Source: an uncultured Lachnoclostridium sp.
GTDB taxonomy: Bacteria; Bacillota; Clostridia; Lachnospirales; Lachnospiraceae
Direction of reading: 5' to 3'
NCBI GenBank assembly: GCA_944381625.1
Contig: CALWLW010000001.1
Location: 186,001 to 250,000 of the forward strand
DNA: 64,000 bases
Of the stretch, positions 1 to 64,000 are shown piece after piece. Position 1 is the stretch's first letter, and each line of letters starts with the position of its first letter. The position numbers were made by a program, and so were the translations under genes. The notes beneath the pieces are model-generated. The model made no database searches. It worked only from the letters and a program-made list of their open reading frames with translations, and had not been told where the DNA came from.

Positions 1-19
1 AAAAGGGGGAAGAGCAGGC

Positions 20-976
20 ATGAAGAAGAATATTTTTGCCGTTTGTCTGGCAGGGACCGTCCTTCTGGCGGCGGGCGTTGTATTTCTTCCCCGTTATATC
101 AGCCGAAGCCTGGATCTGCGCAGCATCAACCGGATCGTCCTGACGGACCGTGACATGTTTTCCTATATGGAACCCAGCGCTTATGATCTGCCGGGAAACG
201 ACGCGGGATTCAAAAGCCTGCAGGACGGGACGGGGGAGCTGACCCTGATCGCATCCTTTGACCGTCAGACGGTGAAACTGAACGAAGAACTGCTGCAGGG
301 GATCGAAGAAGAAATGTTCACTTTTTCCGAAGCTATGGGATATGATATATGGTTCCCCTACGATACGTCGGCGCAAGCTTATTCGGATGCGGAAGCCTAT
401 TCGGGCGGAAATGCCTATTCGTATAGCAAGATATCCTCCGGCTACGAAATTGCGTCGCCGGATCAGGCGGAATCTGCGGAATATTATTCGCTGGTCTATC
501 CGTCGGAGGAAGATTCCCGCGTGAAACAGATGCTGAATTTCTGGGTGGTTCATTATACGGACGCATTGAGCATGGACAGTTATTTTCTGGTCAATGAGGA
601 TAACTATAAAATCTATTATGCATGGATCTACAATACCCGTACGGAGGAGATCTGCTCGCTTCTGGAAATGGCTTCCGAGGAACAGAATCCGAAAGAACTG
701 GAAAGGTACGTATGGGACGCGTTTTCTCTCGCTACTGCCGCTGAGGGATGCCTGTATTATTATGAAGCGGAATTTTATGACGAGATCTCCTGGCCGGAAA
801 CGCTTTCCATGAAAAATCCTGCTGCCGTAAGTATGGTCTTTGGCGCAGAGAAAATTGTGGCGGAGGAGCGGCCCCTTCCGGCAAGCCGCAGAGGCTGCCG
901 GGGACTGGGGATCGGGCTGCAGAGCGCAGGCGCCGCCCTTTCTCCTGATGAAAAGGAAACGAATGATAGAGGATGA
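20..976 (+). CDS. Unknown membrane-anchored extracytoplasmic protein
   Basis: I do not recognise a family. Residues 1-25 are a short basic start followed by a hydrophobic stretch, so the protein is probably a signal-anchored or secreted protein. The body is rich in Tyr, Ser, Asp and Glu (a Tyr/Ser/Ala-rich stretch around residues 115-160) with no motif I can name. The last 45 residues are Arg/Gly/Pro-rich and differ in composition from the rest, so a frameshift near the end cannot be excluded by eye. A GGGGGA ribosome site precedes the ATG. The stop overlaps the start of the VanY-like gene by a few bases, so the two are probably co-translated and may act together at the cell wall. Confidence 0.6.
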   Translation: MKKNIFAVCLAGTVLLAAGVVFLPRYISRSLDLRSINRIVLTDRDMFSYMEPSAYDLPGNDAGFKSLQDGTGELTLIASFDRQTVKLNEELLQGIEEEMFTFSEAMGYDIWFPYDTSAQAYSDAEAYSGGNAYSYSKISSGYEIASPDQAESAEYYSLVYPSEEDSRVKQMLNFWVVHYTDALSMDSYFLVNEDNYKIYYAWIYNTRTEEICSLLEMASEEQNPKELERYVWDAFSLATAAEGCLYYYEAEFYDEISWPETLSMKNPAAVSMVFGAEKIVAEERPLPASRRGCRGLGIGLQSAGAALSPDEKETNDRG

Positions 977-1809
977 TGGATATGGGCAGATTAAGAGAAC
1001 GAGAAAAACGGAAAAAACGTGCCAGAAGGCTGAGAATTCAGAAAGCGGCGACCGCAGCCCTGGGCGTCCTTGTGCTGGCGCTGGGATGGAAGGTGGTCAC
1101 GCTGGCGATACATATCCTGCCGGAAAGTTCAGATGGAGAAATCCGTACGGCAGAGAGCGGTCAGACAGAATCTGAATGGTCGGATTCCCAGGAGACGGAC
1201 GCGCAGGAGAGGCTCCGAACGGAGCGCACGCCGCTGTCAGACCTTTCGGAGGACATCCTTTTGGTGAATAAGGAGAATCCTTTGCCGGATACCTACCGGC
1301 CGGAGCTGGTGAAGCTTCGCAGCTATGGAGTGGAAGTGGCTCAGGAGATGTACGAGGATCTGACGGACATGCTGAACGATGGAGAAGCGGAAGGGCTGGT
1401 GTTCTGGGTGGCTTCCGGCTACCGGAGCATGGAACGGCAGAGAGAACTCCTGGACGAAGATATCGAGGCTCTGATGCGCAGGGGCAGTTCACCTTCTGAG
1501 GCCTATGAGGAAGTGGTGCAGGAGACTATGCCTGTGGGCTGCAGCGAGCATGCCACCGGTCTGGCTGTGGATATTGTGGCGAAAGATTATCAGATATTGG
1601 ACGAAAAGCAGGAGCGCACGGAGGAGATTCAGTGGCTGCAGGAAAACTGCAGCCGGTACGGATTCATTCTCCGTTATCCGAAAGGAAAAGAGGATATCAC
1701 AAAAGTCTCCTATGAATCCTGGCATTTCCGGTACGTGGGAAAGGCGGCGGCAGAGGAGATCATGGAGTCGGGGCTGACCCTGGAGGAATATCTGGAGGGG
1801 AAAGCGTAA
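973..1809 (+). CDS. VanY-like D-alanyl-D-alanine carboxypeptidase (M15B)
   Basis: Predicted membrane-anchored peptidase that trims the terminal D-Ala from peptidoglycan stem peptides outside the cell. A very basic N-terminus (residues 5-25) precedes one membrane segment (about 27-48) and a spacer rich in charged residues. The M15B zinc site is visible: SGYRS near residue 156, the His/Asp pair in SEHATGLAVDI, and the third ligand in SWHFRYVG. Length (278 aa) is normal for the family. Candidate starts are at 973, 976 and 982; the last has the best distance from AGAGGA. It overlaps the preceding unknown gene. It lies at the opposite end of the window from the vanG operon, so a link with glycopeptide resistance is possible but not shown. 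Confidence 0.88.
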   Translation: MMDMGRLREREKRKKRARRLRIQKAATAALGVLVLALGWKVVTLAIHILPESSDGEIRTAESGQTESEWSDSQETDAQERLRTERTPLSDLSEDILLVNKENPLPDTYRPELVKLRSYGVEVAQEMYEDLTDMLNDGEAEGLVFWVASGYRSMERQRELLDEDIEALMRRGSSPSEAYEEVVQETMPVGCSEHATGLAVDIVAKDYQILDEKQERTEEIQWLQENCSRYGFILRYPKGKEDITKVSYESWHFRYVGKAAAEEIMESGLTLEEYLEGKA

Positions 1810-1830
1810 GTTATTGATACTGGAACTGAT

Positions 1831-1884
1831 AAAAAATCCCGCAGAGGTTCATGGCCTTAAAAACATGAATCCTGCGGGACTTTT
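1831..1884. terminator. Bidirectional terminator between vanY-like gene and lexA
   Basis: A long inverted repeat (CCCGCAGAGGTTCATG at 1838-1853 against CATGAATCCTGCGGG at 1864-1878) is flanked by A6 on the left and T4 on the right. It lies between convergent genes, so it can stop transcription from both sides. Confidence 0.8.
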
Positions 1885-1901
1885 CTGCAGATATCATTGT
1901 T

Positions 1902-2516
1902 TTAGAAAATCCTCATCACACCGAAGACTTTGCCCAGGATCGTCACCTGATCCACGATGATGGGGTTCATGGAGTCGTTCTCCGGCTGGAGGCGGTAGTG
2001 TCCATCTTCTTTATAAAAAGTCTTGACCGTAGCAGAATCGTCAATAAGCGCCACCACCTTGTCTCCGTTGTTTGCCGTGCTTTGCTGCTGTACCAGGATC
2101 TGGTCGCCGTCGAAGATACCTGCGTTCACCATGCTGTCCCCTTTTACTTTCAGCATAAAGCAGTCCGCGTTGGGCATGTATTCCGCAGGGATGGGGAAAT
2201 AGTTCTCGATATTCTCCTGGGCCAGGATCGGCTGTCCGGCCGCCACGGTTCCGATCAGGGGAACATTGACCACTTCCCGGCGTGTGAGCTGGAAGGTGTC
2301 ATCGATGATTTCTATAGCTCTGGGTTTGGTGGGATCTCTGCGGATATATCCATTCTTTTCCAGGGTCTCCAGATGGGAATGGACGGAAGAGGTGGACTTC
2401 AGATGCACCGCTTCGCAAATATCCCGTACAGCGGGAGGATATCCTTTATGTAAGATCTCAGACTTGATAAAGTCGAGAATTTCCTGCTGCTTTGCCGTAA
2501 TTTTTCCATATCCCAT
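1902..2516 (-). CDS. lexA: LexA SOS repressor
   Basis: Transcriptional repressor of the DNA-damage response that self-cleaves with RecA filaments. The N-terminal winged helix (about residues 1-65, with [24 protein letters not shown] as the recognition region) is followed by the S24 peptidase domain. The Ala-Gly cleavage site is in GTVAAGQP, the catalytic Ser is in GDSMVNAGI and the Lys is in SATVKTFYK. The 204-residue length is typical. The ATG at 2516 has AGGAGG seven bases upstream; longer in-frame starts lack a ribosome site and would run through the operator. Two LexA-box-like sequences lie just upstream, so it is probably autoregulated. Confidence 0.97.
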
Positions 2517-2535
2517 AAAAGATCCTCCTGTGAAT

Positions 2536-2582
2536 CGAACATTCGTTTTCATCAGTATAGCACAAGTGTTCGGGAAAAGCAA
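2536..2582 (-). promoter_or_regulatory. lexA promoter with two LexA-box-like operators
   Basis: On the minus strand TTGCTT (2582-2577) and TATACT (2559-2554) are 17 bp apart. One LexA-like box (GCACAAGTGTTC on the plus strand, 2560-2571) fills the spacer. A better one (CGAACATTCGTTTTC, 2536-2550) lies just downstream, close to the Bacillus-type consensus GAAC-N4-GTTY. This is the expected layout for autorepression. Confidence 0.75.
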
Positions 2583-2587
2583 ATGAT

Positions 2588-3556
2588 TTAGAAAGCGATT
2601 CCCGCGTCCGCGGAATACCTTGCCAGGGTATCCTCGTTGGCTTCCTCCAGCAGATGCAGAAGGGCCTTTGTGGCGATGGGAAGTTCTTTTTTGGGGTTCT
2701 GCACGATGCAGATATGCCGCCTGGGTATCTGAAGATCCAGGGAGAGCTGGATCAGCCCGCAGTTCAGAAGATAGGAACGCGCGAACTTATAGGGCACAAA
2801 CCCTATCCCCAGGTTATGGAGGACTGTAGGCGGGATCAGGTCGTTGGAGTTGACTTCTATATTAGGGTGAAGCTCCAGTCCCTGTTTCTGGAAGATATCG
2901 TCCCAGAACTGTCTGGAGGTGGTCCCCTGCTCCATGCATACCAGCGGATATTGCAGCAGTTCTTTCAGAGAGAGCGTGTGATCCAGAAGATGAGTGAAAT
3001 GATTGCCTGCCACCACAATATCCTGGAAATCGGATACCTGGGTGATAAACGCGCCCTTCTGTTCCTCCAGGGGCGTTGTGAGCAGGGCAAAATCCAGCGT
3101 ACCCGCCATCAGGGCAGAGATGGACATCTGGGCGGAGAAGGAGTGTATCCGGATATTGATATTGGGATAACGGTGCTGGAACTGCTCCAGGTAAGGGAGC
3201 AGGAAATACCGCATGGTCAGCTCGCTGGCTCCAATATTGATCTTACCGCTCTGACCGTCCACATACTCTTTCAGCATCCCCCTGGCCCGTTCCATCTGCT
3301 GGCAGGCGCGGCTGACCTGGCGGAAGAGAAGCTGTCCTTCAGGGGTCAGCGTGACGCCTTTCTGGGAACGAAAAAAAAGCCTGCAGTCCAGATCATGTTC
3401 CAGATTCTGAATGCATTTGCTGATGGTGGGCTGGGTCAGGCAAAGCTGCTGAGCCGCCAGCGTGATATTTTTTTTCTTCGCGACCTCGTAAAAAACTTTG
3501 TAATAGTCGAAGCTGATGTCCGGTTTATGTTCTGGCATGTTATTCAAAGTGATCAT
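2588..3556 (-). CDS. LysR-family transcriptional regulator
   Basis: DNA-binding regulator of unknown target. Residues 14-75 form the LysR winged helix-turn-helix ([19 protein letters not shown] is the recognition helix region). From about residue 100 on there is the type 2 periplasmic-binding-like effector domain ([19 protein letters not shown]). Length (322 aa) is normal. The ATG at 3556 has GGA immediately adjacent to it rather than at ideal spacing, so the start is uncertain; the Met seven residues in is an alternative without a better site. It is divergent from the ATP synthase operon, and its stop is 71 bp before lexA on the same strand. Whether it regulates either is unknown. Confidence 0.9.
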
Positions 3557-3591
3557 TCCTTTTTTCTATGGAGATTCCTAAAAAAATTGAT

Positions 3592-3619
3592 TATACATTT
3601 CTTTTTTTCGTATTATAAT
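3592..3619 (+). promoter_or_regulatory. Likely ATP synthase operon promoter
   Basis: TATACA (3592-3597) and TATAAT (3614-3619) are 16 bp apart in an AT-rich stretch between the divergent LysR gene and atpB. This is a good sigma-A type match, about 70 bp before the atpB start. Confidence 0.6.
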
Positions 3620-3688
3620 AGACTACGGGATTTCAGGCAAGTACAGATTGCATGAAGTACTGAATTTTAAGAGAAAGGAAGTGCAGTT

Positions 3689-4366
3689 ATGGGTAATTTG
3701 GCTGAGAACCTGATGGAAGAGCTGCAGTGTGAGACGGTCTTTTCCATCGGCGGCATCGGGATATCAGAATCGGTTGTGGTCACATGGATCATCATGGCTG
3801 TGGTTCTGATCGCCTGCCTTCTGGCGACCCGCAGGCTGAAGGTGGAGAATCCCGGACGGGGTCAGCTGCTGCTGGAATTCGCGGTGAGCTGGATACAGAA
3901 TCTGTGCGGAGGCTTTATAGGCGAAGAAGGGAAGCGCTACGCGCCTTATCTGACGTCGGTTCTGATCTATCTGGGCATTGCCAATCTCATTGGTATTCTG
4001 GGATTCAAACCTCCCACAAAGGATCTGAATGTGACGGCGGCGCTGGCCATCATGAGCATTGTGCTGATCCAGTACGCGGGCATCCACAAGAAGGGCGTGA
4101 AAGGCTGGCTGAAGAGCTTCACCGAGCCTGTGGCAATTGTGGCTCCCATCAATATTCTGGAGCTGGTCATTAAACCGCTGTCGTTATGTATGCGTCTGTT
4201 CGGCAACGTACTGGGCGCGTTTGTTATTATGAAATTGATCGAGAGCGTCATGCCGGTATTTCTTCCGGTGGTATTCAGCGCATATTTCGATCTGTTCGAC
4301 GGTCTGATCCAGGCGTACGTGTTCGTATTCCTGACGGGCCTGTTTATCAAAGAAGCTATTGAGTAA
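3689..4366 (+). CDS. atpB: F0F1 ATP synthase subunit a
   Basis: Membrane stator subunit that carries the ion half-channels of F0. It has five or six hydrophobic segments, and the essential Arg lies in the conserved LSLCMRLFGNVLGAFV helix (about residues 165-180). The C-terminal helix has the usual AYVFVFLTGLFIKEAIE pattern. At 225 aa it is normal for the family. AAGGAA precedes the ATG at good distance. It is the first gene of the operon; I see no atpI-like gene before it. Confidence 0.97.
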   Translation: MGNLAENLMEELQCETVFSIGGIGISESVVVTWIIMAVVLIACLLATRRLKVENPGRGQLLLEFAVSWIQNLCGGFIGEEGKRYAPYLTSVLIYLGIANLIGILGFKPPTKDLNVTAALAIMSIVLIQYAGIHKKGVKGWLKSFTEPVAIVAPINILELVIKPLSLCMRLFGNVLGAFVIMKLIESVMPVFLPVVFSAYFDLFDGLIQAYVFVFLTGLFIKEAIE

Positions 4367-4390
4367 AATAAGAGAAAGAGGAGAAAAATT

Positions 4391-4615
4391 ATGAGTACAA
4401 TGATCGCAATCGGCGCGGCAATCGCCGTTCTGACTGGTATTGGCGCAGGAATCGGTATCGGCATCGCAACGTCCAAAGCTACGGAGGCTGTGGCGAGACA
4501 GCCGGAGGCCGACGGAAAGATCACAAAGATTCTGCTTTTGGGTGCAGCCCTGGCGGAGGCGACCGCTATCTACGGTTTCGTTGTCGCTCTGCTGATCATT
4601 ATTCTTCTGGGTTAA
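4391..4615 (+). CDS. atpE: F0F1 ATP synthase subunit c
   Basis: Proteolipid of the rotor ring: a two-helix hairpin with the polar loop ARQPEA at residues 35-40. The ion-binding carboxylate is Glu56 in ALAEATAIYG. By alignment from memory with the sodium-binding Ilyobacter subunit, the Gln of helix 1 is Ile23 here and the Ser after the Glu is Ala57. The sodium ligands are therefore missing and the ring looks proton-coupled. Helix 1 has the usual Gly-rich GIGAGIGIGI packing motif. Length 74 aa. Confidence 0.97.
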   Translation: MSTMIAIGAAIAVLTGIGAGIGIGIATSKATEAVARQPEADGKITKILLLGAALAEATAIYGFVVALLIIILLG

Positions 4616-4633
4616 GGAAAGGCGGATGTTTGC

Positions 4634-5125
4634 ATGTTAAGACTTGATATAAATCTGGTTTTTACGATTATCAACCTGCTGGTCTGGTATGCGGTGATCC
4701 GGATTTTCCTTTTTAAGAGGGTCAACAAGGTGATCGACCAGAGGGAGCAGGCGATCCAGTCCCGTTATGCGGATGCCAGGAAGCTTCAGGAGGAAGCTGC
4801 CGCAGAGAAAGACAGATACGCGGTTTCCCAGGCGCAGATTGAAGAAGAAAAGACCAGAGTGCTGGACCAGGCAAGAGAGGATGCCAGGACAGAATACAGC
4901 CATATTCTGGAGGATGCACAGAAGAAAGCGGAGCAGATTGTAGAGCACTCCAGGAAAGAAGCTGTGATGGAGAAAGAGAAGATCGTATCCAAAGCGGAAA
5001 AGGAAATCCGTTCGATCATCCTGGATTCAGCAGTGAAATCCATGCAGGCTTCCGGAAACGAAAGCACTCTGTATGATGAATTTTTAGCAAAAGCAGGTGA
5101 GACGGGGCATGGAGAAAATGAATAA
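4634..5125 (+). CDS. atpF: F0F1 ATP synthase subunit b
   Basis: Peripheral-stalk subunit: one N-terminal membrane helix (about residues 6-27, [20 protein letters not shown]) followed by a long charged coiled coil rich in Ala, Glu, Lys and Gln that reaches up to F1. Length 163 aa is typical. The 3' end overlaps the start of the fused delta-alpha gene by about 17 bp, which suggests coupled translation of two stalk components. Confidence 0.95.
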
Positions 5126-7124
5126 TTATTTGGAATACCTGGCAGAGAAGCAGATCCGGCCCGACGTGCTGCAGCATGCGCTGGAGATTCTGCAGGCAGT
5201 TCCGCAGATTCAGGATGAACTGGAAAACCCCACGGTTCCCCCGGAAAAGAAAGAGAATCTTGTCCAGAAAATATTTCCGGGAGCAGTACGTGAATTTATA
5301 CTGAAGCTGTCGGCAGACGGCAGCCTGGGTTCCCTGGAAAAGATATGGACAACATATATGGAAAGTCCAGAGGAAGACCGGACTCCCCTGGAATGTGTTC
5401 TGGAATATGCGGCGGCTCCCAGCGATTCCCAGCTGGAAAAGATAAAAGAATTTTTAAGGCAGAAATATCCGGGGCGGCCCCTGGAATTCCGCCAGAAGGA
5501 AAATACGGCTGTCGGCAGCGGATTTATCCTGCGTGCGGGAAATCAGGAATATGACTGGAGTACCCAGGGAAGAAGACGGCTTCTGGAGAAAAAACTGGAA
5601 TCCATAACATTGACAGACAGTGAACTGCTGGCGCAGAAAGGTATTATCAGCATTCTCAAAGGAAGCCTGGACGGCGTGGATATCGAGAGCCAGGAAATCG
5701 GTGTGGTCAGCAGGGTCGGCGACGGGATCGCTTACATCGACGGTGTGGACCACGCCATGTATGGAGAAATTCTTGTCTTTGACAATGGCCTGAAGGGCAT
5801 GGTGCAGGATATCCGTTCTGATGAGGTGGGCTGCATTCTGTTTGGCAGAGATACCGGCGTCGAAGAAGGCTCGAAAGCAGCCCGGACCGGACGGATGGCG
5901 GGTATTCCTGTGGGTGACGCGTTTATTGGCCGCGTAATCAATGCCCTGGGTGCGCCCATAGATGGAAAAGGAGAGATTGAAGCCTCCGATTACAGGCCGG
6001 TAGAACATAAAGCACCGGGTATTGTGGACAGAAAATCTGTAGATACGCCTCTGGAAACAGGGATCCTTTCTATCGATTCGATGTTTCCCATCGGCCGCGG
6101 CCAGCGGGAACTGATTATCGGGGACCGTCAGACCGGAAAGACATCCATTGCCATTGATGCCATCTTAAATCAGAAAGGGAAGAATGTGGTGTGCGTTTAT
6201 GTGGCGATCGGCCAAAAAGCATCCACTGTTTCCAAACTGGTGCATACACTGGAAAAACATGGGGCTATGGACTATACGATTGTGCTTTCCTCTACGGCAA
6301 GTGAGCCTGCGTCCCTGCAGTATATTGCTCCTTATTCAGGAACTGCCCTGGCAGAGTACTTTATGTACCGGGGACAGGATGTGCTGATCGTCTATGACGA
6401 TCTGTCCAAACATGCGGTGGCATATCGTTCTTTGTCCCTACTTCTGGAGAGATCTCCCGGAAGAGAGGCGTATCCTGGCGATGTATTCTACCTCCATTCC
6501 CGTCTGCTGGAGCGTTCCAGCCGTCTGAGCGACGCGCTGGGCGGCGGCTCGATCACCGCGCTTCCTATTATAGAGACACAGGATGGCGATGTGTCCGCTT
6601 ATATACCTACCAACGTTATTTCCATTACTGACGGGCAGATTTTCCTGGAGAGCGACCTGTTCTTCGCGGGCATGCGCCCTGCGGTCAATGTGGGACTGTC
6701 CGTGTCCCGTGTGGGCGGCGCGGCTCAGACGAAGGCCATGAAGAAGGCAGCGGGAAGCGTCCGTATCGACCTGGCCCAGTACCGGGAGATGGAAGTGTTC
6801 ACCCAGTTCAGTTCAGATCTGGATGCGGTGACCCAGGAACAGCTCCAGTACGGAAAGGGCCTGATGGAGCTCTTGAAACAACCGCTGTGCCAGCCATTGT
6901 CCCTGCATGAGCAGGTGATTACTCTGTGCGCGGCGACCCACAGGCAGCTTCTGGACGTGCCGGTAAAGGAGATCAAGTCCTTCCAGAGAGGGCTTCTGGA
7001 CTGGATGGATCAGAAGCATCCCCAGATCAGTCAGGAAATTGAGCAGACACATGCCTTAAGCGACAGTCTGACAGATAAAATCATAGACGCGGTCAAGGAA
7101 TACAAGAGTCAGGTGGTGAAGTAA
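5109..7124 (+). CDS. Fused ATP synthase delta-alpha subunit (AtpH-AtpA)
   Basis: One continuous frame encodes two F1 subunits that are normally separate. Residues 1 to about 165 resemble delta, ending in the diagnostic [19 protein letters not shown] segment. After a linker of about 20 residues the alpha subunit begins ([21 protein letters not shown]) and is complete: Walker A GDRQTGKT, the nucleotide-domain region [12 protein letters not shown], the arginine-finger region [16 protein letters not shown], and the C-terminal helical domain. Total about 671 aa equals delta plus alpha. ATG 5109 has AGGTGAG seven bases upstream; a GTG at 5097 is in frame. No separate atpH or atpA exists in the operon, so the fusion must supply both functions. 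Confidence 0.93.
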
Positions 7125-7125
7125 T

Positions 7126-9425
<2,300 letters not shown>

Positions 9426-9441
9426 AGAAAGGGAGTGCAGG

Positions 9442-9855
9442 ATGGCCAGTTTTTCTTTGAGAATCATATCCAGCAACCGGATCTTTTATGAGGGTCCCTG
9501 CCGCTGCCTGATCGTGCCCGCCCCGGACGGGGAGAGGGCGATCCTGGCGCACCATGAGGAGATGATCCTGGCGCTCCGGGAAGGCGAGCTGCGCATGCAG
9601 ACAGAAGAGGGCGGCGAGTGGAGTTATGCAGTCATAAGCCCCGGCTTCTGCCAGGTGGCTCATAACCGGGTTACTCTGTTGGCAGACACGGTGGAACGCC
9701 CGGAGGAGATTGACGCGGTGAGAGCCCAGGAGGCCCTGGAGCGCGCCCAGGAAAAGATGCGCCAAAAGCAGAGCATCCAGGAATACCACATCACCCAGGC
9801 AGCCCTTGCGAGGGCGCTGGTGCGTATCCGGGAAACAGAAAAATTCATCCATTAA
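9442..9855 (+). CDS. atpC: F0F1 ATP synthase subunit epsilon
   Basis: Regulatory subunit at the foot of the rotor. The N-terminal beta sandwich (SLRIISSNRIFYEGPCRCLIVPAPDGERAIL, including the typical G-E-x-A/G-I-L turn) is followed by a C-terminal helical hairpin (VRAQEALERAQEKMRQKQ). 137 aa, normal. It is the last gene of the operon; a strong hairpin follows 24 bp after its stop. Confidence 0.95.
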   Translation: MASFSLRIISSNRIFYEGPCRCLIVPAPDGERAILAHHEEMILALREGELRMQTEEGGEWSYAVISPGFCQVAHNRVTLLADTVERPEEIDAVRAQEALERAQEKMRQKQSIQEYHITQAALARALVRIRETEKFIH

Positions 9856-9878
9856 ACCGGACATTTTCCGGGATTTGT

Positions 9879-9914
9879 CCCTATCATATTTATGCATGGC
9901 ATATTATGATAGGG
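9879..9914 (+). terminator. Hairpin after atpC
   Basis: CCCTATCATA (9879-9888) pairs with TATGATAGGG (9905-9914), with an inner ATGC/GCAT pairing. An AT-rich tract follows, without a clean T-run. It is probably a terminator or processing site separating the ATP synthase operon from the next gene. Confidence 0.55.
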
Positions 9915-9944
9915 ATATATTTATGTGGAAAAGAGGAAGCGCAT

Positions 9945-10988
9945 ATGAAGCAGGAGATTCTGGCAAGGACGATCATCGAGACGATGATCAACAAGTCTCT
10001 GCGGGACATCGAGAGAGATCCGGACCGCAGCATCCGGAATCTGATCGATCTGGGCATCAATTTTGCAAAGGGAAGGTTCCAGAGAGAATTTCTCCAGGTG
10101 CTGCAGGAAATGATGCAGAATGAGCAGAGCGCCTATTATACTCTGGTTAAGAACCTGGTGTCCGGCACAGATCACCGGCGGCTGAAGACCATGGGCATGA
10201 ATATCGGCTTTCAGGCCTGCACAGTGGGAGCTACCATGATCCGCGAGTATGAGGACCGTTTCCTTTTTAATATTCCATGGATCTATCAGGTAGATTTCGG
10301 AAGCAGCGGGCTGCCCTGCAAGGATCTGGACAAGCTGATCCGTCAGGGAAAAGAGCTGGGGACGTTCGTCTATCTGCTGAACAGCGCCGGACCGGCCACC
10401 GACGCCCATATTGCCGTCATGAAAAAGCATGGGGACTGCGCCTTTGTCCTTCTGGTAACGGCGGAAGAGATTCTGGGCGACCTTATGGACAGTCTGAAGA
10501 ACATCCATAATTGTCTGATACTGGTGGAAAATGACGAAGACCTGGTGATGGAAGCCGCGGATGAACTGAGAAAACACGCGTTCCTCTATGGAACCTACGC
10601 CCTGTGCCCGGATGCCGGCGGGGAGCGTTATTTTACCCCGGCGTACCTGGATCAGACGGCTGCATCGGGAGCCGCATTTCTTCTGCTGATGCCGGATAAA
10701 CGCTTTTCCTTCCGGGAAGATCCTTTCCGCAGGGATGAGACGGGCCGCATCCGCAGACAGCAGGAATATCCCTTTATCCCGATGGATTTCGCTTCCGACG
10801 TGCAGCGGATCGACAGGGTGATTTCCAACGATTCCTGCGCTGTGGCCTTTGACGCGGAGGGGTATGTGTATACGGAGACGGGAAAATGGCAGGACAGTTC
10901 CTGCAATATCCGCAGCAGTGATCTTAAGGATATTCTGAATAAGGTGACGAAGAAGTCAAAGAACCCGAATGGAAAGGACAGCGTCTGA
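9945..10988 (+). CDS. Radical-SAM-like protein lacking the iron-sulfur motif
   Basis: From memory, the fold pattern matches a clostridial radical SAM family: an N-terminal helical part (DPDRSIRNLIDLG), then FNIPWIYQVD, then LDKLIRQGKELGTFVYLL, then a MKKHGDCAFVLLVTAEEIL repeat, and a late DFASDVQRIDRVI ... FDAEGYVY segment. Where relatives carry the CX3CX2C loop after the first strand, this protein has only FGSSGLPC, and the GGEP motif reads NSAGPAT. It would therefore not bind the cluster or SAM normally and looks like a pseudoenzyme. 347 aa; ATG 9945 is preceded by AGAGGAAG. It is convergent with a TetR gene. The alternative is an unrelated TIM-barrel protein. Confidence 0.6.
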   Translation: MKQEILARTIIETMINKSLRDIERDPDRSIRNLIDLGINFAKGRFQREFLQVLQEMMQNEQSAYYTLVKNLVSGTDHRRLKTMGMNIGFQACTVGATMIREYEDRFLFNIPWIYQVDFGSSGLPCKDLDKLIRQGKELGTFVYLLNSAGPATDAHIAVMKKHGDCAFVLLVTAEEILGDLMDSLKNIHNCLILVENDEDLVMEAADELRKHAFLYGTYALCPDAGGERYFTPAYLDQTAASGAAFLLLMPDKRFSFREDPFRRDETGRIRRQQEYPFIPMDFASDVQRIDRVISNDSCAVAFDAEGYVYTETGKWQDSSCNIRSSDLKDILNKVTKKSKNPNGKDSV

Positions 10989-11053
10989 GCCGGCGGGAAT
11001 GGTGCATTCCGAGCGACCCAAGGCGCGACGCAGTCCGTGCTGCCGGGGCCGCT

Positions 11054-11587
11054 TTAATTGGAACGGCTCCCCAGCATGCCGCCGCAGCAGGCCCGGAGCT
11101 GTTCCACATAAATATCCGGTTCCAGACAGTCCTTCGCGGAGAGCCAGCGGACCATGGATACGATCAGCGCGTCGGAGATGAAGGTGATGAAAAAGTCCGG
11201 AGGATTGTCAAAATCGAACATTTCCGGCGAATACTGCAGCAGGATCGGTTCCAGGATCTCCTGAAAATAGTCTCGAAAAGAATTCTGTCCTGTAATCTCA
11301 AACGCTTTTTTGTAGAAAGTATGATTGGCATAAAAATAACGGCAGATTCCCAGGATGAACGCCCAGCCGTCTTCGGACGGTTCAGAGCATGCGGCCTGAA
11401 AAAATTCCGTGTGGAAGATCCAGTTTATTAGATCGTATTTATCACGAAAATGATAGTAAAAGCTTTTTCTGTTCATTCCGCAGGTATCACAGATATCGCT
11501 TACGCTGATCTTGGAAAACGGCATATCTGCCAGCAGCGTTTTCATGGCTTCTGCCAGCGCTTTTTTGGTTATATTCGAGTCTGCCAA
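11054..11587 (-). CDS. TetR-family transcriptional regulator
   Basis: Residues 8-55 form the TetR helix-turn-helix (KALAEAMKTLLADMPFSKISVSDICDTCGMNRKSFYYHF), closely following the pattern of DhaS-like activator/repressor proteins. The C-terminal part is all-helical, with IDSALIVSMVRW-type segments typical of that subgroup. 177 aa. It is divergent from the calcium ATPase gene across 204 bp and is the most likely regulator of it. That intergenic region has several TTCCGGAA-like sequences, but I could not define one operator. Confidence 0.88.
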   Translation of the reverse strand: MADSNITKKALAEAMKTLLADMPFSKISVSDICDTCGMNRKSFYYHFRDKYDLINWIFHTEFFQAACSEPSEDGWAFILGICRYFYANHTFYKKAFEITGQNSFRDYFQEILEPILLQYSPEMFDFDNPPDFFITFISDALIVSMVRWLSAKDCLEPDIYVEQLRACCGGMLGSRSN

Positions 11588-11791
11588 AGATTCTTCCCTC
11601 CATTTACCAGTTTCAGTATATCAAACCATGGCCGGAACTGCAATGAAGATCCGGAAATCTTTATACCGGTGTTTTCGGACAAATTTCCGGAACTGGGTAA
11701 AAATGAGACGGATTTTGATATTGTGGAATGTGCCGGAAACGGCGTTTCAAGTATAATGCAAAGGATATCATAGAGCTTAAGGAGTACAGGT

Positions 11792-14452
11792 ATGAATATA
11801 CAGGGATTAAATGACCTGGAGGTAAAAAAGTCCAGGGAAACTTATGGAAGCAATGAAATTCCCGATTCAGAACCTACCACATTCTGGAAAGAATTTAAAG
11901 AAACGTTTAAGGATCCCATGATTCGTATCCTTCTGGCGATCTCAGTACTGATGATTGTCATGTTTTTTCTGGGATACGCGGAGATTTTTGAACCGGTGGG
12001 AACGTTGACGGCTATACTGATCGTGGCTACGGTGACGGCGAAGACCGGCGTCGCCAGCGATACGAAATACCGGGATCTGAAGCACTCGGTGAAAGAGGAA
12101 GAGATCAAAGTGTATCGTAACGGCGGTATCCGCAATGTGGCTCTCCATGAGATTGTGGTGGGCGATCTGGTTCTTCTCCAGGCAGGGGATAAGATCCCCG
12201 CGGATGGTATCCTGATCGATGGACATTTGAACGTGAACAACGCTGCCCTGAACGGAGAGGCCGAGGAATGTCCCAAGACAGCGGCGGATTCAGACGCGGC
12301 GTTTCCGGAAGAGATCACCGGCGACACCTTCGTGGACGAATCCTCCCTTTTCCGTGGGGCGATCGTTTTTGACGGCGAAGGCGTCATGGAAGTGAAAAAG
12401 GTCGGAGTGAAAACCATGATGGGACGCATGGCGCTGGAGATGCAGGAGGAGGAGCCGCCTTCTCCCCTCCAGGTAAAGCTGTCTATTCTGGCTGGACAGA
12501 TCTCACGCATCGGATATATTGGATCCATCTGTATCGCTGTGTTTTATCTGATTCATTTTGTTATGCTGGCAGGCGGGATCGAGCCGTATCTGCAGATGGG
12601 CTGGGAATATATTCTGATGGATCTGATCGATGCGGTGACCATTGCCATTGTGATCATTGTCTGCGCGGTGCCGGAAGGTCTTCCTCTGATGATTTCCATT
12701 GTGCTGATGCAGAACACCAGCAAGATGCTGGATCATAATGTGCTGGTACGCAAAGCGGAGGGGATTGAGACAGCGGGCGCGCTGAATATCCTGTTCAGCG
12801 ATAAGACCGGAACCATCACCAAAGGGGAACTGGAAGTGGTGGAATTTTTTACGGCGGACGGAACCGCGGTACCTTTTTCAGACCTGAAACGCTATCCGGA
12901 TCTTTGCCAGGCTTTGGACATCGCCATTGGACGGAATTCCTCGTCCATGTATGACGGAAATCACCGTGTCATCGGCGGGAATGCCACGGATCAGGCCCTG
13001 ATGAAGTTCCTTGGGGAGGAGTCCTATCGGAAACTCCAGGAGGACGATACTCTTCAGGTGACGGAGGCACAGAAATTTAATTCTGCAAACAAATTCAGCC
13101 AGGCGCAGATCGGTTCTCGGACTTACTATAAAGGGGCGCCGGAGCGCCTGCTGCAGAAAGCCGTCCGTTATCTGGGAACGGACGGTCAGACGCATCCCCT
13201 GGATCTTGCCCTTTTAAACAGCAAAATCGATATGTTGGCGGGCAAAGCCATGCGGGTGCTGGCGTTCGGATATGCTGACTGCCCCATGGAAGCGGATGTG
13301 GTTGGCGACGGGCTGGTGCTGATCGGCCTTACCGCTATTCGGGATGACGTGCGCCCGGAGGCAAGAACTGCCATCCGCGAGGTGCAGGATGCGGGCATCC
13401 AGGTGGTCATGATCACTGGGGACCGTCTGGAGACAGCGAGAGCCATCGCTGAGGACGCGGGACTTGTCTCGTCCAAGGATGATGTGTGTTTGACGTCCTC
13501 GGAGCTGAATTCCATGAGCGACGACCAGATAAAGGCAGTTCTGTCCCATATCCGTGTGATTGCCCGTGCGCTTCCCACAGATAAATCCCGTATGGTACGC
13601 ATCTGCCAGGAACAGAACCTGGTGGTGGGTATGACCGGGGATGGCGTCAACGACTCGCCTGCCCTGAAGCGGGCGGATGTTGGCTTCGCCATGGGAAGCG
13701 GGACAGAAGCGGCCAAGGAGGCCGGCAAGATCGTGATCCTGGACGACAACTTTAATTCCATTAAGGACGCCATCTGGTACGGAAGAACAATCTACCACAA
13801 TATCCTGAAATTCTGCAAATTCCAGCTGGTTGTCAATGTGGCCGCTGTGCTGGTCAGCGCTGTCGCGCCATTCCTGGGCGTAGAAGAGCCGCTGAAGGTG
13901 ACGCACCTTCTGTTTGTGAACCTGGTTATGGACGGCCTGGGAGCCATGATGCTGGGCAACGAGCCGGCTCTGAAGATTTATATGAAAGAAAAGCCCAGGC
14001 GCAGGGACGAGAGCCTGGTGAGCAGGGAGATGATGGTTCAGATCTCCATCATGGGAATCTGGCTGACATTGATGAGCCTTGTCTACCTGACCTCTGACTG
14101 GACTCGGTCCATTTTTGCCACGGAAGAGCAGTTTTTAAGTTCATATTTCGTCCTGTTCATAGCCAGCGCGCTGTTCAATGGTTTCAACGTCCGTGACGAC
14201 GGCTTCGGCATCTTCAGGAATTTAAAAGAGAACCCGGATTTCCTGAAAGTCATGTTGATGATCCTGGGCATCCAGTTCTGCCTGGTCAATATTTCCCTGA
14301 TCCCGGCCGCTCCCGCCGCCTGGATCGGCAATATGTTCAGCTGCGTGCCCTTCGGCGTGTCCGGATGGATTCTGGTATTGACGCTGGCGTTTACGATGGT
14401 GCCCGTGGATATGGTCAGAAAAACGATTTTTTGCAGGCTGAGAAAACGCTGA
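11792..14452 (+). CDS. Calcium-transporting P-type ATPase (type IIB-like)
   Basis: Membrane cation pump. The membrane PEGLPLMISIVL motif (about residue 288) is the type II signature. Next come the phosphorylation site FSDKTGTITKGE, the nucleotide-binding KGAPERLL, and the hinge MTGDGVNDSPALKRADVGFAMG. About ten membrane helices are expected, with six in the C-terminal 230 residues. One oddity is that the actuator loop reads LNGEAEE, with Asn where most pumps have Thr in TGE; the catalytic Glu is kept. 886 aa, full length. An ATG with AAGGAG follows the divergent TetR gene. Calcium is inferred from family; manganese or another cation cannot be excluded. Confidence 0.9.
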   Translation: MNIQGLNDLEVKKSRETYGSNEIPDSEPTTFWKEFKETFKDPMIRILLAISVLMIVMFFLGYAEIFEPVGTLTAILIVATVTAKTGVASDTKYRDLKHSVKEEEIKVYRNGGIRNVALHEIVVGDLVLLQAGDKIPADGILIDGHLNVNNAALNGEAEECPKTAADSDAAFPEEITGDTFVDESSLFRGAIVFDGEGVMEVKKVGVKTMMGRMALEMQEEEPPSPLQVKLSILAGQISRIGYIGSICIAVFYLIHFVMLAGGIEPYLQMGWEYILMDLIDAVTIAIVIIVCAVPEGLPLMISIVLMQNTSKMLDHNVLVRKAEGIETAGALNILFSDKTGTITKGELEVVEFFTADGTAVPFSDLKRYPDLCQALDIAIGRNSSSMYDGNHRVIGGNATDQALMKFLGEESYRKLQEDDTLQVTEAQKFNSANKFSQAQIGSRTYYKGAPERLLQKAVRYLGTDGQTHPLDLALLNSKIDMLAGKAMRVLAFGYADCPMEADVVGDGLVLIGLTAIRDDVRPEARTAIREVQDAGIQVVMITGDRLETARAIAEDAGLVSSKDDVCLTSSELNSMSDDQIKAVLSHIRVIARALPTDKSRMVRICQEQNLVVGMTGDGVNDSPALKRADVGFAMGSGTEAAKEAGKIVILDDNFNSIKDAIWYGRTIYHNILKFCKFQLVVNVAAVLVSAVAPFLGVEEPLKVTHLLFVNLVMDGLGAMMLGNEPALKIYMKEKPRRRDESLVSREMMVQISIMGIWLTLMSLVYLTSDWTRSIFATEEQFLSSYFVLFIASALFNGFNVRDDGFGIFRNLKENPDFLKVMLMILGIQFCLVNISLIPAAPAAWIGNMFSCVPFGVSGWILVLTLAFTMVPVDMVRKTIFCRLRKR

Positions 14453-14582
14453 AAGGACGTTTCCTCTGCTTGATCAGCAGAGCCGCCTCTTCCGGTTTAC
14501 AGAGCTGACCGTGAACCGGAACGATTCTTCGGAATCTCTTAAGGAAACTTAAAGATTCTTTAAGGGAATCATATTCTAAATA

Positions 14583-14718
14583 TGATATAATGAGCACAAG
14601 CGAGTCAGAGGGAGCGTGCTCACTCTTGACGAGCGGCGAAATTATTGAGTGATGAAAATCACGATATGATAATTGCAGGAACCCGGAATGGATTCACAGG
14701 ATGATTCCTTCCGGGTAA
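14583..14718 (+). promoter_or_regulatory. Promoter and structured leader before the C39-like gene
   Basis: An extended -10 (TGATATAAT, 14583-14591) starts a leader of about 140 nt. It contains an inverted repeat GAGCAC/GTGCTC (about 14593-14622) and a hairpin ACCCGGAA ... TTCCGGGT (14681-14716) ending 23 bp before the ATG. I could not match it to a known riboswitch. The rest of the 287-bp gap after the calcium ATPase holds only a short CTCTGCT/AGCAGAG hairpin and a few AAACTTAAAGA-like repeats. Confidence 0.4.
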
Positions 14719-14739
14719 AATTGTGAGGTACGAAGAATT

Positions 14740-15648
14740 ATGAGAACAGAGGAAAGACAGCAGTACAGAGAACGGAAAAGAGAAAAAGAACGCAGGCGGA
14801 GGATCAGACGCCGCAGGAGGCTTCTGAGGCTTTACAGCCTGGTATTGGTTCTGTGTGTATTGACGCTGGGCGTCTGGGGCGTCAGCAGATGGATGCAGAA
14901 GGACAGCCCACTGTCCTACGAAATCTCCGCACCAGTGGTGAGGTCGGAGGAGGAAGCACTGGAAACACTTCAAAACATGGCAAAAGGCAGCCGTGATCTG
15001 CAAAAGATCCTGGACAGGGCAGAAGAGTACCCGCCGGAACTGCTGGCCGCCCTTGCAAACAACCTGGAGATGCTGGAGTTTGTATCTGGCTATCTGGAGC
15101 AGAGCGGATCGGCTCAGGATGGAGCCTCTTCCAGTCCGCAGCTTACGGCAAAAGAAGAGAAGGAGCGTTATCCGCTGTTCCTCCAGTGGGATCAGCGGTG
15201 GGGATATCTTCCGTATGGGAATTCCAATATTGGCATGTCTGGATGCGGCCCCACCTGCCTGTCCATGGCCGTCCATGCGCTGACCGGCGATAACTCCGTC
15301 ACGCCGGCGTCCCTGGCCCGGTTTTCAGAGGAACAGGGATATTATGTGGAAGGAACCGGCACGTCCTGGTCGCTTATGACGGACGGGGCTGCGGCCTGGG
15401 GGCTTACGGGAAAGGAGCTTTCTCTGGATGAATCCATCATGAAAAGAGAACTGGATGCGGGACGGCTCATCATCTGTGCCATGGGACCGGGGGACTTTAC
15501 CACCGCAGGACATTTTATCCTGATCTATGGATACACAGAATCAGGCTTCCAGGTCAACGATCCCAACTGCCATGCCAGAAGCGGAAGAGTGTGGACTTAT
15601 GAAGAATTATCTTCTCAGATCAGGAATCTGTGGTCTTATCAGGTGTGA
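14740..15648 (+). CDS. Membrane-anchored C39-like cysteine peptidase
   Basis: The N-terminus is extremely basic (Arg/Lys-rich residues 1-30), then one membrane segment (about 31-50), an acidic spacer and a papain-like C39_2 domain from residue 150. The catalytic Cys sits in MSGCGPTCLSM, the His in TAGHFILIYGY and the Asp/Asn in VNDPN, all in the right order. It is probably exposed outside the membrane and acts on a peptide or cell-wall substrate; the substrate is unknown. No ABC transporter adjoins it, so it is not a bacteriocin leader peptidase fusion. 302 aa. Confidence 0.8.
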   Translation: MRTEERQQYRERKREKERRRRIRRRRRLLRLYSLVLVLCVLTLGVWGVSRWMQKDSPLSYEISAPVVRSEEEALETLQNMAKGSRDLQKILDRAEEYPPELLAALANNLEMLEFVSGYLEQSGSAQDGASSSPQLTAKEEKERYPLFLQWDQRWGYLPYGNSNIGMSGCGPTCLSMAVHALTGDNSVTPASLARFSEEQGYYVEGTGTSWSLMTDGAAAWGLTGKELSLDESIMKRELDAGRLIICAMGPGDFTTAGHFILIYGYTESGFQVNDPNCHARSGRVWTYEELSSQIRNLWSYQV

Positions 15649-15677
15649 AGAGTATTAAGAGGAGTTTGAAAATGTGA

Positions 15678-15706
15678 TTGAGAAGTCAGAAGCTGTGTGT
15701 TATACT
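15678..15706 (+). promoter_or_regulatory. Promoter of first small-toxin locus
   Basis: TTGAGA (15678-15683) and TATACT (15701-15706) are 17 bp apart. The transcript leader contains the paired runs CCCTCC/GGAGGG (about 15747-15774) just before the G-rich ribosome site, as in type I toxin mRNAs whose ribosome site is masked. Confidence 0.6.
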
Positions 15707-15799
15707 TAATGATACGGAAAGACAGAGCGCATAAAGGCGGCCTACCCTCCATCATCGGAGGGGCTAACCCTCCAGACGAAAGAAAGGGGGGCGATGCCA

Positions 15800-15892
15800 A
15801 TGTATGTTACATATCAGGATCTGATCCAGATTGGAATATTCATTGTTGCCCTTGTAAGTCTGCTTTATCAGATTTTCAAGGGCAAGAGATAA
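15800..15892 (+). CDS. Small holin-like toxin peptide (type I TA candidate)
   Basis: A 30-residue peptide, MYVTYQDLIQIGIFIVALVS followed by a short basic end (LLYQIFKGKR). It consists of a polar start, one membrane helix and a Lys/Arg tail. This matches, from memory, the putative holin-like toxin family of Firmicutes. The ATG at 15800 is eight bases after a GGGGGG ribosome site; an ATG at 15794 is too close to it. It has its own promoter, and a divergent strong promoter on the other strand beyond the 3' end predicts a convergent antisense RNA. It would depolarise the membrane if over-made; this is inferred from family. Confidence 0.7.
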   Translation: MYVTYQDLIQIGIFIVALVSLLYQIFKGKR

Positions 15893-16021
15893 GCCGCCAC
15901 TACTGCAATAGTGACGGCTGACGCTGTAAAGCGTTAAGTAAAACACTATTAAGGGTAGGCCATGTGTCTCTGGCTTTCCTTTTTCTGTTATCAATATAGC
16001 ATATTTGACGGCATGGTGCAA
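15893..16021 (-). ncRNA. Predicted antisense antitoxin RNA for first small toxin
   Basis: On the minus strand TTGCAC (16021-16016) and TATATT (15998-15993) are 17 bp apart and fire toward the 3' end of the toxin gene. The transcript would contain two hairpins (AACGCTTTACAGCGTC and the pair formed by GCCGTCACTA/TAGTGGCGGC at about 15892-15919) that also serve as the toxin mRNA terminator. The exact 3' end is unknown, and it may run into the toxin coding region. Confidence 0.55.
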
Positions 16022-16065
16022 GAGAGAACAGTAAATAAGTGGTGTTTTAGGAGTGATGAATAATC

Positions 16066-17115
16066 TTACGTATCTTTTTCCCTGAGCTGGACAACATTAG
16101 CCGCTTTTCGTTTCCGTTCTTCTTTCATGGCAGCGTAGTGTTTACGGGTGGTATTGACGTTCTTATGTCCCAGGACGTCAGCCACCAGGTAGATATCGCC
16201 GGTTTCCTGATACAGTGCGGTTCCGTAGGTACTCCGCAGCTTGTGCGGGGTGATCCGCTTGGCGGTGGCGGTAGAGGCATACTTTTTCACCAGACGCTCC
16301 ACCGAACGCACGGTGATTCGGGTATTGTTCTGGCTAATAAATAAGGCGTTTTCGTGCCCCGGCTCCGGCTTCATCGTCAGACGTTCCTCCAGGTAATTCC
16401 GGAGCATTTCTTCTGTTTCTTCTCCAAAATAGACAATATCCTCATTCCCGCCTTTACGGATTACACGCATGGCGCCGTTGTCAAAATCCAGATCTCCCAG
16501 ATCCAATCCCACAAGTTCTGTGACCCGAACACCTGTTCCTAGGAGGGTGACAATGATCGCCAAATCGCGGGCACGGGTTTTCTCATGCCAGCGTTTCTGG
16601 GCTTTGGAAAGCTTTTCGCCGGATTCCACCTGATCGATCAGCAGAGCCACCTCATTGGCATCCAGGCGGATGATATTTTTTTCTTTCACCCTGGGAACGT
16701 CTACCGCAGACGGTGCATTTTTCTCAATCATGCCTTTTTTGTGGTAATAACCGAAAAAGGTATTGAGAGCCGCCAGTTTGCGCGCTTTGCCTTCCTCATG
16801 GTTCCGATGGAGCTGACCGTCCTTTTCATAATAGGTAAGGAAGGAGAGATATTCCTCGATGTCCACAGGCTGGATGTCGTCCAGGATGGAGACCGGAAGC
16901 GTATGGATGTCTTTATCGCGGAAATATGGATTTTGAGTACGCAGGAAATAAAAAAAGGTACTCAGGTCATAGGCATAATTACGCCGGGTGTTCGTCGCCT
17001 TTTTGATCTCCATGGCGCGGAAGAAGTCGGAAGCGAACGCAGGAAGTTCCTTTAATAATTCCTTTATTTGCTTTGCATTTTTCAAATCCAGCTGTTCATG
17101 ATAACTTAATTCCAT
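16066..17115 (-). CDS. XerC/D-like tyrosine site-specific recombinase
   Basis: Integrase-family recombinase. A SAM-like N-terminal DNA-binding domain (residues 10-130) precedes the catalytic domain. The catalytic set is complete: Arg in GTGVRVTELVGL, Lys in VIRKGGNED, His-Lys-Leu-Arg in TPHKLRSTYG, His in VLGHKNVNTT, and the nucleophile Tyr in TRKHYAAM. 349 aa. I chose ATG 17115 because AGGAGG lies six bases upstream; a longer in-frame start at 17166 begins inside a 30-bp inverted repeat. It lies between two small-toxin loci, and no other phage or transposon gene is near. It could be a housekeeping Xer-type protein or the remnant driver of a small mobile unit. Confidence 0.88.
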   Translation of the reverse strand: MELSYHEQLDLKNAKQIKELLKELPAFASDFFRAMEIKKATNTRRNYAYDLSTFFYFLRTQNPYFRDKDIHTLPVSILDDIQPVDIEEYLSFLTYYEKDGQLHRNHEEGKARKLAALNTFFGYYHKKGMIEKNAPSAVDVPRVKEKNIIRLDANEVALLIDQVESGEKLSKAQKRWHEKTRARDLAIIVTLLGTGVRVTELVGLDLGDLDFDNGAMRVIRKGGNEDIVYFGEETEEMLRNYLEERLTMKPEPGHENALFISQNNTRITVRSVERLVKKYASTATAKRITPHKLRSTYGTALYQETGDIYLVADVLGHKNVNTTRKHYAAMKEERKRKAANVVQLREKDT

Positions 17116-17147
17116 AAGAAGCCTCCTGATGTGATTAGGGGTTATAT

Positions 17148-17177
17148 CGCGTCGTAAAATTGACATTTTGCGACGCG
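17148..17177. repeat. 30-bp inverted repeat upstream of the recombinase
   Basis: CGCGTCGTAAAAT (17148-17160) and ATTTTGCGACGCG (17165-17177) flank TGAC, with one mismatch between arms. This resembles a Xer-type crossover site (two arms of 11-12 bp around about 6 bp) or a repressor operator of the recombinase gene. Confidence 0.6.
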
Positions 17178-17323
17178 TTCAATATCTATGAGTGTACTAC
17201 TATTCTGGCCAATATGCAAGTCTTGATTTTTCAATTATGATTATGTTAATATGATTTCATAATTGAAAAGAAGGCAGATAAGGATGCTTTTCTGGTACCC
17301 TCTAGTCTATAGGGGGTGGTGCC

Positions 17324-17401
17324 ATGAACACGATGGAAGTCTTGACTTTAGTGCTCGTGATTTTTGCTGTTCTGACTTACATAGACAACAAAAAGAAATA
17401 G
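17324..17401 (+). CDS. Second small holin-like toxin peptide (type I TA candidate)
   Basis: A 25-residue peptide: MNTMEVLTLVLVIFAVLTYI then DNKKK. It has one hydrophobic helix and a Lys-rich tail, the usual shape of very short holin-like or Fst-like toxins. AGGGGG lies seven bases before the ATG, and the run ACCCTC (about 17297-17302) can pair with it, masking the ribosome site. A strong minus-strand promoter beyond the 3' end predicts an antisense RNA, as at the first locus. The sequence differs from that of the first toxin. Confidence 0.65.
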   Translation: MNTMEVLTLVLVIFAVLTYIDNKKK

Positions 17402-17402
17402 C

Positions 17403-17520
17403 ATCCCCAGCCCAAGGTAGATGCTATTTCTTTTTATAGAAACCATTTACTGAGGGTATCGGACTTGTGTCCGACTACCTTTCTGAGTAGATTATACTAC
17501 AGGGTGCTTGTTTTTTGCAA
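17403..17520 (-). ncRNA. Predicted antisense antitoxin RNA for second small toxin
   Basis: TTGCAA (17520-17515) and a perfect TATAAT (17496-17491) are 18 bp apart on the minus strand. The RNA would begin near 17484, form the hairpin GGTAGTCGGACACAAGTCCGATACC and run into the AAATAGCATCTACC segment at the toxin stop codon. The 3' end is not defined. Confidence 0.55.
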
Positions 17521-17528
17521 GTACCCTT

Positions 17529-18428
17529 TCAGTTTTCCTGTTCGGAGCTTTCGCCCGCGATGGATTCCTGGTTCAGCACTTCTGTAATCTTGTTGATCAT
17601 CTCGTCTTCTTTCAGGCGGAATTTAATCTCCACACGGCGGGACGCCGCCATATCCACTTCGGTGGAATTTATCTGATAGACGGGCTGGGTGTAAGAACGG
17701 CCGTTGACAGTCATGAGCCCCTGCAGCTGTTCGATCTGCGTTTCCGTAAGCCCGTTATCGGCATCCAGGCAGAAATTGGCCACTGCATTGGCGCGGTTGA
17801 AAGACAGGGTCATATTGCTCTGATATCCGCCGTCTGTGTCCGTATGCCCCTCAATGATGATTTCCGCAATATATGGACGGAAATTATCCTGAAGGAGTAC
17901 GCCCAGGTACATGGGGATGATCTCCTTCAGCGTATTCTTGCTGTTCTCCGTCAGGACGGAGCTGTTATACCGGAACAGGACGTCGGAAGAAAAGGCGATG
18001 GAGCCGGTCTGGGGATCCACCTGCATGGTTGAATTGTTAAAACGTGTCTGAAGTTCACGGATGATGTCTGTACGGATGCCCACAATGTCTTCCAGCTCGC
18101 TCTTGGTAGCGCGCAGCTCCGCCTGCGCTTCATCGATCTCCCGATAGGCCGCGGCCAGTTCCTGTTCGGTCATGGTGGCCTGTGCGTATGCCTTTTCCAA
18201 AGCGTCCATGGAAGCCAGGAGTTCTTCCTGGGACATCTCCAGTTCACTTCTGGTGGCGTTCAGGCTGATCTCGGCATTTTCCAGATCTGTCTGCTTCTGC
18301 TTATAAATCGCCAGTGTAATGGCGATCATCAAAATAAAGATCAGGAGCAGCGCCGCCATCATATCGGAATAGGACTGCCAGTAGCTGGGAGCTTCAAACA
18401 CAGCTCTGTGTTTCCTGTTATTTCTCAT
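17529..18428 (-). CDS. MotB/ZorB-like OmpA-domain protein
   Basis: One N-terminal membrane helix (about residues 20-43) carries the ion-binding Asp in SYSDMMAALLLIF, the position used by MotB and ZorB. A coiled coil follows (about 45-125), then an OmpA/MotB peptidoglycan-binding domain (IIIEGHTDTDGGYQSNMTLSFNRANAV ... SRRVEIKF). It should form a stator with the MotA-like partner encoded just upstream; the reading frames overlap by 11 bp. No flagellar genes are near. The tail is Glu/Ser-rich and non-conserved. Function is inferred only as an ion-driven motor coupled to the cell wall. Confidence 0.85.
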   Translation of the reverse strand: MRNNRKHRAVFEAPSYWQSYSDMMAALLLIFILMIAITLAIYKQKQTDLENAEISLNATRSELEMSQEELLASMDALEKAYAQATMTEQELAAAYREIDEAQAELRATKSELEDIVGIRTDIIRELQTRFNNSTMQVDPQTGSIAFSSDVLFRYNSSVLTENSKNTLKEIIPMYLGVLLQDNFRPYIAEIIIEGHTDTDGGYQSNMTLSFNRANAVANFCLDADNGLTETQIEQLQGLMTVNGRSYTQPVYQINSTEVDMAASRRVEIKFRLKEDEMINKITEVLNQESIAGESSEQEN

Positions 18429-19548
18429 ATAAATCCCTCATTTGATGAAAGGTATACAGTTCGTTGCTCAGATCGTCGCAGGTGCGGGACAGCTTCTCTT
18501 CTATCTCCCTCTGGCGGTCCAGTGCCAGAGCAACTGTCTCGTTCATTGTCCGGCTGGCTTCCAACAAAAGCCGGGTACTCTCTTCCAGGCGCTGAAAGTT
18601 TCTGGCATACGTTCCCTGCGCTTCACATGACTGCTGAAGTGTCTTTCCCATCTGTTCCAGGTCAGAGCCCATGGTATCGGACATCTGATTTACAAACTGC
18701 TGTACGATCCGATCCAGCCCTTTGGTCTGCTCTTCTGCTCTTCCCGTGAGCAGTTCGGATATCTTTTTCAGAGACGTGGCCATGTTGGCCTGATAGATCA
18801 GCATGGCGCTGGTATTCTCATCCACGGTGGAGGGAACCGGCGCCGCGCATTCCTGGAATATCATCAGGAACTGGGACAGCTTTTCATAAGCGTCCGCCAT
18901 CAGACTGCGGTAAACAAAATTAAATACAATCGAGAAAAAGATGCCGTACACAGATGTGTGGAACGCCACTTTCATACCGTCCAGAAGGGGCGCTATATTA
19001 TCGGAAATGGTGAATACATCGCTTCCCGTAAATGAGATCATGCCCAGAGAGAGGCCGATGAAAGTACCCAGGATACCAAGTCCTGTCAGCGATCCAGCAA
19101 CTGCGGAATTGAAATGGGCGCTGACAACACTGTCCAGAAGATTTTCATTGATGTATTCCTCCAGTGAGCATACCTGGGACACCATGCCTTTTTTATTGGT
19201 AGATGTTCTGATCCTCTTCTGGTACCGTTCAAACTGGCGGTTCAGGATCTGGCTGGTGAAGACGTCTTTCTTGTCCCGGTATTCCGGCCAGAGGCTTTTC
19301 TGCACGGATTCGTATTTGGCGCTCATCTCTTCCGCCGCGTCCATGAGGGAATCTGTAACCCGATTCAACCGCGCGAAATTCACAAATGAAATAATGAAAA
19401 GAATCCCGATCAGCACCAGGAACGATACGTTGATGGCCAGATTGCTGATGGAAACGGAGCCTCCGGAAAACGCGCCGTTTATGTACAGAATGACAACAAA
19501 TACCGGCACATAGAGTACGGCCAGCAGATAATAAAGTCTGTTTCTCAT
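18418..19548 (-). CDS. MotA/TolQ/ExbB-like proton-channel protein (ZorA-like)
   Basis: Four membrane segments: about 7-30, 38-60, 150-172 (AGSLTGLGILGTFIGLSLGM, the family hallmark) and 195-220. A C-terminal coiled-coil tail of about 150 residues extends into the cytoplasm. A long tail like this is a feature of ZorA in Zorya anti-phage systems and is absent from flagellar MotA. It pairs with the OmpA-domain protein downstream. No ZorC, ZorD or ZorE effector gene lies on either side, so a complete Zorya system is not present. RBS AGGAGG lies seven bases before the ATG. Confidence 0.82.
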   Translation of the reverse strand: MRNRLYYLLAVLYVPVFVVILYINGAFSGGSVSISNLAINVSFLVLIGILFIISFVNFARLNRVTDSLMDAAEEMSAKYESVQKSLWPEYRDKKDVFTSQILNRQFERYQKRIRTSTNKKGMVSQVCSLEEYINENLLDSVVSAHFNSAVAGSLTGLGILGTFIGLSLGMISFTGSDVFTISDNIAPLLDGMKVAFHTSVYGIFFSIVFNFVYRSLMADAYEKLSQFLMIFQECAAPVPSTVDENTSAMLIYQANMATSLKKISELLTGRAEEQTKGLDRIVQQFVNQMSDTMGSDLEQMGKTLQQSCEAQGTYARNFQRLEESTRLLLEASRTMNETVALALDRQREIEEKLSRTCDDLSNELYTFHQMRDLYEK

Positions 19549-19700
19549 GAGTAACCTCCTCTTTAGTTAATGGAGCGCAAGTATACCGACCGGCTCACTG
19601 CCGCGGGAATAAATGCACCTGAATACATTTAATGTAGCACATTTTGCATCATCCTACAATCCAGTGCGGTGAATCTTAAAGGAATCTTTAATCTTTCTTT

Positions 19701-19731
19701 AAAAAAAGACTCCAGGCCATGGGCGCTGGAG
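19701..19731 (-). terminator. Terminator of the LysM gene
   Basis: On the minus strand CTCCAGCGCCCATGGCCTGGAG (19731-19710) forms a stem and is followed directly by T7 (19707-19701). It lies 50 bp after the LysM stop and before the motor genes, separating the two units. Confidence 0.85.
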
Positions 19732-19780
19732 CCGGTTTAGAGCAAAATGATTTCAGGAACAGAGTTATTTTTTAAACAGA

Positions 19781-20167
19781 TCATTTTGGGACTGTTGAAT
19801 AGTAGGGAACGATCAGACTCTCGCCGGAGATCAGGCGGTCGGAAGTCAACCCGTTAATCGCCATCACTTCGTCAATATATTCCGAACGGCTCCTGTAATG
19901 CTCCCCGTCCATATGCGCTTCCGCCAGATCCCACAGCGTATCGCCGGACTGGATCTCGATATTGGAATAATATTTGTACAGCGGAGCGCTTTCCGGCTCT
20001 TCCGCCCTGGCCATCAGCGCGCCGAATCCAAAACCGATTCCGAACACAAGGATCAGAGTCAGGGCTAAAAGAAAAATAACTGCCCGTCTGGTCTTCTGCT
20101 GCCGGACTGCTCTCTCCCGGCGTTCCTTTCTGAATTCTTCTCTTGCTAAAGTTTCTGCTGCGTACAT
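19781..20167 (-). CDS. LysM membrane protein, likely SOS cell-division inhibitor (YneA-like)
   Basis: A 128-residue protein with a charged cytoplasmic start (residues 1-28), one membrane helix (about 29-52), a short linker and a C-terminal LysM domain (IQSGDTLWDLAEAHM ... DEVMAINGLTSDRLISGESLIVP). This is the plan of YneA-type division suppressors. The stronger argument is the promoter: a consensus sigma-A site filled with three LexA boxes. After DNA damage the protein would be made and would delay division; this is inferred from family and operators. A specific yneA assignment by sequence alone is not certain because LysM membrane proteins are common. Confidence 0.8.
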   Translation of the reverse strand: MYAAETLAREEFRKERRERAVRQQKTRRAVIFLLALTLILVFGIGFGFGALMARAEEPESAPLYKYYSNIEIQSGDTLWDLAEAHMDGEHYRSRSEYIDEVMAINGLTSDRLISGESLIVPYYSTVPK

Positions 20168-20195
20168 TCTGACACACTCCCCTCAAATGCAAAAC

Positions 20196-20274
20196 CAAAC
20201 ATTTGTTCTCTTGTATGATTCTATTATAGTGTTCGAACGTGTGTTTGTCAATAAACAAATCGAAAGTTTGTTCG
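20196..20274 (-). promoter_or_regulatory. SOS-controlled promoter with three LexA boxes
   Basis: Minus strand TTGACA (20251-20246) and TATAAT (20228-20223), 17 bp apart, form a perfect promoter. LexA-type boxes are CGAAAGTTTGTTCG (20261-20274), CGAACGTGTGTTTG (20234-20247, inside the spacer) and AAACATTTGTTC (20197-20208, after the start site). All fit GAAC-N4-GTTY with at most one change. Confidence 0.85.
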
Positions 20275-20300
20275 ATTTTATTCAGAGAAGTAAAAAAGGA

Positions 20301-20331
20301 TTGACTTAAAGCGCACTTTCAGTTGTATCAT
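20301..20331 (+). promoter_or_regulatory. Possible promoter of the DUF362 gene
   Basis: TTGACT (20301-20306) is followed by TGTATC at 17 bp or TATCAT at 19 bp. It is divergent from the LexA-controlled promoter, whose outermost box ends 27 bp away. Confidence 0.4.
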
Positions 20332-20364
20332 GAGAATAAGAATTATGAACAGGAGGGATTTGAG

Positions 20365-21372
20365 ATGAGCAGTCAGAAAATAGTTCCCGGAACGGGCGGG
20401 GACCGCTATATTCCGTATTCGGAGCGTACCGGCGAAGAAGCCGTCGTTTATTTTACCAGAGATTTGTCCGCGGAGGGCCTGCGGCGGATTTATGAGTGCG
20501 TCAAAGGGAATATGACCGGACGGATCGGCGTCAAACTGCATACAGGAGAACAGCACGGTCCCAATATTATTCCACGCCCCTGGGTGGAGGCATTGATAAA
20601 GGACGAGTTGCCGGACGCGGCGATTGTGGAGACGAACACTTATTATGAAGGGGATCGTTATACCACGGAACAGCACCGGGAAACGCTGCGGGTCAATGGA
20701 TGGACTTTCTGCCCTGTGGATATCATGGATGCGGACGGAACTGTGGAACTGTCGGTGAAAGACGGCAAATGGTTCACCGGTATGCATATGGGGAAAAATA
20801 TCCTGAACTATGATTCCCTGTTTGTCCTTACTCATTTTAAGGGACATTCCAAGGGCGGTTTTGGCGGCTCCAATAAGAACATCGGTATCGGATGCGCGGA
20901 CGGGCGGATCGGCAAGGCCATGATCCATACCACGCCCGGCTCCGACGACATGTGGGATATCTCCGACGAAGAATTTATGGAGCGCATGACAGAATCCGCC
21001 AAAGCGGTTGCGGACCATTTTGCCGGACATATTACCTATATTAATGTGATGCGCAATATGTCCGTATCCTGCGACTGCGAAGGAACTGCCGCCATGCCGG
21101 TGGTGACGCCCAACGTGGGTATTCTGGCTTCCAATGATATCCTGGCAGTGGACCAGGCTGCCGTGGATCTGGTCTACGCCATGAAAGACGATGAGCATAA
21201 GGATTTGGTGGAACGGATAGAGAGCCGTCACGGACTGCGGCAGCTCACCTATATGAAAGAACTGGGGATGGGCTGCGACCGGTACCGGCTGATCGATATT
21301 GATCACGAAGATGCACGGATACAGCCCCAGGATGCGGTGAAGGATCTGGTTCCGTTCGGAATGGAAAAATAA
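20365..21372 (+). CDS. DUF362 family protein
   Basis: Matches the DUF362 pattern: GRIGVKLHTGEQHGPNIIPRPW near residue 50, the central LTHFKGHSKGGFGGSNKNIGIGCADGRIGKAMIH block, then CDCEG and the LASNDILAVDQAAVDLV segment. Many relatives carry a C-terminal ferredoxin domain; this 335-residue version has none. Biochemical role is unknown, probably iron-sulfur or redox related by family. ATG 20365 has AGGAGG at nine bases. It is a single-gene unit that ends in a shared terminator. Confidence 0.85.
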   Translation: MSSQKIVPGTGGDRYIPYSERTGEEAVVYFTRDLSAEGLRRIYECVKGNMTGRIGVKLHTGEQHGPNIIPRPWVEALIKDELPDAAIVETNTYYEGDRYTTEQHRETLRVNGWTFCPVDIMDADGTVELSVKDGKWFTGMHMGKNILNYDSLFVLTHFKGHSKGGFGGSNKNIGIGCADGRIGKAMIHTTPGSDDMWDISDEEFMERMTESAKAVADHFAGHITYINVMRNMSVSCDCEGTAAMPVVTPNVGILASNDILAVDQAAVDLVYAMKDDEHKDLVERIESRHGLRQLTYMKELGMGCDRYRLIDIDHEDARIQPQDAVKDLVPFGMEK

Positions 21373-21407
21373 ATACAGGGTCAAATATCCTAATACGGGC
21401 GAGTGAT

Positions 21408-21446
21408 AAAAGGAACCGGAATTCCGCCAGAATCCCGGTTCCTTTT
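21408..21446. terminator. Bidirectional terminator between DUF362 gene and accDA
   Basis: AAAAGGAACCGG (21408-21419) pairs with CCGGTTCCTTTT (21435-21446) between convergent genes. The A and T ends serve both directions. Confidence 0.85.
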
Positions 21447-21486
21447 AAACTATATCTGATTATTTCACGGTTATCACGATGAACAA

Positions 21487-23190
21487 TTACATTCTGCGGA
21501 AACGGTCATAACGCTGGACGGCAAGCTCTTCGCCTCCCATGGGACTGTATTTTTCCAGAAATTCCCGGATCTTTTCGTCCATGTCCTTTGCCACGTCAGG
21601 AAGGGTGTCTGCGCTCACCGGCTCTTTCTCTTCGATGACCTGCTCGATGATTCCCAGATCCTTCAGATCCTCCGCCGTCATCCGCATCTTCCCGGCAGCT
21701 TCCTGTGCCCGGCCGCTGTCTTTCCAGAGGATGGAAGCAAAACCTTCCGGCGACAGAATCGAATAGGTGGAGTTTTCCAGCATCCAGACTTCATTTCCCA
21801 CGGCCATGGCCAGCGCGCCGCCGCTGCCGCCCTCTCCGATCACGATGGAAAGTACCGGAACCGTAAGGCCCGACATCTCCAGAAGCGAACGGGCGATGGC
21901 TTCGCCCTGGCCCCTCTCTTCCGCTTCCATTCCGCAGAACGCGCCCGGCGTATCCACAAAACAGATGATGGGACGGCCGAATTTTTCCGCCTGCTTCATC
22001 AGGCGCAGCGCCTTGCGGTACCCTTCCGGATACGGCATGCCAAAATTACGGCTGATGTTCTCTTTGGTTGTCTTGCCCTTCTGCTGCCCGATGACAGTCA
22101 CCGGAGTCCCGTGGAAAGATGCGATGCCGCCCACGATGGCGCCGTCGTCCCGGAACGCCCGGTCTCCGTGCAGCTCCATGAACCCGTCAAAGATCTGTTC
22201 GATATAATCCAGGCTGGTGGGCCGCTCTGCGCTTCTGGCCGCCTGTACTCTCTCCCAGGCGTTCTGAGGGCGTTTCCGCGTTTCTGCGGTATTTTCCCCA
22301 GCCAGAGTTTCCGGCTCTTCCTGAGCCTTTCCGGGGGTTTTGACAGCCTTTCCATTATGCAGGCAGATCAGACGGTGCAGCGTCTCTTTCAGTTCCATGC
22401 GCTCCACAATCCCGTCGATGATCCCATGCTCCAGCAGGAATTCAGAGCTCTGGAAGCCCTTGGGCAGTTTCTGTCCGATGGTCTGTTCGATGACGCGGGG
22501 ACCTGCAAAGCCCACCAGCGCGCCGGGTTCCGCCAGGATAATGTCTCCCAGCATGGCGAAGCTGGCCGTTACGCCGCCGGTGGTAGGATCGGTCAGAACG
22601 GTAATATAGAGAAGCCCTGCGTCAGAGTGGCGCTTCAGGGCTGCGCTGGTCTTGGCCATCTGCATCAGGGATACGATTCCCTCCTGCATCCTGGCGCCGC
22701 CGGAGGCGGTAAACAGAATCAACGGCAGGCGCTGCTCCGTCGCCTTCTCGATGGCTCTGGTCAGCTTCTCTCCCACCACATAGCCCATGCTGCCCATGAG
22801 GAAACGCACATCGCAGATCCCGATTACGGCTTCTTCTCCGTTGATCCGGATCTTTCCGGTGACTACTGCTTCATCCAGTTTGGTCTTCTCGCGGAGGCCC
22901 TCCAGCTTCTCCTCATATCCTTCATAGTGCAGGGGATCGGGCGTCTTAAGTCCCTTATCCCACTCTTCAAAGGACCTGGGATCTGCCACCATGCGGATGC
23001 GGTTGCGGGCTTTCACGCGGAAATAACCTCCGCACCGGTAACATACGTACTGGTTCCCCACCACATCTTCCTTGTAGAGAACCTCTCCGCATTTCGGGCA
23101 TTTGATCCAGAGACCCTCCGGAACGGACGGCTCCTGCAGTTTTCCCGGCAGATGGATATGCCCTGTTTTCTTAAACATTTCCTTCAACAT
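21487..23190 (-). CDS. Fused acetyl-CoA carboxyltransferase beta-alpha (AccD-AccA)
   Basis: Transfers carboxyl from biotin to acetyl-CoA to give malonyl-CoA. Residues 1 to about 285 are AccD: zinc ribbon CPKCG ... CYRCGG at 30-55, then [19 protein letters not shown] and the [17 protein letters not shown] crotonase-like core. After a linker rich in Glu and Thr (about 285-310) the AccA half begins ([20 protein letters not shown]) with its own [22 protein letters not shown] and [14 protein letters not shown] motifs. 567 aa equals the two subunits with short ends. It is preceded by accC at eight bases. Separate alpha and beta genes are the rule in most bacteria, so the fusion fixes their stoichiometry. 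Confidence 0.95.
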
Positions 23191-23198
23191 CTTCTATC

Positions 23199-24551
23199 CT
23201 ACTCCCCGTAATGCTCCTGAATAAAATGTGTGTTTACGTTTCCGTTCTGAAAATCCGGATCGTTCAGGATCTCGAACTGAAAATCAATATTGGTGGTGAC
23301 GCCTTCGATCACCATCTCGCCGAGAGCGCTCTGCATCTTGCGGATGGCGTTGCGGCGGTTGCGGTCATGAACGATCAGTTTGGCGATCATGGAATCATAC
23401 ACCGGAGGGATCGTATATCCCTGGTAGAGCGCTGTCTCCACACGGATACCATTGCCGCCCGGTATATGCATATTTTCAATGGTGCCAGGACAGGGCATGA
23501 AACCACGGGACGGATCTTCCGCGTTGATACGGCATTCGATGGCATGTCCCTGGATATGGATATCGTCCTGGGTCACGCTCAGCGGAAGCCCGGAAGCGAT
23601 GCGGATCTGTTCTTTGATCAGATCCACGCCCGTCACCATCTCTGTCACAGGATGTTCCACCTGAATACGGGTGTTCATCTCCATAAAATAGAATTCGCCG
23701 CTTTTGTCCAGCAGGAATTCGATGGTACCCGCGTTTTCATAGCCCACCGCTTTGGCGGCCCGTACGGCTGTTTCGCCCATCTTCTTGCGGAGCTCGTCCG
23801 AAATCACGCTGCAGGGACTCTCTTCGATCATCTTCTGGTGGCGGCGCTGGATGGAACAGTCGCGTTCGCCCAACTGCACCACATTGCCCAGGCTGTCCGC
23901 CAGAATCTGGAACTCAATATGCCTGGGTTCCACAATGTATTTTTCGATATACATGGTACCGTCGCCGAAGGCTTTCTCAGACTCCTGCTGCGCCATGTTA
24001 AACTGAGCTTCGAATTCACCGGCGCTCTCCGCGATGCGCATGCCTTTACCGCCTCCGCCCAGGGCGGCTTTGATAATCACCGGATATCCGATGCCGTCCG
24101 CCAGTTCCAGCCCCCGCTTTGCGTCCAGCACAGGCTCTTTCGTTCCAGGAACCACCGGAACTCCGGCTGCCATCATGGTGTTCCTGGCTTCCGCCTTGTC
24201 ACCCATGCGGTGGATCAGCTCCGCGGAAGGACCGATGAAAGTCACATGGCACTTCTCGCACATATCCACAAATTTGCTGTTCTCGGAGAGAAATCCGAAT
24301 CCCGGATGGATGGCCTGGGCGCCGCTGGCAATGGTGGCGCTTAAGATCTGTTCCATATTCAGATAGCTCTTGGCTGCCGGAGCAGGGCCAATGCAGATGG
24401 CTTCATCCGCAAGCTGCGTGTGCAGCGCTTCCCGATCGGCTTCAGAATAGACGGCCACGGTCCGGATTCCCATCTCCCTGCAGGCGCGGATGATCCGCAC
24501 CGCAATCTCTCCTCTGTTTGCAATCAACACCTTATCAAACATATCTGTCAT
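23199..24551 (-). CDS. accC: Acetyl-CoA carboxylase, biotin carboxylase subunit
   Basis: ATP-grasp enzyme that carboxylates biotin on AccB. It begins with FDKVLIANRGEIAVRIIRACREMG and has the Gly-rich ATP loop KAALGGGGKGMRIA, the metal/ATP residues in FMEMNTRIQVEHPVTEMVTG and the LPLSQ-like CRINAEDP region. 450 aa, usual length. The start may be the ATG at 24551 or the one three codons in; both have a purine-rich site nearby. It lies between accB and fused accDA in one operon controlled from upstream of accB. Confidence 0.97.
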   Translation of the reverse strand: MTDMFDKVLIANRGEIAVRIIRACREMGIRTVAVYSEADREALHTQLADEAICIGPAPAAKSYLNMEQILSATIASGAQAIHPGFGFLSENSKFVDMCEKCHVTFIGPSAELIHRMGDKAEARNTMMAAGVPVVPGTKEPVLDAKRGLELADGIGYPVIIKAALGGGGKGMRIAESAGEFEAQFNMAQQESEKAFGDGTMYIEKYIVEPRHIEFQILADSLGNVVQLGERDCSIQRRHQKMIEESPCSVISDELRKKMGETAVRAAKAVGYENAGTIEFLLDKSGEFYFMEMNTRIQVEHPVTEMVTGVDLIKEQIRIASGLPLSVTQDDIHIQGHAIECRINAEDPSRGFMPCPGTIENMHIPGGNGIRVETALYQGYTIPPVYDSMIAKLIVHDRNRRNAIRKMQSALGEMVIEGVTTNIDFQFEILNDPDFQNGNVNTHFIQEHYGE

Positions 24552-24575
24552 CTCCCGATATTCCTGTCAGATTTC

Positions 24576-25025
24576 TCAGCCGATTACGAACAGCGGCTGG
24601 CCGTATTCCACCATCTGCTCGTTCTTCACGAGAATCTCTTTCACGACTCCATCGTACTCGGAAGTGATCTCATTCATCAGCTTCATGGCCTCCACGATGC
24701 CCAGGACCTGTCCTTTCTTCACCGTATCTCCCACGCGGACAAACGGATCCGCATCCGGAGACTGGGCGTTATAGAACGTACCCACCAGCGGGGATTTTAC
24801 CACGTCTCCCTGGGGCTGTTCCGGCGCAGGCGCAGCTGCCGGCGCTTCCACAGCCGGTACGGGCAGAGGCAGCGGAGCCGCTCCCGGAGCAGGCACTGCC
24901 GTAACCTTCATTCCGCGGTCTGCTTTCATCGTGATTTTGCATCCATCATACTCAATGGAAAAATGAGTAAGTTTTGAAGAAGATACCGTATTGATCAGTG
25001 TGATCAGATTTTCAAATTCCATCAT
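24576..25025 (-). CDS. accB: Biotin carboxyl carrier protein
   Basis: Carrier subunit of acetyl-CoA carboxylase. A short N-terminal domain (LITLINTVSSSKLTHFSIEYDGCKITMKA) is followed by an Ala/Pro-rich flexible linker (about residues 45-75) and the biotinyl domain with VEAMKLMNEI, whose Lys is biotinylated. 149 aa, normal. It is the first gene of the accB-accC-accDA operon, with two palindromic FabT-like operators between its promoter and start. Confidence 0.96.
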   Translation of the reverse strand: MMEFENLITLINTVSSSKLTHFSIEYDGCKITMKADRGMKVTAVPAPGAAPLPLPVPAVEAPAAAPAPEQPQGDVVKSPLVGTFYNAQSPDADPFVRVGDTVKKGQVLGIVEAMKLMNEITSEYDGVVKEILVKNEQMVEYGQPLFVIG

Positions 25026-25055
25026 ACTCTCCTGTCCCTTTTCCTATTCTAAAAC

Positions 25056-25113
25056 TTTGAAATTCAAATATTTTGATATTCAAAATATTATAGAATATGA
25101 GCCCATTTGTCAA
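25056..25113 (-). promoter_or_regulatory. acc operon promoter with two FabT-like operators
   Basis: Minus strand -35 TTGACA (25113-25108) and -10 TATAAT (25092-25087). Two palindromes of form TTTGA-N3-TCAAA follow. One (25072-25084) extends to ten-base arms at 25067-25089 and overlaps the -10; the other is at 25056-25068. The form matches the FabT (MarR-family) fatty-acid regulator site as I recall it. Confidence 0.7.
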
Positions 25114-25208
25114 GTTCATTTTTTCGACGGGAGTCCTTTCTTTGCATGATTATTTACATAATATTTTTATGTAAAGTTATAAATAATTTCCCGATGTAAA
25201 AGAAGAAA

Positions 25209-25228
25209 GCGGACTCCGAAGAGCCCGC
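25209..25228 (-). terminator. Terminator of the sodium symporter gene
   Basis: On the minus strand GCGGGCTC-TTCG-GAGTCCGC forms a stem with a UUCG-type loop, followed by TTTCTTCTTTT. Confidence 0.75.
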
Positions 25229-25269
25229 AATCATGCTTATCATTCCTTATGCGATATTCAAAGTTCCAC

Positions 25270-26742
25270 TCAGCGTCCCGCCGCTTTCTTTCCGCCCTTC
25301 AGGGCACAGTAGAAAATAAACGCCAGGAAGATCACGGCCGCGGCCATCCAGCCCCACAGCATTACAGGGCCTTTTCCGCTGAAGAAATCATAATATCCCT
25401 TCAGATAAATCACCGCGATGATCACCGGGATGCCGTACGCCACGTACGCTCTTAAGCCTCTGGGGAATTTCAGCCCCTCTCCCGCGTTCGCCTCATCCAT
25501 AAATGCGTCCCAGCCCCAGCCGTTTTTCCGGGTACAGAACAGTACATAACCCAGGCTTCCAAGGGGCAGCAGGTTGTTGGACACAATGAAGTCCTCCAGA
25601 TCCATAATGGTGGTGCCTGCGCCCAGTGGCTGGATGCCGGAGAGCAGGTTATAGCCAAGCACGCAGGGCATGCTCAGAAGGATCATCAATACTGCGTTGA
25701 CCAGAACGGCTTTCTTCCTGGACCAGCCCAGGCCGTCTATATAAAAAGCAATAATGTTTTCAAATACGGCGATTACCGTGGTCAGCGCCGCGAATGCCAG
25801 GAACAGGAAGAACAGGCAGCTCCATACGGCTCCTCCCGGAATCTGGGCAAAAATATTGGGCAGCGTCACAAATACCAGGCTGGGGCCGGCTCCGGGCTCG
25901 ATGCCGAAGGCGAAGCAGGCGGGAATGACGATAAATCCTGCCGTCAGCGCCACAAACGTATCCAGAGCCGTGATGCTGATCGCTTCGCCGGTCAGGCTCC
26001 TGGAACGGTCCAGATAGCTTCCGAAGATCAGCATGGCGCCGATGCCCAGAGACAGGGTAAAGAAGGACTGGCTCAGAGCGGCAAACACTGCCGTGCCGAT
26101 GCCGTTCTCCAGCATTCTCTGGAAGTTGGGGATCAGATAGAACCTTACGCCCTCTCCCGCTCCCTCCATGGTTACAGAATGGACAGCCAGCACGATCATG
26201 ATCAGCAGAAGAGCTGCCATCATAAATTTACTTACTTTTTCAATACCGCCGTTCAGGCCGAAGTTACAGACAACAAAGCCCAGAATGCAGACCAGTATGG
26301 TCCAGAAGGTCATCAGCGGCGCGTTTCCCAGCATCTCGTTAAATGCGTTCGAGACCATCTCGGAAGACGCTCCGACAAAATCGCCTTTCAGACTGCGGAA
26401 ACAGTAATACAGCATCCACCCGGCCACCGTGGTATAAAACATCATCAGCAGATAGCAGCCCACGATACCGATATATTTCAGGCGGTGCCATACGCTGTCC
26501 TTTGGTTCCAGTTCCTCAAAGCTCATGGCCACGCTCTTGCGGCTGCCGCGGCCCACGGAAAACTCGCAGACCAGTACCGGGATGCCCAGGATTACCAGGA
26601 ACAGCAGATAGATCAGGATGAAGGCGGCTCCGCCGTATTCACCGCATATGTAAGGAAATTTCCATACATTTCCCAGGCCGACGGCGCATCCTGCCGATAC
26701 CAGGATGAACCCCAGCCGGGAGCCAAAGGTTTCTCGTTTCAT
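25270..26742 (-). CDS. Sodium-dependent transporter, NSS/SNF family
   Basis: Neurotransmitter:sodium symporter relative that probably imports an amino acid with Na+. The first helix carries the signature GSRLGFILVSAGCAVGLGNVWKFPY, including the unwound Na+/substrate segment, followed by about ten or eleven further membrane helices. 490 aa. I chose ATG 26742 because GGAGGGAG lies directly upstream; the 69 extra in-frame codons upstream have no ribosome site and do not look like protein. The substrate cannot be told from sequence; tryptophan or tyrosine transport is known for bacterial relatives. Confidence 0.93.
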   Translation of the reverse strand: MKRETFGSRLGFILVSAGCAVGLGNVWKFPYICGEYGGAAFILIYLLFLVILGIPVLVCEFSVGRGSRKSVAMSFEELEPKDSVWHRLKYIGIVGCYLLMMFYTTVAGWMLYYCFRSLKGDFVGASSEMVSNAFNEMLGNAPLMTFWTILVCILGFVVCNFGLNGGIEKVSKFMMAALLLIMIVLAVHSVTMEGAGEGVRFYLIPNFQRMLENGIGTAVFAALSQSFFTLSLGIGAMLIFGSYLDRSRSLTGEAISITALDTFVALTAGFIVIPACFAFGIEPGAGPSLVFVTLPNIFAQIPGGAVWSCLFFLFLAFAALTTVIAVFENIIAFYIDGLGWSRKKAVLVNAVLMILLSMPCVLGYNLLSGIQPLGAGTTIMDLEDFIVSNNLLPLGSLGYVLFCTRKNGWGWDAFMDEANAGEGLKFPRGLRAYVAYGIPVIIAVIYLKGYYDFFSGKGPVMLWGWMAAAVIFLAFIFYCALKGGKKAAGR

Positions 26743-26827
26743 TTTCTCCCTCCGTAAGTAGAATATTATTTCACACGCTTTTCTATTATAAGCGCGCGTG
26801 GGGAAACTGTCAACGAGAAGCCGGAAA

Positions 26828-27484
26828 TCAGAACTCCTTTTTCGCCATAATCCGTACCGCCAGACAGTAGCAGGCCAGAACCAGGGCCGCATACAGGAGT
26901 AAGCCGGCGGCCCAGGCGGCAGTCTGGTACCGGGTAAAAAGAAGCACAAGCCGATCCATACCGGAGGACAGAGCGGCTTTGCTTCGGAGGAGCAGGAGCA
27001 GTCCTCCGAACAGCCCCATGAATACCGCCGCCAGGGCGATACGCCCTTTCTCCTGTCCGAATTTCAGGATCAGCGGCACGGACACAAAGTTGATCATGGG
27101 GAAGACGGCAAGACCGCCTGCGGCCATAGGCAGCAGATCCGTAAGATCCGCCGGGTCGTGTTTAATGGCTGTGAAAAATACGGCGATCAAAACGGATAAT
27201 GTCCACCCGGCGGCTGTCATCAGCATTCCGAAACAGAACTTTTCCCGCACGTAAGCCTTCCGCCCCGCCGGCAGCGTCATGAGAAAACACATGCCGCCGT
27301 TTTCTTCGTCCATGGACATGGTGTTCACGACAAACAAAGCCTGAAAAAGCATCAGATAATATCCAAAATACGCATAGCTTCCGTCGAAAACTCCGCCGGC
27401 AATAAAAATCAGAATGACCGTAACGGCGAAAAACCTGCCCTGGCTCTTCAGAAGCATCAAATCCTTGATCAATAATCCTTTCAT
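26828..27484 (-). CDS. ABC-2 type transporter permease
   Basis: 218 residues with six hydrophobic segments (about 20-38, 42-58, 88-108, 118-138, 148-165 and 185-208) and a short cytoplasmic start (MKGLLIKDLMLLKSQGR) that is typical of ABC-2 permeases beside YtrA-type regulators. The start overlaps the stop of the ATPase gene by four bases. Together they should form an exporter of unknown substrate, probably linked to cell-envelope stress. Confidence 0.85.
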   Translation of the reverse strand: MKGLLIKDLMLLKSQGRFFAVTVILIFIAGGVFDGSYAYFGYYLMLFQALFVVNTMSMDEENGGMCFLMTLPAGRKAYVREKFCFGMLMTAAGWTLSVLIAVFFTAIKHDPADLTDLLPMAAGGLAVFPMINFVSVPLILKFGQEKGRIALAAVFMGLFGGLLLLLRSKAALSSGMDRLVLLFTRYQTAAWAAGLLLYAALVLACYCLAVRIMAKKEF

Positions 27485-28332
27485 AAAGCCTCCCCCTGAA
27501 TCATGATGGTGATCACATCGTCTATGCCGCCCTTTTCCACTACGATTTCCGGCGCGTTTTCCATATAAAACTGCCGCTGGCCGGTGAGACAGCTGTAGCC
27601 GAACGGCTCTTTTTTCACGTTTAAGATCCAGCTTTTATCCAGCGCCTGATACTGCTCTTCCGTCACCTTCAGGACCCCGTACCGTTCCAGCAGCACGTCC
27701 GTCTCCTCATGGAGCAGAATATTTCCGTCGCCTATGAGGTAAAAATCGTCGCAGAGTCCCTCCAGGTCGCCGGAGATATGGGAACTGATCAGGATACCCC
27801 GGTTCCCGGGGATCATGTATTCCCGCAGAAGATCCAGGATCTGGTCTCTGGCCAGCACATCCAGTCCCGCCGTGGGTTCGTCCAGAACCAGAAGTCTGGC
27901 TTTGTGGGAGACAGCCGTGAGCACCTTCAGTTTCGCTTTCATACCCGTGGAAAAATCCTTGATCTTCTTATCCATGGGGAGCCGGAACTCTCCGCATTTT
28001 TTTACAAAGTATTCTTCCTGAAAATCCCGGTACATATGCCGTAATATGGGCAGGATATCGCGGATGGACAGACTGCCGCAAAAGCCCGCCCCCGGCAGGA
28101 CCGCGCCGATGTCCGACCGTTCGGCGTCCGTAAGGCTCCCGGCAGGCAGGCCCAGTACGGACACCTCTCCGGCGTCGGGGAAGATCAGATTCAGCGCCAG
28201 CTTGAATACGGTGCTTTTCCCGGCTCCGTTGGGGCCTACCAGACCCGTGATATAGCCCTCCCTGGCTTCCAGCGAACAGCGCAGGCAGAATGGATCATAA
28301 TGTTTTTCCACTTGATGTAATTGAACCAGCAT
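27481..28332 (-). CDS. ABC transporter ATP-binding protein
   Basis: Energy-coupling ATPase of the exporter. Walker A GPNGAGKST is near residue 35, the signature is the degenerate FSTGMKAKLKVLTA, Walker B is LLVLDEPTAGLD, and the His switch is in ISSHISGDLEGL. The C-terminal 70 residues form the accessory domain common in this exporter type. 283 aa. It is the middle gene of gntR-ATPase-permease. Confidence 0.93.
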   Translation of the reverse strand: MLVQLHQVEKHYDPFCLRCSLEAREGYITGLVGPNGAGKSTVFKLALNLIFPDAGEVSVLGLPAGSLTDAERSDIGAVLPGAGFCGSLSIRDILPILRHMYRDFQEEYFVKKCGEFRLPMDKKIKDFSTGMKAKLKVLTAVSHKARLLVLDEPTAGLDVLARDQILDLLREYMIPGNRGILISSHISGDLEGLCDDFYLIGDGNILLHEETDVLLERYGVLKVTEEQYQALDKSWILNVKKEPFGYSCLTGQRQFYMENAPEIVVEKGGIDDVITIMIQGEAL

Positions 28333-28334
28333 TT

Positions 28335-28706
28335 CTACTCCTCCAAAATAATGTGAAATAAATCCGCAATCTCCTGATTGCTCATTCCGCAGCTTCGTCC
28401 TTTCCGGATGGCCAGTTCCAGATCAGCTTCCACTTCTCTTCTCTTCTCTTCCAGCAGGGACTCCTCGCCTGCGCAGGCTACAAAGCTTCCTTTCCCGTGC
28501 ACGGTGACGATGAAGCCTTCCTGCTCCAGCGTGTCGTAAGCTTTTTTCACGGTCAGCGCGCTGACCCGCAGATCCTTTGCCAGAGAGCGTACCGAAGGAA
28601 GCCCCTCTTGTTCTTTTAATTCCCCATGCAGGATCAGCGCTTTGATCTGTCCGCAGATCTGCTCGTAAATCGGCTGCATGGAGGAATGGTTGATGATCAG
28701 CTTCAT
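28335..28706 (-). CDS. GntR-family regulator, YtrA-type
   Basis: A short regulator (123 aa) with an N-terminal GntR winged helix (QPIYEQICGQIKALILHGELKE ... LPSVRSLAKDLRVSALTVKKAYDTLEQEGFIVTVHGKGSFV) and only a small helical C-terminal part, as in YtrA. It precedes the ABC exporter by two bases. A perfect 19-bp inverted repeat lies directly upstream, so it very likely represses its own operon until an inducer appears. RBS AAGGAGGA. Confidence 0.92.
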   Translation of the reverse strand: MKLIINHSSMQPIYEQICGQIKALILHGELKEQEGLPSVRSLAKDLRVSALTVKKAYDTLEQEGFIVTVHGKGSFVACAGEESLLEEKRREVEADLELAIRKGRSCGMSNQEIADLFHIILEE

Positions 28707-28723
28707 ATGATTCCTCCTTCGTT

Positions 28724-28776
28724 ATAAACAGTATATAACAGTATACAACTGTTGTCAACTGTTATATACTGTTTAT
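28724..28776 (-). promoter_or_regulatory. GntR operator: perfect 19-bp inverted repeat
   Basis: ATAAACAGTATATAACAGT (28724-28742) and its exact reverse complement (28758-28776) flank a 15-bp centre that holds another near palindrome, ACAACTGTTGT. It sits immediately before the gntR ribosome site and likely overlaps the promoter. Confidence 0.8.
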
Positions 28777-28862
28777 CTATAATTTTACATTTTGCAGGAG
28801 TTTCCGCCTAAGAATGGAAGCGCTTGGAGCGATTGTCCGGAGAAGTTTGGAGAAGTTTCCTG

Positions 28863-28897
28863 AAAAAACCGCCCTGCCGGAATTTCCTGCAGGACGG
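28863..28897 (-). terminator. Terminator of the DUF975 gene
   Basis: On the minus strand CCGTCCTGC (28897-28889) pairs with GCAGGGCGG (28877-28869), followed by T6 (28868-28863). Confidence 0.85.
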
Positions 28898-28933
28898 TCC
28901 TGGATTCCGCCGTGTTTTCAGCGGAACATGTCG

Positions 28934-29839
28934 TTAGAAGATGTCGTTATGGTAGTCATTGGTTTCTTCGCCTGCCGGCTCTTCCGGAATCTCACGCCAC
29001 TGTGCTTCCGGCTGGGGATTGCTGTAGCGCTGTTCGGAAATCTCCCGGTAGAACGCCGCCCTGGAAGCCTCAATGTACGGGTTCAGGATCAGAAGTCCCA
29101 CCAGCAGTAAAATCACGCCCAAGGAAAGACCGGCCAGATTTCCGGTAAGGATACTGGTCGCCATTAAGAACACAAAGCCAAAGGAAATCAGCAGGCTCCA
29201 TCCGAAGAATGAAAATTCCAGGCAGAACAGTTTCCACTTATAGCCTTTCATCATTATCTTCGATTCCCGGAAGGCATCTCTGGCCCGAAGCTCCGGATGC
29301 TCCGCCATAATATAGGGCACGAGCGCATAGCTGTAGGTGGCGATAATGCCGGGAATAAACAAAAGCAGCGACCACAGCGTAATGAACAGTCCCCTCCAGA
29401 ACCACATGCAGAATCCTGCTCCGATCCGTCCCATGTTGGAAAAAATATCGCCTACCCGGGCCTGGCTACCGTCCACCAGATTCAGGTTGAACTGCGCGTA
29501 GCCCAGCGTAACCGCTCCGCCGATAATGATGCAGACCACGGCATAAATCAAAAGTATAACGAGCAGTGTTCCCAAAAAGGCCATCATGGGCATGAAAAAG
29601 TCGCTCTGTACAAACCTTTCCATGACTTCGTTGTCGTACTCTGCCGCGGCGTAGGGGTCATATGTGCCGGTTGAGGACATGTAACTGGTGTCCTGGGTAA
29701 AATAGGACAGATTGATCCAGCTGGCGCCGTACATGCTGCAGCCTAGAAGCCCTGATACAAATCCTGCCAGAACAGCCGTGGGCCAGAAGCCCCGTAAGCT
29801 CTCCCGTCCGATTCTTCGGTAATCTCTTGCGTACATCAT
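28934..29839 (-). CDS. DUF975 family integral membrane protein
   Basis: Starts with the family motif YARDYRRIGRESLRGFWPTAVLAGFVSGLLG and has about six membrane helices, including LIYAVVCIIIGGAVTLGYAQFNLNLVDG and GLFITLWSLLLFIPGIIATYSYAL, then the AEHPELRARDAFRESKIMMKGYKWKLF loop. 301 aa. Function unknown. AGGAGGAG precedes the ATG. It stands alone between a terminator and the nrd genes. Confidence 0.85.
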   Translation of the reverse strand: MMYARDYRRIGRESLRGFWPTAVLAGFVSGLLGCSMYGASWINLSYFTQDTSYMSSTGTYDPYAAAEYDNEVMERFVQSDFFMPMMAFLGTLLVILLIYAVVCIIIGGAVTLGYAQFNLNLVDGSQARVGDIFSNMGRIGAGFCMWFWRGLFITLWSLLLFIPGIIATYSYALVPYIMAEHPELRARDAFRESKIMMKGYKWKLFCLEFSFFGWSLLISFGFVFLMATSILTGNLAGLSLGVILLLVGLLILNPYIEASRAAFYREISEQRYSNPQPEAQWREIPEEPAGEETNDYHNDIF

Positions 29840-29930
29840 AGTTGTTTTCTCCTCCTGAAGAACAAAGTTCTCAGGTGCATTATATCACTAATACAAGTTT
29901 TTTACATCTTAATTTTTTTGGAATATGAAA

Positions 29931-29952
29931 GATGTATGGCTGAACAGTTACA
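29931..29952 (+). repeat. Dispersed 22-nt repeat, copy 1
   Basis: GATGTATGGCTGAACAGTTACA matches the copies at 41223-41245 and 49710-49689 (minus) at about 19 of 22 positions. It lies just after the nrdG stop. Confidence 0.5.
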
Positions 29953-29961
29953 AAATGGTCT

Positions 29962-30498
29962 CTACCATAGATCGTCGTATTCGCTCCGATAGAGGACGAT
30001 CCGGCCTTCCCGGCGGCTCTTTCCCAGGTCAATGACCCGCTGGTTGGAGCTGCCCCGGTACGGGAGCGTCAGATCCCGCTCTGCCTGGATATAGGGGCCG
30101 TCCACCAGGATATCGGTCAGTTCCAGAAGTCTTTTCACATGGCTGTCCTCCATGGACCAGAGATCCTCCAGAAGATACCCGGTATAGACCATCAGATGTT
30201 TTCCCATATTTTTGACTGTTTCCGCCAGGGGAACCAGCGCCTCCGCCTGGGCAAAGGGTTCGCCGCCGGAAAAGGTGACGCCGGAAAGGACGGGATTTTG
30301 GGAAATCTGTTCCAGAATCAGCCCGGTATCCGCCTCTTTTCCTCCCTGGAAATCGTGAGTCTGGGGATTGTGGCAGCCAGGACAGTGGTGGGGACAGCCC
30401 TGGGTAAAGACCACATAGCGAAGACCGGGACCGTCCACGATGGAATCCTGGACGGTCCCGGCGATCCGAAGCGGCTTAGGACAGGGTGTGTTTGACAC
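29962..30498 (-). CDS. nrdG: Anaerobic ribonucleotide reductase activating enzyme
   Basis: Radical SAM activase that puts the glycyl radical on class III RNR. CX3CX2C cluster motif CPHHCPGC is near residue 33, followed by VTFSGGEPF, with a short 178-residue length as in NrdG. I place the start at GTG 30498: AGAGGAG lies eight bases upstream and the next residues lead into LRIAGTVQDSIVDGPGLR, the usual N-terminus. Longer starts lie within the upstream 52-residue gene. It overlaps that gene by 23 bp, so the two are translationally coupled. Confidence 0.93.
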   Translation of the reverse strand: MSNTPCPKPLRIAGTVQDSIVDGPGLRYVVFTQGCPHHCPGCHNPQTHDFQGGKEADTGLILEQISQNPVLSGVTFSGGEPFAQAEALVPLAETVKNMGKHLMVYTGYLLEDLWSMEDSHVKRLLELTDILVDGPYIQAERDLTLPYRGSSNQRVIDLGKSRREGRIVLYRSEYDDLW

Positions 30499-30634
30499 GG
30501 TCCCGCTCCTCTGCACGTTTTGCGTTGTTGAAACGGTCTGTGGTTCCCACCAGGTAACCGGTGATCCTGCGGATCCGGTCAAACTTTACGTTTTCTCCTG
30601 CCATGCCGTTTTCTGCGATAACTCTTCCTGCCAT
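30476..30634 (-). CDS. Stand-alone glycyl-radical domain of class III RNR (NrdD C-terminal piece)
   Basis: A 52-residue protein whose centre reads RIRRITGYLVGTTDRFNNAK followed by a RAEERDRVKH segment. This aligns with the end of canonical NrdD (R-V-C-G-Y-L ... R-P-F-N-x-G-K-x-E-E ... R-V-K-H, from memory), with Gly26 in the radical position. The upstream NrdD lacks this segment. The gene has its own AGGAGG eight bases before the ATG and lies 95 bp after nrdD, overlapping nrdG. It presumably docks on NrdD and carries the radical, somewhat as YfiD does for pyruvate formate-lyase. The split is visible; the partnership is inferred. Confidence 0.78.
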   Translation of the reverse strand: MAGRVIAENGMAGENVKFDRIRRITGYLVGTTDRFNNAKRAEERDRVKHTLS

Positions 30635-30728
30635 AAATATTACCTCCTGATTGTTGTGAAATGATAGGCTCCCGGGACATCCAGCCCCGTTCCTCTGAAT
30701 TTATCATCTGCCGGATGACGGCTCTGGA

Positions 30729-33044
30729 CTAATGGTTGGCGTCCAGATAAACCGGTACGTCCGGATATTTTTTGCGAAGCTCGTTCAGCCGTTCCAAAGA
30801 TACGGCCTCTCCTTCTCTCCTGCCGCAGCGGGGGCACACGTCGTCGATGACGCCGGTAAAGCCGCACACAGGATCCCGATCTACCGGATGGTTTACGGAA
30901 CCGTAGCCTACGCCGTTCTCTTTCATGCAGCGGATCACCGCTTCGAAGGCCTCCGGGTTCTTGGCGGTATCTCCGTCCAGCTCCACATAGCTGATATGCC
31001 CTGCGTTGGTCAGGGCGTGATACGGTCCCTCGATCTGGATCTTTTCAAATGCGCTGATGGGATAATACACCGGTACATGGAAGGAGTTTGTGTAGTATTC
31101 CCGATCCGTCACGCCGGGGATTTTGCCGTAGCGTTTCTGGTCCATTCGGACAAATCTTCCGGAAAGCCCTTCCGCGGGAGTGGCCAGCAGCGTGAAATTC
31201 AGTCCCGTCTCTTCAGATTTTTCATCCAGATATTTCCTCATATGGGAGATAATCTCATATCCCAGCTTCCGGCTCTCTTCACTCTCACCGTGATGATGTC
31301 CGGTCAGAGCCTTCAGGGTCTCAGCCAACCCGATAAAGCCCACGCTCAGGGTGCCGTTTTTCAGGATCTCGCCCACCTGATCGTCGATGCCCAGATGGTC
31401 GGAATCAATCCAGATTCCCTGCCCCATCAGGAACGGATAATTTTTCACGGTCTTCTTCTTCTGGATCTCGAACCGGTGCAGCAGCTGACGGCAGCAGAGC
31501 GCCATGCGCTTGTCCAGGTTTTTGTAGAAGGCGTCCAGATCCCCTTTCGCCTGGATGCCCAGACGGGGAAGGTTGATGGACGTAAAACTCAGGTTGCCTC
31601 TTCCGCAGGTCACTTCCCTGGTGGGATCGTAATGGTTCCCCATGACACGGGTACGGCATCCCATGTAGGCTACCTCCGTGTTATAATCCCCTGCTTTGTA
31701 ATACTGCAGGTTGAACGGCGCGTCCAGGAAGCTGAAGTTGGGGAACAGCCTCTTGGCGGACACTTTGATCGCCATACGGAACAGGTCGTAATTGGGATCG
31801 CCCGGATTGTAGTTGATCCCTTCTTTTACCTTGAAGATCTGTACGGGGAAGATGGCCGTCTCGCCGTTTCCAAGCCCTGCGTCCGTCACTTTCAAAAGAT
31901 TGATTATGGCCATGCGCGCCTCCGGCGTGGTACAGGTTCCGTAGTTGATGGAACTGAACGGCACCTGGGCGCCCGCCCGGGAATTCATGGTATTCAGGTT
32001 ATGGATCAGTGATTCCATGGCCTGATAAGTAGCCATATCCGTCTTTCTTGTGGCGATCTGCACGGAAGTCCTGTGGCATCTGCGGATATCTGCCTCGTCC
32101 GGCTGAAGACCCAGCATCTGCCCGCCCTCTCCCAGCATCCAGCTCACCAGATTCTCTCCGTAGGCATCCACATTCCCCATATGGATCCGTTCCGGCATGG
32201 CGGCTTTAAGCGCCACGCGGAAGGATTCGTCCAGAGCCTTCTCGCAGTCGTATTCCAGCCAGAAATACCGCTGTACCGCATCGTAGTATTCTTTCCTGTA
32301 TGTACACGCCACGCCTTCTGCCATGGCATAATCAAAATTCGGCACCGACTGTCCGCCGTGCATCTCGTTCTGGTTCGCCTGGATGGCGATGCAGGCCAGA
32401 GCCGCATAGCTCTGGATGGACTTGGGCTGGCGGATGTATCCGTGTCCGGTGGAGAATCCGTCGTGGAACAGCTTCAGCAGGTCAATCTGGCAGCAGGTCT
32501 CCGTCAGCATGTAGAAGTCTTTGTCGTGGATATGGATGTCGCCGTTGATATGGGCCGCCGCAATATCCTTGGGCAGGATATAGTTGTCCACAAAATAATT
32601 GGCCCCTTCGGACCCGTATTTCAGCATCGTCCCCATGGACGTGTCAGCGTCGATATTGGCGTTTTCCCGCTTGATGTCCGCGTCTGCGGCGCTGGTGAAG
32701 GTCAGCTCCCGGTAAATCTTTACCAGGTCAGCCTCTGTCTTGCGCAGCTTGGTGTGCTCTTCCCGGTACAGGATATAGGCTTTCGCTGTCCTGGCAAATC
32801 CGTTCTGGATCAGTTTCTCCTCCACAAGATCCTGGATCTGCTCCACGTTAGGCGTATCCCCGTCCGGGATCGCCTCCACCACCTCGTCAACCAGCTCTTC
32901 AAACTGATAAGGCGAGATCGCCTCCATGCGGGCGGCTTCATTCGCTTTACGGATCGCGTCTCTGATTTTTTTCACATCGAACGGCACCGGAGTTCCGTTT
33001 CTTTTTTTAATCATCTCCGGGCACGCGATGGCAGTTCCCCTCAT
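30729..33044 (-). CDS. nrdD: Anaerobic ribonucleoside-triphosphate reductase, large part
   Basis: Makes dNTPs from NTPs without oxygen. An N-terminal ATP-cone (residues 12-100, KKRNGTPVPFDVKKIRDAIRKA) precedes the ten-stranded barrel. The thiyl-radical Cys is probably in FSSINYGTCTT, and the C-terminal zinc site is at DPVCGFTG ... CPRCGRREG. In usual NrdD the zinc site is followed by RVCGYL with the radical Gly; here the chain ends instead with LERLNELRKKYPDVPVYLDANH and a clear TAG. The glycyl part is in the next gene. 771 aa. The start may be the ATG at 33044 or the Met before IKKRNG. Confidence 0.93.
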   Translation of the reverse strand: MRGTAIACPEMIKKRNGTPVPFDVKKIRDAIRKANEAARMEAISPYQFEELVDEVVEAIPDGDTPNVEQIQDLVEEKLIQNGFARTAKAYILYREEHTKLRKTEADLVKIYRELTFTSAADADIKRENANIDADTSMGTMLKYGSEGANYFVDNYILPKDIAAAHINGDIHIHDKDFYMLTETCCQIDLLKLFHDGFSTGHGYIRQPKSIQSYAALACIAIQANQNEMHGGQSVPNFDYAMAEGVACTYRKEYYDAVQRYFWLEYDCEKALDESFRVALKAAMPERIHMGNVDAYGENLVSWMLGEGGQMLGLQPDEADIRRCHRTSVQIATRKTDMATYQAMESLIHNLNTMNSRAGAQVPFSSINYGTCTTPEARMAIINLLKVTDAGLGNGETAIFPVQIFKVKEGINYNPGDPNYDLFRMAIKVSAKRLFPNFSFLDAPFNLQYYKAGDYNTEVAYMGCRTRVMGNHYDPTREVTCGRGNLSFTSINLPRLGIQAKGDLDAFYKNLDKRMALCCRQLLHRFEIQKKKTVKNYPFLMGQGIWIDSDHLGIDDQVGEILKNGTLSVGFIGLAETLKALTGHHHGESEESRKLGYEIISHMRKYLDEKSEETGLNFTLLATPAEGLSGRFVRMDQKRYGKIPGVTDREYYTNSFHVPVYYPISAFEKIQIEGPYHALTNAGHISYVELDGDTAKNPEAFEAVIRCMKENGVGYGSVNHPVDRDPVCGFTGVIDDVCPRCGRREGEAVSLERLNELRKKYPDVPVYLDANH

Positions 33045-33088
33045 AACTTTCCCTCCAAATCTATATCTGGTGCTTCATATCATGTCTT

Positions 33089-33104
33089 GCGCTAAATATA
33101 GTAC
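33089..33104 (-). promoter_or_regulatory. Possible NrdR box upstream of nrdD
   Basis: On the minus strand GTACTATATTTAGCGC resembles the NrdR consensus ACACWATATATWGTGT in its core (CTATATTTAG). Only one clear copy is seen, whereas NrdR usually uses two, so this is tentative. Confidence 0.3.
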
Positions 33105-33140
33105 CACCAATGGAGGAAAGATGCAATAGAAAAATTCACG

Positions 33141-33305
33141 ATTACAGTTCACTCGTCTGCCAGAATCCGTCGGATGTCGTGCTCGCACGAACAGACGACG
33201 GACTCTGAGCAGACGAAGGGAGCGCCTGGCTATGAGCAAAGGGAGCTGCAAAGCAGCGGGAAGCGCGAAAGCGCGGCTTTGCGAATGGCGCGGGTGAACT
33301 GTAAT
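33141..33305. repeat. 165-bp element with 12-bp terminal inverted repeats
   Basis: ATTACAGTTCAC (33141-33152) and its exact reverse complement (33294-33305) bound a region full of short stems (TCGTGCTCGCACGA, GCTGCAAAGCAGC, GCGCGAAAGCGC). No gene is credible inside. It looks like a MITE or a structured intergenic repeat lying between nrdD and yitT. Confidence 0.6.
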
Positions 33306-33316
33306 ACTTTGCCTTT

Positions 33317-34183
33317 TCAAAGCACGTCGGCGAACAGGTCTTTATACCCTTCTCCATAGATCTCGCTGGCGCTGGTCACGATCATAAAGGCGGAAGGATC
33401 CTCTGTTTTCACGATTTCTTCCACCTGGGGACCCTGGGGACCGTGGACCGCGCAGAAGACAATTTCTTTTTCTTTTCCGGTGAAGCCGCCTTTTCCCTGC
33501 AGGTAAGTGACGCCGGCCTCAAGGTTCTGCAGCAGACGGTTCCCGATTTCCCTTGGCCTTTCCGTGATAATGTAGAACATCCTGGCTTCGTCGCCGCCAT
33601 AGAGCACATAGTTCAATGTTCTGCCGGACACGACCACGGTAATCAGAGCGTACAGGGCCACGTTCAGATCCCGGAAGATGAGGCCGGACAGGGACGCGAT
33701 CACCAGGTCCGTACACAGGAACAAAAAGCCGGTCTTCAGATGGCGGTAATGCCTGCGCAGAAGCTTGATGATAATATCCATGCCGCCGGTGGTGGCTCCC
33801 GCTTTAAAAGCCAGGCCGATCCCGCAGGCGATCAGGACGCCGCCGGACAGGCCGGCCAGAAGCGGATCAGTGGTCACGGGGCCTTTCCCGGACAGGATGT
33901 CCGTGACCAGGGAGGACAGAGCTACCACATAGGCGGTCTTCAGGATGAAGCGTCCGCCGAATTTCCAGGCGCCCAGGGCCAGGATGGGGATGTTCAGCAG
34001 AAAGAGGATCGTCCCGGTGCCGATGCCGGTCAGATAGCTTAAGATCACCGAGATGCCGGTCATCCCGCCGGGAGCCAGGCGGTTGGGATCCAGGAACAGG
34101 CTGACGCCCGCTCCGTAGATGACAGACGCCGCGCTCAGCGCTGTGAATCTTCCAGCTGCCTTTTTCCATGCTCTTTGTACCAT
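33317..34183 (-). CDS. YitT family membrane protein
   Basis: Five to six membrane helices (residues 1-200) with the family's GLSLFLDPNRLAPGGMTGISVILSYLTGI-type start and FKAGATTGGMDIIIKLL motif, then a cytoplasmic DUF2179 domain (about 205-288, FYIITERPREIGNRLLQNLEAGVTYLQGKGGFTGKEKEIVFC). 288 aa. Role unknown. GGGAGG lies six bases before the ATG. It follows miaB on the same strand. Confidence 0.9.
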   Translation of the reverse strand: MVQRAWKKAAGRFTALSAASVIYGAGVSLFLDPNRLAPGGMTGISVILSYLTGIGTGTILFLLNIPILALGAWKFGGRFILKTAYVVALSSLVTDILSGKGPVTTDPLLAGLSGGVLIACGIGLAFKAGATTGGMDIIIKLLRRHYRHLKTGFLFLCTDLVIASLSGLIFRDLNVALYALITVVVSGRTLNYVLYGGDEARMFYIITERPREIGNRLLQNLEAGVTYLQGKGGFTGKEKEIVFCAVHGPQGPQVEEIVKTEDPSAFMIVTSASEIYGEGYKDLFADVL

Positions 34184-34238
34184 GTTCGACCTCCCTGCGT
34201 GCCTGCTCCCGGGACTGTCCGGCCGGCGTCCCGTATGC

Positions 34239-35744
34239 TTATACCGGGGTGTCCGGACCGTCCAGCAGGCTTCCCATATAATAAAATCCCCTGCATTCGT
34301 CCAGCCTGACGTTCACGATCTGCCCGATCAGGCTCTCCGGGGCGCAAAAATGCACCACATGGTTGTTGCTCAGCCGTCCGGTCACATACCCTTCCATCTG
34401 GCTGTTTTTCTCTTCCACCAGCACGCTCTGACAGGAGCCGGTGAACCGTTCCGCCATCTCCTTTGAGATCTCCTGCACTTCTTTTAAAAGCCGGTCAAAA
34501 CGGTCCTTCACCACATCCTCCGGGACCTGATCCTCCATGGCCGCGGCAGGGGTTCCGGTCCGCTTGCTGTAAATAAACGTAAAGGCGCTGTCGTACCGCA
34601 CCCGGCGCACCACATCCAGGGTCTCCTGAAAGTCTTCTTCTGTCTCTCCCGGAAATCCCACGATAATATCGGTGGTCAGGGCGATATCCGGGACTGCCGC
34701 CCGTATCCGCTCCGCCAGCGCCAGGTACTGCTCCTTGGTATATCTCCGGTTCATGATTTTCAGGATCCGGGAACTGCCCGACTGCAGGGGCAGATGCAGA
34801 TGGCGGCAGATCTTCTCCGATTCTGCCATCACCCGGATCAGATCGTCGGACAGATCTTTGGGATGCGACGTCATGAAACGGATTCTCTCAAGGCCGTCGA
34901 TTTTGACCGCTTCCCGGAGCAATCCGGCAAAGGACATGGGGGTGTCCAGATTTTTTCCGTAAGAGTTCACATTCTGCCCCAGCAGCATGACCTCTTTCAC
35001 GCCGTCATCCACCAGATGCCGGATCTCCTTTAAGATCTCCTCCGGTTCCCGGCTGCGTTCCCGTCCCCGCACATAGGGCACAATGCAGTAGCTGCAGAAA
35101 TTATTGCAGCCGAACATGATGTTCACGCCCGATTTAAACGGGTACTTCCGTTCCACCGGCAGATCCTCCACGATCTGATCCGTATCTTTCCAGATATCGA
35201 TGATCGTCCGGTCTGATTCCTGCATGGCCGCAAGAAGTTCCGCAAATTTAAAAATATTGTGGGTGCCGAAGATCAGGTCCACGAAAGAATAGCTTTTTTT
35301 CAGCTTTTCCACCACGTCCGGCTCCTGCATCATACAGCCACAGAGAGCGATCTTCATATGCGGGTTTTTCTTTTTGTATCCGTGAAGCACGCCCAGGCGG
35401 CCGTAGACCCTCAGATTGGCGTTTTCCCGCACCGTGCAGGTATTGTAGATGACAAAATCCGCTTCCTCGCTGTCCGTCTCCTCATATCCGGCTTCCTTTA
35501 AGATGCCCAGAAGTTTCTCAGAATCCCTGGCGTTCATCTGACACCCGAAGGTGGTCACATGGCAGGTCAGTGGTCTTCCCAGTTCTTCTTCTTTCTCTGC
35601 GGTCCATGCCCTGGCCCTTTTCAGGAAATAATACTGACGCAGGGGTTCCTGTAAAGGCGCCGGCACGGACAGATCCGCGCCCTGGATCTCTTCATGCATA
35701 TTTATATCTGTATTGGTAGTATTCACGGTTTTTGATCCTTTCAT
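34239..35744 (-). CDS. miaB: tRNA-2-methylthio-N6-dimethylallyladenosine synthase
   Basis: Radical SAM methylthiotransferase that modifies A37 of tRNAs reading UNN codons. The N-terminal UPF0004 domain carries three cluster cysteines (TFGCQMN, YNTCTVRE, CGCMMQ). The radical SAM cluster is in GCNNFCSYCIVPYVRGRE. A TRAM domain closes the protein (ERFTGSCQSVLVEEKNSQ onward). The first ATG (35744) has a weak site; a GTG at 35726 has AAAGGA at nine bases and is a good alternative start. 501 aa with a 60-residue N-terminal extension common in clostridia. Confidence 0.95.
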   Translation of the reverse strand: MKGSKTVNTTNTDINMHEEIQGADLSVPAPLQEPLRQYYFLKRARAWTAEKEEELGRPLTCHVTTFGCQMNARDSEKLLGILKEAGYEETDSEEADFVIYNTCTVRENANLRVYGRLGVLHGYKKKNPHMKIALCGCMMQEPDVVEKLKKSYSFVDLIFGTHNIFKFAELLAAMQESDRTIIDIWKDTDQIVEDLPVERKYPFKSGVNIMFGCNNFCSYCIVPYVRGRERSREPEEILKEIRHLVDDGVKEVMLLGQNVNSYGKNLDTPMSFAGLLREAVKIDGLERIRFMTSHPKDLSDDLIRVMAESEKICRHLHLPLQSGSSRILKIMNRRYTKEQYLALAERIRAAVPDIALTTDIIVGFPGETEEDFQETLDVVRRVRYDSAFTFIYSKRTGTPAAAMEDQVPEDVVKDRFDRLLKEVQEISKEMAERFTGSCQSVLVEEKNSQMEGYVTGRLSNNHVVHFCAPESLIGQIVNVRLDECRGFYYMGSLLDGPDTPV

Positions 35745-35750
35745 TCTTTT

Positions 35751-36362
35751 TCAATAGTAAATCCGGTTTTCAAATACCAGGTCGAACCGTCCGTTCTCCA
35801 CGTGCAGGCAGGTCACGCCGCAGTTTTTATGTACCAGGCCGCTCCAGGTCCCGCCGTTGGCGTAGGGCCAGATCCCGGCCAGAAGCCCCCGGATCGCCGC
35901 TCCATGGGAGGACAGAAGGATGGTCTTGTCCGCATTGGTCGGATCGTTCATAAGCTCCAGGACAAAGGAAGAAGTGCGCTGTTTTAAATGCTCCATAGTC
36001 TCGCCCTTCGGGGGAACACGGTACTCGGCCATGTTGTCAAAAAATTTCATAAAATCAGGATCAGGCAGATTGTAGTGTTCGCCTTTGCAGATGAGGCCTT
36101 CATACTCTCCGAAGCTCAGTTCCAGGAGACGGTCCTCCGGAATCACCTGGATGGGACGGCTGCCCCTGATAATCTCCGCCGTCTGGAATGCCCTGGAAAG
36201 GGGGCTGGAATAAATGGCGTCAAAAGGAATGTCTTTTAATCCTTCCGCCGTCTTTTCCGCCAGCTCGACGCCGTATTCATTGAGCGGAATATCGATCACT
36301 CCCTGCAATTTTTTATTTTTATTAAAATCCGTCTGTCCGTGCCGGATCATGTAAAGCTCCAT
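35751..36362 (-). CDS. Histidine phosphatase family protein
   Basis: Phosphoglycerate-mutase-like phosphatase. The phospho-accepting His is in MIRHGQTDFN at residues 6-15, and the second catalytic His is in LLSSHGAAIRGLL near residue 150. Intermediate motifs YSSPLSRAFQTAEII and ELSFGEYEGL are present. 203 aa. The substrate cannot be assigned. RBS AAGGAGG. It precedes miaB by six bases. Confidence 0.9.
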   Translation of the reverse strand: MELYMIRHGQTDFNKNKKLQGVIDIPLNEYGVELAEKTAEGLKDIPFDAIYSSPLSRAFQTAEIIRGSRPIQVIPEDRLLELSFGEYEGLICKGEHYNLPDPDFMKFFDNMAEYRVPPKGETMEHLKQRTSSFVLELMNDPTNADKTILLSSHGAAIRGLLAGIWPYANGGTWSGLVHKNCGVTCLHVENGRFDLVFENRIYY

Positions 36363-36518
36363 ATTTTTTCCTCCTTGTCAGTCATCCATGCCGCCAGGAC
36401 GGCAGATGTTCATCCTCAGTCATGTTTCTTAACGATTATTATATGATACAATACTTTAAACTTCCGGTCAAAATATATTTTTCTGGCACAGTCCGACAAA
36501 AATTGAAACTATTGACAG

Positions 36519-36546
36519 TGTATCCTGTCCGATCATGCACATACTA
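36519..36546 (+). promoter_or_regulatory. Sigma-G-like promoter of the SASP gene
   Basis: CATACTA (36540-36546) is a perfect forespore sigma-G -10. A weak upstream match (TGTATC, 36519-36524) lies at slightly short spacing. A ribosome site follows about 60 bp later. The assignment rests mainly on the -10 and the gene it precedes. Confidence 0.5.
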
Positions 36547-36616
36547 GGGATGTAACAAACAACAACAAATTGCAGGGCGGCAATCTTTCATACCCTGCAG
36601 TAAGGAGGAGTTTATT

Positions 36617-36820
36617 ATGTCTAAATCTACAAACAAAGCTGCAGTACCGGAGGCCATGGGCGCACTGGAACGTTTCAAGTACGAGGTGGCAAGCGAGATC
36701 GGAGTCCCGCTGACCGACGGCTACAACGGTGACCTGACTTCCAAACAGAACGGTTCTGTGGGCGGCTATATGGTCAAGAAAATGATCGAGGCCCAGGAAC
36801 GTCAGATGGCCGGGAAATAA
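36617..36820 (+). CDS. Alpha/beta-type small acid-soluble spore protein
   Basis: Binds and protects DNA in the dormant spore. The 67 residues include the germination-protease site in FKYEVASEIGV and the DNA-binding helix end GSVGGYMVKKMIEAQERQM. Length and composition (Gln, Ala, Lys, Gly) are typical. It shows the organism is an endospore former. It is a single-gene unit with a sigma-G-like promoter and a strong terminator. Confidence 0.95.
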   Translation: MSKSTNKAAVPEAMGALERFKYEVASEIGVPLTDGYNGDLTSKQNGSVGGYMVKKMIEAQERQMAGK

Positions 36821-36834
36821 TCGATAAAAAGCAC

Positions 36835-36870
36835 GGAGGGCTGCCGCGTCTGCGGCGCCCTCCATTTTTT
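36835..36870 (+). terminator. Terminator of the SASP gene
   Basis: GGAGGGCTGCCGC pairs with GCGGCGCCCTCC (36835-36863) and is followed by ATTTTTT. A near-identical stem follows the small gene at 41435. Confidence 0.9.
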
Positions 36871-36875
36871 AACGT

Positions 36876-38936
36876 TTAAAGGTTCAGTTGTTCCCCGCCT
36901 TTTTCCAGGTACTGTTCCAGCCGTTCCCGAAGGGGCAGGTGAGCTTCCTGCTCCAGTCCCGGATCTTCCTCCATCAGTTTTTTTGCCGCGTCACTGGCCA
37001 TCTGCAGGACGCCCGCGTCCTGGAATACGTCTCCGATACGGAACTCCAGGATGCCGCTCTGACGGATGCCGAACAGGTCTCCGGGACCCCGCAGCTTTAA
37101 ATCCTCGCTGGCAATATAGAACCCGTCGTTGGATTTGTTCAGCACTTCCAGACGTTTTTTGGTCTCTTTGGCCTTGCTGGCGGTCATGAAAATACAGTAG
37201 GACTGAGCCTTTCCCCGCCCCACGCGGCCCCGGAGCTGGTGAAGCTGGGCCAGCCCGAAACGCTCGGCATTCTCCACCATCATCACCGTGGCATTGGGCA
37301 CGTTGATCCCCACTTCGATGACTGTGGTGGACACCAGGATCTGGATCTGCCCATTCGCGAACCGTTCCATGATCTCATTCTTCTCTTTGGGCTTCATACG
37401 GCCGTGGAGGCAGGCAATCTGCAGCCGGGGCATGAGTTTCTGAAGCTTCTGCGCGTAATCCAGAACGTTTTCCAGCTCCAGCTCCCCGTTCTCTTCCACC
37501 ATGGGACAGATAATATAGATCTGGCGGCCAGCCTCAGCCTCTTTCTCCATGAACCGGTAAGCGCTGGGACGGTAGGATTCGTCCACCACGCAGTTTTTGA
37601 TGGGCAGGCGTCCCACAGGCATCTCGTCCACCACGGAGATATCCAGGTCCCCGTAGACAATGATGGCCAGCGTCCTGGGAATGGGTGTGGCGCTCATGAC
37701 CAGCACGTGGGGGAAACAGCCCTTCTCGGCCAGGGTCTCCCTCTGGCGCACGCCGAACCGGTGCTGCTCGTCTGTGACCACCAGGCCCAGGCGGTGGTAG
37801 ATCACTTTCTCCTGGATCAAAGCGTGAGTTCCAACGATGATCTGTGCCGCGCCGCTTTCGATCTCTGCATAAGCCGCCCGTTTCTCCTTCGCCGTCATGG
37901 ACCCGGTGAGCAGAATGGGGCGCAGGGGAATGCCATGGGCGGCAAAAAGCTCTGAGATGGACTGGAAATGCTGTTTGGCCAGTACTTCCGTGGGCGCCAT
38001 GATCGCCCCCTGGAACCCGTTGCACCCGGCGGTGATCAGAGCCAGCACCGACAGGATGGTCTTCCCCGAACCCACGTCGCCCTGTACCAGCCGGTTCATG
38101 ACCCGTTCAGAAGTCATGTCCTCCAGGATCTCGTTCCAGACCTTTTTCTGCGCGCCGGTAAGTTCATAAGGCAGCGTCTCGATCAGGCGGGACGTGTACG
38201 CCGTCTCTACCATCCGCACTTGGGACGTCAGCGTTTCCTGGCTCTCTTTCAGCCTGCGCAGAGCCAGGATGAACAGCAGGAATTCGTCGAACACCAGGCG
38301 CTTCCGCGACCGGAGCATCTCCTCCTCCCCCGCGGGGAAATGAACGCCCCGAAACGCGTCCCATTCTTTGATCAGGCCATAGTCTTCCAGAATCTGCTTT
38401 GGCAGGTATTCGGGAACATATACCATACCGCCGTCCAGGACCTGTCCCACGGCCTTGGAGACCATATGACCCGTAAGCCCGGACACCAGCGGGTATCTTG
38501 GCTGCATGACCCGCAGAAGCCGGCTGTAGGCGTCAGGCGTGTAACGCTCCGGCTGTTCCATCCGCCACTGGTCCTTCCTGCGGCTTACGGCGCCCCGGAA
38601 GATATGCCAGCTCCCTGGAGGAACAGACTTTCTCAGATAGGGCATATTGAACCATACTGCCTGTATCACGGTCCCGTCCTCTGTCTGGAGCTGAGCCGTG
38701 AAAATCTGATATCTCTGAAACCGGCGGATGCCGGACACGGAGAGTACGCAGGCGAAGACCGCGCTGCGGGTTCTCTCCTCCAGCATACTTCCGGGAACCG
38801 GTTCCGCGAACGTATCATAAGATCTGGGATAATATTCCAGAAGATCCCGTATGGTATAGATCCCTGCTTTTGCAAAAGGAACGGCCTTTTTCTCCCCGAT
38901 GCCCTTCAGGCCGGTGATTGCATCTCTAAGCTCCAT
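36876..38936 (-). CDS. recG: ATP-dependent DNA helicase RecG
   Basis: Branch-migrating helicase for stalled forks and recombination. The N-terminal wedge/OB domain (residues 1-230) starts with ITGLKGIGEKKAVPFAKAGIYTIRDLLEYYPRSY. Walker A is GDVGSGKT, the DEAD-like box is VTDEQHRFGVRQR, and the helicase C part ends with HQLRGRVGRG and the RecG signature SNDGFYIASEDLKLRGPGDLFG. 686 aa, full length. Confidence 0.97.
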   Translation of the reverse strand: MELRDAITGLKGIGEKKAVPFAKAGIYTIRDLLEYYPRSYDTFAEPVPGSMLEERTRSAVFACVLSVSGIRRFQRYQIFTAQLQTEDGTVIQAVWFNMPYLRKSVPPGSWHIFRGAVSRRKDQWRMEQPERYTPDAYSRLLRVMQPRYPLVSGLTGHMVSKAVGQVLDGGMVYVPEYLPKQILEDYGLIKEWDAFRGVHFPAGEEEMLRSRKRLVFDEFLLFILALRRLKESQETLTSQVRMVETAYTSRLIETLPYELTGAQKKVWNEILEDMTSERVMNRLVQGDVGSGKTILSVLALITAGCNGFQGAIMAPTEVLAKQHFQSISELFAAHGIPLRPILLTGSMTAKEKRAAYAEIESGAAQIIVGTHALIQEKVIYHRLGLVVTDEQHRFGVRQRETLAEKGCFPHVLVMSATPIPRTLAIIVYGDLDISVVDEMPVGRLPIKNCVVDESYRPSAYRFMEKEAEAGRQIYIICPMVEENGELELENVLDYAQKLQKLMPRLQIACLHGRMKPKEKNEIMERFANGQIQILVSTTVIEVGINVPNATVMMVENAERFGLAQLHQLRGRVGRGKAQSYCIFMTASKAKETKKRLEVLNKSNDGFYIASEDLKLRGPGDLFGIRQSGILEFRIGDVFQDAGVLQMASDAAKKLMEEDPGLEQEAHLPLRERLEQYLEKGGEQLNL

Positions 38937-38950
38937 AGCACCTCCGCGAA

Positions 38951-38992
38951 AAGGCGCAGGACGCCGCGTACCTGCGGAGTTCCCTGCGCCTT
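38951..38992 (-). terminator. Hairpin between fakA-like gene and recG
   Basis: AAGGCGCAGG (38951-38960) is the exact reverse complement of CCTGCGCCTT (38983-38992). On the minus strand it is followed by TTTTCGCGG and the recG start, so it may be an inefficient terminator that lets some transcript through. Confidence 0.55.
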
Positions 38993-39008
38993 GTATGATC
39001 GATTGCTG

Positions 39009-40685
39009 TTATTCTGCTGAAATCACATAGTAATAAACCGGCTGTCCGCCGCTGTGTACTTCCACTTCGGCATGGGGATGCTGTTCCATTACCCTGCGGC
39101 CCAGTTCCGCCGCCTGGCTCTCTTCCACACCCTCGCCATAATAAATACTGATGATTTCCGTGTCCGCATCCACCATATGGGTCAGCATATCCAGCGTCGT
39201 ATCAGAAATATCTTTCCCCACCGACAGGATGCCCGCGTCGCCGATGCCCATGATATCGCCTTCGTGGATTTCTTTGTCGTCGATCCTGGTATCCCGCACC
39301 GCGTAGGTGACCTGCCCGGTCTTCACGTTCTGGATCTCCGCCTGCATACGTTCTTCGTTCTGGTCCGGACTTTCCTCGGGAATATAATTGATCATGGCTG
39401 TGATCCCCTGAGGAACCGTCCTGGTGGGCACCACGCGGATCTTTTTGTCCTTGGTGAGATACCCCGCCTGATTGGCTGCCAGGATGATGTTCTTATTGTT
39501 GGGCAGGATAAAGATATCGTCTGCGTCCACCTGACTGATAGCCTCCAGCATATCCTCCGTGCTGGGGTTCATGGTCTGGCCGCCTTCGATCAGATAATCC
39601 GCACCCAGGCTTTTGAAGATCTCACCCAGGCCTTCTCCTGCTGAGACGGCGATAAAGCCCATCTGTTTGCGGGGGCCTTTCTTTGCGGGAATGGTCTCCG
39701 CTTCTTTTTTCTTTTTCTCTTCCGCAGCGATTCTGGAAGCGTCCTTGATCAGTTTTTCCTCATGCTCCAGACGCATATTGTCGATCTTCATGCGTGACAG
39801 CGCGCCATACGTGAGCGCCCGCTGGATGGCCAGGCCGGGGTCGTTCGTATGTACGTGTACTTTCACGATATCATCGTCAGACACGACAACGATGGAATCC
39901 CCGATGGATTCCAGGAACCCTTTAAAATCCAGCTCCATTTTCTCATCGAAGGGTTTGTCAAGCATAATGATAAATTCCGTACAGTAGCCGAAACGGATAT
40001 CCGCCTCTGTCTGGGCGCTGATCTTCACCACAGCTTCCCTTTTGGGAGCTTCAAAAGAGTAGTCCCCTTCTTTGCCCTGGAGAGCGTCCAGCGCGCCTCT
40101 GAGTACTTCCACCAGGCCCTGTCCGCCGGAATCCACCACGCCGGCTTCCTTCAGGACCGGAAGCATGTCCGGGGTCTTCTGAAGGACAGCCTCTGCTTCT
40201 GCCAGAACCTGAATGCAGAATTCTTCGATATCCTCCTCTGTCTGAGCAAGCTCCGCCGCCTTGTAGGCCGCGCCCTTTGCCACGGTGAGGATCGTGCCCT
40301 CCTTGGGCTTCATCACTGCCTTGTATGCGGTCTCCACCGCCTTCTGCATGGCGTTGGCCAGATCGATCACATCCAGTTCCTCATGCTCCTTGATCCCTTT
40401 GGTAAAGCCGCGGAGCAGCTGAGACAGGATGACGCCGGAATTTCCCCGCGCGCCCCTTAAGGAACCGGAAGAAATACATTTGGATAGGCTCTCCATGTTC
40501 AGGTCGGACAGCCCGTTTACTTCGGCTGCGGCGGCCGTGATCGTCAGAGTCATATTTGTGCCGGTATCCCCGTCCGGCACGGGAAATACGTTCAGTTCGT
40601 TGATCCACTCTTTTTTTGATTCCAGATTTTTTGCACCGCCCAGAAACATCTTCGCAACCATCCGGGCATCGATCGTCTTAATCAC
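39009..40685 (-). CDS. DAK2 domain fatty-acid kinase-like protein (FakA/YloV)
   Basis: The N-terminal DhaL/Dak2 nucleotide domain (residues 5-195) holds NVFPVPDGDTGTNM for Mg-ATP and the GSLRGARGNSGVILSQLLRG loop. The middle and C-terminal domains (about 200-558) match YloV/FakA, including the GEDIFILPNNKNIILAANQA-like region. Known FakA proteins phosphorylate fatty acids held by a FakB/DegV protein. No fakB is visible here. The start is a GTG at 40685 with GGAGG at eight bases. It follows the Asp23 gene, the usual yloU-yloV order. Confidence 0.92.
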   Translation of the reverse strand: MIKTIDARMVAKMFLGGAKNLESKKEWINELNVFPVPDGDTGTNMTLTITAAAAEVNGLSDLNMESLSKCISSGSLRGARGNSGVILSQLLRGFTKGIKEHEELDVIDLANAMQKAVETAYKAVMKPKEGTILTVAKGAAYKAAELAQTEEDIEEFCIQVLAEAEAVLQKTPDMLPVLKEAGVVDSGGQGLVEVLRGALDALQGKEGDYSFEAPKREAVVKISAQTEADIRFGYCTEFIIMLDKPFDEKMELDFKGFLESIGDSIVVVSDDDIVKVHVHTNDPGLAIQRALTYGALSRMKIDNMRLEHEEKLIKDASRIAAEEKKKKEAETIPAKKGPRKQMGFIAVSAGEGLGEIFKSLGADYLIEGGQTMNPSTEDMLEAISQVDADDIFILPNNKNIILAANQAGYLTKDKKIRVVPTRTVPQGITAMINYIPEESPDQNEERMQAEIQNVKTGQVTYAVRDTRIDDKEIHEGDIMGIGDAGILSVGKDISDTTLDMLTHMVDADTEIISIYYGEGVEESQAAELGRRVMEQHPHAEVEVHSGGQPVYYYVISAE

Positions 40686-40703
40686 AATTAAGATCCTCCC
40701 TCA

Positions 40704-41060
40704 TTAATCTATCACTCTGACACCTTCCACGAAGATGTCGATCTTGCCGATCTTCATGCCGGTGAACTCTTCCACCTGGTATTTCACCGAATCGATCAGA
40801 TTCTCGGAAACCACCGGGATGTTCACTCCATAAGCTACAATGACATGAAACGCCAGGTAAATCTCATTGTCTTCGATCGCAACTTCGATTCCCCTCTTGA
40901 TGCTGTCTTTTTTCAAAAGCTTCATGATTCCGTCGCGCATATCAAGCGACGCCATCCCTACGATGCCGGTGCAGCCCAGGGCCACGGAGCCTGCATAGGC
41001 GGCAACTACGTCGGCGTCAATCAAAACACTTCCAAGGTCTGTATTAATCTGTCCCTGCAT
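40704..41060 (-). CDS. Asp23/Gls24 family envelope-stress protein (YloU-like)
   Basis: 118 aa with the single Asp23 domain: INTDLGSVLIDADVVAAYAGSVALGCTGIVGMAS, then the YLAFHVIVAYGVNIPVVSENLIDSVKYQVEEFTG strand-helix. The final FVEGVRVID is characteristic. It is cotranscribed with the fakA-like gene. Role inferred from family as a membrane-associated or alkaline-shock-type protein. GGGAGG precedes the ATG. Confidence 0.93.
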   Translation of the reverse strand: MQGQINTDLGSVLIDADVVAAYAGSVALGCTGIVGMASLDMRDGIMKLLKKDSIKRGIEVAIEDNEIYLAFHVIVAYGVNIPVVSENLIDSVKYQVEEFTGMKIGKIDIFVEGVRVID

Positions 41061-41169
41061 ACGAATACCTCCCAGTCAATCTGCATAATTAATATTTATT
41101 ATACCCTAATAAACGCAAAAAAGAAATAAATTTTTGCTTTTTTCATTTTTGCCGCATATATTTAATAAT

Positions 41170-41245
41170 AACTATTCAACCGCGCAAGCGGCGGCAGAGC
41201 AGCGTCAGCTGCGGGAATCCGAGATGCATGGCTGGAATAGTTGCA
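41170..41245. repeat. 73-bp inverted-repeat element, full copy of a dispersed repeat
   Basis: AACTATTC (41170-41177) and GAATAGTT (41235-41242) bound the unit, and the longer arms AACTATTCAACC and AACTATTCCAGCC are related. Its right end (41223-41245) recurs at 49689-49710 (minus) and 29931-29952. It lies between the Asp23 gene and a small membrane gene. Confidence 0.6.
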
Positions 41246-41276
41246 TTTTATAAAAAGGCAGGAGGATACGGCAGTT

Positions 41277-41423
41277 ATGAAAAAAACGGTGGGGTTTGTC
41301 CTTTTCTGGATCGGATTCGGCATCTTTCTTACGCTCTTCCTGCCGGAAGAAAACTTTTTCATCCGCATCCTGCTCTCCGCCGTGTTCCTGATCTGCGGAT
41401 ACCTCTGCTACTTCAGTTGTTAA
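41277..41423 (+). CDS. Small two-helix membrane protein, unknown
   Basis: 48 residues: MKKTVGFVLFWIGFGIFLTL, a short polar turn with Pro, Glu and Asn, and a second hydrophobic helix ending in CGYLCYFSC. AGGAGG lies nine bases before the ATG, and a strong terminator follows, so it looks like a real one-gene unit. I know no assigned function; similar small proteins are seen in Lachnospiraceae. Confidence 0.65.
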   Translation: MKKTVGFVLFWIGFGIFLTLFLPEENFFIRILLSAVFLICGYLCYFSC

Positions 41424-41434
41424 AAACGTAAAAC

Positions 41435-41460
41435 GGGGCTGCCGCATCTGCGGCAGCCCC
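41435..41460 (+). terminator. Terminator after the small membrane protein gene
   Basis: GGGGCTGCCGC pairs with GCGGCAGCCCC across ATCT. A T-run (CGCGTTTTC) follows a few bases later; convergent rpmB may use it as well. Confidence 0.8.
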
Positions 41461-41486
41461 TCGCGTTTTCAATCATAAGAAAGCGC

Positions 41487-41672
41487 TTACGCTCTCTCAA
41501 CTTTACCGGATTTTAAGCAAGAAGTGCATACATACATTTTCTTTGCTCCGCCGTTTACTTTTACTTTCACGGACTTCACATTGGATCTCCACATTTTGTT
41601 GGATCTTCTATGGGAATGACTCACGTTGTTTCCAAAGTGAACACTCTTGTCACAAACTGCACATTTAGCCAT
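41487..41672 (-). CDS. rpmB: 50S ribosomal protein L28
   Basis: 61 residues starting MAKCAVCDKSVHFGNNVSHS, with the conserved SHRRSNKMWRSNVKSVKV core. Cysteines at CAVC and CTSC make the zinc-binding form. Two adjacent ATGs exist; the second (41672) is better spaced from AAGGAGG. A consensus promoter lies upstream at 41724-41752. Confidence 0.97.
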   Translation of the reverse strand: MAKCAVCDKSVHFGNNVSHSHRRSNKMWRSNVKSVKVKVNGGAKKMYVCTSCLKSGKVERA

Positions 41673-41723
41673 CATTGCACCTCCTTAGGCTTATTTGAGC
41701 CTTGCAGACTCACAACTTCTGTT

Positions 41724-41752
41724 ATTCTATCAGAACTTTTTCGGATTTGCAA
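41724..41752 (-). promoter_or_regulatory. rpmB promoter
   Basis: TTGCAA (41752-41747) and TAGAAT (41729-41724) are 17 bp apart on the minus strand. The remaining 130 bp up to the next gene show only a GC-rich stretch with no gene I can support. Confidence 0.65.
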
Positions 41753-41887
41753 GTAAAATTTTCATGTTTTCCATGTTTTCGCCATATTTTTATCCCCGCG
41801 GGCGGAGGACAGGCGGAGATGCCCGCATATACATTTGGCGGATGCCGCTGAACAGGGGCTGTTTCCCGCGCCCTCTCCCGCTTTCTC

Positions 41888-42280
41888 TCAAAAGACCGCC
41901 GCCCATCCGGCGAAGGACGGAAGGTTGCGCACAACGAAGAAAATTATGAGGCATGCAAGCAAAAGGTACAAAGCGTACCGTTCCCATCTGCGAAGCTCCG
42001 CGGCTCTGTCATATAAATACGCGGATATACATTTTCCTGTGATATAGACCAGAAAGGGACTCCATATGAGAAGCACCGGATGGGCACTGAACGCCCCCTT
42101 AAGATCACCTTCAGACAAGGCCAGAATCATCCGGCTGATTCCGCAGCCGGGACATTCTATATGGAAAAAGTACCGGAACGGGCAGGGGATGCCCATTCCG
42201 GTTTCTTTGACAAACATATAATATCCGAACAGAACCAGCAGCGCGGCCAGAACGTTCCATGCCCGTCTGCGGTTCATCAT
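41888..42280 (-). CDS. DUF2752 membrane protein
   Basis: 130 residues with three membrane helices and the family motif CPFRYFFHIECPGCGISRMILALSEGDLKGAFSAHP. The cysteines are conserved but of unknown use. The start overlaps the stop of the DUF4234 gene as ATGA, so the two are translated together. Confidence 0.88.
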   Translation of the reverse strand: MMNRRRAWNVLAALLVLFGYYMFVKETGMGIPCPFRYFFHIECPGCGISRMILALSEGDLKGAFSAHPVLLIWSPFLVYITGKCISAYLYDRAAELRRWERYALYLLLACLIIFFVVRNLPSFAGWAAVF

Positions 42281-42618
42281 TTCTCAATAAGTTTATTCAG
42301 CTCGTGCTGAATCAGCGCGTAGGCAATCACTCCGCCGAACAGATACAGGATCAGGTAGAGAATGCCGCCGTTGGAAGCAGGAAGCCCTCTCATGGTCTTT
42401 GCCTTATCCAGCTTCTCTCCGCATCTGTACGCCCAGTAAAGGCCGTAGATCCCACAGGTAATGATGGTGAAAATCAGGGCCATCACTCCGGATGTCCCGG
42501 TCTCGCCAGCCGCCGCGTCCGTATCTTCTGTCAGGCATACGAACCAGTAAAGTCCGTAAATTCCGCAGGTAATGATGGAGAAGAGAATCCCCAGCGCCAC
42601 GTTTCGTTCTTTCCACAT
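42277..42618 (-). CDS. DUF4234 membrane protein
   Basis: 113 residues with two copies of a TCGIYGLYW-containing membrane helix (about residues 8-28 and 47-68), then a C-terminal helix pair ending HELNKLIEK. I start it at ATG 42618, which has AGGAGG upstream; a longer frame starting at 42681 lacks a site. Function unknown; the internal duplication of the helix motif is typical of the family. It is paired with DUF2752. Confidence 0.85.
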   Translation of the reverse strand: MWKERNVALGILFSIITCGIYGLYWFVCLTEDTDAAAGETGTSGVMALIFTIITCGIYGLYWAYRCGEKLDKAKTMRGLPASNGGILYLILYLFGGVIAYALIQHELNKLIEK

Positions 42619-42715
42619 AACACTTTTCCTCCTGTAAACGGTTGTTGATAATACTATATCATTGAAGGAGGAAATGTACAACTATTTTTATACATTTTAG
42701 CATCTGCTTAACGTT

Positions 42716-43129
42716 TTATGCCTCTTCCCCATTCAGGATATCGTTCACAGCCTTGTCCACTTCCGGATCAGAGGATTTTTTGCCTGCCCCCGATGTGAAT
42801 TTGTCTACGAAATCCGGGATCATATCCAGAACTTTGGTCACGGCATCCTGGTTCTTCACGTTGACCAGGCGGATGTTGCCGTCTTTGATCACCAGCACAG
42901 CGCTGGGAGAGATCTTTCCGCCCAGGCCGCCGCCCCCGTTGTTCTTCCTGTCGCTGGATGCGGCGCCGGCTCCCACGCCGAAGGTGACGTCCACCAGCGG
43001 AAGGATGATGGTATTCCCCACGGTGATCGCGTCTCCCACCACCGTCTTGCTGGAAATGAAATGATCCATCCCCTTAAACAGTGAGGATACGGTAGCGTCA
43101 AAATTGCTGTTCATGTTTTTTTCGCTCAT
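42716..43129 (-). CDS. GerW/YtfJ family spore germination protein
   Basis: 137 aa with the pattern LFKGMDHFISSKTVVGDAITVGNTIILPLVDVTFGVGAGA, then a glycine-rich turn (NGGGGLGGKISPSAVLVIKDGNIRLV). YtfJ of Bacillus is needed for germination with some nutrients. It follows the DUF2953 gene, the same pairing as ytfI-ytfJ in Bacillus, which supports the call. RBS GGAGG. Confidence 0.93.
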   Translation of the reverse strand: MSEKNMNSNFDATVSSLFKGMDHFISSKTVVGDAITVGNTIILPLVDVTFGVGAGAASSDRKNNGGGGLGGKISPSAVLVIKDGNIRLVNVKNQDAVTKVLDMIPDFVDKFTSGAGKKSSDPEVDKAVNDILNGEEA

Positions 43130-43149
43130 TTATTGCCTCCTATAAATTC

Positions 43150-44184
43150 TCATAATTCTTTCCAGTGTCTGTACATATTCCGAATATCCTTGTTGAACCA
43201 TACCCGCAGGGCGATCAGGACAAGGACATACAGCCGCAGCCGTCCCCGGAAAAAGAGCTGCCCTTCCAGAATCTCCTGCTCAAAATCCGGCCTCAGCTCA
43301 AACTGGTCAGGATACCAGGCGTACAGGACGCTTGCCGCTCCCATACAGATACCGGTAACAGAAGGGTCCTCGAACCCAAAGTGAATATAACCTTTGACCT
43401 TTTTGGGGCGGAGCTTGTCGCGCAGATAGAGAAATTCTTTCCAGATCGCGCTCCTGGCCTGACGGTGTTCCTCCAGATCCCAGAATTCCAGGAACTGGTC
43501 CTTCCGGTCCAGAAGAGAACGGATCTTCCGGGGAATCTTAAGGCATGCGTTCCATATATGTCTGATTCTATCACAGAATCTTTGGATTGCATAGGCGGCT
43601 TTTCGGAAAACACTCTCCCGCTTTTGGTCCGTTCCATCTGCCGCCTGGGATGCCGCTTCCCGCTTCCAGCTGTCTCCGTCCGACGCCTGGAAGCCGCGTC
43701 CCGTTTCTGCTTCTGTCTCTGCGTCCCGCTCCAGCTCCCGCGCAGGAAACTCCGGCGGCGCCGGCTTATTTTCATCCGGCATCCCTGAGGGCGGCGCCGT
43801 CCTGTCTTCATCCGGCGGCCATGAGGATGGCTCCGGCGGCTGTTTCTCCCTTTTTGCCGCCTGCTTTCGCGCTTTTTTCTTTTCCTTCTTTTTCTTTCCC
43901 TTCGGTTTCCTGGCCTTTTTTTCAGCCCAGGGCCGGTAGATGGGAATCCCGAAGAGGCGGAACACCAGATCCCGCTCTTCTCCTTCCAACCGGTAATGGA
44001 CCGACAGCATGCGGAACATCCAGCCTCCGACCGCGCGGATTTTTACTGCTTCTTCTTTCTCCGCCTGAACCCGGTAAGTGACCGGCACGAAAAGTACCGC
44101 GGCGAGCAGAAGCAGGATCAGTCCCAACACGGATAACAATATGATTCCCACTATTTTCAAGATCAGCAGTATGATATGCACCAT
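43150..44184 (-). CDS. DUF2953 membrane protein (YtfI-like)
   Basis: An N-terminal membrane helix (residues 5-32) precedes a strand-rich start (VPVTYRVQAEKEEAVKIRAVGGWMF). A low-complexity middle (about 88-165) is rich in Lys, Pro, Glu and Asp and differs from family norms. The C-terminal DUF2953 part includes GYIHFGFEDPSVTGICMGAASVLYAWYPD. 344 aa. It is adjacent to gerW/ytfJ as in Bacillus, so a spore role is likely. The start overlaps the previous stop as TAATG. Confidence 0.85.
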   Translation of the reverse strand: MVHIILLILKIVGIILLSVLGLILLLLAAVLFVPVTYRVQAEKEEAVKIRAVGGWMFRMLSVHYRLEGEERDLVFRLFGIPIYRPWAEKKARKPKGKKKKEKKKARKQAAKREKQPPEPSSWPPDEDRTAPPSGMPDENKPAPPEFPARELERDAETEAETGRGFQASDGDSWKREAASQAADGTDQKRESVFRKAAYAIQRFCDRIRHIWNACLKIPRKIRSLLDRKDQFLEFWDLEEHRQARSAIWKEFLYLRDKLRPKKVKGYIHFGFEDPSVTGICMGAASVLYAWYPDQFELRPDFEQEILEGQLFFRGRLRLYVLVLIALRVWFNKDIRNMYRHWKEL

Positions 44185-44513
44185 TATGATTCCCCAAAAT
44201 CCTGTTCTCTGAAATAGTTTCGGACATCCAGCCCTCCGGTATTCCGGTAAATATCTTCAATAATGCCCCGGATCAGTTCCACCGCTTCCAGCTTTCCATA
44301 AGCAATGCCCACAACGTCTGTGCGCTGCAGGCTGGAAAACAAAGGCTCTGTCAACATTCCGTTATGGAACATGTCCAAAAGCCCTTCCGGCGCGGAGGAG
44401 AGCGTAATATAATAGACGCCGGCCATGAATTTTCCTTCCCCGGCATTCCTGCGAATCCTGTCGATCTGCCGGGCCGCCCGCGGTCCCAGATACAGTTTCC
44501 GATACCATCTCAT
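44184..44513 (-). CDS. Conserved hypothetical protein upstream of ytfI-ytfJ
   Basis: 109 aa, no family I can name. The pattern MRWYRKLYLGPRAARQIDRIRRNAGEGKFMAGVYYITLSS, then LDMFHNG and VVGIAYGKLEAVELIRGIIEDIY, suggests a small alpha/beta protein without membrane segments. The ATG at 44513 has AGAGG nine bases upstream; a TTG three codons earlier lacks one. It overlaps the DUF2953 gene by one base, so it belongs to that operon. Confidence 0.7.
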   Translation of the reverse strand: MRWYRKLYLGPRAARQIDRIRRNAGEGKFMAGVYYITLSSAPEGLLDMFHNGMLTEPLFSSLQRTDVVGIAYGKLEAVELIRGIIEDIYRNTGGLDVRNYFREQDFGES

Positions 44514-44527
44514 TCTATCCAACCTCT

Positions 44528-44565
44528 TCTGAAAAAGAGGCTGTCGTTTCCAACAACCTCTTTTC
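44528..44565 (-). terminator. Probable terminator after the NUDIX gene
   Basis: On the minus strand AGAGGTTGTTGG ... ACAGCCTCTTTTTC forms an imperfect stem followed by T5, just after the NUDIX stop. Confidence 0.55.
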
Positions 44566-45012
44566 TCATCTGTGATTTCCCCAAAGATTATTCTTTTTCA
44601 TCTCGATATATTCGTTGTACGCTTTTTCCAGAATCTGTTTCTCATTCGGGAACTTCAACAAATGATACGCTTCATGGTACTTGTAATACCCGGAATCTAC
44701 AAAGTATTCTTCACGCTGTGGCTTGCTGTAATAACTGTCCGATATCATCAGATACCAGTGTACGTCCTTCTCCACCACATCCTCGGGTACGGTGAACGAA
44801 TACTGGCTCTTGCCGATATACTTGACGATCCTTGCATTGACTCCTGTCTCTTCCCTGACTTCCCGGGCCGCTGTCTGAGGAAAGTCTTCGCCAGGTTCTA
44901 CGGTTCCTTTTGGAAGCACCCAGCCCTCGTATTTGTTCTTATAATTCTTATACAAGAGCAGAATCTTACCACGAAATATTACCACACCGCCGCAGCTCGT
45001 TGCCTCAATCAC
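44566..45012 (-). CDS. NUDIX hydrolase
   Basis: Hydrolase of nucleoside-diphosphate-linked compounds. The Nudix box GTVEPGEDFPQTAAREVREETG is near residue 35, with the preceding strand GWVLPKG. I start it at GTG 45012, preceded by a perfect AGGAGG at seven bases; the longer in-frame ATG (45060) would lie inside the promoter (TTGTCA and TATGCT with 17 bp). 148 aa. The substrate is unknown; ending in a basic helix, it may act on a nucleotide sugar or a capped nucleotide. Confidence 0.88.
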   Translation of the reverse strand: MIEATSCGGVVIFRGKILLLYKNYKNKYEGWVLPKGTVEPGEDFPQTAAREVREETGVNARIVKYIGKSQYSFTVPEDVVEKDVHWYLMISDSYYSKPQREEYFVDSGYYKYHEAYHLLKFPNEKQILEKAYNEYIEMKKNNLWGNHR

Positions 45013-45101
45013 TGCAATGCCTCCTGTCGTATGGTGTGTCGCTTTGACTACTGATAGCATACCATTTTTTCGTCAGGTTGACAAGGCTGACTGTTGCCAG
45101 G

Positions 45102-47027
45102 TTATGATTTCTCTGCCTGGCGGTACGCTTTCGTCTGGATTTCTTCCAGGATAGAGGCAATAAATTCATCCAGCGGCCTGGAGCCTTCGTCGCCCGCGGC
45201 GCGGCTCCTGACGGATACGGTTCCTTCTTCTTCCTCTTTCTGGCCCACTACCAGCATGTAAGGAATCTTGGCCGTCTGAGCTTCCCGGATCTTGTAGCCG
45301 ATTTTTTCGGAACGCTCGTCCAACTCCACGCGGATGCCTGCGTCGTTCAGTTTTTTCTCAACGGCCCTGGCGTATTCCATATGCTTTTCGGAGATGGGCA
45401 GGATGCGCGCCTGCACCGGAGCCAGCCAGGTGGGGAAGGCTCCCGCAAAGTGCTCGATGAGGATTCCGATGAACCGCTCGATGGAGCCAAAGACCACGCG
45501 GTGGATCATAATCGGGCGGTGCTTCTCGCCGTCGGCGCCCACATATTCCAGTTCAAAACGCTGGGGAAGCTGGAAATCCAGCTGGATCGTACCGCACTGC
45601 CAGGTACGTCCGATGCAGTCCACCAGATGGAAATCGATTTTCGGGCCATAGAAAGCGCCGTCGCCTTCATTGACCACATAGGGAAGACCCAGCTCGTCCA
45701 GGGCGTTTCTAAGCGCGTCGGTGGCCATCTCCCAGTCCTCGTCACTGCCCATGGAATCGTCCGGGCGGGTGGAAAGCTCCACGTGATACTGGAACCCGAA
45801 CAGGGAGTAGGTATCGTTGATCAGCTTCACCACGCCTTTGATCTCATCCTTGATCTGCTCCGGCGTCATGAAGATGTGCGCGTCGTCCTGGGTGAAGCAG
45901 CGCACGCGCATCAGGCCGTGAAGCTGTCCGGACTTCTCATGGCGGTGAACCAGACCCAGCTCGCCCATGCGGATGGGAAGATCCCGGTAGGAACGGGGTT
46001 CCGAAGCGTACACCAGAACGCCGCCGGGACAGTTCATGGGTTTAATTGCGTAATCCTCTTCATCAATAACCGTGGTGTACATGTTGTTTTTATAGTGATC
46101 CCAGTGGCCGGAGGTCTCCCACAGGCTGCGGTTTAAGATCACCGGCGTGGACACTTCCACATAGCCTGCTTTCTTGTGGATCTCCCGCCAGTACTCCAGC
46201 AGCGTATTTTTCAGCACCATTCCTTTGGGAAGGAAGAATGGAAAGCCCGGTCCGGCTTCATGCATCATGAACAGTCCCAGTTCCCGGCCCAGTTTTCTGT
46301 GGTCGCGCTTTTTCGCCTCTTCCATCATGGTAATATAGGCTTCCAGCTCTTCTTTTTTGGGGAATGCGGTGGCGTACAGGCGGGTCAGCATCTTGTTGTG
46401 CTCGTCGCCGCGCCAGTATGCCCCGGCCAGGCTCAGGATGCGGAACGCTTTGCCCACTTCCTTCGTGCTCTTCAGATGGGGTCCGGCGCACAGGTCCACA
46501 AACTCTCCCTGCTGATAGAAACTGATCTGGGCGTCTTCCGGAAGATCCTGGATCAGCTCCACTTTATACGGCTCGCCCTTTTCCTGCATGAAGGCGATGG
46601 CCTCCTCGCGGGGCTTCGTGAAACGGACGATCTCCAGATTTTCTTTGATGATTTTCTTCATCTCCGCCTCGATCTTGCCAAAATCGTCGGAGGTCAGCGG
46701 CGTCTCAAATTCCATATCATAGTAGAAGCCGTCTGCGATGGACGGGCCGATGGCCAGCTTTACACCCGGATAGAGGCGTTTCACTGCCTGCGCCATCACA
46801 TGGCTGGCGGTATGGCGCAGCACCGGGAGCGCCTTCTCATCCTTCAACGTAAGAATATTGAGCTGGCAGTCTCTGTCCACTATGGTACGGATATCCACCA
46901 CCTCCCCGTCGATCTCCCCGGCGCAGGCCGCTCGTGCCAGGCCCTCGCTCAGATCCAGAGCAATATCGTATACGGACATGCTCTGCGCGTACTCCTTAAC
47001 GGAGCCGTCTTTTAACGTAACTTTCAT
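45102..47027 (-). CDS. thrS: Threonyl-tRNA synthetase
   Basis: Class II synthetase. A TGS domain (residues 1-62) precedes the editing domain with its HTASHVMAQAVK zinc/editing motif near 73, the catalytic core (motif 2 RVRCFTQDDAHIF, zinc residues around NCPGG and HRHEKSG) and the anticodon domain at the C-terminus. 641 aa. The ATG at 47027 has AAGGAG nine bases upstream. A T-box leader for Thr starvation lies in the 450 bp upstream. Confidence 0.98.
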   Translation of the reverse strand: MKVTLKDGSVKEYAQSMSVYDIALDLSEGLARAACAGEIDGEVVDIRTIVDRDCQLNILTLKDEKALPVLRHTASHVMAQAVKRLYPGVKLAIGPSIADGFYYDMEFETPLTSDDFGKIEAEMKKIIKENLEIVRFTKPREEAIAFMQEKGEPYKVELIQDLPEDAQISFYQQGEFVDLCAGPHLKSTKEVGKAFRILSLAGAYWRGDEHNKMLTRLYATAFPKKEELEAYITMMEEAKKRDHRKLGRELGLFMMHEAGPGFPFFLPKGMVLKNTLLEYWREIHKKAGYVEVSTPVILNRSLWETSGHWDHYKNNMYTTVIDEEDYAIKPMNCPGGVLVYASEPRSYRDLPIRMGELGLVHRHEKSGQLHGLMRVRCFTQDDAHIFMTPEQIKDEIKGVVKLINDTYSLFGFQYHVELSTRPDDSMGSDEDWEMATDALRNALDELGLPYVVNEGDGAFYGPKIDFHLVDCIGRTWQCGTIQLDFQLPQRFELEYVGADGEKHRPIMIHRVVFGSIERFIGILIEHFAGAFPTWLAPVQARILPISEKHMEYARAVEKKLNDAGIRVELDERSEKIGYKIREAQTAKIPYMLVVGQKEEEEGTVSVRSRAAGDEGSRPLDEFIASILEEIQTKAYRQAEKS

Positions 47028-47104
47028 ATTCACACTCTCCTTTTTAATACAAAATTTTGATACTTTATTCTGCAGGGAAGTTCAAAGGACTTTCCTGGAG
47101 AATA

Positions 47105-47447
47105 AAAAATCCCTTTCCGTCATCACTGACAGAAAGGGACGATAGTTCTCTTATCGCGGTTCCACCCTGTTTGCTCCATTCTCCGGCAGGGCCGGGAATG
47201 AAACCACTCGTTTCAGACGGTAACGGTGTCACCGGGCCGGATTAGGGCCGCTCCGAGCTGGTCTTCGGTCCTGGATCCTGCGGGGGTGTTTTCAGCTTCC
47301 CACCCTTCTCTGGCGCATTCTTCAGCCTACTCGTCTCGTCAACGCTTTCTTCCATATGGAACTGCTTACAGTATTCTCCGCCGCACAATATGCCCCGCGG
47401 AATTGTCACTGCACGTTTATTATAAGCACAGGAAAGCGCTTTGTCAA
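47105..47447 (-). promoter_or_regulatory. thrS promoter and T-box riboswitch (Thr specifier)
   Basis: The promoter TTGACA (47447-47442) and TATAAT (47424-47419) has 17-bp spacing. The leader holds the stem I elements GAGAAGGGTGGGAAGCTGAAA and a candidate specifier ACC (Thr, 47269-47267, followed by GAAG). The T-box AGGGTGGAACCGCG (47168-47155) follows, then the terminator CCCTTTCTGTCA/TGACGGAAAGGG and T6 (47139-47105). It senses uncharged tRNA-Thr and fills the gap between thrS and the M23 gene. Confidence 0.92.
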
Positions 47448-47480
47448 TATCATTTGCCGGCAATCAGCATCGGCCGCCGG

Positions 47481-48146
47481 TCAGTAATCGTAAGTGAGCC
47501 GCATCTGCTCCAGATACCGGAGCATCCAGTACGGATTCACCGCCATCTCCCGGTCGGCCCCCAGGGGCAGATAGATTCCCAGATGAAGATGTACGGGAAA
47601 CTGTCCGGTGGTTCCTTCCGGGCCGTAGCCGGAATCTCCCATATAGCCCAGGATCTCCCCGGCGCGCACAGGATCCCCCGGCGCCCACTCCCCGGCATAA
47701 GAATGGAGGTGGGCATAATAATAGTAATTGCCGTTCCCGGAACGGATTCCGATCCGCCATCCGCCCTTCTCCAACCAGCCCACCTGTTCCACGGTTCCGT
47801 CCGTAATGCTCACCACAGGATAATAACCGGCTTCGTCCACAGACGCCATAATGTCCGTCCCTTCATGCCGCCGGTCGCCCCCATAGCTTCGTTCTGCCAG
47901 CCAGGAATTTTCAAAGGCCACCTCCGCCTGGGGATTGGAGCCGGATACCGGCACGGGAAACCACTGAAGCTCCTCCCACACGGATTCCATGGCTGTCTGG
48001 TATTCTTCAAAAACGTCCCCGTCGCTTAGCTCCTGCGGCATCCGGCTGTCCAGGGCTTCCCGGATCATGAGCATTTCGCCCTGGACCAGACACGCCAGGA
48101 AAAGTACGGCGGTGAGATAAACGGCAATCTGACGGATGGGATTCAT
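47481..48146 (-). CDS. M23 family peptidase, membrane-anchored
   Basis: Zinc metallopeptidase or LytM-like factor at the outer membrane face. An N-terminal membrane helix (about residues 5-27) precedes a linker and the M23 domain with HEGTD near residue 95 and the VHLHLG motif near 185. Both zinc motifs are intact, so it should be active. 221 aa. It lies near ylbJ, among spore-related and housekeeping genes; a spore-cortex or engulfment role is possible. Confidence 0.88.
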   Translation of the reverse strand: MNPIRQIAVYLTAVLFLACLVQGEMLMIREALDSRMPQELSDGDVFEEYQTAMESVWEELQWFPVPVSGSNPQAEVAFENSWLAERSYGGDRRHEGTDIMASVDEAGYYPVVSITDGTVEQVGWLEKGGWRIGIRSGNGNYYYYAHLHSYAGEWAPGDPVRAGEILGYMGDSGYGPEGTTGQFPVHLHLGIYLPLGADREMAVNPYWMLRYLEQMRLTYDY

Positions 48147-48201
48147 ATTTTACGGCCTGCCCCATAAACTGTAGAGAATCAATTCATTATATGGTGGCTT
48201 T

Positions 48202-49149
48202 TTGAAAAAGATACTCTTTCTCTGTTCGGCCAGCGCCGTACTGATCCTGATTTTCAGTCATCCCGTCCTCGTGGCGGCCGGATGCGCCAGGGGCCTCAGC
48301 CTGTGGTACACCTCCGTGCTGCCCTCCCTGCTGCCGTTTCTGATCCTGTCCGGCCTGCTGGTACGCACAGGGCTGTTCCATGTGCTGAACCGGGCCTATG
48401 CTCCGGCGCTGAAAAAGTTGTTCGGCGTCTCCGACTCCGGCTGTTACGCGGTGCTCACCGGGTTCCTGTGCGGGTTTCCCATGGGCGCGAAAGTGACTGC
48501 CGACCTGGTGCGTTCCGGGCACATCTCCGAAGACGAAGGCCGGTACCTTCTGGGATTCTGCAATAATGTGAGCCCTGCGTTTTTCCTGAACTATCTGTGC
48601 GCCTCCCGCCTGGGCTGTACGAAACCGCCCTGGGGACTTTTCCTGGGGTTCTATCTGCTCCCGGTTCTGTACGGGTTCTTGAGCCGCCCGTTTTTCCATT
48701 TCACCGTCCGGGAAAACAAAAAAGAACAGACAGCCATGCACCGGGTGGATTTCCCGATGCTGGATGCCTGTATCATGGATGGCTTTACCACCATCACCCG
48801 CCTGGGCGGGTATATTATGCTTTTTACTATTATGGCGCAGTTTCTGGACCTTCTGTGCGTGCCTGCTCCAGTGCGGATCTTTCTTGGCTCTGTCCTGGAA
48901 GTGAGCAGCGGCATTGATTTGATCTGCAGCGTCAACGGTCTGCCATATGTATGGAAAGCAGCGTTCTCCTGCGCCTGCGCCGCTTTCGGAGGCCTGTGTA
49001 TCTGTGCCCAGACCCAGAGCGTGCTCACGGAAACACCTCTCCGGGCGGGGGACTGGCTGAAAGGACGTTTTATTCTTGTTCTTCCTGCTCTTCTTCTGGT
49101 TCTTCTTCTGTGCCCGCCTGGGGCGCAAGCTCCTGGCGGTTGCTGGTGA
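48202..49149 (+). CDS. ylbJ: YlbJ-like sporulation membrane protein
   Basis: Eight or so membrane helices of the nucleoside-recognition/YlbJ type, with LSLWYTSVLPSLLPFLILSGLLVRTG and VLTGFLCGFPMGAKVTADLVRSGHISEDEGRYLLGFCNNVSPAFF as the signature. 315 aa. YlbJ is required for spore cortex in Bacillus. The start is a TTG at 48202 because no ATG or GTG precedes it after an in-frame stop; the ribosome site is weak. Its last 80 bp overlap, tail to tail, the 3' end of the minus-strand coiled-coil gene. Confidence 0.88.
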   Translation: MKKILFLCSASAVLILIFSHPVLVAAGCARGLSLWYTSVLPSLLPFLILSGLLVRTGLFHVLNRAYAPALKKLFGVSDSGCYAVLTGFLCGFPMGAKVTADLVRSGHISEDEGRYLLGFCNNVSPAFFLNYLCASRLGCTKPPWGLFLGFYLLPVLYGFLSRPFFHFTVRENKKEQTAMHRVDFPMLDACIMDGFTTITRLGGYIMLFTIMAQFLDLLCVPAPVRIFLGSVLEVSSGIDLICSVNGLPYVWKAAFSCACAAFGGLCICAQTQSVLTETPLRAGDWLKGRFILVLPALLLVLLLCPPGAQAPGGCW

Positions 49150-49660
49150 TGACGTTGTAGAAATCCTGGAAGTTGTTCATCATGGCCGTATAACGGCTGT
49201 TGGATGTCTCTACCAGGTTCTGGACCATGTTCTGAAGGTTGGCCAGCATATCGTCCGTGTAGCGGATCGCGCCCAGACGGATCTCGTTGGCGTCTCTGGT
49301 GGCGTTGTCCAGGATCTCCTGAGCCTGGTTGGTGGCCATCTCGATGACCTGGTTCGCCTGTTCGTACGCCTGCTGCATGATCTCATGCTCGTTCACCAGC
49401 TCCTGATTCTGGATATTGGCCTGGGCGATGATGGCGTCGGCTTTGGCCTGGGCGTCCGCCAGGATGGCGTCTTTGTTGGCCAGCACCTTCTGGTAGCGCT
49501 TGATCTCTTCCGGCGTCTTTAAACGAAGCTCCCGCAAAAGCTCCTCCATCCGCTCCCGGTTCACCACGATCTTGTCCGCGGAGCCCAGAAGCGGCCCTTT
49601 GCAGGTGTCGATATAATCTTCAATCTCTTCAATAATCTGTTCTATACGGCTGTTACCCAT
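49070..49660 (-). CDS. Coiled-coil protein (DivIVA/V-ATPase-H-like), unknown role
   Basis: 196 residues, nearly all helix: RMEELLRELRLKTPEEIKRYQKVLANKDAILADAQAKADAIIAQANIQNQ and onward, with many Ala and Gln as in stalk-type coiled coils. It ends in a Glu-rich tail (EEEPEEEQEEQE). I start it at ATG 49660 (GGAG seven bases upstream). Databases often label such proteins ATPase or DivIVA-like; no ATP motif is seen. It follows coaD in the operon, and its last 80 bp lie opposite the end of ylbJ. Confidence 0.75.
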   Translation of the reverse strand: MGNSRIEQIIEEIEDYIDTCKGPLLGSADKIVVNRERMEELLRELRLKTPEEIKRYQKVLANKDAILADAQAKADAIIAQANIQNQELVNEHEIMQQAYEQANQVIEMATNQAQEILDNATRDANEIRLGAIRYTDDMLANLQNMVQNLVETSNSRYTAMMNNFQDFYNVITSNRQELAPQAGTEEEPEEEQEEQE

Positions 49661-49688
49661 ACTACATCTCCATTCTTTCCTCAGATTG

Positions 49689-49725
49689 TGCAACTATTCA
49701 GCCATGCATCTTGGAGTCCCGCCGC
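49689..49725 (-). repeat. Dispersed repeat copy at the coaD 3' end
   Basis: On the minus strand GATGCATGGCTGAATAGTTGCA matches the right end of the 41170-41245 element with one base deleted. Similarity continues inward to about 49725 (TCCCGC). It supplies the last codons and the stop of coaD. Confidence 0.55.
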
Positions 49726-50215
49726 GGGCCTGTTCCTTCTCCCGGATTTTCCGGCGTATCTCTCCGACTACGCACTCCGGGACAAATTCCTGAAGATCGC
49801 CTCCAAAATAAGCGACCTCCTTCACCGTTGTGGAACTTAAGTACGCATATTCCAGGCTGGTGGTGAAAAACATGGTGTCCACTTCCGGGTTCAGCTTCCT
49901 GTTTGTCTGGGCCATCTGCAGCTCATAGTCAAAATCCGATATGGCGCGCAGTCCCCGGACGATCACCGTGGCCTGGGTATGTCTGGCAAAATCCGCCAGA
50001 AGCCCGGAAAAAGACATCACCTTCACGTTGGGAAGGTCCCGGGTTACTTCATTTAACATATTAACACGTTCGTCGATGGAAAACAACGGAGTTTTTCCGC
50101 CATTATTCAACACGCCGACGATCAGCTCTCCTACTGTGCGGGAAGCTCTTGTGATGATGTCCAGGTGCCCGAGGGTCACCGGGTCAAAGCTTCCCGGGTA
50201 AATCGCACGAATCAT
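49694..50215 (-). CDS. coaD: Phosphopantetheine adenylyltransferase
   Basis: Fourth step of coenzyme A synthesis. The nucleotidyltransferase motif [13 protein letters not shown] is near residue 10, then [20 protein letters not shown] and the [10 protein letters not shown] motif near 128. I start it at ATG 50215 (AAGGA upstream). At 173 aa it carries a C-terminal tail (GGTPRCMAE) of about ten residues that is encoded by a dispersed repeat. Confidence 0.96.
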
Positions 50216-50244
50216 TCGCTGTCCTTTCCAAACCGCAGCTCCCA

Positions 50245-50799
50245 TCAGGAGTCTTTCTGTATGAACAGATGCTGGTTTGTCCTGTATTTTTTCGTTTTGT
50301 AAGCATGGTACCCCAGTTCGCCCAGCCAGGAAAAATCTGTCTCCAGCGAGGCTTCCACCACCAGCACCGTGTATTCGTCCGCCAGGGTACTGTCCGCCAG
50401 ATACTCCAGCACCTGCCGTTCCAGATCCTGATTATAGGGTGGGTCCATAAAAATAATGTCGAAAGGCTTCTGCCCTTCCAGCCGGTGCAGCGCGGTCAGC
50501 ACGTCGCATTTGTGCAGCTCCGCCCGGTCTATCAGTTTGGTAAACGTAAGATTGTCCCTGGCGCATTCCGCCGCTTTGGGGCTCTGTTCCACCAGCACGG
50601 CGTGGGACGCGCCCCGGCTCAACGCTTCCACGGCGATGGCGCCGCTTCCGCTGAACAGGTCCAGGAAACGGCATCCCGGCACATCCTGCTGCAGCACGTT
50701 GAACAGGGTCTCTTTTATCTTATCGGTGGTGGGACGGACATCCATCCCTTTTACTGTCTTTAACGGCATACTTCTGGCCGTTCCCGCGATCACTCTCAT
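50245..50799 (-). CDS. rsmD: 16S rRNA (guanine-966-N2) methyltransferase
   Basis: SAM-dependent methylase: [20 protein letters not shown] is the SAM site near residue 45, and FMDPPYNQ the catalytic DPPY near 118. The N-terminal [15 protein letters not shown] is typical. 184 aa. It overlaps the proA stop as ATGA and precedes coaD, the common rsmD-coaD order. Confidence 0.95.
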
Positions 50800-52040
50800 C
50801 GAATCTGTCCATTTCCATAGATAATGTATTTGTATGAGGTCAGGGCCTCCAGGCCCATGGGGCCTCTGGCATGCAGCTTCTGGGTGCTGATGCCGATCTC
50901 CGCACCGAAGCCGAACTCAAAGCCGTCGGTGAAGCGGGTGGACGCGTTCACGTACACTGCCGCCGCGTCAATCTCGTTCAGGAATTTCTGGGCGTTGGCA
51001 TAATCGGAGGTGATGATCGCTTCGGAATGCCCCGTATTGTAGCGGTTGATATGGGCAATGGCCTCATCCACGCCGGATACGGTCTTTACGGAAAGGATAT
51101 AATCCAGATATTCCGTACCCCAGTCTTCCTCCGACGCCGGGATGATCCCTTCCGCCGCGGCCATGGCCTTCTCGTCGCCGCGGATCTCCACCTGCTTTTC
51201 GTCCAGCTTCTGCTTGAGCGCGGGCATGAGCCGGTCAAGGATCTTCTCATGGACTACCAGGGATTCGCAGGCGTTGCATACGCCGATCCGCTGTGTCTTG
51301 GCGTTGAAGATAATGGGAACCGCCATATCGATATCCGCGCTCTCGTCCACATAGATGTGGCAGTTGCCTGTGCCGGTCTCGATCACCGGAATCCGGCTGT
51401 TTTCCACCACGCTGCGGATGAGCCCCGCGCCGCCCCTGGGGATCAGCACGTTCACGTACTGGTCCATCTGCATGAATCGCTGGGCCGTCTCCCTGCTGGT
51501 ATCCTGGATGAGCTGGATCGCGTCCTCCGGGATGCCTTCCATACCCAGCGCGCCCCGGATCACGTCCACGATGGCCTGATTGGAGTGGAACGCGTCGCTG
51601 CCGCCTCTTAAGATCACCACGTTGCCTGCCTTGAAGCACAGGGCGAAGGCGTCGGCGGTCACGTTGGGGCGGGCCTCATAGATGATGCCGATGACACCCA
51701 GGGGAACTTTTTTCTGGCCGATCAGAAGCCCGTTGGGCCGCTGCTTCATGGCCTTAACCTCTCCCACCGGGTCCGGCAGCGCCGCCACCTGACGGATGCC
51801 CTCCGCCATGCCTTCGATACGGCTCTCATCCAGCATCAGGCGGTCGATGAGCCCCGGCTTCATGCCGTTTTCCCTGGCGCGGATCACGTCTGTTTCATTG
51901 GCTTCCAGGATATCCGCCGTTTTCGCCAGCAGCTCCTCCGCCACCTTTAAAAGCGCCTGATCCTTTTTGCCGGTATTCAGTACGCGGAGCGCGGGTTCCG
52001 CCGCCTTCGCCAGTTTTCCAATTTCCTCCAGTGTCTTCAT
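50796..52040 (-). CDS. proA: Gamma-glutamyl phosphate reductase
   Basis: Second step of proline synthesis, making glutamate semialdehyde with NADPH. The aldehyde-dehydrogenase fold shows [15 protein letters not shown] near residue 115, the catalytic Cys in [13 protein letters not shown] near 255, and the [30 protein letters not shown] ending. 414 aa. It is in the same operon as proB, separated by two small genes, and overlaps the cyclo-ligase stop by four bases. Confidence 0.97.
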
Positions 52041-52612
52041 TCTGCCTTCTCCCCTTTCAAAATCCTGTTTTCTGTGACGATCTGCTCCGGACAGATGTCG
52101 TGTTCTTCATACGGCACCTCCGGAAAGATCTGGAATTCAAACGCCAGCGCGATATGTACCAGCCGCGGATGCTTCTCCAGGTAACGGTCATAATAGCCGC
52201 CGCCGTACCCTACCCGGTGGCAGTGTTCGTCGAACGCCACCCCAGGCATCAGCAGAAGCCCTTCTTCCGCTTCGCAGAGCGGGCAGTCCTTACGGGGTTC
52301 CATGATCCCGAAGCTTCCCGACTCCAGGCCGTCAAAGCTGTCCAGATAATAGTAATGCATGACGCCGTCCCCGTCCACTCTGGGGGCCGCCACTTTTTTT
52401 CCGTCCTCCCAGGCTTTGCTCATGAGCAGGCGGGTTTCCACCTCCCGTTTGGCGTCCACATAAGCCAGAAGGAGCGAAGCGTCCCGGTATGCGGGAAGCG
52501 CGGTGAAGCGCTCCAGGATCCGGAGGCTGTGCTCATGAAGCACGGCCTCGTCCGCCTCTTTTCTTCTTCTCTTTACCTCTGCCCTAATGTCCTTTTTTTC
52601 CGGTATTTCCAT
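52037..52612 (-). CDS. 5-formyltetrahydrofolate cyclo-ligase
   Basis: Converts 5-formyl-THF to 5,10-methenyl-THF with ATP. Conserved [27 protein letters not shown] start, then the C-terminal [25 protein letters not shown], which forms the folate/Mg-ATP site. 191 aa. The start overlaps the DUF896 gene by 29 bp. Its place between proB and proA is unexpected functionally but common among such operons. Confidence 0.94.
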
Positions 52613-52811
52613 ATTTCTCCCCCAGATTCACGATGCTTCCGTCCGCTTCCACCATATCGATCTGATCCAGCTGACTCTTCAGGTTCTTGCGTACGTCCGC
52701 GATAAACTCCTGGCGCAGAAGCTGCTGCTCCTTTTTCTCCGCCTCCGTCAGCCCCTCGGCCTTGGATTTGCGCGCCAGTTCATTGATTCTTGCAATCTTT
52801 TCTTCTGTCAT
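52584..52811 (-). CDS. DUF896 protein (YnzC-like)
   Basis: 75 residues: IARINELARKSKAEGLTEAEKKEQQLLRQEFIADVRKNLKSQLDQI is the DUF896 helical hairpin. In Bacillus the relative YnzC is in the SOS operon with YneA; here the YneA-like protein is 32 kb away and no LexA box is near this gene. Role unknown. It would be read in frame from proB if an 83-bp insertion between them were absent. Confidence 0.88.
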   Translation of the reverse strand: MTEEKIARINELARKSKAEGLTEAEKKEQQLLRQEFIADVRKNLKSQLDQIDMVEADGSIVNLGEKYGNTGKKGH

Positions 52812-52826
52812 AGTATTGTCCTGTTC

Positions 52827-52927
52827 ATCCTCCTCCAGATAATCCTATGTCCATTTTATGGTGTTGCGTGCCAGCGGCACGCGGTTATCATCTGCCTCAG
52901 TATGGACTAATCCTCCTCCAGATAATC
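52827..52927. repeat. 18-bp direct repeats around a short hairpin-bearing insert
   Basis: ATCCTCCTCCAGATAATC occurs at 52827-52844 and again at 52910-52927. The 65 bp between hold a perfect stem (GCGTGCC-AGC-GGCACGC, about 52866-52882) and GTCCAT/ATGGAC near the ends. The second copy encodes the last residues of proB (DYLEED). Confidence 0.7.
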
Positions 52928-53746
52928 GATCAGATAAAAATCCTCCGTGCGGTTGCCCTTGAACAAAGTCCCGATGGGCTGGCCGTCCATGATCCGGTGG
53001 ATGATCCCCATGTCCTTTCCATTGGCGATGATCATCTCCGCCCCCGAAGCTGTGGCGATCTGCGCCGCGCGGAGCTTGGTGGACATGCCGCCCGTCCCCA
53101 CGTCGCTTGTCGCTCCTTTCGCCATCTTCTCCAGGCTGTCGTCGATGTGCTCCACATAACCGATGAACTCGGCGTCCGGATTCCGGTTGGGATCATCCGT
53201 GAACAGCCCGTCGATGTCCGAAAGCAGGATCAGAAGGTCCGCCTCCACCAGCGCCGTCACAATGGCCGACAGCGTATCGTTGTCTCCGAAACGGATCTCG
53301 TAGGTGGAGATGGTATCGTTCTCGTTGACGATGGGGATCGCCCCCAGAGAAAGCAGCGTCTCGAAGGTGTTGCGGGCGTTGATGCGGTTCTCCCCATTGA
53401 TAAAGGTATTCTTCGTCATGAGGATCTGCGACGCGATCTGGTTATATTCCATAAAAAGTTTCTGGTAGATCATCATCAGCCGCGCCTGCCCCACGGAAGC
53501 GCAGGCCTGCTTCAGCTCCAGCCGCTGGGGCCGTTCCTTCAGTCCCATGGTCTTGCGCCCCACAGCGATGGCCCCGGAGCTGACCAGGATCACTTCCTTG
53601 CCCTGGTTGTGCAGGTCCGACAGCTCCCGCACCAGCTTCTCCAGCTTGATCAGGTCCATCATCCCCGTCTCCGGGTGGGTCAGGGAAGACGTCCCCACTT
53701 TAATGACCACGCGTTTTTTATCTTTTAAATGTTCTCTTAGGTTCAT
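52907..53746 (-). CDS. proB: Glutamate 5-kinase
   Basis: First step of proline synthesis. The amino-acid kinase fold starts RVVIKVGTSSLTHPETG, then LVSSGAIAVGRKTMGL, then VNENDTISTYEIRFGDNDTLSAIV and the GTGGMSTKLRAAQIA motif. 279 aa: the C-terminal PUA domain found in many ProB proteins is missing, as in other short forms. The final codons lie in one copy of an 18-bp direct repeat, so the natural end may have been altered by an insertion. Confidence 0.96.
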   Translation of the reverse strand: MNLREHLKDKKRVVIKVGTSSLTHPETGMMDLIKLEKLVRELSDLHNQGKEVILVSSGAIAVGRKTMGLKERPQRLELKQACASVGQARLMMIYQKLFMEYNQIASQILMTKNTFINGENRINARNTFETLLSLGAIPIVNENDTISTYEIRFGDNDTLSAIVTALVEADLLILLSDIDGLFTDDPNRNPDAEFIGYVEHIDDSLEKMAKGATSDVGTGGMSTKLRAAQIATASGAEMIIANGKDMGIIHRIMDGQPIGTLFKGNRTEDFYLIDYLEED

Positions 53747-53788
53747 ATGTTGTTTCCGCCTGTCATGTATATTGCGTCATATCAAAAA

Positions 53789-53828
53789 GAGCCTTGATAC
53801 AGTAATTTATATTACCATAGAAAGGCTC
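53789..53828 (-). terminator. Terminator after the BofC-like gene
   Basis: On the minus strand GAGCCTT (53828-53822) pairs with AAGGCTC (53795-53789) and is followed by T5. Confidence 0.8.
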
Positions 53829-53849
53829 GTTCGTCAAAAAATTCATTCC

Positions 53850-54266
53850 TTAACTGGTATAATTCTCCAGAAAATTATACAGTTCCTCTTCGTCTCTCAG
53901 GTATTTCCCCTCCCGGATCTCTTCCTGCAGTTCCGCAGGAAGCACATCCAGGATGACGTCCGTGTACTCGTAGATCTCATTTTCCGGGAGCTGGTAGACG
54001 GCCACATAATTATTGTTGTTGACCAGGAGAAACCGGTAATCTTCCGTCAAAGGCTCCTCCCCGCCATCGGCAGCCTCTTCCTGGGCGCCCTGCCCGGACG
54101 CCGTCTGGGACGGTTCGCTTTCCGATGGAAGGGATTCTACCAGCTCCGTTCCGTTCTGTTCTTCCGGGGGCGTTCCTCTGTCCTTTCCCAGGTACCAGTA
54201 TCCGAATATAAATACCGCCAGTATGACTGCCGCCGCCAAAAGTATTCCAATCGCTTTTCTGGACAT
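53850..54266 (-). CDS. BofC-like C-terminal domain membrane protein
   Basis: One N-terminal membrane helix (about residues 5-27), a Glu/Ser-rich linker (30-75), then a compact domain reading RFLLVNNNNYVAVYQLPENEIYEYTDVILDVLPAELQEEIREGKYLRDEEELYNFLENY. This follows the pattern of the BofC C-terminal domain (a forespore protein) as I recall it. 138 aa. AAGGAGG precedes the ATG. It has its own terminator. It may regulate or sense something in the intermembrane space; this is not shown. Confidence 0.55.
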   Translation of the reverse strand: MSRKAIGILLAAAVILAVFIFGYWYLGKDRGTPPEEQNGTELVESLPSESEPSQTASGQGAQEEAADGGEEPLTEDYRFLLVNNNNYVAVYQLPENEIYEYTDVILDVLPAELQEEIREGKYLRDEEELYNFLENYTS

Positions 54267-54327
54267 GACAAAACCTCCTTTTTCTCTAGTATGAACTGGA
54301 AAAAAGAGGTTTATTCGTTAAAATCTG

Positions 54328-55995
54328 TCACATCAGATGAAGTTTTCTGGAAACGGCCACCAAAAGATGTCCCTTGGGGAAACGGCGCAGCTCTTCTTCT
54401 GTCAGACCCCTGAACAAAAGCATGGCGATTCCGTAGACCAGCACGCCGGCCCCGCAGGAGATCAGCGTGGCTGCCGCGTTGTTTTTCACCGCCAGCATCA
54501 GGCCCTGATAACATCCATAGCACACCGCGCCCATGAGCGCGGACGCCGCCGCGGGAATCACGAAGGTACGGCGGATCTCCTGCCGGTACCGCATATACTT
54601 GGCGATGGACAGGGAATTCAGCACGCACATCAGGAAGGCGAAGAAAATATTGGCCCAGACCACCGCGTAAATATGCAGGTCAAAGACCTGAAGCAGCACC
54701 ACCAGAAGCACCACATGGGCGGCCAGCGCCACCGCCGCGTGAATCACCGGCAGGCGCATCTTGTTCATCCCCTGGAGGATGCCATTGGTCAGAGTGGACA
54801 TGCCGTACAGCACTACAGAGACGCTTCCCATCTGCAAAAGGCTTGCGGACAGGGCCGTATGTTCTTTCGCGCCGAAAAGGAGCGTGAGGATCGGTTCTGC
54901 CAGCACGGACATTCCCACCGCGCAGGGAATGGAGATCACCATCACAAAGCGGATGGAATTCTCCGTCTTCTTCCGCATCTGCTTACGGTCCCGGTTGACC
55001 CTGGCCCGCGTCAGCTCCGGAATCACCGAAGACGCCATGGCGGACGCCACAGCGATGGGCACGTTGGTCAAAAGCTTGTATTCGCCGCTGAAGACGCCCC
55101 ACAGCTCGTCGATCCGCATGCTGTCATATTTGCGGAATTCCAGCAGGTGCTTGAAAATCCCCTGGTCGATGATGCCGCTGAGATTGTATACGGCCGTGCT
55201 TAAAATCACCGGCAGGATCGTGGCCACGATCAGATAGAGGATCTGGCCGGTGGATTCGGTGGTCCCGTGGTGATCCTTCCGCATACGGTCCTTCATCACC
55301 CGCCGGAACACCAGGGTCAGGAAAATCAGGAACAGAAAGCCCGCCAGAGCGCCCATCCCGGTTCCCAGCGTGCTCCCGGCCGCCCCGTAGGCGTAGGCCG
55401 CAGTCTCCGTGGACAGAAGCGCGTCCAGCTTCTGCCCGTACCGGAACAGATACCAGGCGGCTCCGATGCTCACCCCCGCGTTGATGATCTGTTCGATGAT
55501 CTGGGAAATGGCGGTGGGGACCATGGTGCCCAGTCCCTGGAAATAGCCCCGCAGGCATCCCATCAGCGCCACAATCAGGATGGTGGGAGCCAGTACCTGC
55601 AGCGCCATACGGCTCTCCGGCGTGCTGACCACTACTTCACTGAAAAATCCCGCTCCAAAGAAAACCAGCAGCGCGGCGAGCCCTCCGGAGACCAGGGCAA
55701 AGACAAGCGTACAGCGGAACAGCTTATCCGCGCTTTTGGCCCGTCCCTTTGCCATCCTGGCCGACACCAGCTTGGACACGGCCAGCGGCAGGCTGAAAGA
55801 CGAGATCAGCAGCATCATGGAGTAGACTTCGTAGGCCGCCGAATAATAGCTGTTGCCCACCGGCCCCAGAATCCTGGTGACCGGAATCCGGTACACCAGC
55901 CCGATCATACGGACAAGGATGGACGCCCCTGCCAGGATGCCGCCCTGTACAATATAGTTGGATGACTGTTTTTGTTTATTTGTACTCATCGGCAT
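54328..55995 (-). CDS. SpoVB/MurJ-like polysaccharide flippase
   Basis: Multidrug/oligosaccharide/polysaccharide (MOP) superfamily exporter with about 14 membrane helices. It starts SSNYIVQGGILAGASILVRMIGLVYRIPVTRILG, characteristic of SpoVB-type proteins, and has MALQVLAPTILIVALMGCLRGYFQGLGTMVPTAISQIIEQ in the middle. 555 aa. Probably flips lipid-linked precursors for spore cortex or wall. The start overlaps the ybeY stop by 10 bp with GAGGGG upstream. It continues a row of spore-related genes. Confidence 0.88.
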   Translation of the reverse strand: MPMSTNKQKQSSNYIVQGGILAGASILVRMIGLVYRIPVTRILGPVGNSYYSAAYEVYSMMLLISSFSLPLAVSKLVSARMAKGRAKSADKLFRCTLVFALVSGGLAALLVFFGAGFFSEVVVSTPESRMALQVLAPTILIVALMGCLRGYFQGLGTMVPTAISQIIEQIINAGVSIGAAWYLFRYGQKLDALLSTETAAYAYGAAGSTLGTGMGALAGFLFLIFLTLVFRRVMKDRMRKDHHGTTESTGQILYLIVATILPVILSTAVYNLSGIIDQGIFKHLLEFRKYDSMRIDELWGVFSGEYKLLTNVPIAVASAMASSVIPELTRARVNRDRKQMRKKTENSIRFVMVISIPCAVGMSVLAEPILTLLFGAKEHTALSASLLQMGSVSVVLYGMSTLTNGILQGMNKMRLPVIHAAVALAAHVVLLVVLLQVFDLHIYAVVWANIFFAFLMCVLNSLSIAKYMRYRQEIRRTFVIPAAASALMGAVCYGCYQGLMLAVKNNAAATLISCGAGVLVYGIAMLLFRGLTEEELRRFPKGHLLVAVSRKLHLM

Positions 55996-56483
55996 ATTCC
56001 AAGCCCCTCTAGGATGGCGGCCTGCTTCGCCTCCATAACGGCGGCTTCCTGCTCCTCCATATGGTCGTAGCCCAGCAGATGCAACATGCTGTGGGCGATC
56101 AAAAACGCAAATTCCCTGCGGCAGCCGTGGCCGTACTCTTCCGCCTGCTGTCTCACATGATCCAGGGAGACCACAATATCCCCCAGGACCAGTTCTCCGC
56201 TGTCCGGATCGAAGCAGTCGGCCTCATGGGCTTCCGCCCAGGAGAAATCCGCAGGTTCCGGGTACTCTGCCTGCGGAAAAGACAGTACATCCGTGGCCCG
56301 GTCGATCCCCCGATACTCCCGGTTCATCTGATGGATCTCGCTGTCTGAGACCAGCAGAAGGTTCACCTCCGTCTCATAGGGACAATGCTCCTCCTCCAGC
56401 ACCCGGTCCGCCACCAGGCGCGCCGTCGCTTCGTAATCAACGCCCAGATCCAGAGCGTATTCCTCTTCTACGTTTAATGTCAT
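55986..56483 (-). CDS. ybeY: Endoribonuclease YbeY
   Basis: Processes 16S rRNA ends and helps ribosome quality control. The zinc site is HSMLHLLGYDH near residue 130. The preceding ATDVLSFPQ and ELVLGDIVVSLDHVRQQAEEYGH motifs are typical. 165 aa. The start overlaps the phoH gene by 47 bp, the standard phoH-ybeY order. Confidence 0.95.
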   Translation of the reverse strand: MTLNVEEEYALDLGVDYEATARLVADRVLEEEHCPYETEVNLLLVSDSEIHQMNREYRGIDRATDVLSFPQAEYPEPADFSWAEAHEADCFDPDSGELVLGDIVVSLDHVRQQAEEYGHGCRREFAFLIAHSMLHLLGYDHMEEQEAAVMEAKQAAILEGLGICR

Positions 56484-57465
56484 CGCGTTCCTTTCTCTGC
56501 GCCGTCTTTTTCTCGTATTCCTCGTACGCAGTTACGATCTTCTGTACCAGCGGATGACGGACCACGTCCCGGCTGGTCAGCCTGCAAAAAGAGATCCCCT
56601 CCACCTTCTGCAGCACCTTTTCCGCCACATCCAGACCGGAGGGCGTGTCCGCAGGCAGGTCCTTCTGGGTGGCGTCCCCGGTCACCACAACCTTGGAGCC
56701 GAACCCTATACGCGTTAAGAACATCTTCATCTGCGCCTGGGTGGTGTTCTGCGCTTCATCCAGGATGATGAACGCATTGTCCAGCGTGCGGCCTCTCATA
56801 TAGGCCAGGGGCGCCACTTCGATCAGTCCTTTTTCCATGTTCTTCTGAAAACTCTCCGCGCCCATGATCTGATACAGCGCATCATACAGCGGCCGCAGAT
56901 AAGGATCCACCTTGCTCTGCAGGTCTCCCGGGAGGAATCCCAGCTTCTCGCCCGCCTCAATGGCCGGACGGGTGAGGATAATCCGCTCCACTTCATTGGC
57001 TTTGAACGCATTGATCGCCATGGCCATGGCCAGATAGGTCTTTCCTGTTCCCGCAGGCCCGATGCCGAAAACGATCATGTCCCTGCGGATGGCGTCCACG
57101 TATTTCTTTTGTCCCAGGGTCTTGGGCTTGATGGATTTGCCGCTGATGGTATGGCAGATCAGATCCTCGTCTATGGAGAGCAGCGCGCCGCTCTCCCCCT
57201 CCTGGTCCATGGCAAGGGCCAGGGCATAGTCCACGTTCTGCTCTGTGATCTGATTGCCTCTTTTGGACAGCTCCGCCAGCTCTGACAACACCCGCCCCGC
57301 CTTTCTTACCTGCTCCTCGTTTCCCACCAGCTTCAGGTTCCCGTCGCGGGAGATCACCGTCGCGCCGGTGGTTCTTTCAATCTTTTTTAAATATGCGTCA
57401 AACTGTCCGCATACATTCTGCTCATGTTCCGATGGAATATGAAAAATCTGTTCTTCTAATGCCAC
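56437..57465 (-). CDS. PhoH family ATPase (PhoL-like)
   Basis: An N-terminal KH-like part (residues 10-75, VISRDGNLKLVGNEEQVRKAGRVL) precedes the PhoH ATPase with FGIGPAGTGKTYLAMAMAINAF, LTRPAIEAGEKLGFLPGDLQ and IILDEAQNTTQAQMKMFLTRIG. 342 aa. It starts at GTG 57465 right at the end of yqfD; with ybeY downstream this is the conserved yqfC-yqfD-phoH-ybeY order. Role in RNA metabolism inferred from family. Confidence 0.95.
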   Translation of the reverse strand: MALEEQIFHIPSEHEQNVCGQFDAYLKKIERTTGATVISRDGNLKLVGNEEQVRKAGRVLSELAELSKRGNQITEQNVDYALALAMDQEGESGALLSIDEDLICHTISGKSIKPKTLGQKKYVDAIRRDMIVFGIGPAGTGKTYLAMAMAINAFKANEVERIILTRPAIEAGEKLGFLPGDLQSKVDPYLRPLYDALYQIMGAESFQKNMEKGLIEVAPLAYMRGRTLDNAFIILDEAQNTTQAQMKMFLTRIGFGSKVVVTGDATQKDLPADTPSGLDVAEKVLQKVEGISFCRLTSRDVVRHPLVQKIVTAYEEYEKKTAQRKERDDIKRRRGIRSGSGR

Positions 57466-58707
57466 TTATGTCTGTTCCCTTTCTTCGACAGTTTCATCCT
57501 GTACAGGATCTGTCATATCTGGAGCCTGTTCCCTGGCCCCCTCCTTTTCCAGTGTCCAGGTGCCGGCCGCAGTACACAGATCTCCATTAACTTCTATTTT
57601 AACATCATTTTCAATAATTTGAAGTCCCTTATTCATCATTTTTTTAAAAAACAGGTTCAGCTCCTCTTTGGCCTTCTCTTCCGCCTCTTCCCGGGAGTAC
57701 ACGCTCGGCTCCAGGACATATTCTTTTTCCGTGTTTTTTCCGAACACAATGGGAAGATAATAATTTTCCGTGATCTTCAGCGGGTATTCCGCCGTCAGGG
57801 TGTCGGACCGGGCAAAGGCGTCCCCTGTCCTGCCCGCATGGATCCGCCTGCTGCCCAGAATCAGGTAAAAGGAGGTTCGTTCTTTTCCGGTGTAGACCTT
57901 CTTTTCATAATTCATGGAAAAAGATTCCTCATAATATTCCGTTTTCCGGATAAGGATATCCGCGTCTGCATGGACAAACTGCGTCCTGGCCACTTCCCCC
58001 GCGTCGTCCAGGACCTCAATTTTGCCGGATACCAGAAGATCCCCTTCCTGCACCTCCATCCCCTCCGAGACCAGCGGAGTGCCGCTGCGCACGATCATGG
58101 AGACAATCGTCCCGCTGTCCGCCGCCGCCAGATCCGCCGGTTCGTCCTCCGGCACTGTATCGTACGCCGCGTCCTCATTCTCCTGTACATGGACAATGAG
58201 CCGGGTGCCTTTTACCTCCACCGACGTCCAGGTGATCTCCGGAAAATATTCCCGGAGCAGTTCTTCGATCCGCTCTCCATGCACATCCCGTTTTTTCATC
58301 CCATGCACCACGCCCACGCTCTCCAGATAATCCAGCACCACCTGGTCGCTGAGGCTGTAATTGCCTTCCACATGGATATTCCAGATAAAAAGGGACATGA
58401 GGTACAAAAGGATGATCCCGGCCGCGGCTCCCACGGCGAACAGCTTCCGGTTCCGGTACCGGTACAGCATAAAAGGAAGGCCGTGTCTTTCCAGAATCAC
58501 GACCTTCGTCCTTGTCTTGCGTACTAAAGGGCGCAGCCTGCGGAAGCCGCCGACGCTGATGCACATCTCATAGCCGGTTCCCACAGATATCATGCCCCAC
58601 AGAATGATATGATGATGGCTGCAGAGGTTCAGGAAGCGTTCCGGCGCGTAGCCGTCCAGACGGATCACCACGTAGCCTTTGAGCCATTTTAAAAGTCTTG
58701 TCAACAA
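57466..58707 (-). CDS. yqfD: YqfD sporulation protein
   Basis: 413 aa. A cytoplasmic start (RLLKWLKGYVVIRLDGYAPERFLNLCSHHHI) precedes one membrane helix near residue 92-112 and extracytoplasmic domains with DAAYDTVPEDEPADLAAADSGTIVSMIVRSGTPLVSEGMEVQEGDLLVSG. This matches YqfD, a spore stage IV protein. The start is a TTG at 58707 or 58704, overlapping the yqfC stop. The tail is Glu/Asp/Gln-rich. Confidence 0.92.
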   Translation of the reverse strand: MLTRLLKWLKGYVVIRLDGYAPERFLNLCSHHHIILWGMISVGTGYEMCISVGGFRRLRPLVRKTRTKVVILERHGLPFMLYRYRNRKLFAVGAAAGIILLYLMSLFIWNIHVEGNYSLSDQVVLDYLESVGVVHGMKKRDVHGERIEELLREYFPEITWTSVEVKGTRLIVHVQENEDAAYDTVPEDEPADLAAADSGTIVSMIVRSGTPLVSEGMEVQEGDLLVSGKIEVLDDAGEVARTQFVHADADILIRKTEYYEESFSMNYEKKVYTGKERTSFYLILGSRRIHAGRTGDAFARSDTLTAEYPLKITENYYLPIVFGKNTEKEYVLEPSVYSREEAEEKAKEELNLFFKKMMNKGLQIIENDVKIEVNGDLCTAAGTWTLEKEGAREQAPDMTDPVQDETVEEREQT

Positions 58708-58961
58708 TAGCGGATTTCCCCTATCTGCCCTGATATTTTCATCTCGTCTTCCGTATAATAATCAATATGCAGACACTCTCCGCACAATGTCATCTGGCAG
58801 GTCTTGGTCTGCAGGCGGATCTTTTTGTCCGTGTACTCTATGATCCCCCGGTAATTCTCCACATACGCCTCGCTTCTGCCGGTCACCGTCAGCACGGCGG
58901 CCCCCATCACCAGGTCTTTGGGCAGCTTCAGTTTTTCCGCCATCCGTTCCCGAAAGCTCAT
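58701..58961 (-). CDS. yqfC: YqfC/YabP family sporulation protein
   Basis: 86 aa: FRERMAEKLKLPKDLVMGAAVLTVTGRSEAYVENYRGIIEYTDKKIRLQTK is the YabP fold. I start it at ATG 58961, which has GGAGG at six bases; the ATG seven codons earlier has none. Its gene overlaps yqfD by seven bases, the usual pairing. Confidence 0.93.
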   Translation of the reverse strand: MSFRERMAEKLKLPKDLVMGAAVLTVTGRSEAYVENYRGIIEYTDKKIRLQTKTCQMTLCGECLHIDYYTEDEMKISGQIGEIRYC

Positions 58962-59011
58962 GGCAGGCCTCCGCCCGAACATTTAGTATACTATATGCCC
59001 GAATCCCGGCA

Positions 59012-59566
59012 TTATACCTGCGCCGTACCGTCCTCCCGGTACAGGATCAGGCTGAACCAGGTCACGACGCCCGCCCCGTTCATAAAACTGATGCCGCATT
59101 TTTCCGCCAGCTCCGTGACCAGGATTCCATAGCTTTCCACACAGGGAAGCATCTGTTCCGGGCGCCTGCAGGGGGCGTCCGGGTAAGTGCAGGTTTTACA
59201 CAGGGCACAGGATTCTGTGGACAGGGTTAGGACTTTCCCGCACTGCTCCATAAAAAGCCGACGCACCTGCTCCGTGATCTTTTCGTGTTCCATGCGGGTG
59301 TCCAGCATCTCTTCCATGTTCTCCATATCGTTTACTTCCGCCAGGGTCGTGAACAAAAATCCGCTGTCGAACCGGGCGCACCGTTCCCGGCACTCCCGCA
59401 CTGTCCCCACCGCGGGCGGACAGGACCAGGATCTGCCATACTGCGGGCACTCTGTCTCGCAGATATACCGCACCTTATCCCGAAAGGGGATTTTGTCCGC
59501 CTCAATGAACGCGTACTCGAAAATCGGGTACTGCGCGATCTGTTCTTCCAGCTTTTTCCGGTCCAT
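59012..59566 (-). CDS. DUF2284 metal-binding protein
   Basis: 184 aa with two Cys clusters: CETECPQYGRSWSCPPAVG near residue 35 and CALCKTCTYPDAPCRRPEQML near 118, typical of DUF2284, which probably binds zinc or an iron-sulfur cluster. Start at ATG 59566 with GGAGG at seven bases. Role unknown. It follows the racemase gene of the van operon by 44 bp and may be cotranscribed, but no van link is known to me. Confidence 0.88.
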   Translation of the reverse strand: MDRKKLEEQIAQYPIFEYAFIEADKIPFRDKVRYICETECPQYGRSWSCPPAVGTVRECRERCARFDSGFLFTTLAEVNDMENMEEMLDTRMEHEKITEQVRRLFMEQCGKVLTLSTESCALCKTCTYPDAPCRRPEQMLPCVESYGILVTELAEKCGISFMNGAGVVTWFSLILYREDGTAQV

Positions 59567-59610
59567 CCTGATACCTCCGCCCATCTTCTGTCCTGTTCCG
59601 GACCTCAGAA

Positions 59611-60825
59611 TCAGGCGTTCCTCTGGCAGCAGGGAGCGCAGGCTTCTTTCCGGCCCGGTATTTTTATATTATATATGGGTTCGCTTCTTTCCGCAACCAC
59701 CCGCGTTCCCAGCCGTTTTCCCAGGCGGCTCAAAAGCTCGTTGGTGATGGTGCCGGCCGCCTGAGCCATCTCTTCGGCCCGGATACGCTGTCCCAGGCTC
59801 TCTCCGATAAAGACGGCTTCGTCCCCGGCGCACACCCCCGGGATCTTTGATACGTCCAGGAAAAGCTGGTCCATACAGATCCTTCCCACAACAGGCGCAC
59901 GAACGCCCCTCACCAGCGCATGCCCTTTCCCGGACAGCGCCCGTGGGATACCGTCCGCATAACCCGCCGACGCCACCGCAATCCGCTTTTTACCGTTGGA
60001 ATGAAAGGCAAGGCCGTATCCCACGCCTTCCCCGGCTTCCACTTCCCGGACGCAGGCGATCCTCGCCTTCAGGCTCAGCACCGGATAAAGCGCCGCGGGT
60101 CGTTCCTGCCTCCGGGCGTCGGCTTCTGAGCTGTGCACTCCATATAGCAGGATGCCGGGCCGCACAGCGTCAAACGCCAGTTCCGGATAGCGGAGGATCC
60201 CATAGCTTCCCAGGAGATGTGTCTGGAACCGGGATTTCGCTTTTCCATACAGGCAGTCCAGCACCTGCCGGTATCTCCTGCCCTGTTCCAGGGTAAAACG
60301 CCGCGCGTCCTCCGTATCCTCGTCGGAGACGCAGAGATGGGAAAAGACTCCGGTCACCGCCAGATTGGGCTGTCTCCAAAGCGCCAGGATACGTTCCGGC
60401 TCCGTCCAGGAAAAGCCCAGCCGGTGCATGCCCGTATCCACCGCGGCCTGGACCCGGAAGCGCCCCGGCCCACCCGCCAGCATTTCCGCATACGCGCCAT
60501 CCACCACGGTCTGGGTCAGCCCGTAGGCCGCCAGTTCCGGCAGACATTCCTTCGGCGTATATCCCAGGACCAGGATCTGTCCCCGGATTCCTGCCGTCCG
60601 AAGCTGTATCCCCTCATCGACGGAGGCTACGCAGAAATCCCGGATGCCCATGCGGGCCAGTTCCCGGGCCACCGGCACGGCGCCATGGCCGTAGGCGTCC
60701 GCTTTCACCGCTGGCATCAGGCGGCAGTCCGGCGGCACCATCTGTTTTAATTCCCGCACATTGTTTCGCAGATGGCCAAGATTCAGTTCCTTCCAGGCCC
60801 GGCCTTTCTTTTCGTATGTTTCCAT
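59611..60825 (-). CDS. VanT racemase domain as separate protein (serine racemase)
   Basis: PLP enzyme of the alanine-racemase fold, 404 aa. The PLP Lys is in PAVKADAYGHG near residue 38 and the second catalytic Tyr in GEGVGYGLAFHS. At the position of Alr Tyr354 (GTINYE in Geobacillus) this protein has GTITNE, an Asn. As I recall, the VanT serine racemases have Asn at this site, so D-Ser synthesis is the best call. It lies six bases after the membrane-domain gene. In vanL operons the two VanT halves are also separate genes. Alanine racemase remains possible. Confidence 0.85.
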   Translation of the reverse strand: METYEKKGRAWKELNLGHLRNNVRELKQMVPPDCRLMPAVKADAYGHGAVPVARELARMGIRDFCVASVDEGIQLRTAGIRGQILVLGYTPKECLPELAAYGLTQTVVDGAYAEMLAGGPGRFRVQAAVDTGMHRLGFSWTEPERILALWRQPNLAVTGVFSHLCVSDEDTEDARRFTLEQGRRYRQVLDCLYGKAKSRFQTHLLGSYGILRYPELAFDAVRPGILLYGVHSSEADARRQERPAALYPVLSLKARIACVREVEAGEGVGYGLAFHSNGKKRIAVASAGYADGIPRALSGKGHALVRGVRAPVVGRICMDQLFLDVSKIPGVCAGDEAVFIGESLGQRIRAEEMAQAAGTITNELLSRLGKRLGTRVVAERSEPIYNIKIPGRKEACAPCCQRNA

Positions 60826-60831
60826 CGGAAT

Positions 60832-61974
60832 CTACCCTCTTTCTTTTTTCGTGCGTTCCATTCTCCGGCGCCGGCCCCTCTTTGCGGAAGCTGCCCGGCG
60901 GCCGGGCGGATATGCCTCTGCAACCCGGCGTCCGCGGGAGTAAAGCGCCGCCGCGGCCAGGCTGCCGGCGCAGACTGCCAGATAGTGAACCATCGGGTTT
61001 TCCACCAGGAGCGCGGCGGTTCTAGTATATTTTGCCGCCCCTCTCACCAGAATGATCACCAGCGGATGGATGACATAGACGCACAGCGTGCCGTCCCTGA
61101 GCCAACGGGGAGCAGACCCTTCCGCCGACAGAAGTCCCTGGTACCATACATACATGGCCGCCGGCAGGGACAGGTACATACTGTCATGCCGCGCCAGACC
61201 CAGACGGAAGACCAGGAACGCCTCCGCCATGAGGATTCCCGCCGTCAGCGCCATGGGAACGCCTGCCGTAAGCGTCATGGAAACGTCTGCTGCCGTAAGC
61301 GTTTTTCTGCCAGCGTTCTTGGATACCCGGCCCGTCCGCCGCCCGTCCTTCTCAGGCTTTTTCATATAAGCGCCCAGAAGCAGGAAAAGAGGGGCGAAGA
61401 AAAAGCCGTTCCTGGTGTATCCCATAATCTGAAAAAGCGCTTCATAGCCCGCCTTCAGGAGCGGAATCTGTGCCGTCAGACCATAATAGCTGTCGCCCAG
61501 CAGTCCGGCAAGATACAGCCCTCCCGCCAAAGCCAGGGCCTTTTCCTTACCCAAGCGGCCCAGCCCCCGCGCTATTCTCCCACCCAGCAGAAGCGCCGGA
61601 AAATACCAGAGATGGTAGAACGTGCCGTCAAGCAGTACCATCTGCATCAACTCTCTGGGGGTCTTGGGCAGATTGCCCGCGTACCAGGCCACAGGCAGGT
61701 AAAGGACCGACGACGCCCCGTACAGAATGAGCATCTTGATTTCAAAGCGGCCATAGCGTTCCCGGCTTCCTTTTTTGCCCGGCAGGCACGGCCCGATCAA
61801 AAAATATCCGGTGGTCATGAAGAAGAAAGGAACGGCCATCCGTCCCAGGCCATAGGTGACCGCCGCATCCAGCCCCGGCGAGATCCCGGACAGCGGCGCC
61901 GTATGGATGGCAATCACCAGAAGGGCGGCGGGCAGGCGGAACCAGTCCACGCCCGCGTATTCCCCGCTACGCAT
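60832..61974 (-). CDS. VanT membrane domain as separate protein (acyltransferase-3-like)
   Basis: Membrane protein of the acyltransferase-3 type, 380 aa with about ten helices. It starts GVDWFRLPAALLVIAIHTAPLSGISPGLDAAVTYGLGRMAVPFFFMTTGYFL, which is the N-terminal domain of VanT proteins (thought to import L-Ser). Its last 25 residues are Arg-rich and cytoplasmic. GGGAGG lies five bases before the ATG. It overlaps vanXY by eight bases and precedes the racemase by six, so it replaces the first half of a fused VanT. Transport of serine is inferred from the family. Confidence 0.87.
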   Translation of the reverse strand: MRSGEYAGVDWFRLPAALLVIAIHTAPLSGISPGLDAAVTYGLGRMAVPFFFMTTGYFLIGPCLPGKKGSRERYGRFEIKMLILYGASSVLYLPVAWYAGNLPKTPRELMQMVLLDGTFYHLWYFPALLLGGRIARGLGRLGKEKALALAGGLYLAGLLGDSYYGLTAQIPLLKAGYEALFQIMGYTRNGFFFAPLFLLLGAYMKKPEKDGRRTGRVSKNAGRKTLTAADVSMTLTAGVPMALTAGILMAEAFLVFRLGLARHDSMYLSLPAAMYVWYQGLLSAEGSAPRWLRDGTLCVYVIHPLVIILVRGAAKYTRTAALLVENPMVHYLAVCAGSLAAAALYSRGRRVAEAYPPGRRAASAKRGRRRRMERTKKERG

Positions 61975-62734
61975 ACCAGCCTCCCCAGCAGGTTAATACA
62001 AGCCCGCCTTCGTTGGTTCCCGACAGCAGGGCCGGGAACGTATCCGGCCAGGTAAGTTCCCTGCCCTCCCACTCGTCCAGAGGCAGATAGCATATATGGA
62101 TCCTGACGCCGTCCTCTTCATAACAATAGGGCCGGTCCGGGGATGTCTCCGTTTTCAGAAACTGTAAATATTCTTCCAGTACCATGCCGTCCCGGGTCAT
62201 GATCATGGAATGGGGATACCCAACATACCGGAAATGCCAGGGCTCCGCGCCGATCCCGGTCACACGCTCTTTTCCTGCAGGATACCGTTCCACAAATCCC
62301 CGGAACGGAGCCGCCCTGCGGAAGCGCTGGCAGATGCCCGTCCGCGGGAACGCCGGGCAGATAAAGTCGATGGACTCCCGCTGCTCCGCCAGATCGATGG
62401 CCAGGCCGCTCTCGTGCTCGCTGTGCCCCGGCTTCGCCACATAAGTTCTGGTGAAGGTTTCCCCTTCTTTCTGCAGGGTGTCTTCCCAGATATCCACCTG
62501 TTCCTGATGAGGGCGGTAGCCGCTGACCACCGCGATCCTGCCGCCCGCGCCCACTTCCGAAAGCGTCTGCTTCAGCATCCGGGCCGCTGTGCGTTCCAAA
62601 AGAATATCCGGACAGTTCTCCACTGCTGGGACAAGGCTCCTGCGCTCCGGCTGCCGATCCAGAGCATGCTCCGGCGAGATCAAAAGCAGCGTTCCCTGAA
62701 AACCGTCTTCATGGGTAATCTTCTTCCTGCTCAT
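61967..62734 (-). CDS. vanXY: VanXY-type D,D-dipeptidase/D,D-carboxypeptidase
   Basis: M15 metallopeptidase that destroys D-Ala-D-Ala and trims precursors ending in D-Ala. The zinc ligands are in GHSEHESGLAIDLAEQ and IGAEPWHFRYVGYPH, with the Arg of VVSGYRPHQEQ. 255 aa is the VanXY_G length. The N-terminus (SRKKITHEDGFQGTLLLI) has no signal peptide, so it is cytoplasmic, as expected for VanXY. The start overlaps the vanG stop by four bases. Confidence 0.92.
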   Translation of the reverse strand: MSRKKITHEDGFQGTLLLISPEHALDRQPERRSLVPAVENCPDILLERTAARMLKQTLSEVGAGGRIAVVSGYRPHQEQVDIWEDTLQKEGETFTRTYVAKPGHSEHESGLAIDLAEQRESIDFICPAFPRTGICQRFRRAAPFRGFVERYPAGKERVTGIGAEPWHFRYVGYPHSMIMTRDGMVLEEYLQFLKTETSPDRPYCYEEDGVRIHICYLPLDEWEGRELTWPDTFPALLSGTNEGGLVLTCWGGWYA

Positions 62735-63777
62735 GCCAGCCCTTCCTCCAGAATCATGCGGACTGTATCCTGAAACGGGATCCCCGCCGCCTTCAGCATA
62801 CCCGGAAAACGGCTGTGAACCGTAAATCCCGGTATGGTATTGACTTCATTGAACCAGATCCTTCCGTCTGGAGTCAGGAACATATCCACCCGGGCAAAAC
62901 CGGAACATCCCAGGAGCCGGTAAATCCGGCAGGCGGTTTTCCTGACCTCCTCTGCCAGCGCGGACGGTATCCGGGCCGGCACATGGATCCGGGAGGTTTT
63001 CAGCGTGTATTTCTCCGTATAGTCAAAGAAATCGCCGGACAGTTCGATCTCGTCCACTTCTCCGGTGATCAGGCGTTTTGTACCCACCACGGCGCATCCC
63101 ACCTCGAAGCCCTCCACCGCCTCCTCGATCAGAGCCTGGGAATCATAGACAAGCGCTTTCCTGACAGCTTCCGCAAGTTCCGATTCTTCTTTTACACGGG
63201 TGATCCCGAAGGAAGAACCGGCCCGCACCGGTTTTACAAACACCGGATAGGACAGGGATGACATGGCCTGTCTCAGTTCCTCTTCCTGTGCGGATTCGAT
63301 CAGTACCGAACGGGGGCACAGAATCCCTCCGCTTTCCGCCGTCCGGTGAGCCAGAAGCTTGTCCATGCAGAGGGCCGAACTGAGCGTCCCGCAGCCGATG
63401 ACCCGGACACCTGCCAGCTGAAGCGCTCCCTGAACGGTGCCGTCCTCCCCGTTGCCGCCATGCAGGATGGGCAGCGCCCCGTCCAATGACAGCATCATCT
63501 GCCGCCCGTTTTCCAGATAGACGAGCCCGTGTACGCCCCGGTCGGAGGATAAAAATACCGGCGTGCAGACCTGCTCCCGGCACCAGTTGTTTTCCGGGAT
63601 TTCGTCCAGATCTCCCCGGTACCAGAACCATTTGCCCGTATGCCGTTCCAGCCCTATGGGGATCAGATCATATTGTTCCCTGTCCATGTGGGACATGACC
63701 GCATGCGCCGACTGCAGGGACACCTGATATTCCGGGGAACATCCTCCGAACAATACCGCAACTCTTTTTCTTCTCAT
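62731..63777 (-). CDS. vanG: VanG-type D-alanine-D-serine ligase
   Basis: ATP-grasp ligase that makes D-Ala-D-Ser for peptidoglycan precursors, lowering vancomycin affinity. It starts RRKRVAVLFGGCSPEYQVSLQSAHAV. The loop FFDYTEKYTLKTSRIHVPARI replaces the YDYEAKY of normal Ddl and follows the VanC/E/G pattern. Metal and ATP residues are in GFARVDMFLTPDGRIWFNEVNTIPGFT. 348 aa. The operon order vanS-vanG-vanXY-vanT supports the call. Its ribosome site AAGGAG is inside the 3' arm of a 14-bp hairpin. Confidence 0.93.
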   Translation of the reverse strand: MRRKRVAVLFGGCSPEYQVSLQSAHAVMSHMDREQYDLIPIGLERHTGKWFWYRGDLDEIPENNWCREQVCTPVFLSSDRGVHGLVYLENGRQMMLSLDGALPILHGGNGEDGTVQGALQLAGVRVIGCGTLSSALCMDKLLAHRTAESGGILCPRSVLIESAQEEELRQAMSSLSYPVFVKPVRAGSSFGITRVKEESELAEAVRKALVYDSQALIEEAVEGFEVGCAVVGTKRLITGEVDEIELSGDFFDYTEKYTLKTSRIHVPARIPSALAEEVRKTACRIYRLLGCSGFARVDMFLTPDGRIWFNEVNTIPGFTVHSRFPGMLKAAGIPFQDTVRMILEEGLA

Positions 63778-63816
63778 AAAAAATCACTCCTTCTGGTATG
63801 AGCATACCAGAAGGAG
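63778..63816 (-). promoter_or_regulatory. Hairpin sequestering the vanG ribosome site, with U-run
   Basis: On the minus strand CTCCTTCTGGTATG (63816-63803) pairs perfectly with CATACCAGAAGGAG (63800-63787) across a 2-nt loop. The 3' arm is the Shine-Dalgarno, nine bases before the ATG. The bases after it (TGATTTTTT) make it look like an intrinsic terminator as well. Confidence 0.8.
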
Positions 63817-63837
63817 CTTTATAAACTGTTGGGATAA

Positions 63838-63887
63838 TCCTAAGGTCCGCGAAAAAAATTCCTAAGGAATTCCAAAGATTTTCCTAA
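63838..63887 (-). promoter_or_regulatory. VanR-like operator of 11-bp-phased repeats
   Basis: TTAGGA or TTTGGA occurs (minus strand) at 63887, 63876, 63865 and 63843, spaced 11, 11 and 22 bp. This phasing is typical of OmpR/PhoB-type response regulators such as VanR. A TATAAA -10-like sequence lies downstream before the hairpin. The outermost repeat overlaps the end of the sensor kinase gene. Confidence 0.65.
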
Positions 63888-64000
63888 GAAGAGCCGCCGG
63901 CGCTTTTTATGGGCAACTCCACCCGGAAGACGGTGACGCCGTCCTCGCTCTGCGCCGTAATCCGACCCCCGTGGAGCAGTACGATCTCCCTGGCGATAGC
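63884..64000 (-). CDS. vanS: C-terminal end of sensor histidine kinase (VanS-like), partial
   Basis: Only the last 38 residues are in the window. They read AIAREIVLLHGGRITAQSED followed by a VTVFRVELP segment, the G2-box and final strands of a HATPase_c domain, then a short tail. Its position directly upstream of vanG on the same strand is where vanS sits in vanG operons. The rest and vanR lie beyond the window. Confidence 0.8.
   Translation of the reverse strand, partial: AIAREIVLLHGGRITAQSEDGVTVFRVELPIKSAGGSS

Follow-up and report, generated by a model that had tools for sequence, protein, structure and literature searches.

The minus strand of the window, i.e. the whole 64,000-nucleotide stretch of uncultured Lachnoclostridium DNA that was analysed, carries in succession nrdD, a 94-nt gap, an ORF of 52 aa and nrdG (Table 1). 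NrdD consists of an ATP-cone, a barrel with the finger-loop residue Cys463, a zinc ribbon with Cys727, Cys737 and Cys740, and 27 extra C-terminal residues; the roles of these cysteines are predicted by comparison with characterised NrdDs. The ATP-cone, the NRDD barrel and the finger-loop cysteine motif GCRT expected of a class III ribonucleotide reductase (RNR) are present; the glycyl-radical loop expected on the same polypeptide is absent, since the match to Pfam NRDD (562 positions) covers positions 1-531 only (631.3 bits). The chain ends in PVYLDANH and a TAG stop, and its alignment with P. copri NrdD (8p23) reaches chain residue 706, just past the zinc ribbon. The first-pass annotation had claimed that NrdD ends without the radical motif, a claim that a motif elsewhere in the chain would have undone. 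It holds: no RxxGYL was found in a search of the whole chain, and a weak Gly_radical match at residues 663-731 (model positions 5-71 of 106) scores 17.8 bits, below the cut-off of 22.2.

Table 1. Features of the nrdD-tail-nrdG locus (positions in the window)
Feature	Position	Strand	Basis and remarks
nrdD, class III RNR catalytic subunit without tail	30729..33044	minus	771 aa; ORF list, Pfam, NCBIfam and PDB matches
NrdD residues 745-771, C-terminal extension replacing the glycyl-radical loop	30732..30812	minus	Sequence comparison, PDB match
Intergenic stretch, 94 nt	30635..30728	minus	Shine-Dalgarno AGGAGG at 30643-30648
Standalone glycyl-radical tail, predicted 52-aa subunit of NrdD	30476..30634	minus	Pfam, NCBIfam, PDB match, conservation
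GGT codon of Gly26, predicted radical glycine in RRITGYL	30557..30559	minus	Sequence, PDB alignment
nrdG activase	29962..30498	minus	Start probably the GTG at 30498, overlapping the tail gene by 23 nt

The missing loop is provided by the 52-aa ORF, which matches only the end of NRDD (positions 531-562, 33.5 bits, E 2.5e-8). A profile search of the window's genome divides the model in the same manner, 1-531 falling to NrdD and 532-562 to the tail, as do the NCBIfam NrdD models; no other Pfam family, PF01228 (Gly_radical) included, was found on the ORF up to E 0.1. Tail residues 18-49 align to 8p23 chain residues 707-738, so that Gly26 falls on chain residue 715, tentatively equated through a 4-residue offset with the Gly711 named in the accessible part of PMC11226230. 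The earlier proposal that the small protein aligns with the missing C-terminus and places Gly26 in the radical position is thus borne out, as is its own AGGAGG; the spacing of 95 bp given with it is corrected to 94. The intergenic stretch varies in sequence and length within the genus; no terminator-like site was found in it and no Rfam family at 29000-34500. The nrdG start is probably the GTG preceded by AGGAG at 30506-30510, within the tail coding sequence, and NrdG itself is identified by TIGR02491 (143.9 bits, cut-off 126.1).

The same pair, which the first-pass annotation had proposed to seek in related genomes, was found in the genus without exception: in each of the 17 genomes searched (G000-G016) the first NRDD match ends at 531-536 and a second begins at 530-533 in a neighbouring place. 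In the window as in its 16 relatives NrdD ends in D[AP]NH and a stop, and the tail has its own ATG. The nrdD-tail gap ranges over 25-168 nt, stop codon and frame vary, and stop codons separate the ORFs in every genome, including five with both matches in one apparent frame. FDRIRRITGYLVGT is invariant among 12 tails, whose 66 pairs give a mean pN of 0.087 and pS of 0.671 (pN/pS about 0.13), and in one relative the tail protein is identical at pS 0.59. Among 24 genomes from other genera of the family and order (19 matching), NRDD matches extend to 560-562.

Beyond the genus, the separate radical-bearing class III subunit spans several Firmicutes lineages. A scan with the tail alignment of genome contigs from 84,980 species gave, as the best 80 loci among the matches listed, 79 with a standalone short tail ORF and one, L097, with a fused tail; a tail-less NrdD lies upstream of the tail in 73 of the 80, three of these as contig-cut pieces (L056, L096, L113), with gaps of -44 to 205 nt up to the first tail. 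Represented are Lachnoclostridium sp. An196, Catenibacillus scindens, Coprococcus catus, Intestinimonas butyriciproducens and many Bacilli MAGs. Tail matches in a class sample (124/391 genomes) and a phylum sample (123/299) include both fused and standalone forms, the fused being commoner in each; like the best 80 these are best-matching or sampled sets, and the figures are not prevalences. The finger-loop GCRT is kept in 125/125 tail-less NrdD ORFs above 650 aa, counted with duplicates; these are 137 listed ORFs minus 12 full-length NrdDs with divergent tails missed by the profile, and include the contig-cut L212. The glycine motif is kept in 201/201 standalone tail ORFs (103 distinct cores), partly by construction since the tails were found with a profile of that region. 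Where nrdD shares the strand of the tail, 118 of 122 cases (duplicates again counted) have the NrdG motif QGC..C no more than 400 nt downstream of the tail.

Fifty genomes of the class and phylum samples with the tail match in an open frame below 300 codons, plus G672 (370; G341, at 367, was omitted), were searched with NRDD and their tail loci read, the G568 locus excepted. Four (G123, G329, G333, G082), whose genes are broken or cut by contig ends, were left out of the count. Eighteen have the adjacent split as in the window, with a contig break between the halves in G371. Eight have a split with the tail distant from nrdD, on another contig (G288, G302, G493, G645, G691, G455, G568) or, in the single-contig genome G621, about 429 kb away; in five loci of the family of the latter (L153-L156, L214) an nrdG motif follows the tail. 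The NrdD C-termini of G493 (VEFERIHRITE) and G288 (EEHFERIPRL) end at or shortly before the glycine. The other 20 have a full-length NrdD together with a standalone tail, directly downstream of it in G351, G387, G372, G133 and G267 and elsewhere in the others. Tails beside a full-length NrdD are mostly 85-112 aa (about 90) with an additional N-terminal domain, and two of those in the 20 genomes, L163 and L171, are fusions with NrdG.

Presence of the tail is complementary to its absence from NrdD. In family f127 (46 genomes, 44 matching) 41 of 42 genomes with a tail-less NrdD have a standalone tail, as against neither of the two with full-length NrdD only (Fisher p 0.001, uncorrected for kinship). 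The one apparent exception, G788, was rejected as a tail-less NrdD without a tail, its match stopping at base 5070 of 5072 at a contig end. In family f79 (55 genomes) the counts are 10/10 and 4/38 (Fisher p 1.5e-7, likewise uncorrected). Set aside were five genomes in which contig breaks interrupt NrdD, a 59% complete one that has a tail but no NrdD, and one that gave no match. Pooled, the tail occurs in 51/51 evaluable genomes with a tail-less NrdD vs 4/40 with full-length NrdD only; a full-length NrdD is also found in five of the ten split f79 genomes and in G568 of f127.

These counts bear on the view that the tail serves for repair alone, the tail-less NrdD working by some other, non-glycyl-radical chemistry. 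The 20 genomes with a standalone tail beside a full-length NrdD are in its favor, but retention of NrdG and of GCRT, and of the tail in every evaluable tail-less genome of the two families, makes it very improbable. Equally improbable is that the tail serves another glycyl-radical enzyme, PFL or YjjI, rather than NrdD: YfiD acts in this way for PFL, according to the part of PMC8683613 available, and a YjjI-type enzyme is encoded in the window's genome, but the tail has a match to NRDD and none to Gly_radical, its gene lies between nrdD and nrdG, and its presence tracks loss of NrdD's own tail.

The class I/II large subunit (PF02867) was found in 7 of 41 split genomes searched; of the remaining 34, 13 have another NrdD match and 21 do not. 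In those 21, which are 95-100% complete and three of which are a single contig, neither PF02867, TIGR02505 nor a full-length NRDD match was detected, and the split pair is the only RNR found by the three models, leaving room for RNRs of unknown type or salvage. The pair presumably works, since it is the only RNR detected there. Within the genus 13 of 17 genomes encode an additional full-length NrdD, of a different type, and the other four (G000, G006, G012, G014) the B12-dependent RTPR; TIGR02505 (RTPR) matches the window's genome and the three congeners searched, and an NRDD search of the window's genome found no full-length NrdD. Given the RTPR or second NrdD, dNTP supply in the genus need not depend on the split enzyme alone, and since the window's genome is without a full-length NrdD the tail looks like an obligate subunit in this lineage.

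Two further explanations are less probable still. Frameshifting, stop read-through or ribosomal bypass might join the ORFs in the cell into an ordinary NrdD, as could be supposed from 19 loci where both lie in the same frame with one or two stops between; against this, gap, frame and stop codon vary over the 17 genomes, each tail has its own ATG, and the tail is on another contig or about 429 kb off in 8/50 genomes. The split pair is thus not a product of frameshift or bypass, and sequencing error, raised earlier as a way the two frames might be joined, is ruled out along with read-through by the differing gaps and frames and the stops in 17/17 genomes. A reading of nrdD as a pseudogene and of the tail ORF as debris, as the class II RNR also present in the window's genome might allow, is ruled out by conservation of both halves, the tail pN/pS, the co-occurrence of tail and tail-less NrdD, and the 21 other genomes where the pair is the only RNR detected.

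It is therefore very probable that the locus encodes a split class III (anaerobic) RNR made of NrdD and a 52-aa glycyl-radical tail. The original suggestion of a radical glycine on a separate subunit is upheld by conservation, complementarity, gene order and the genomes without another detected RNR. From the arrangement, conservation and complementarity observed we infer the following mechanism. NrdD would provide the ATP-cone, barrel, finger-loop cysteine and zinc ribbon, and the 52-aa protein the C-terminal helix and glycyl-radical loop, with nrdD, tail and nrdG presumably produced together. The tail would dock at the site occupied by the covalent C-terminus in other NrdDs, NrdG would place the radical on Gly26, and Gly26 would reach the finger-loop Cys463 for nucleotide reduction. 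According to the accessible part of PMC12662201, the glycyl-radical domain of class III RNR flips out for activation by NrdG and then returns; a separate tail might make the same excursion minus the covalent tether. The probable benefit would be that an oxygen-cut 52-residue tail could be replaced without remaking the 771-residue subunit. An AF2 model of the L043 NrdD and tail, read through one stop, is of moderate confidence (pLDDT 77.3, pTM 0.74), with the glycine loop below pLDDT 50, and P. copri NrdD ranks first in Foldseek. For the ~90-aa tail AF2 predicts with moderate confidence a beta-alpha-beta-beta N-terminal domain (pLDDT about 80 there, pTM 0.43), for which the best PDB match, at E 0.084, is not significant.

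The C-terminal extension of the tail-less NrdD offers a hint of origin. In it GEAVSLERLNEL occupies the place of VKFERIRRIT in fused NrdDs and may be what decay has left of that sequence. The likeness to VKFERIRRIT exceeds that of shuffles (p<0.05) in 57 of 78 distinct NrdD C-termini, the window's among them at p 0.008; the rows of this set are related, C-termini below 18 aa (such as L172 and L173) were excluded, and one full-length NrdD, L007, was included by mistake. This likeness, together with the genomes that have both full-length NrdD and standalone tail, suggests that duplication of the tail came first and loss of the attached copy followed. An NrdD tree, made by a quick LG+G4 search without the tail region from 109 rows (181 before filtering at 86% identity within each label), requires 11 or more switches between split and fused, among which gain and loss cannot be told apart from the tree; the window falls in a starred clade whose 33 rows comprise 31 split and 2 fused NrdDs. 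Deep joins are unsure, as long branches meet near the root.

Phages probably carry a similar tail as an apparent spare. Thirty-nine IMG/VR contigs, which are called viral and may contain host DNA, have a tail match, 37 as standalone ORFs of the short and ~90-aa forms; none has the tail fused to a whole NrdD, and only L233 has an NrdD piece near the tail. L241, where part of the zinc ribbon accompanies the tail, probably represents a fragment of NrdD; in L271 the profile detected no ORF. In L123, L124, L111 and L162 the tails lie among phage-like genes, judged by reading neighbouring ORFs. Fourteen phage records have a tail match and four a match to the longer form, and the NrdDs of a C. difficile plasmid and of C. 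difficile phage AR1086-1 are full-length. It is conceivable, at somewhat short of an even chance, that the tail is a replaceable radical cartridge: a spare part for class III RNR, carried by phages too, would have arisen to rescue the enzyme from oxygen cleavage, and in many lineages NrdD would then have lost its own tail and have become reliant on the cartridge. In some lineages the cartridge would accompany the activase gene, or be fused to the activase, rather than remain with the catalytic chain.

As RNR is essential, finding the radical-bearing part of the class III enzyme as a separate subunit provides a natural system for studying how NrdG recognises the radical loop, and allows one to ask whether the radical subunit is exchangeable and whether glycyl-radical enzymes beyond PFL have spare parts. 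In the accessible part of a 2015 paper, split NrdJ is given as the only split RNR in a non-viral organism (PMC4520616); similarly, as far as the available text of Andorfer et al. 2021 goes, YfiD and Y06I spare parts are validated for PFL only, those of other glycyl-radical enzymes being speculation (PMC8683613). The literature searched, mostly open papers seen in part rather than subscription papers or preprints, held no split NrdD or NrdD spare part. Neither Pfam, NCBIfam nor PHROGs has a dedicated family for the standalone tail, whose matches are confined to the ends of full or C-terminal NrdD models.

The locus shares with canonical NrdD and NrdG (8p23) the ATP-cone, barrel, finger-loop cysteine, zinc ribbon, glycyl-radical loop sequence and NrdG neighbor; it differs in that the loop is a separate polypeptide, with about 27 extra residues on NrdD past the break and 17 on the tail before it. 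In the split class II NrdJa/NrdJb, too, the C-terminal functional part of the RNR chain comes from a neighbouring operon gene, although in the portions of PMC4520616 and PMC5704485 available NrdJb bears reducing cysteines and not the radical, and the enzyme is B12-dependent and split differently. The window's catalytic chain is NrdD, not a B12-dependent NrdJ.

YfiD (GrcA) bears a PFL-type Gly_radical domain, PF01228, which is absent from the window's tail at the threshold given above, and its partner has a glycyl-radical domain of its own, unlike any NrdD in the window's genome. YfiD and phage T4 Y06I resemble the tail as small glycyl-radical-domain proteins that replace an enzyme's C-terminus, with a phage case known, yet by the accessible part of PMC8683613 YfiD repairs a full-length PFL, whereas here an NrdD-type tail seems to be obligate. 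The first-pass likening of the tail to a YfiD-style partner suits the window's lineage less well; the closer analogue of YfiD is the ~90-aa tail beside full-length NrdDs elsewhere, where such action is putative.

The glycyl-radical tail of class III ribonucleotide reductase also occurs joined to the activase: in two genomes (G695 and G672) a single ORF (loci L163 and L171) comprises a tail of the ~90-aa form and NrdG, and full-length NrdD is encoded elsewhere in each genome. At locus L084 two tail genes lie in tandem downstream of a tail-less NrdD, each with its own start and its own SD. Short-form tails are present at three gammaproteobacterial loci (L072, L075 and L088; Anaerobiospirillum, Succinivibrionaceae), with no NrdD in their flanks, which extend for at most 3 kb on each side. 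Over its N-terminal ~95 residues the B12-dependent reductase (RTPR) of the window's genome aligns with the beginning of NrdD models, the pattern expected of an ATP-cone.

Coordinates of two tail loci (L163 and L084) and, in the window's genome (G000), of the RTPR and a YjjI-type enzyme
Feature	Coordinates	Locus	Position
Tail-NrdG fusion ORF	L163:2876-3739	L163	
Tandem tail genes	L084:2715-3141	L084	
B12-dependent RTPR (TIGR02505)	G000:C10:75857-77848	L039	outside window
YjjI-type glycyl radical enzyme, 514 aa	G000:C1:32146-32463	L003	outside window

The tail ORFs on viral contigs L247 and L248 measure 162 and 198 aa; their N-termini are far longer, and they do not resemble the ~90-aa form. Neighboring ORFs of the standalone tails at L123, L124 (G319), L162 (G476) and L111 look phage-like, and viral contigs L238 and L268 carry the same tails as L123 and L124. 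The tails of these four loci are possibly phage-borne, for which the phage-encoded Y06I of T4, a small spare part for pyruvate formate-lyase, provides a comparison case.
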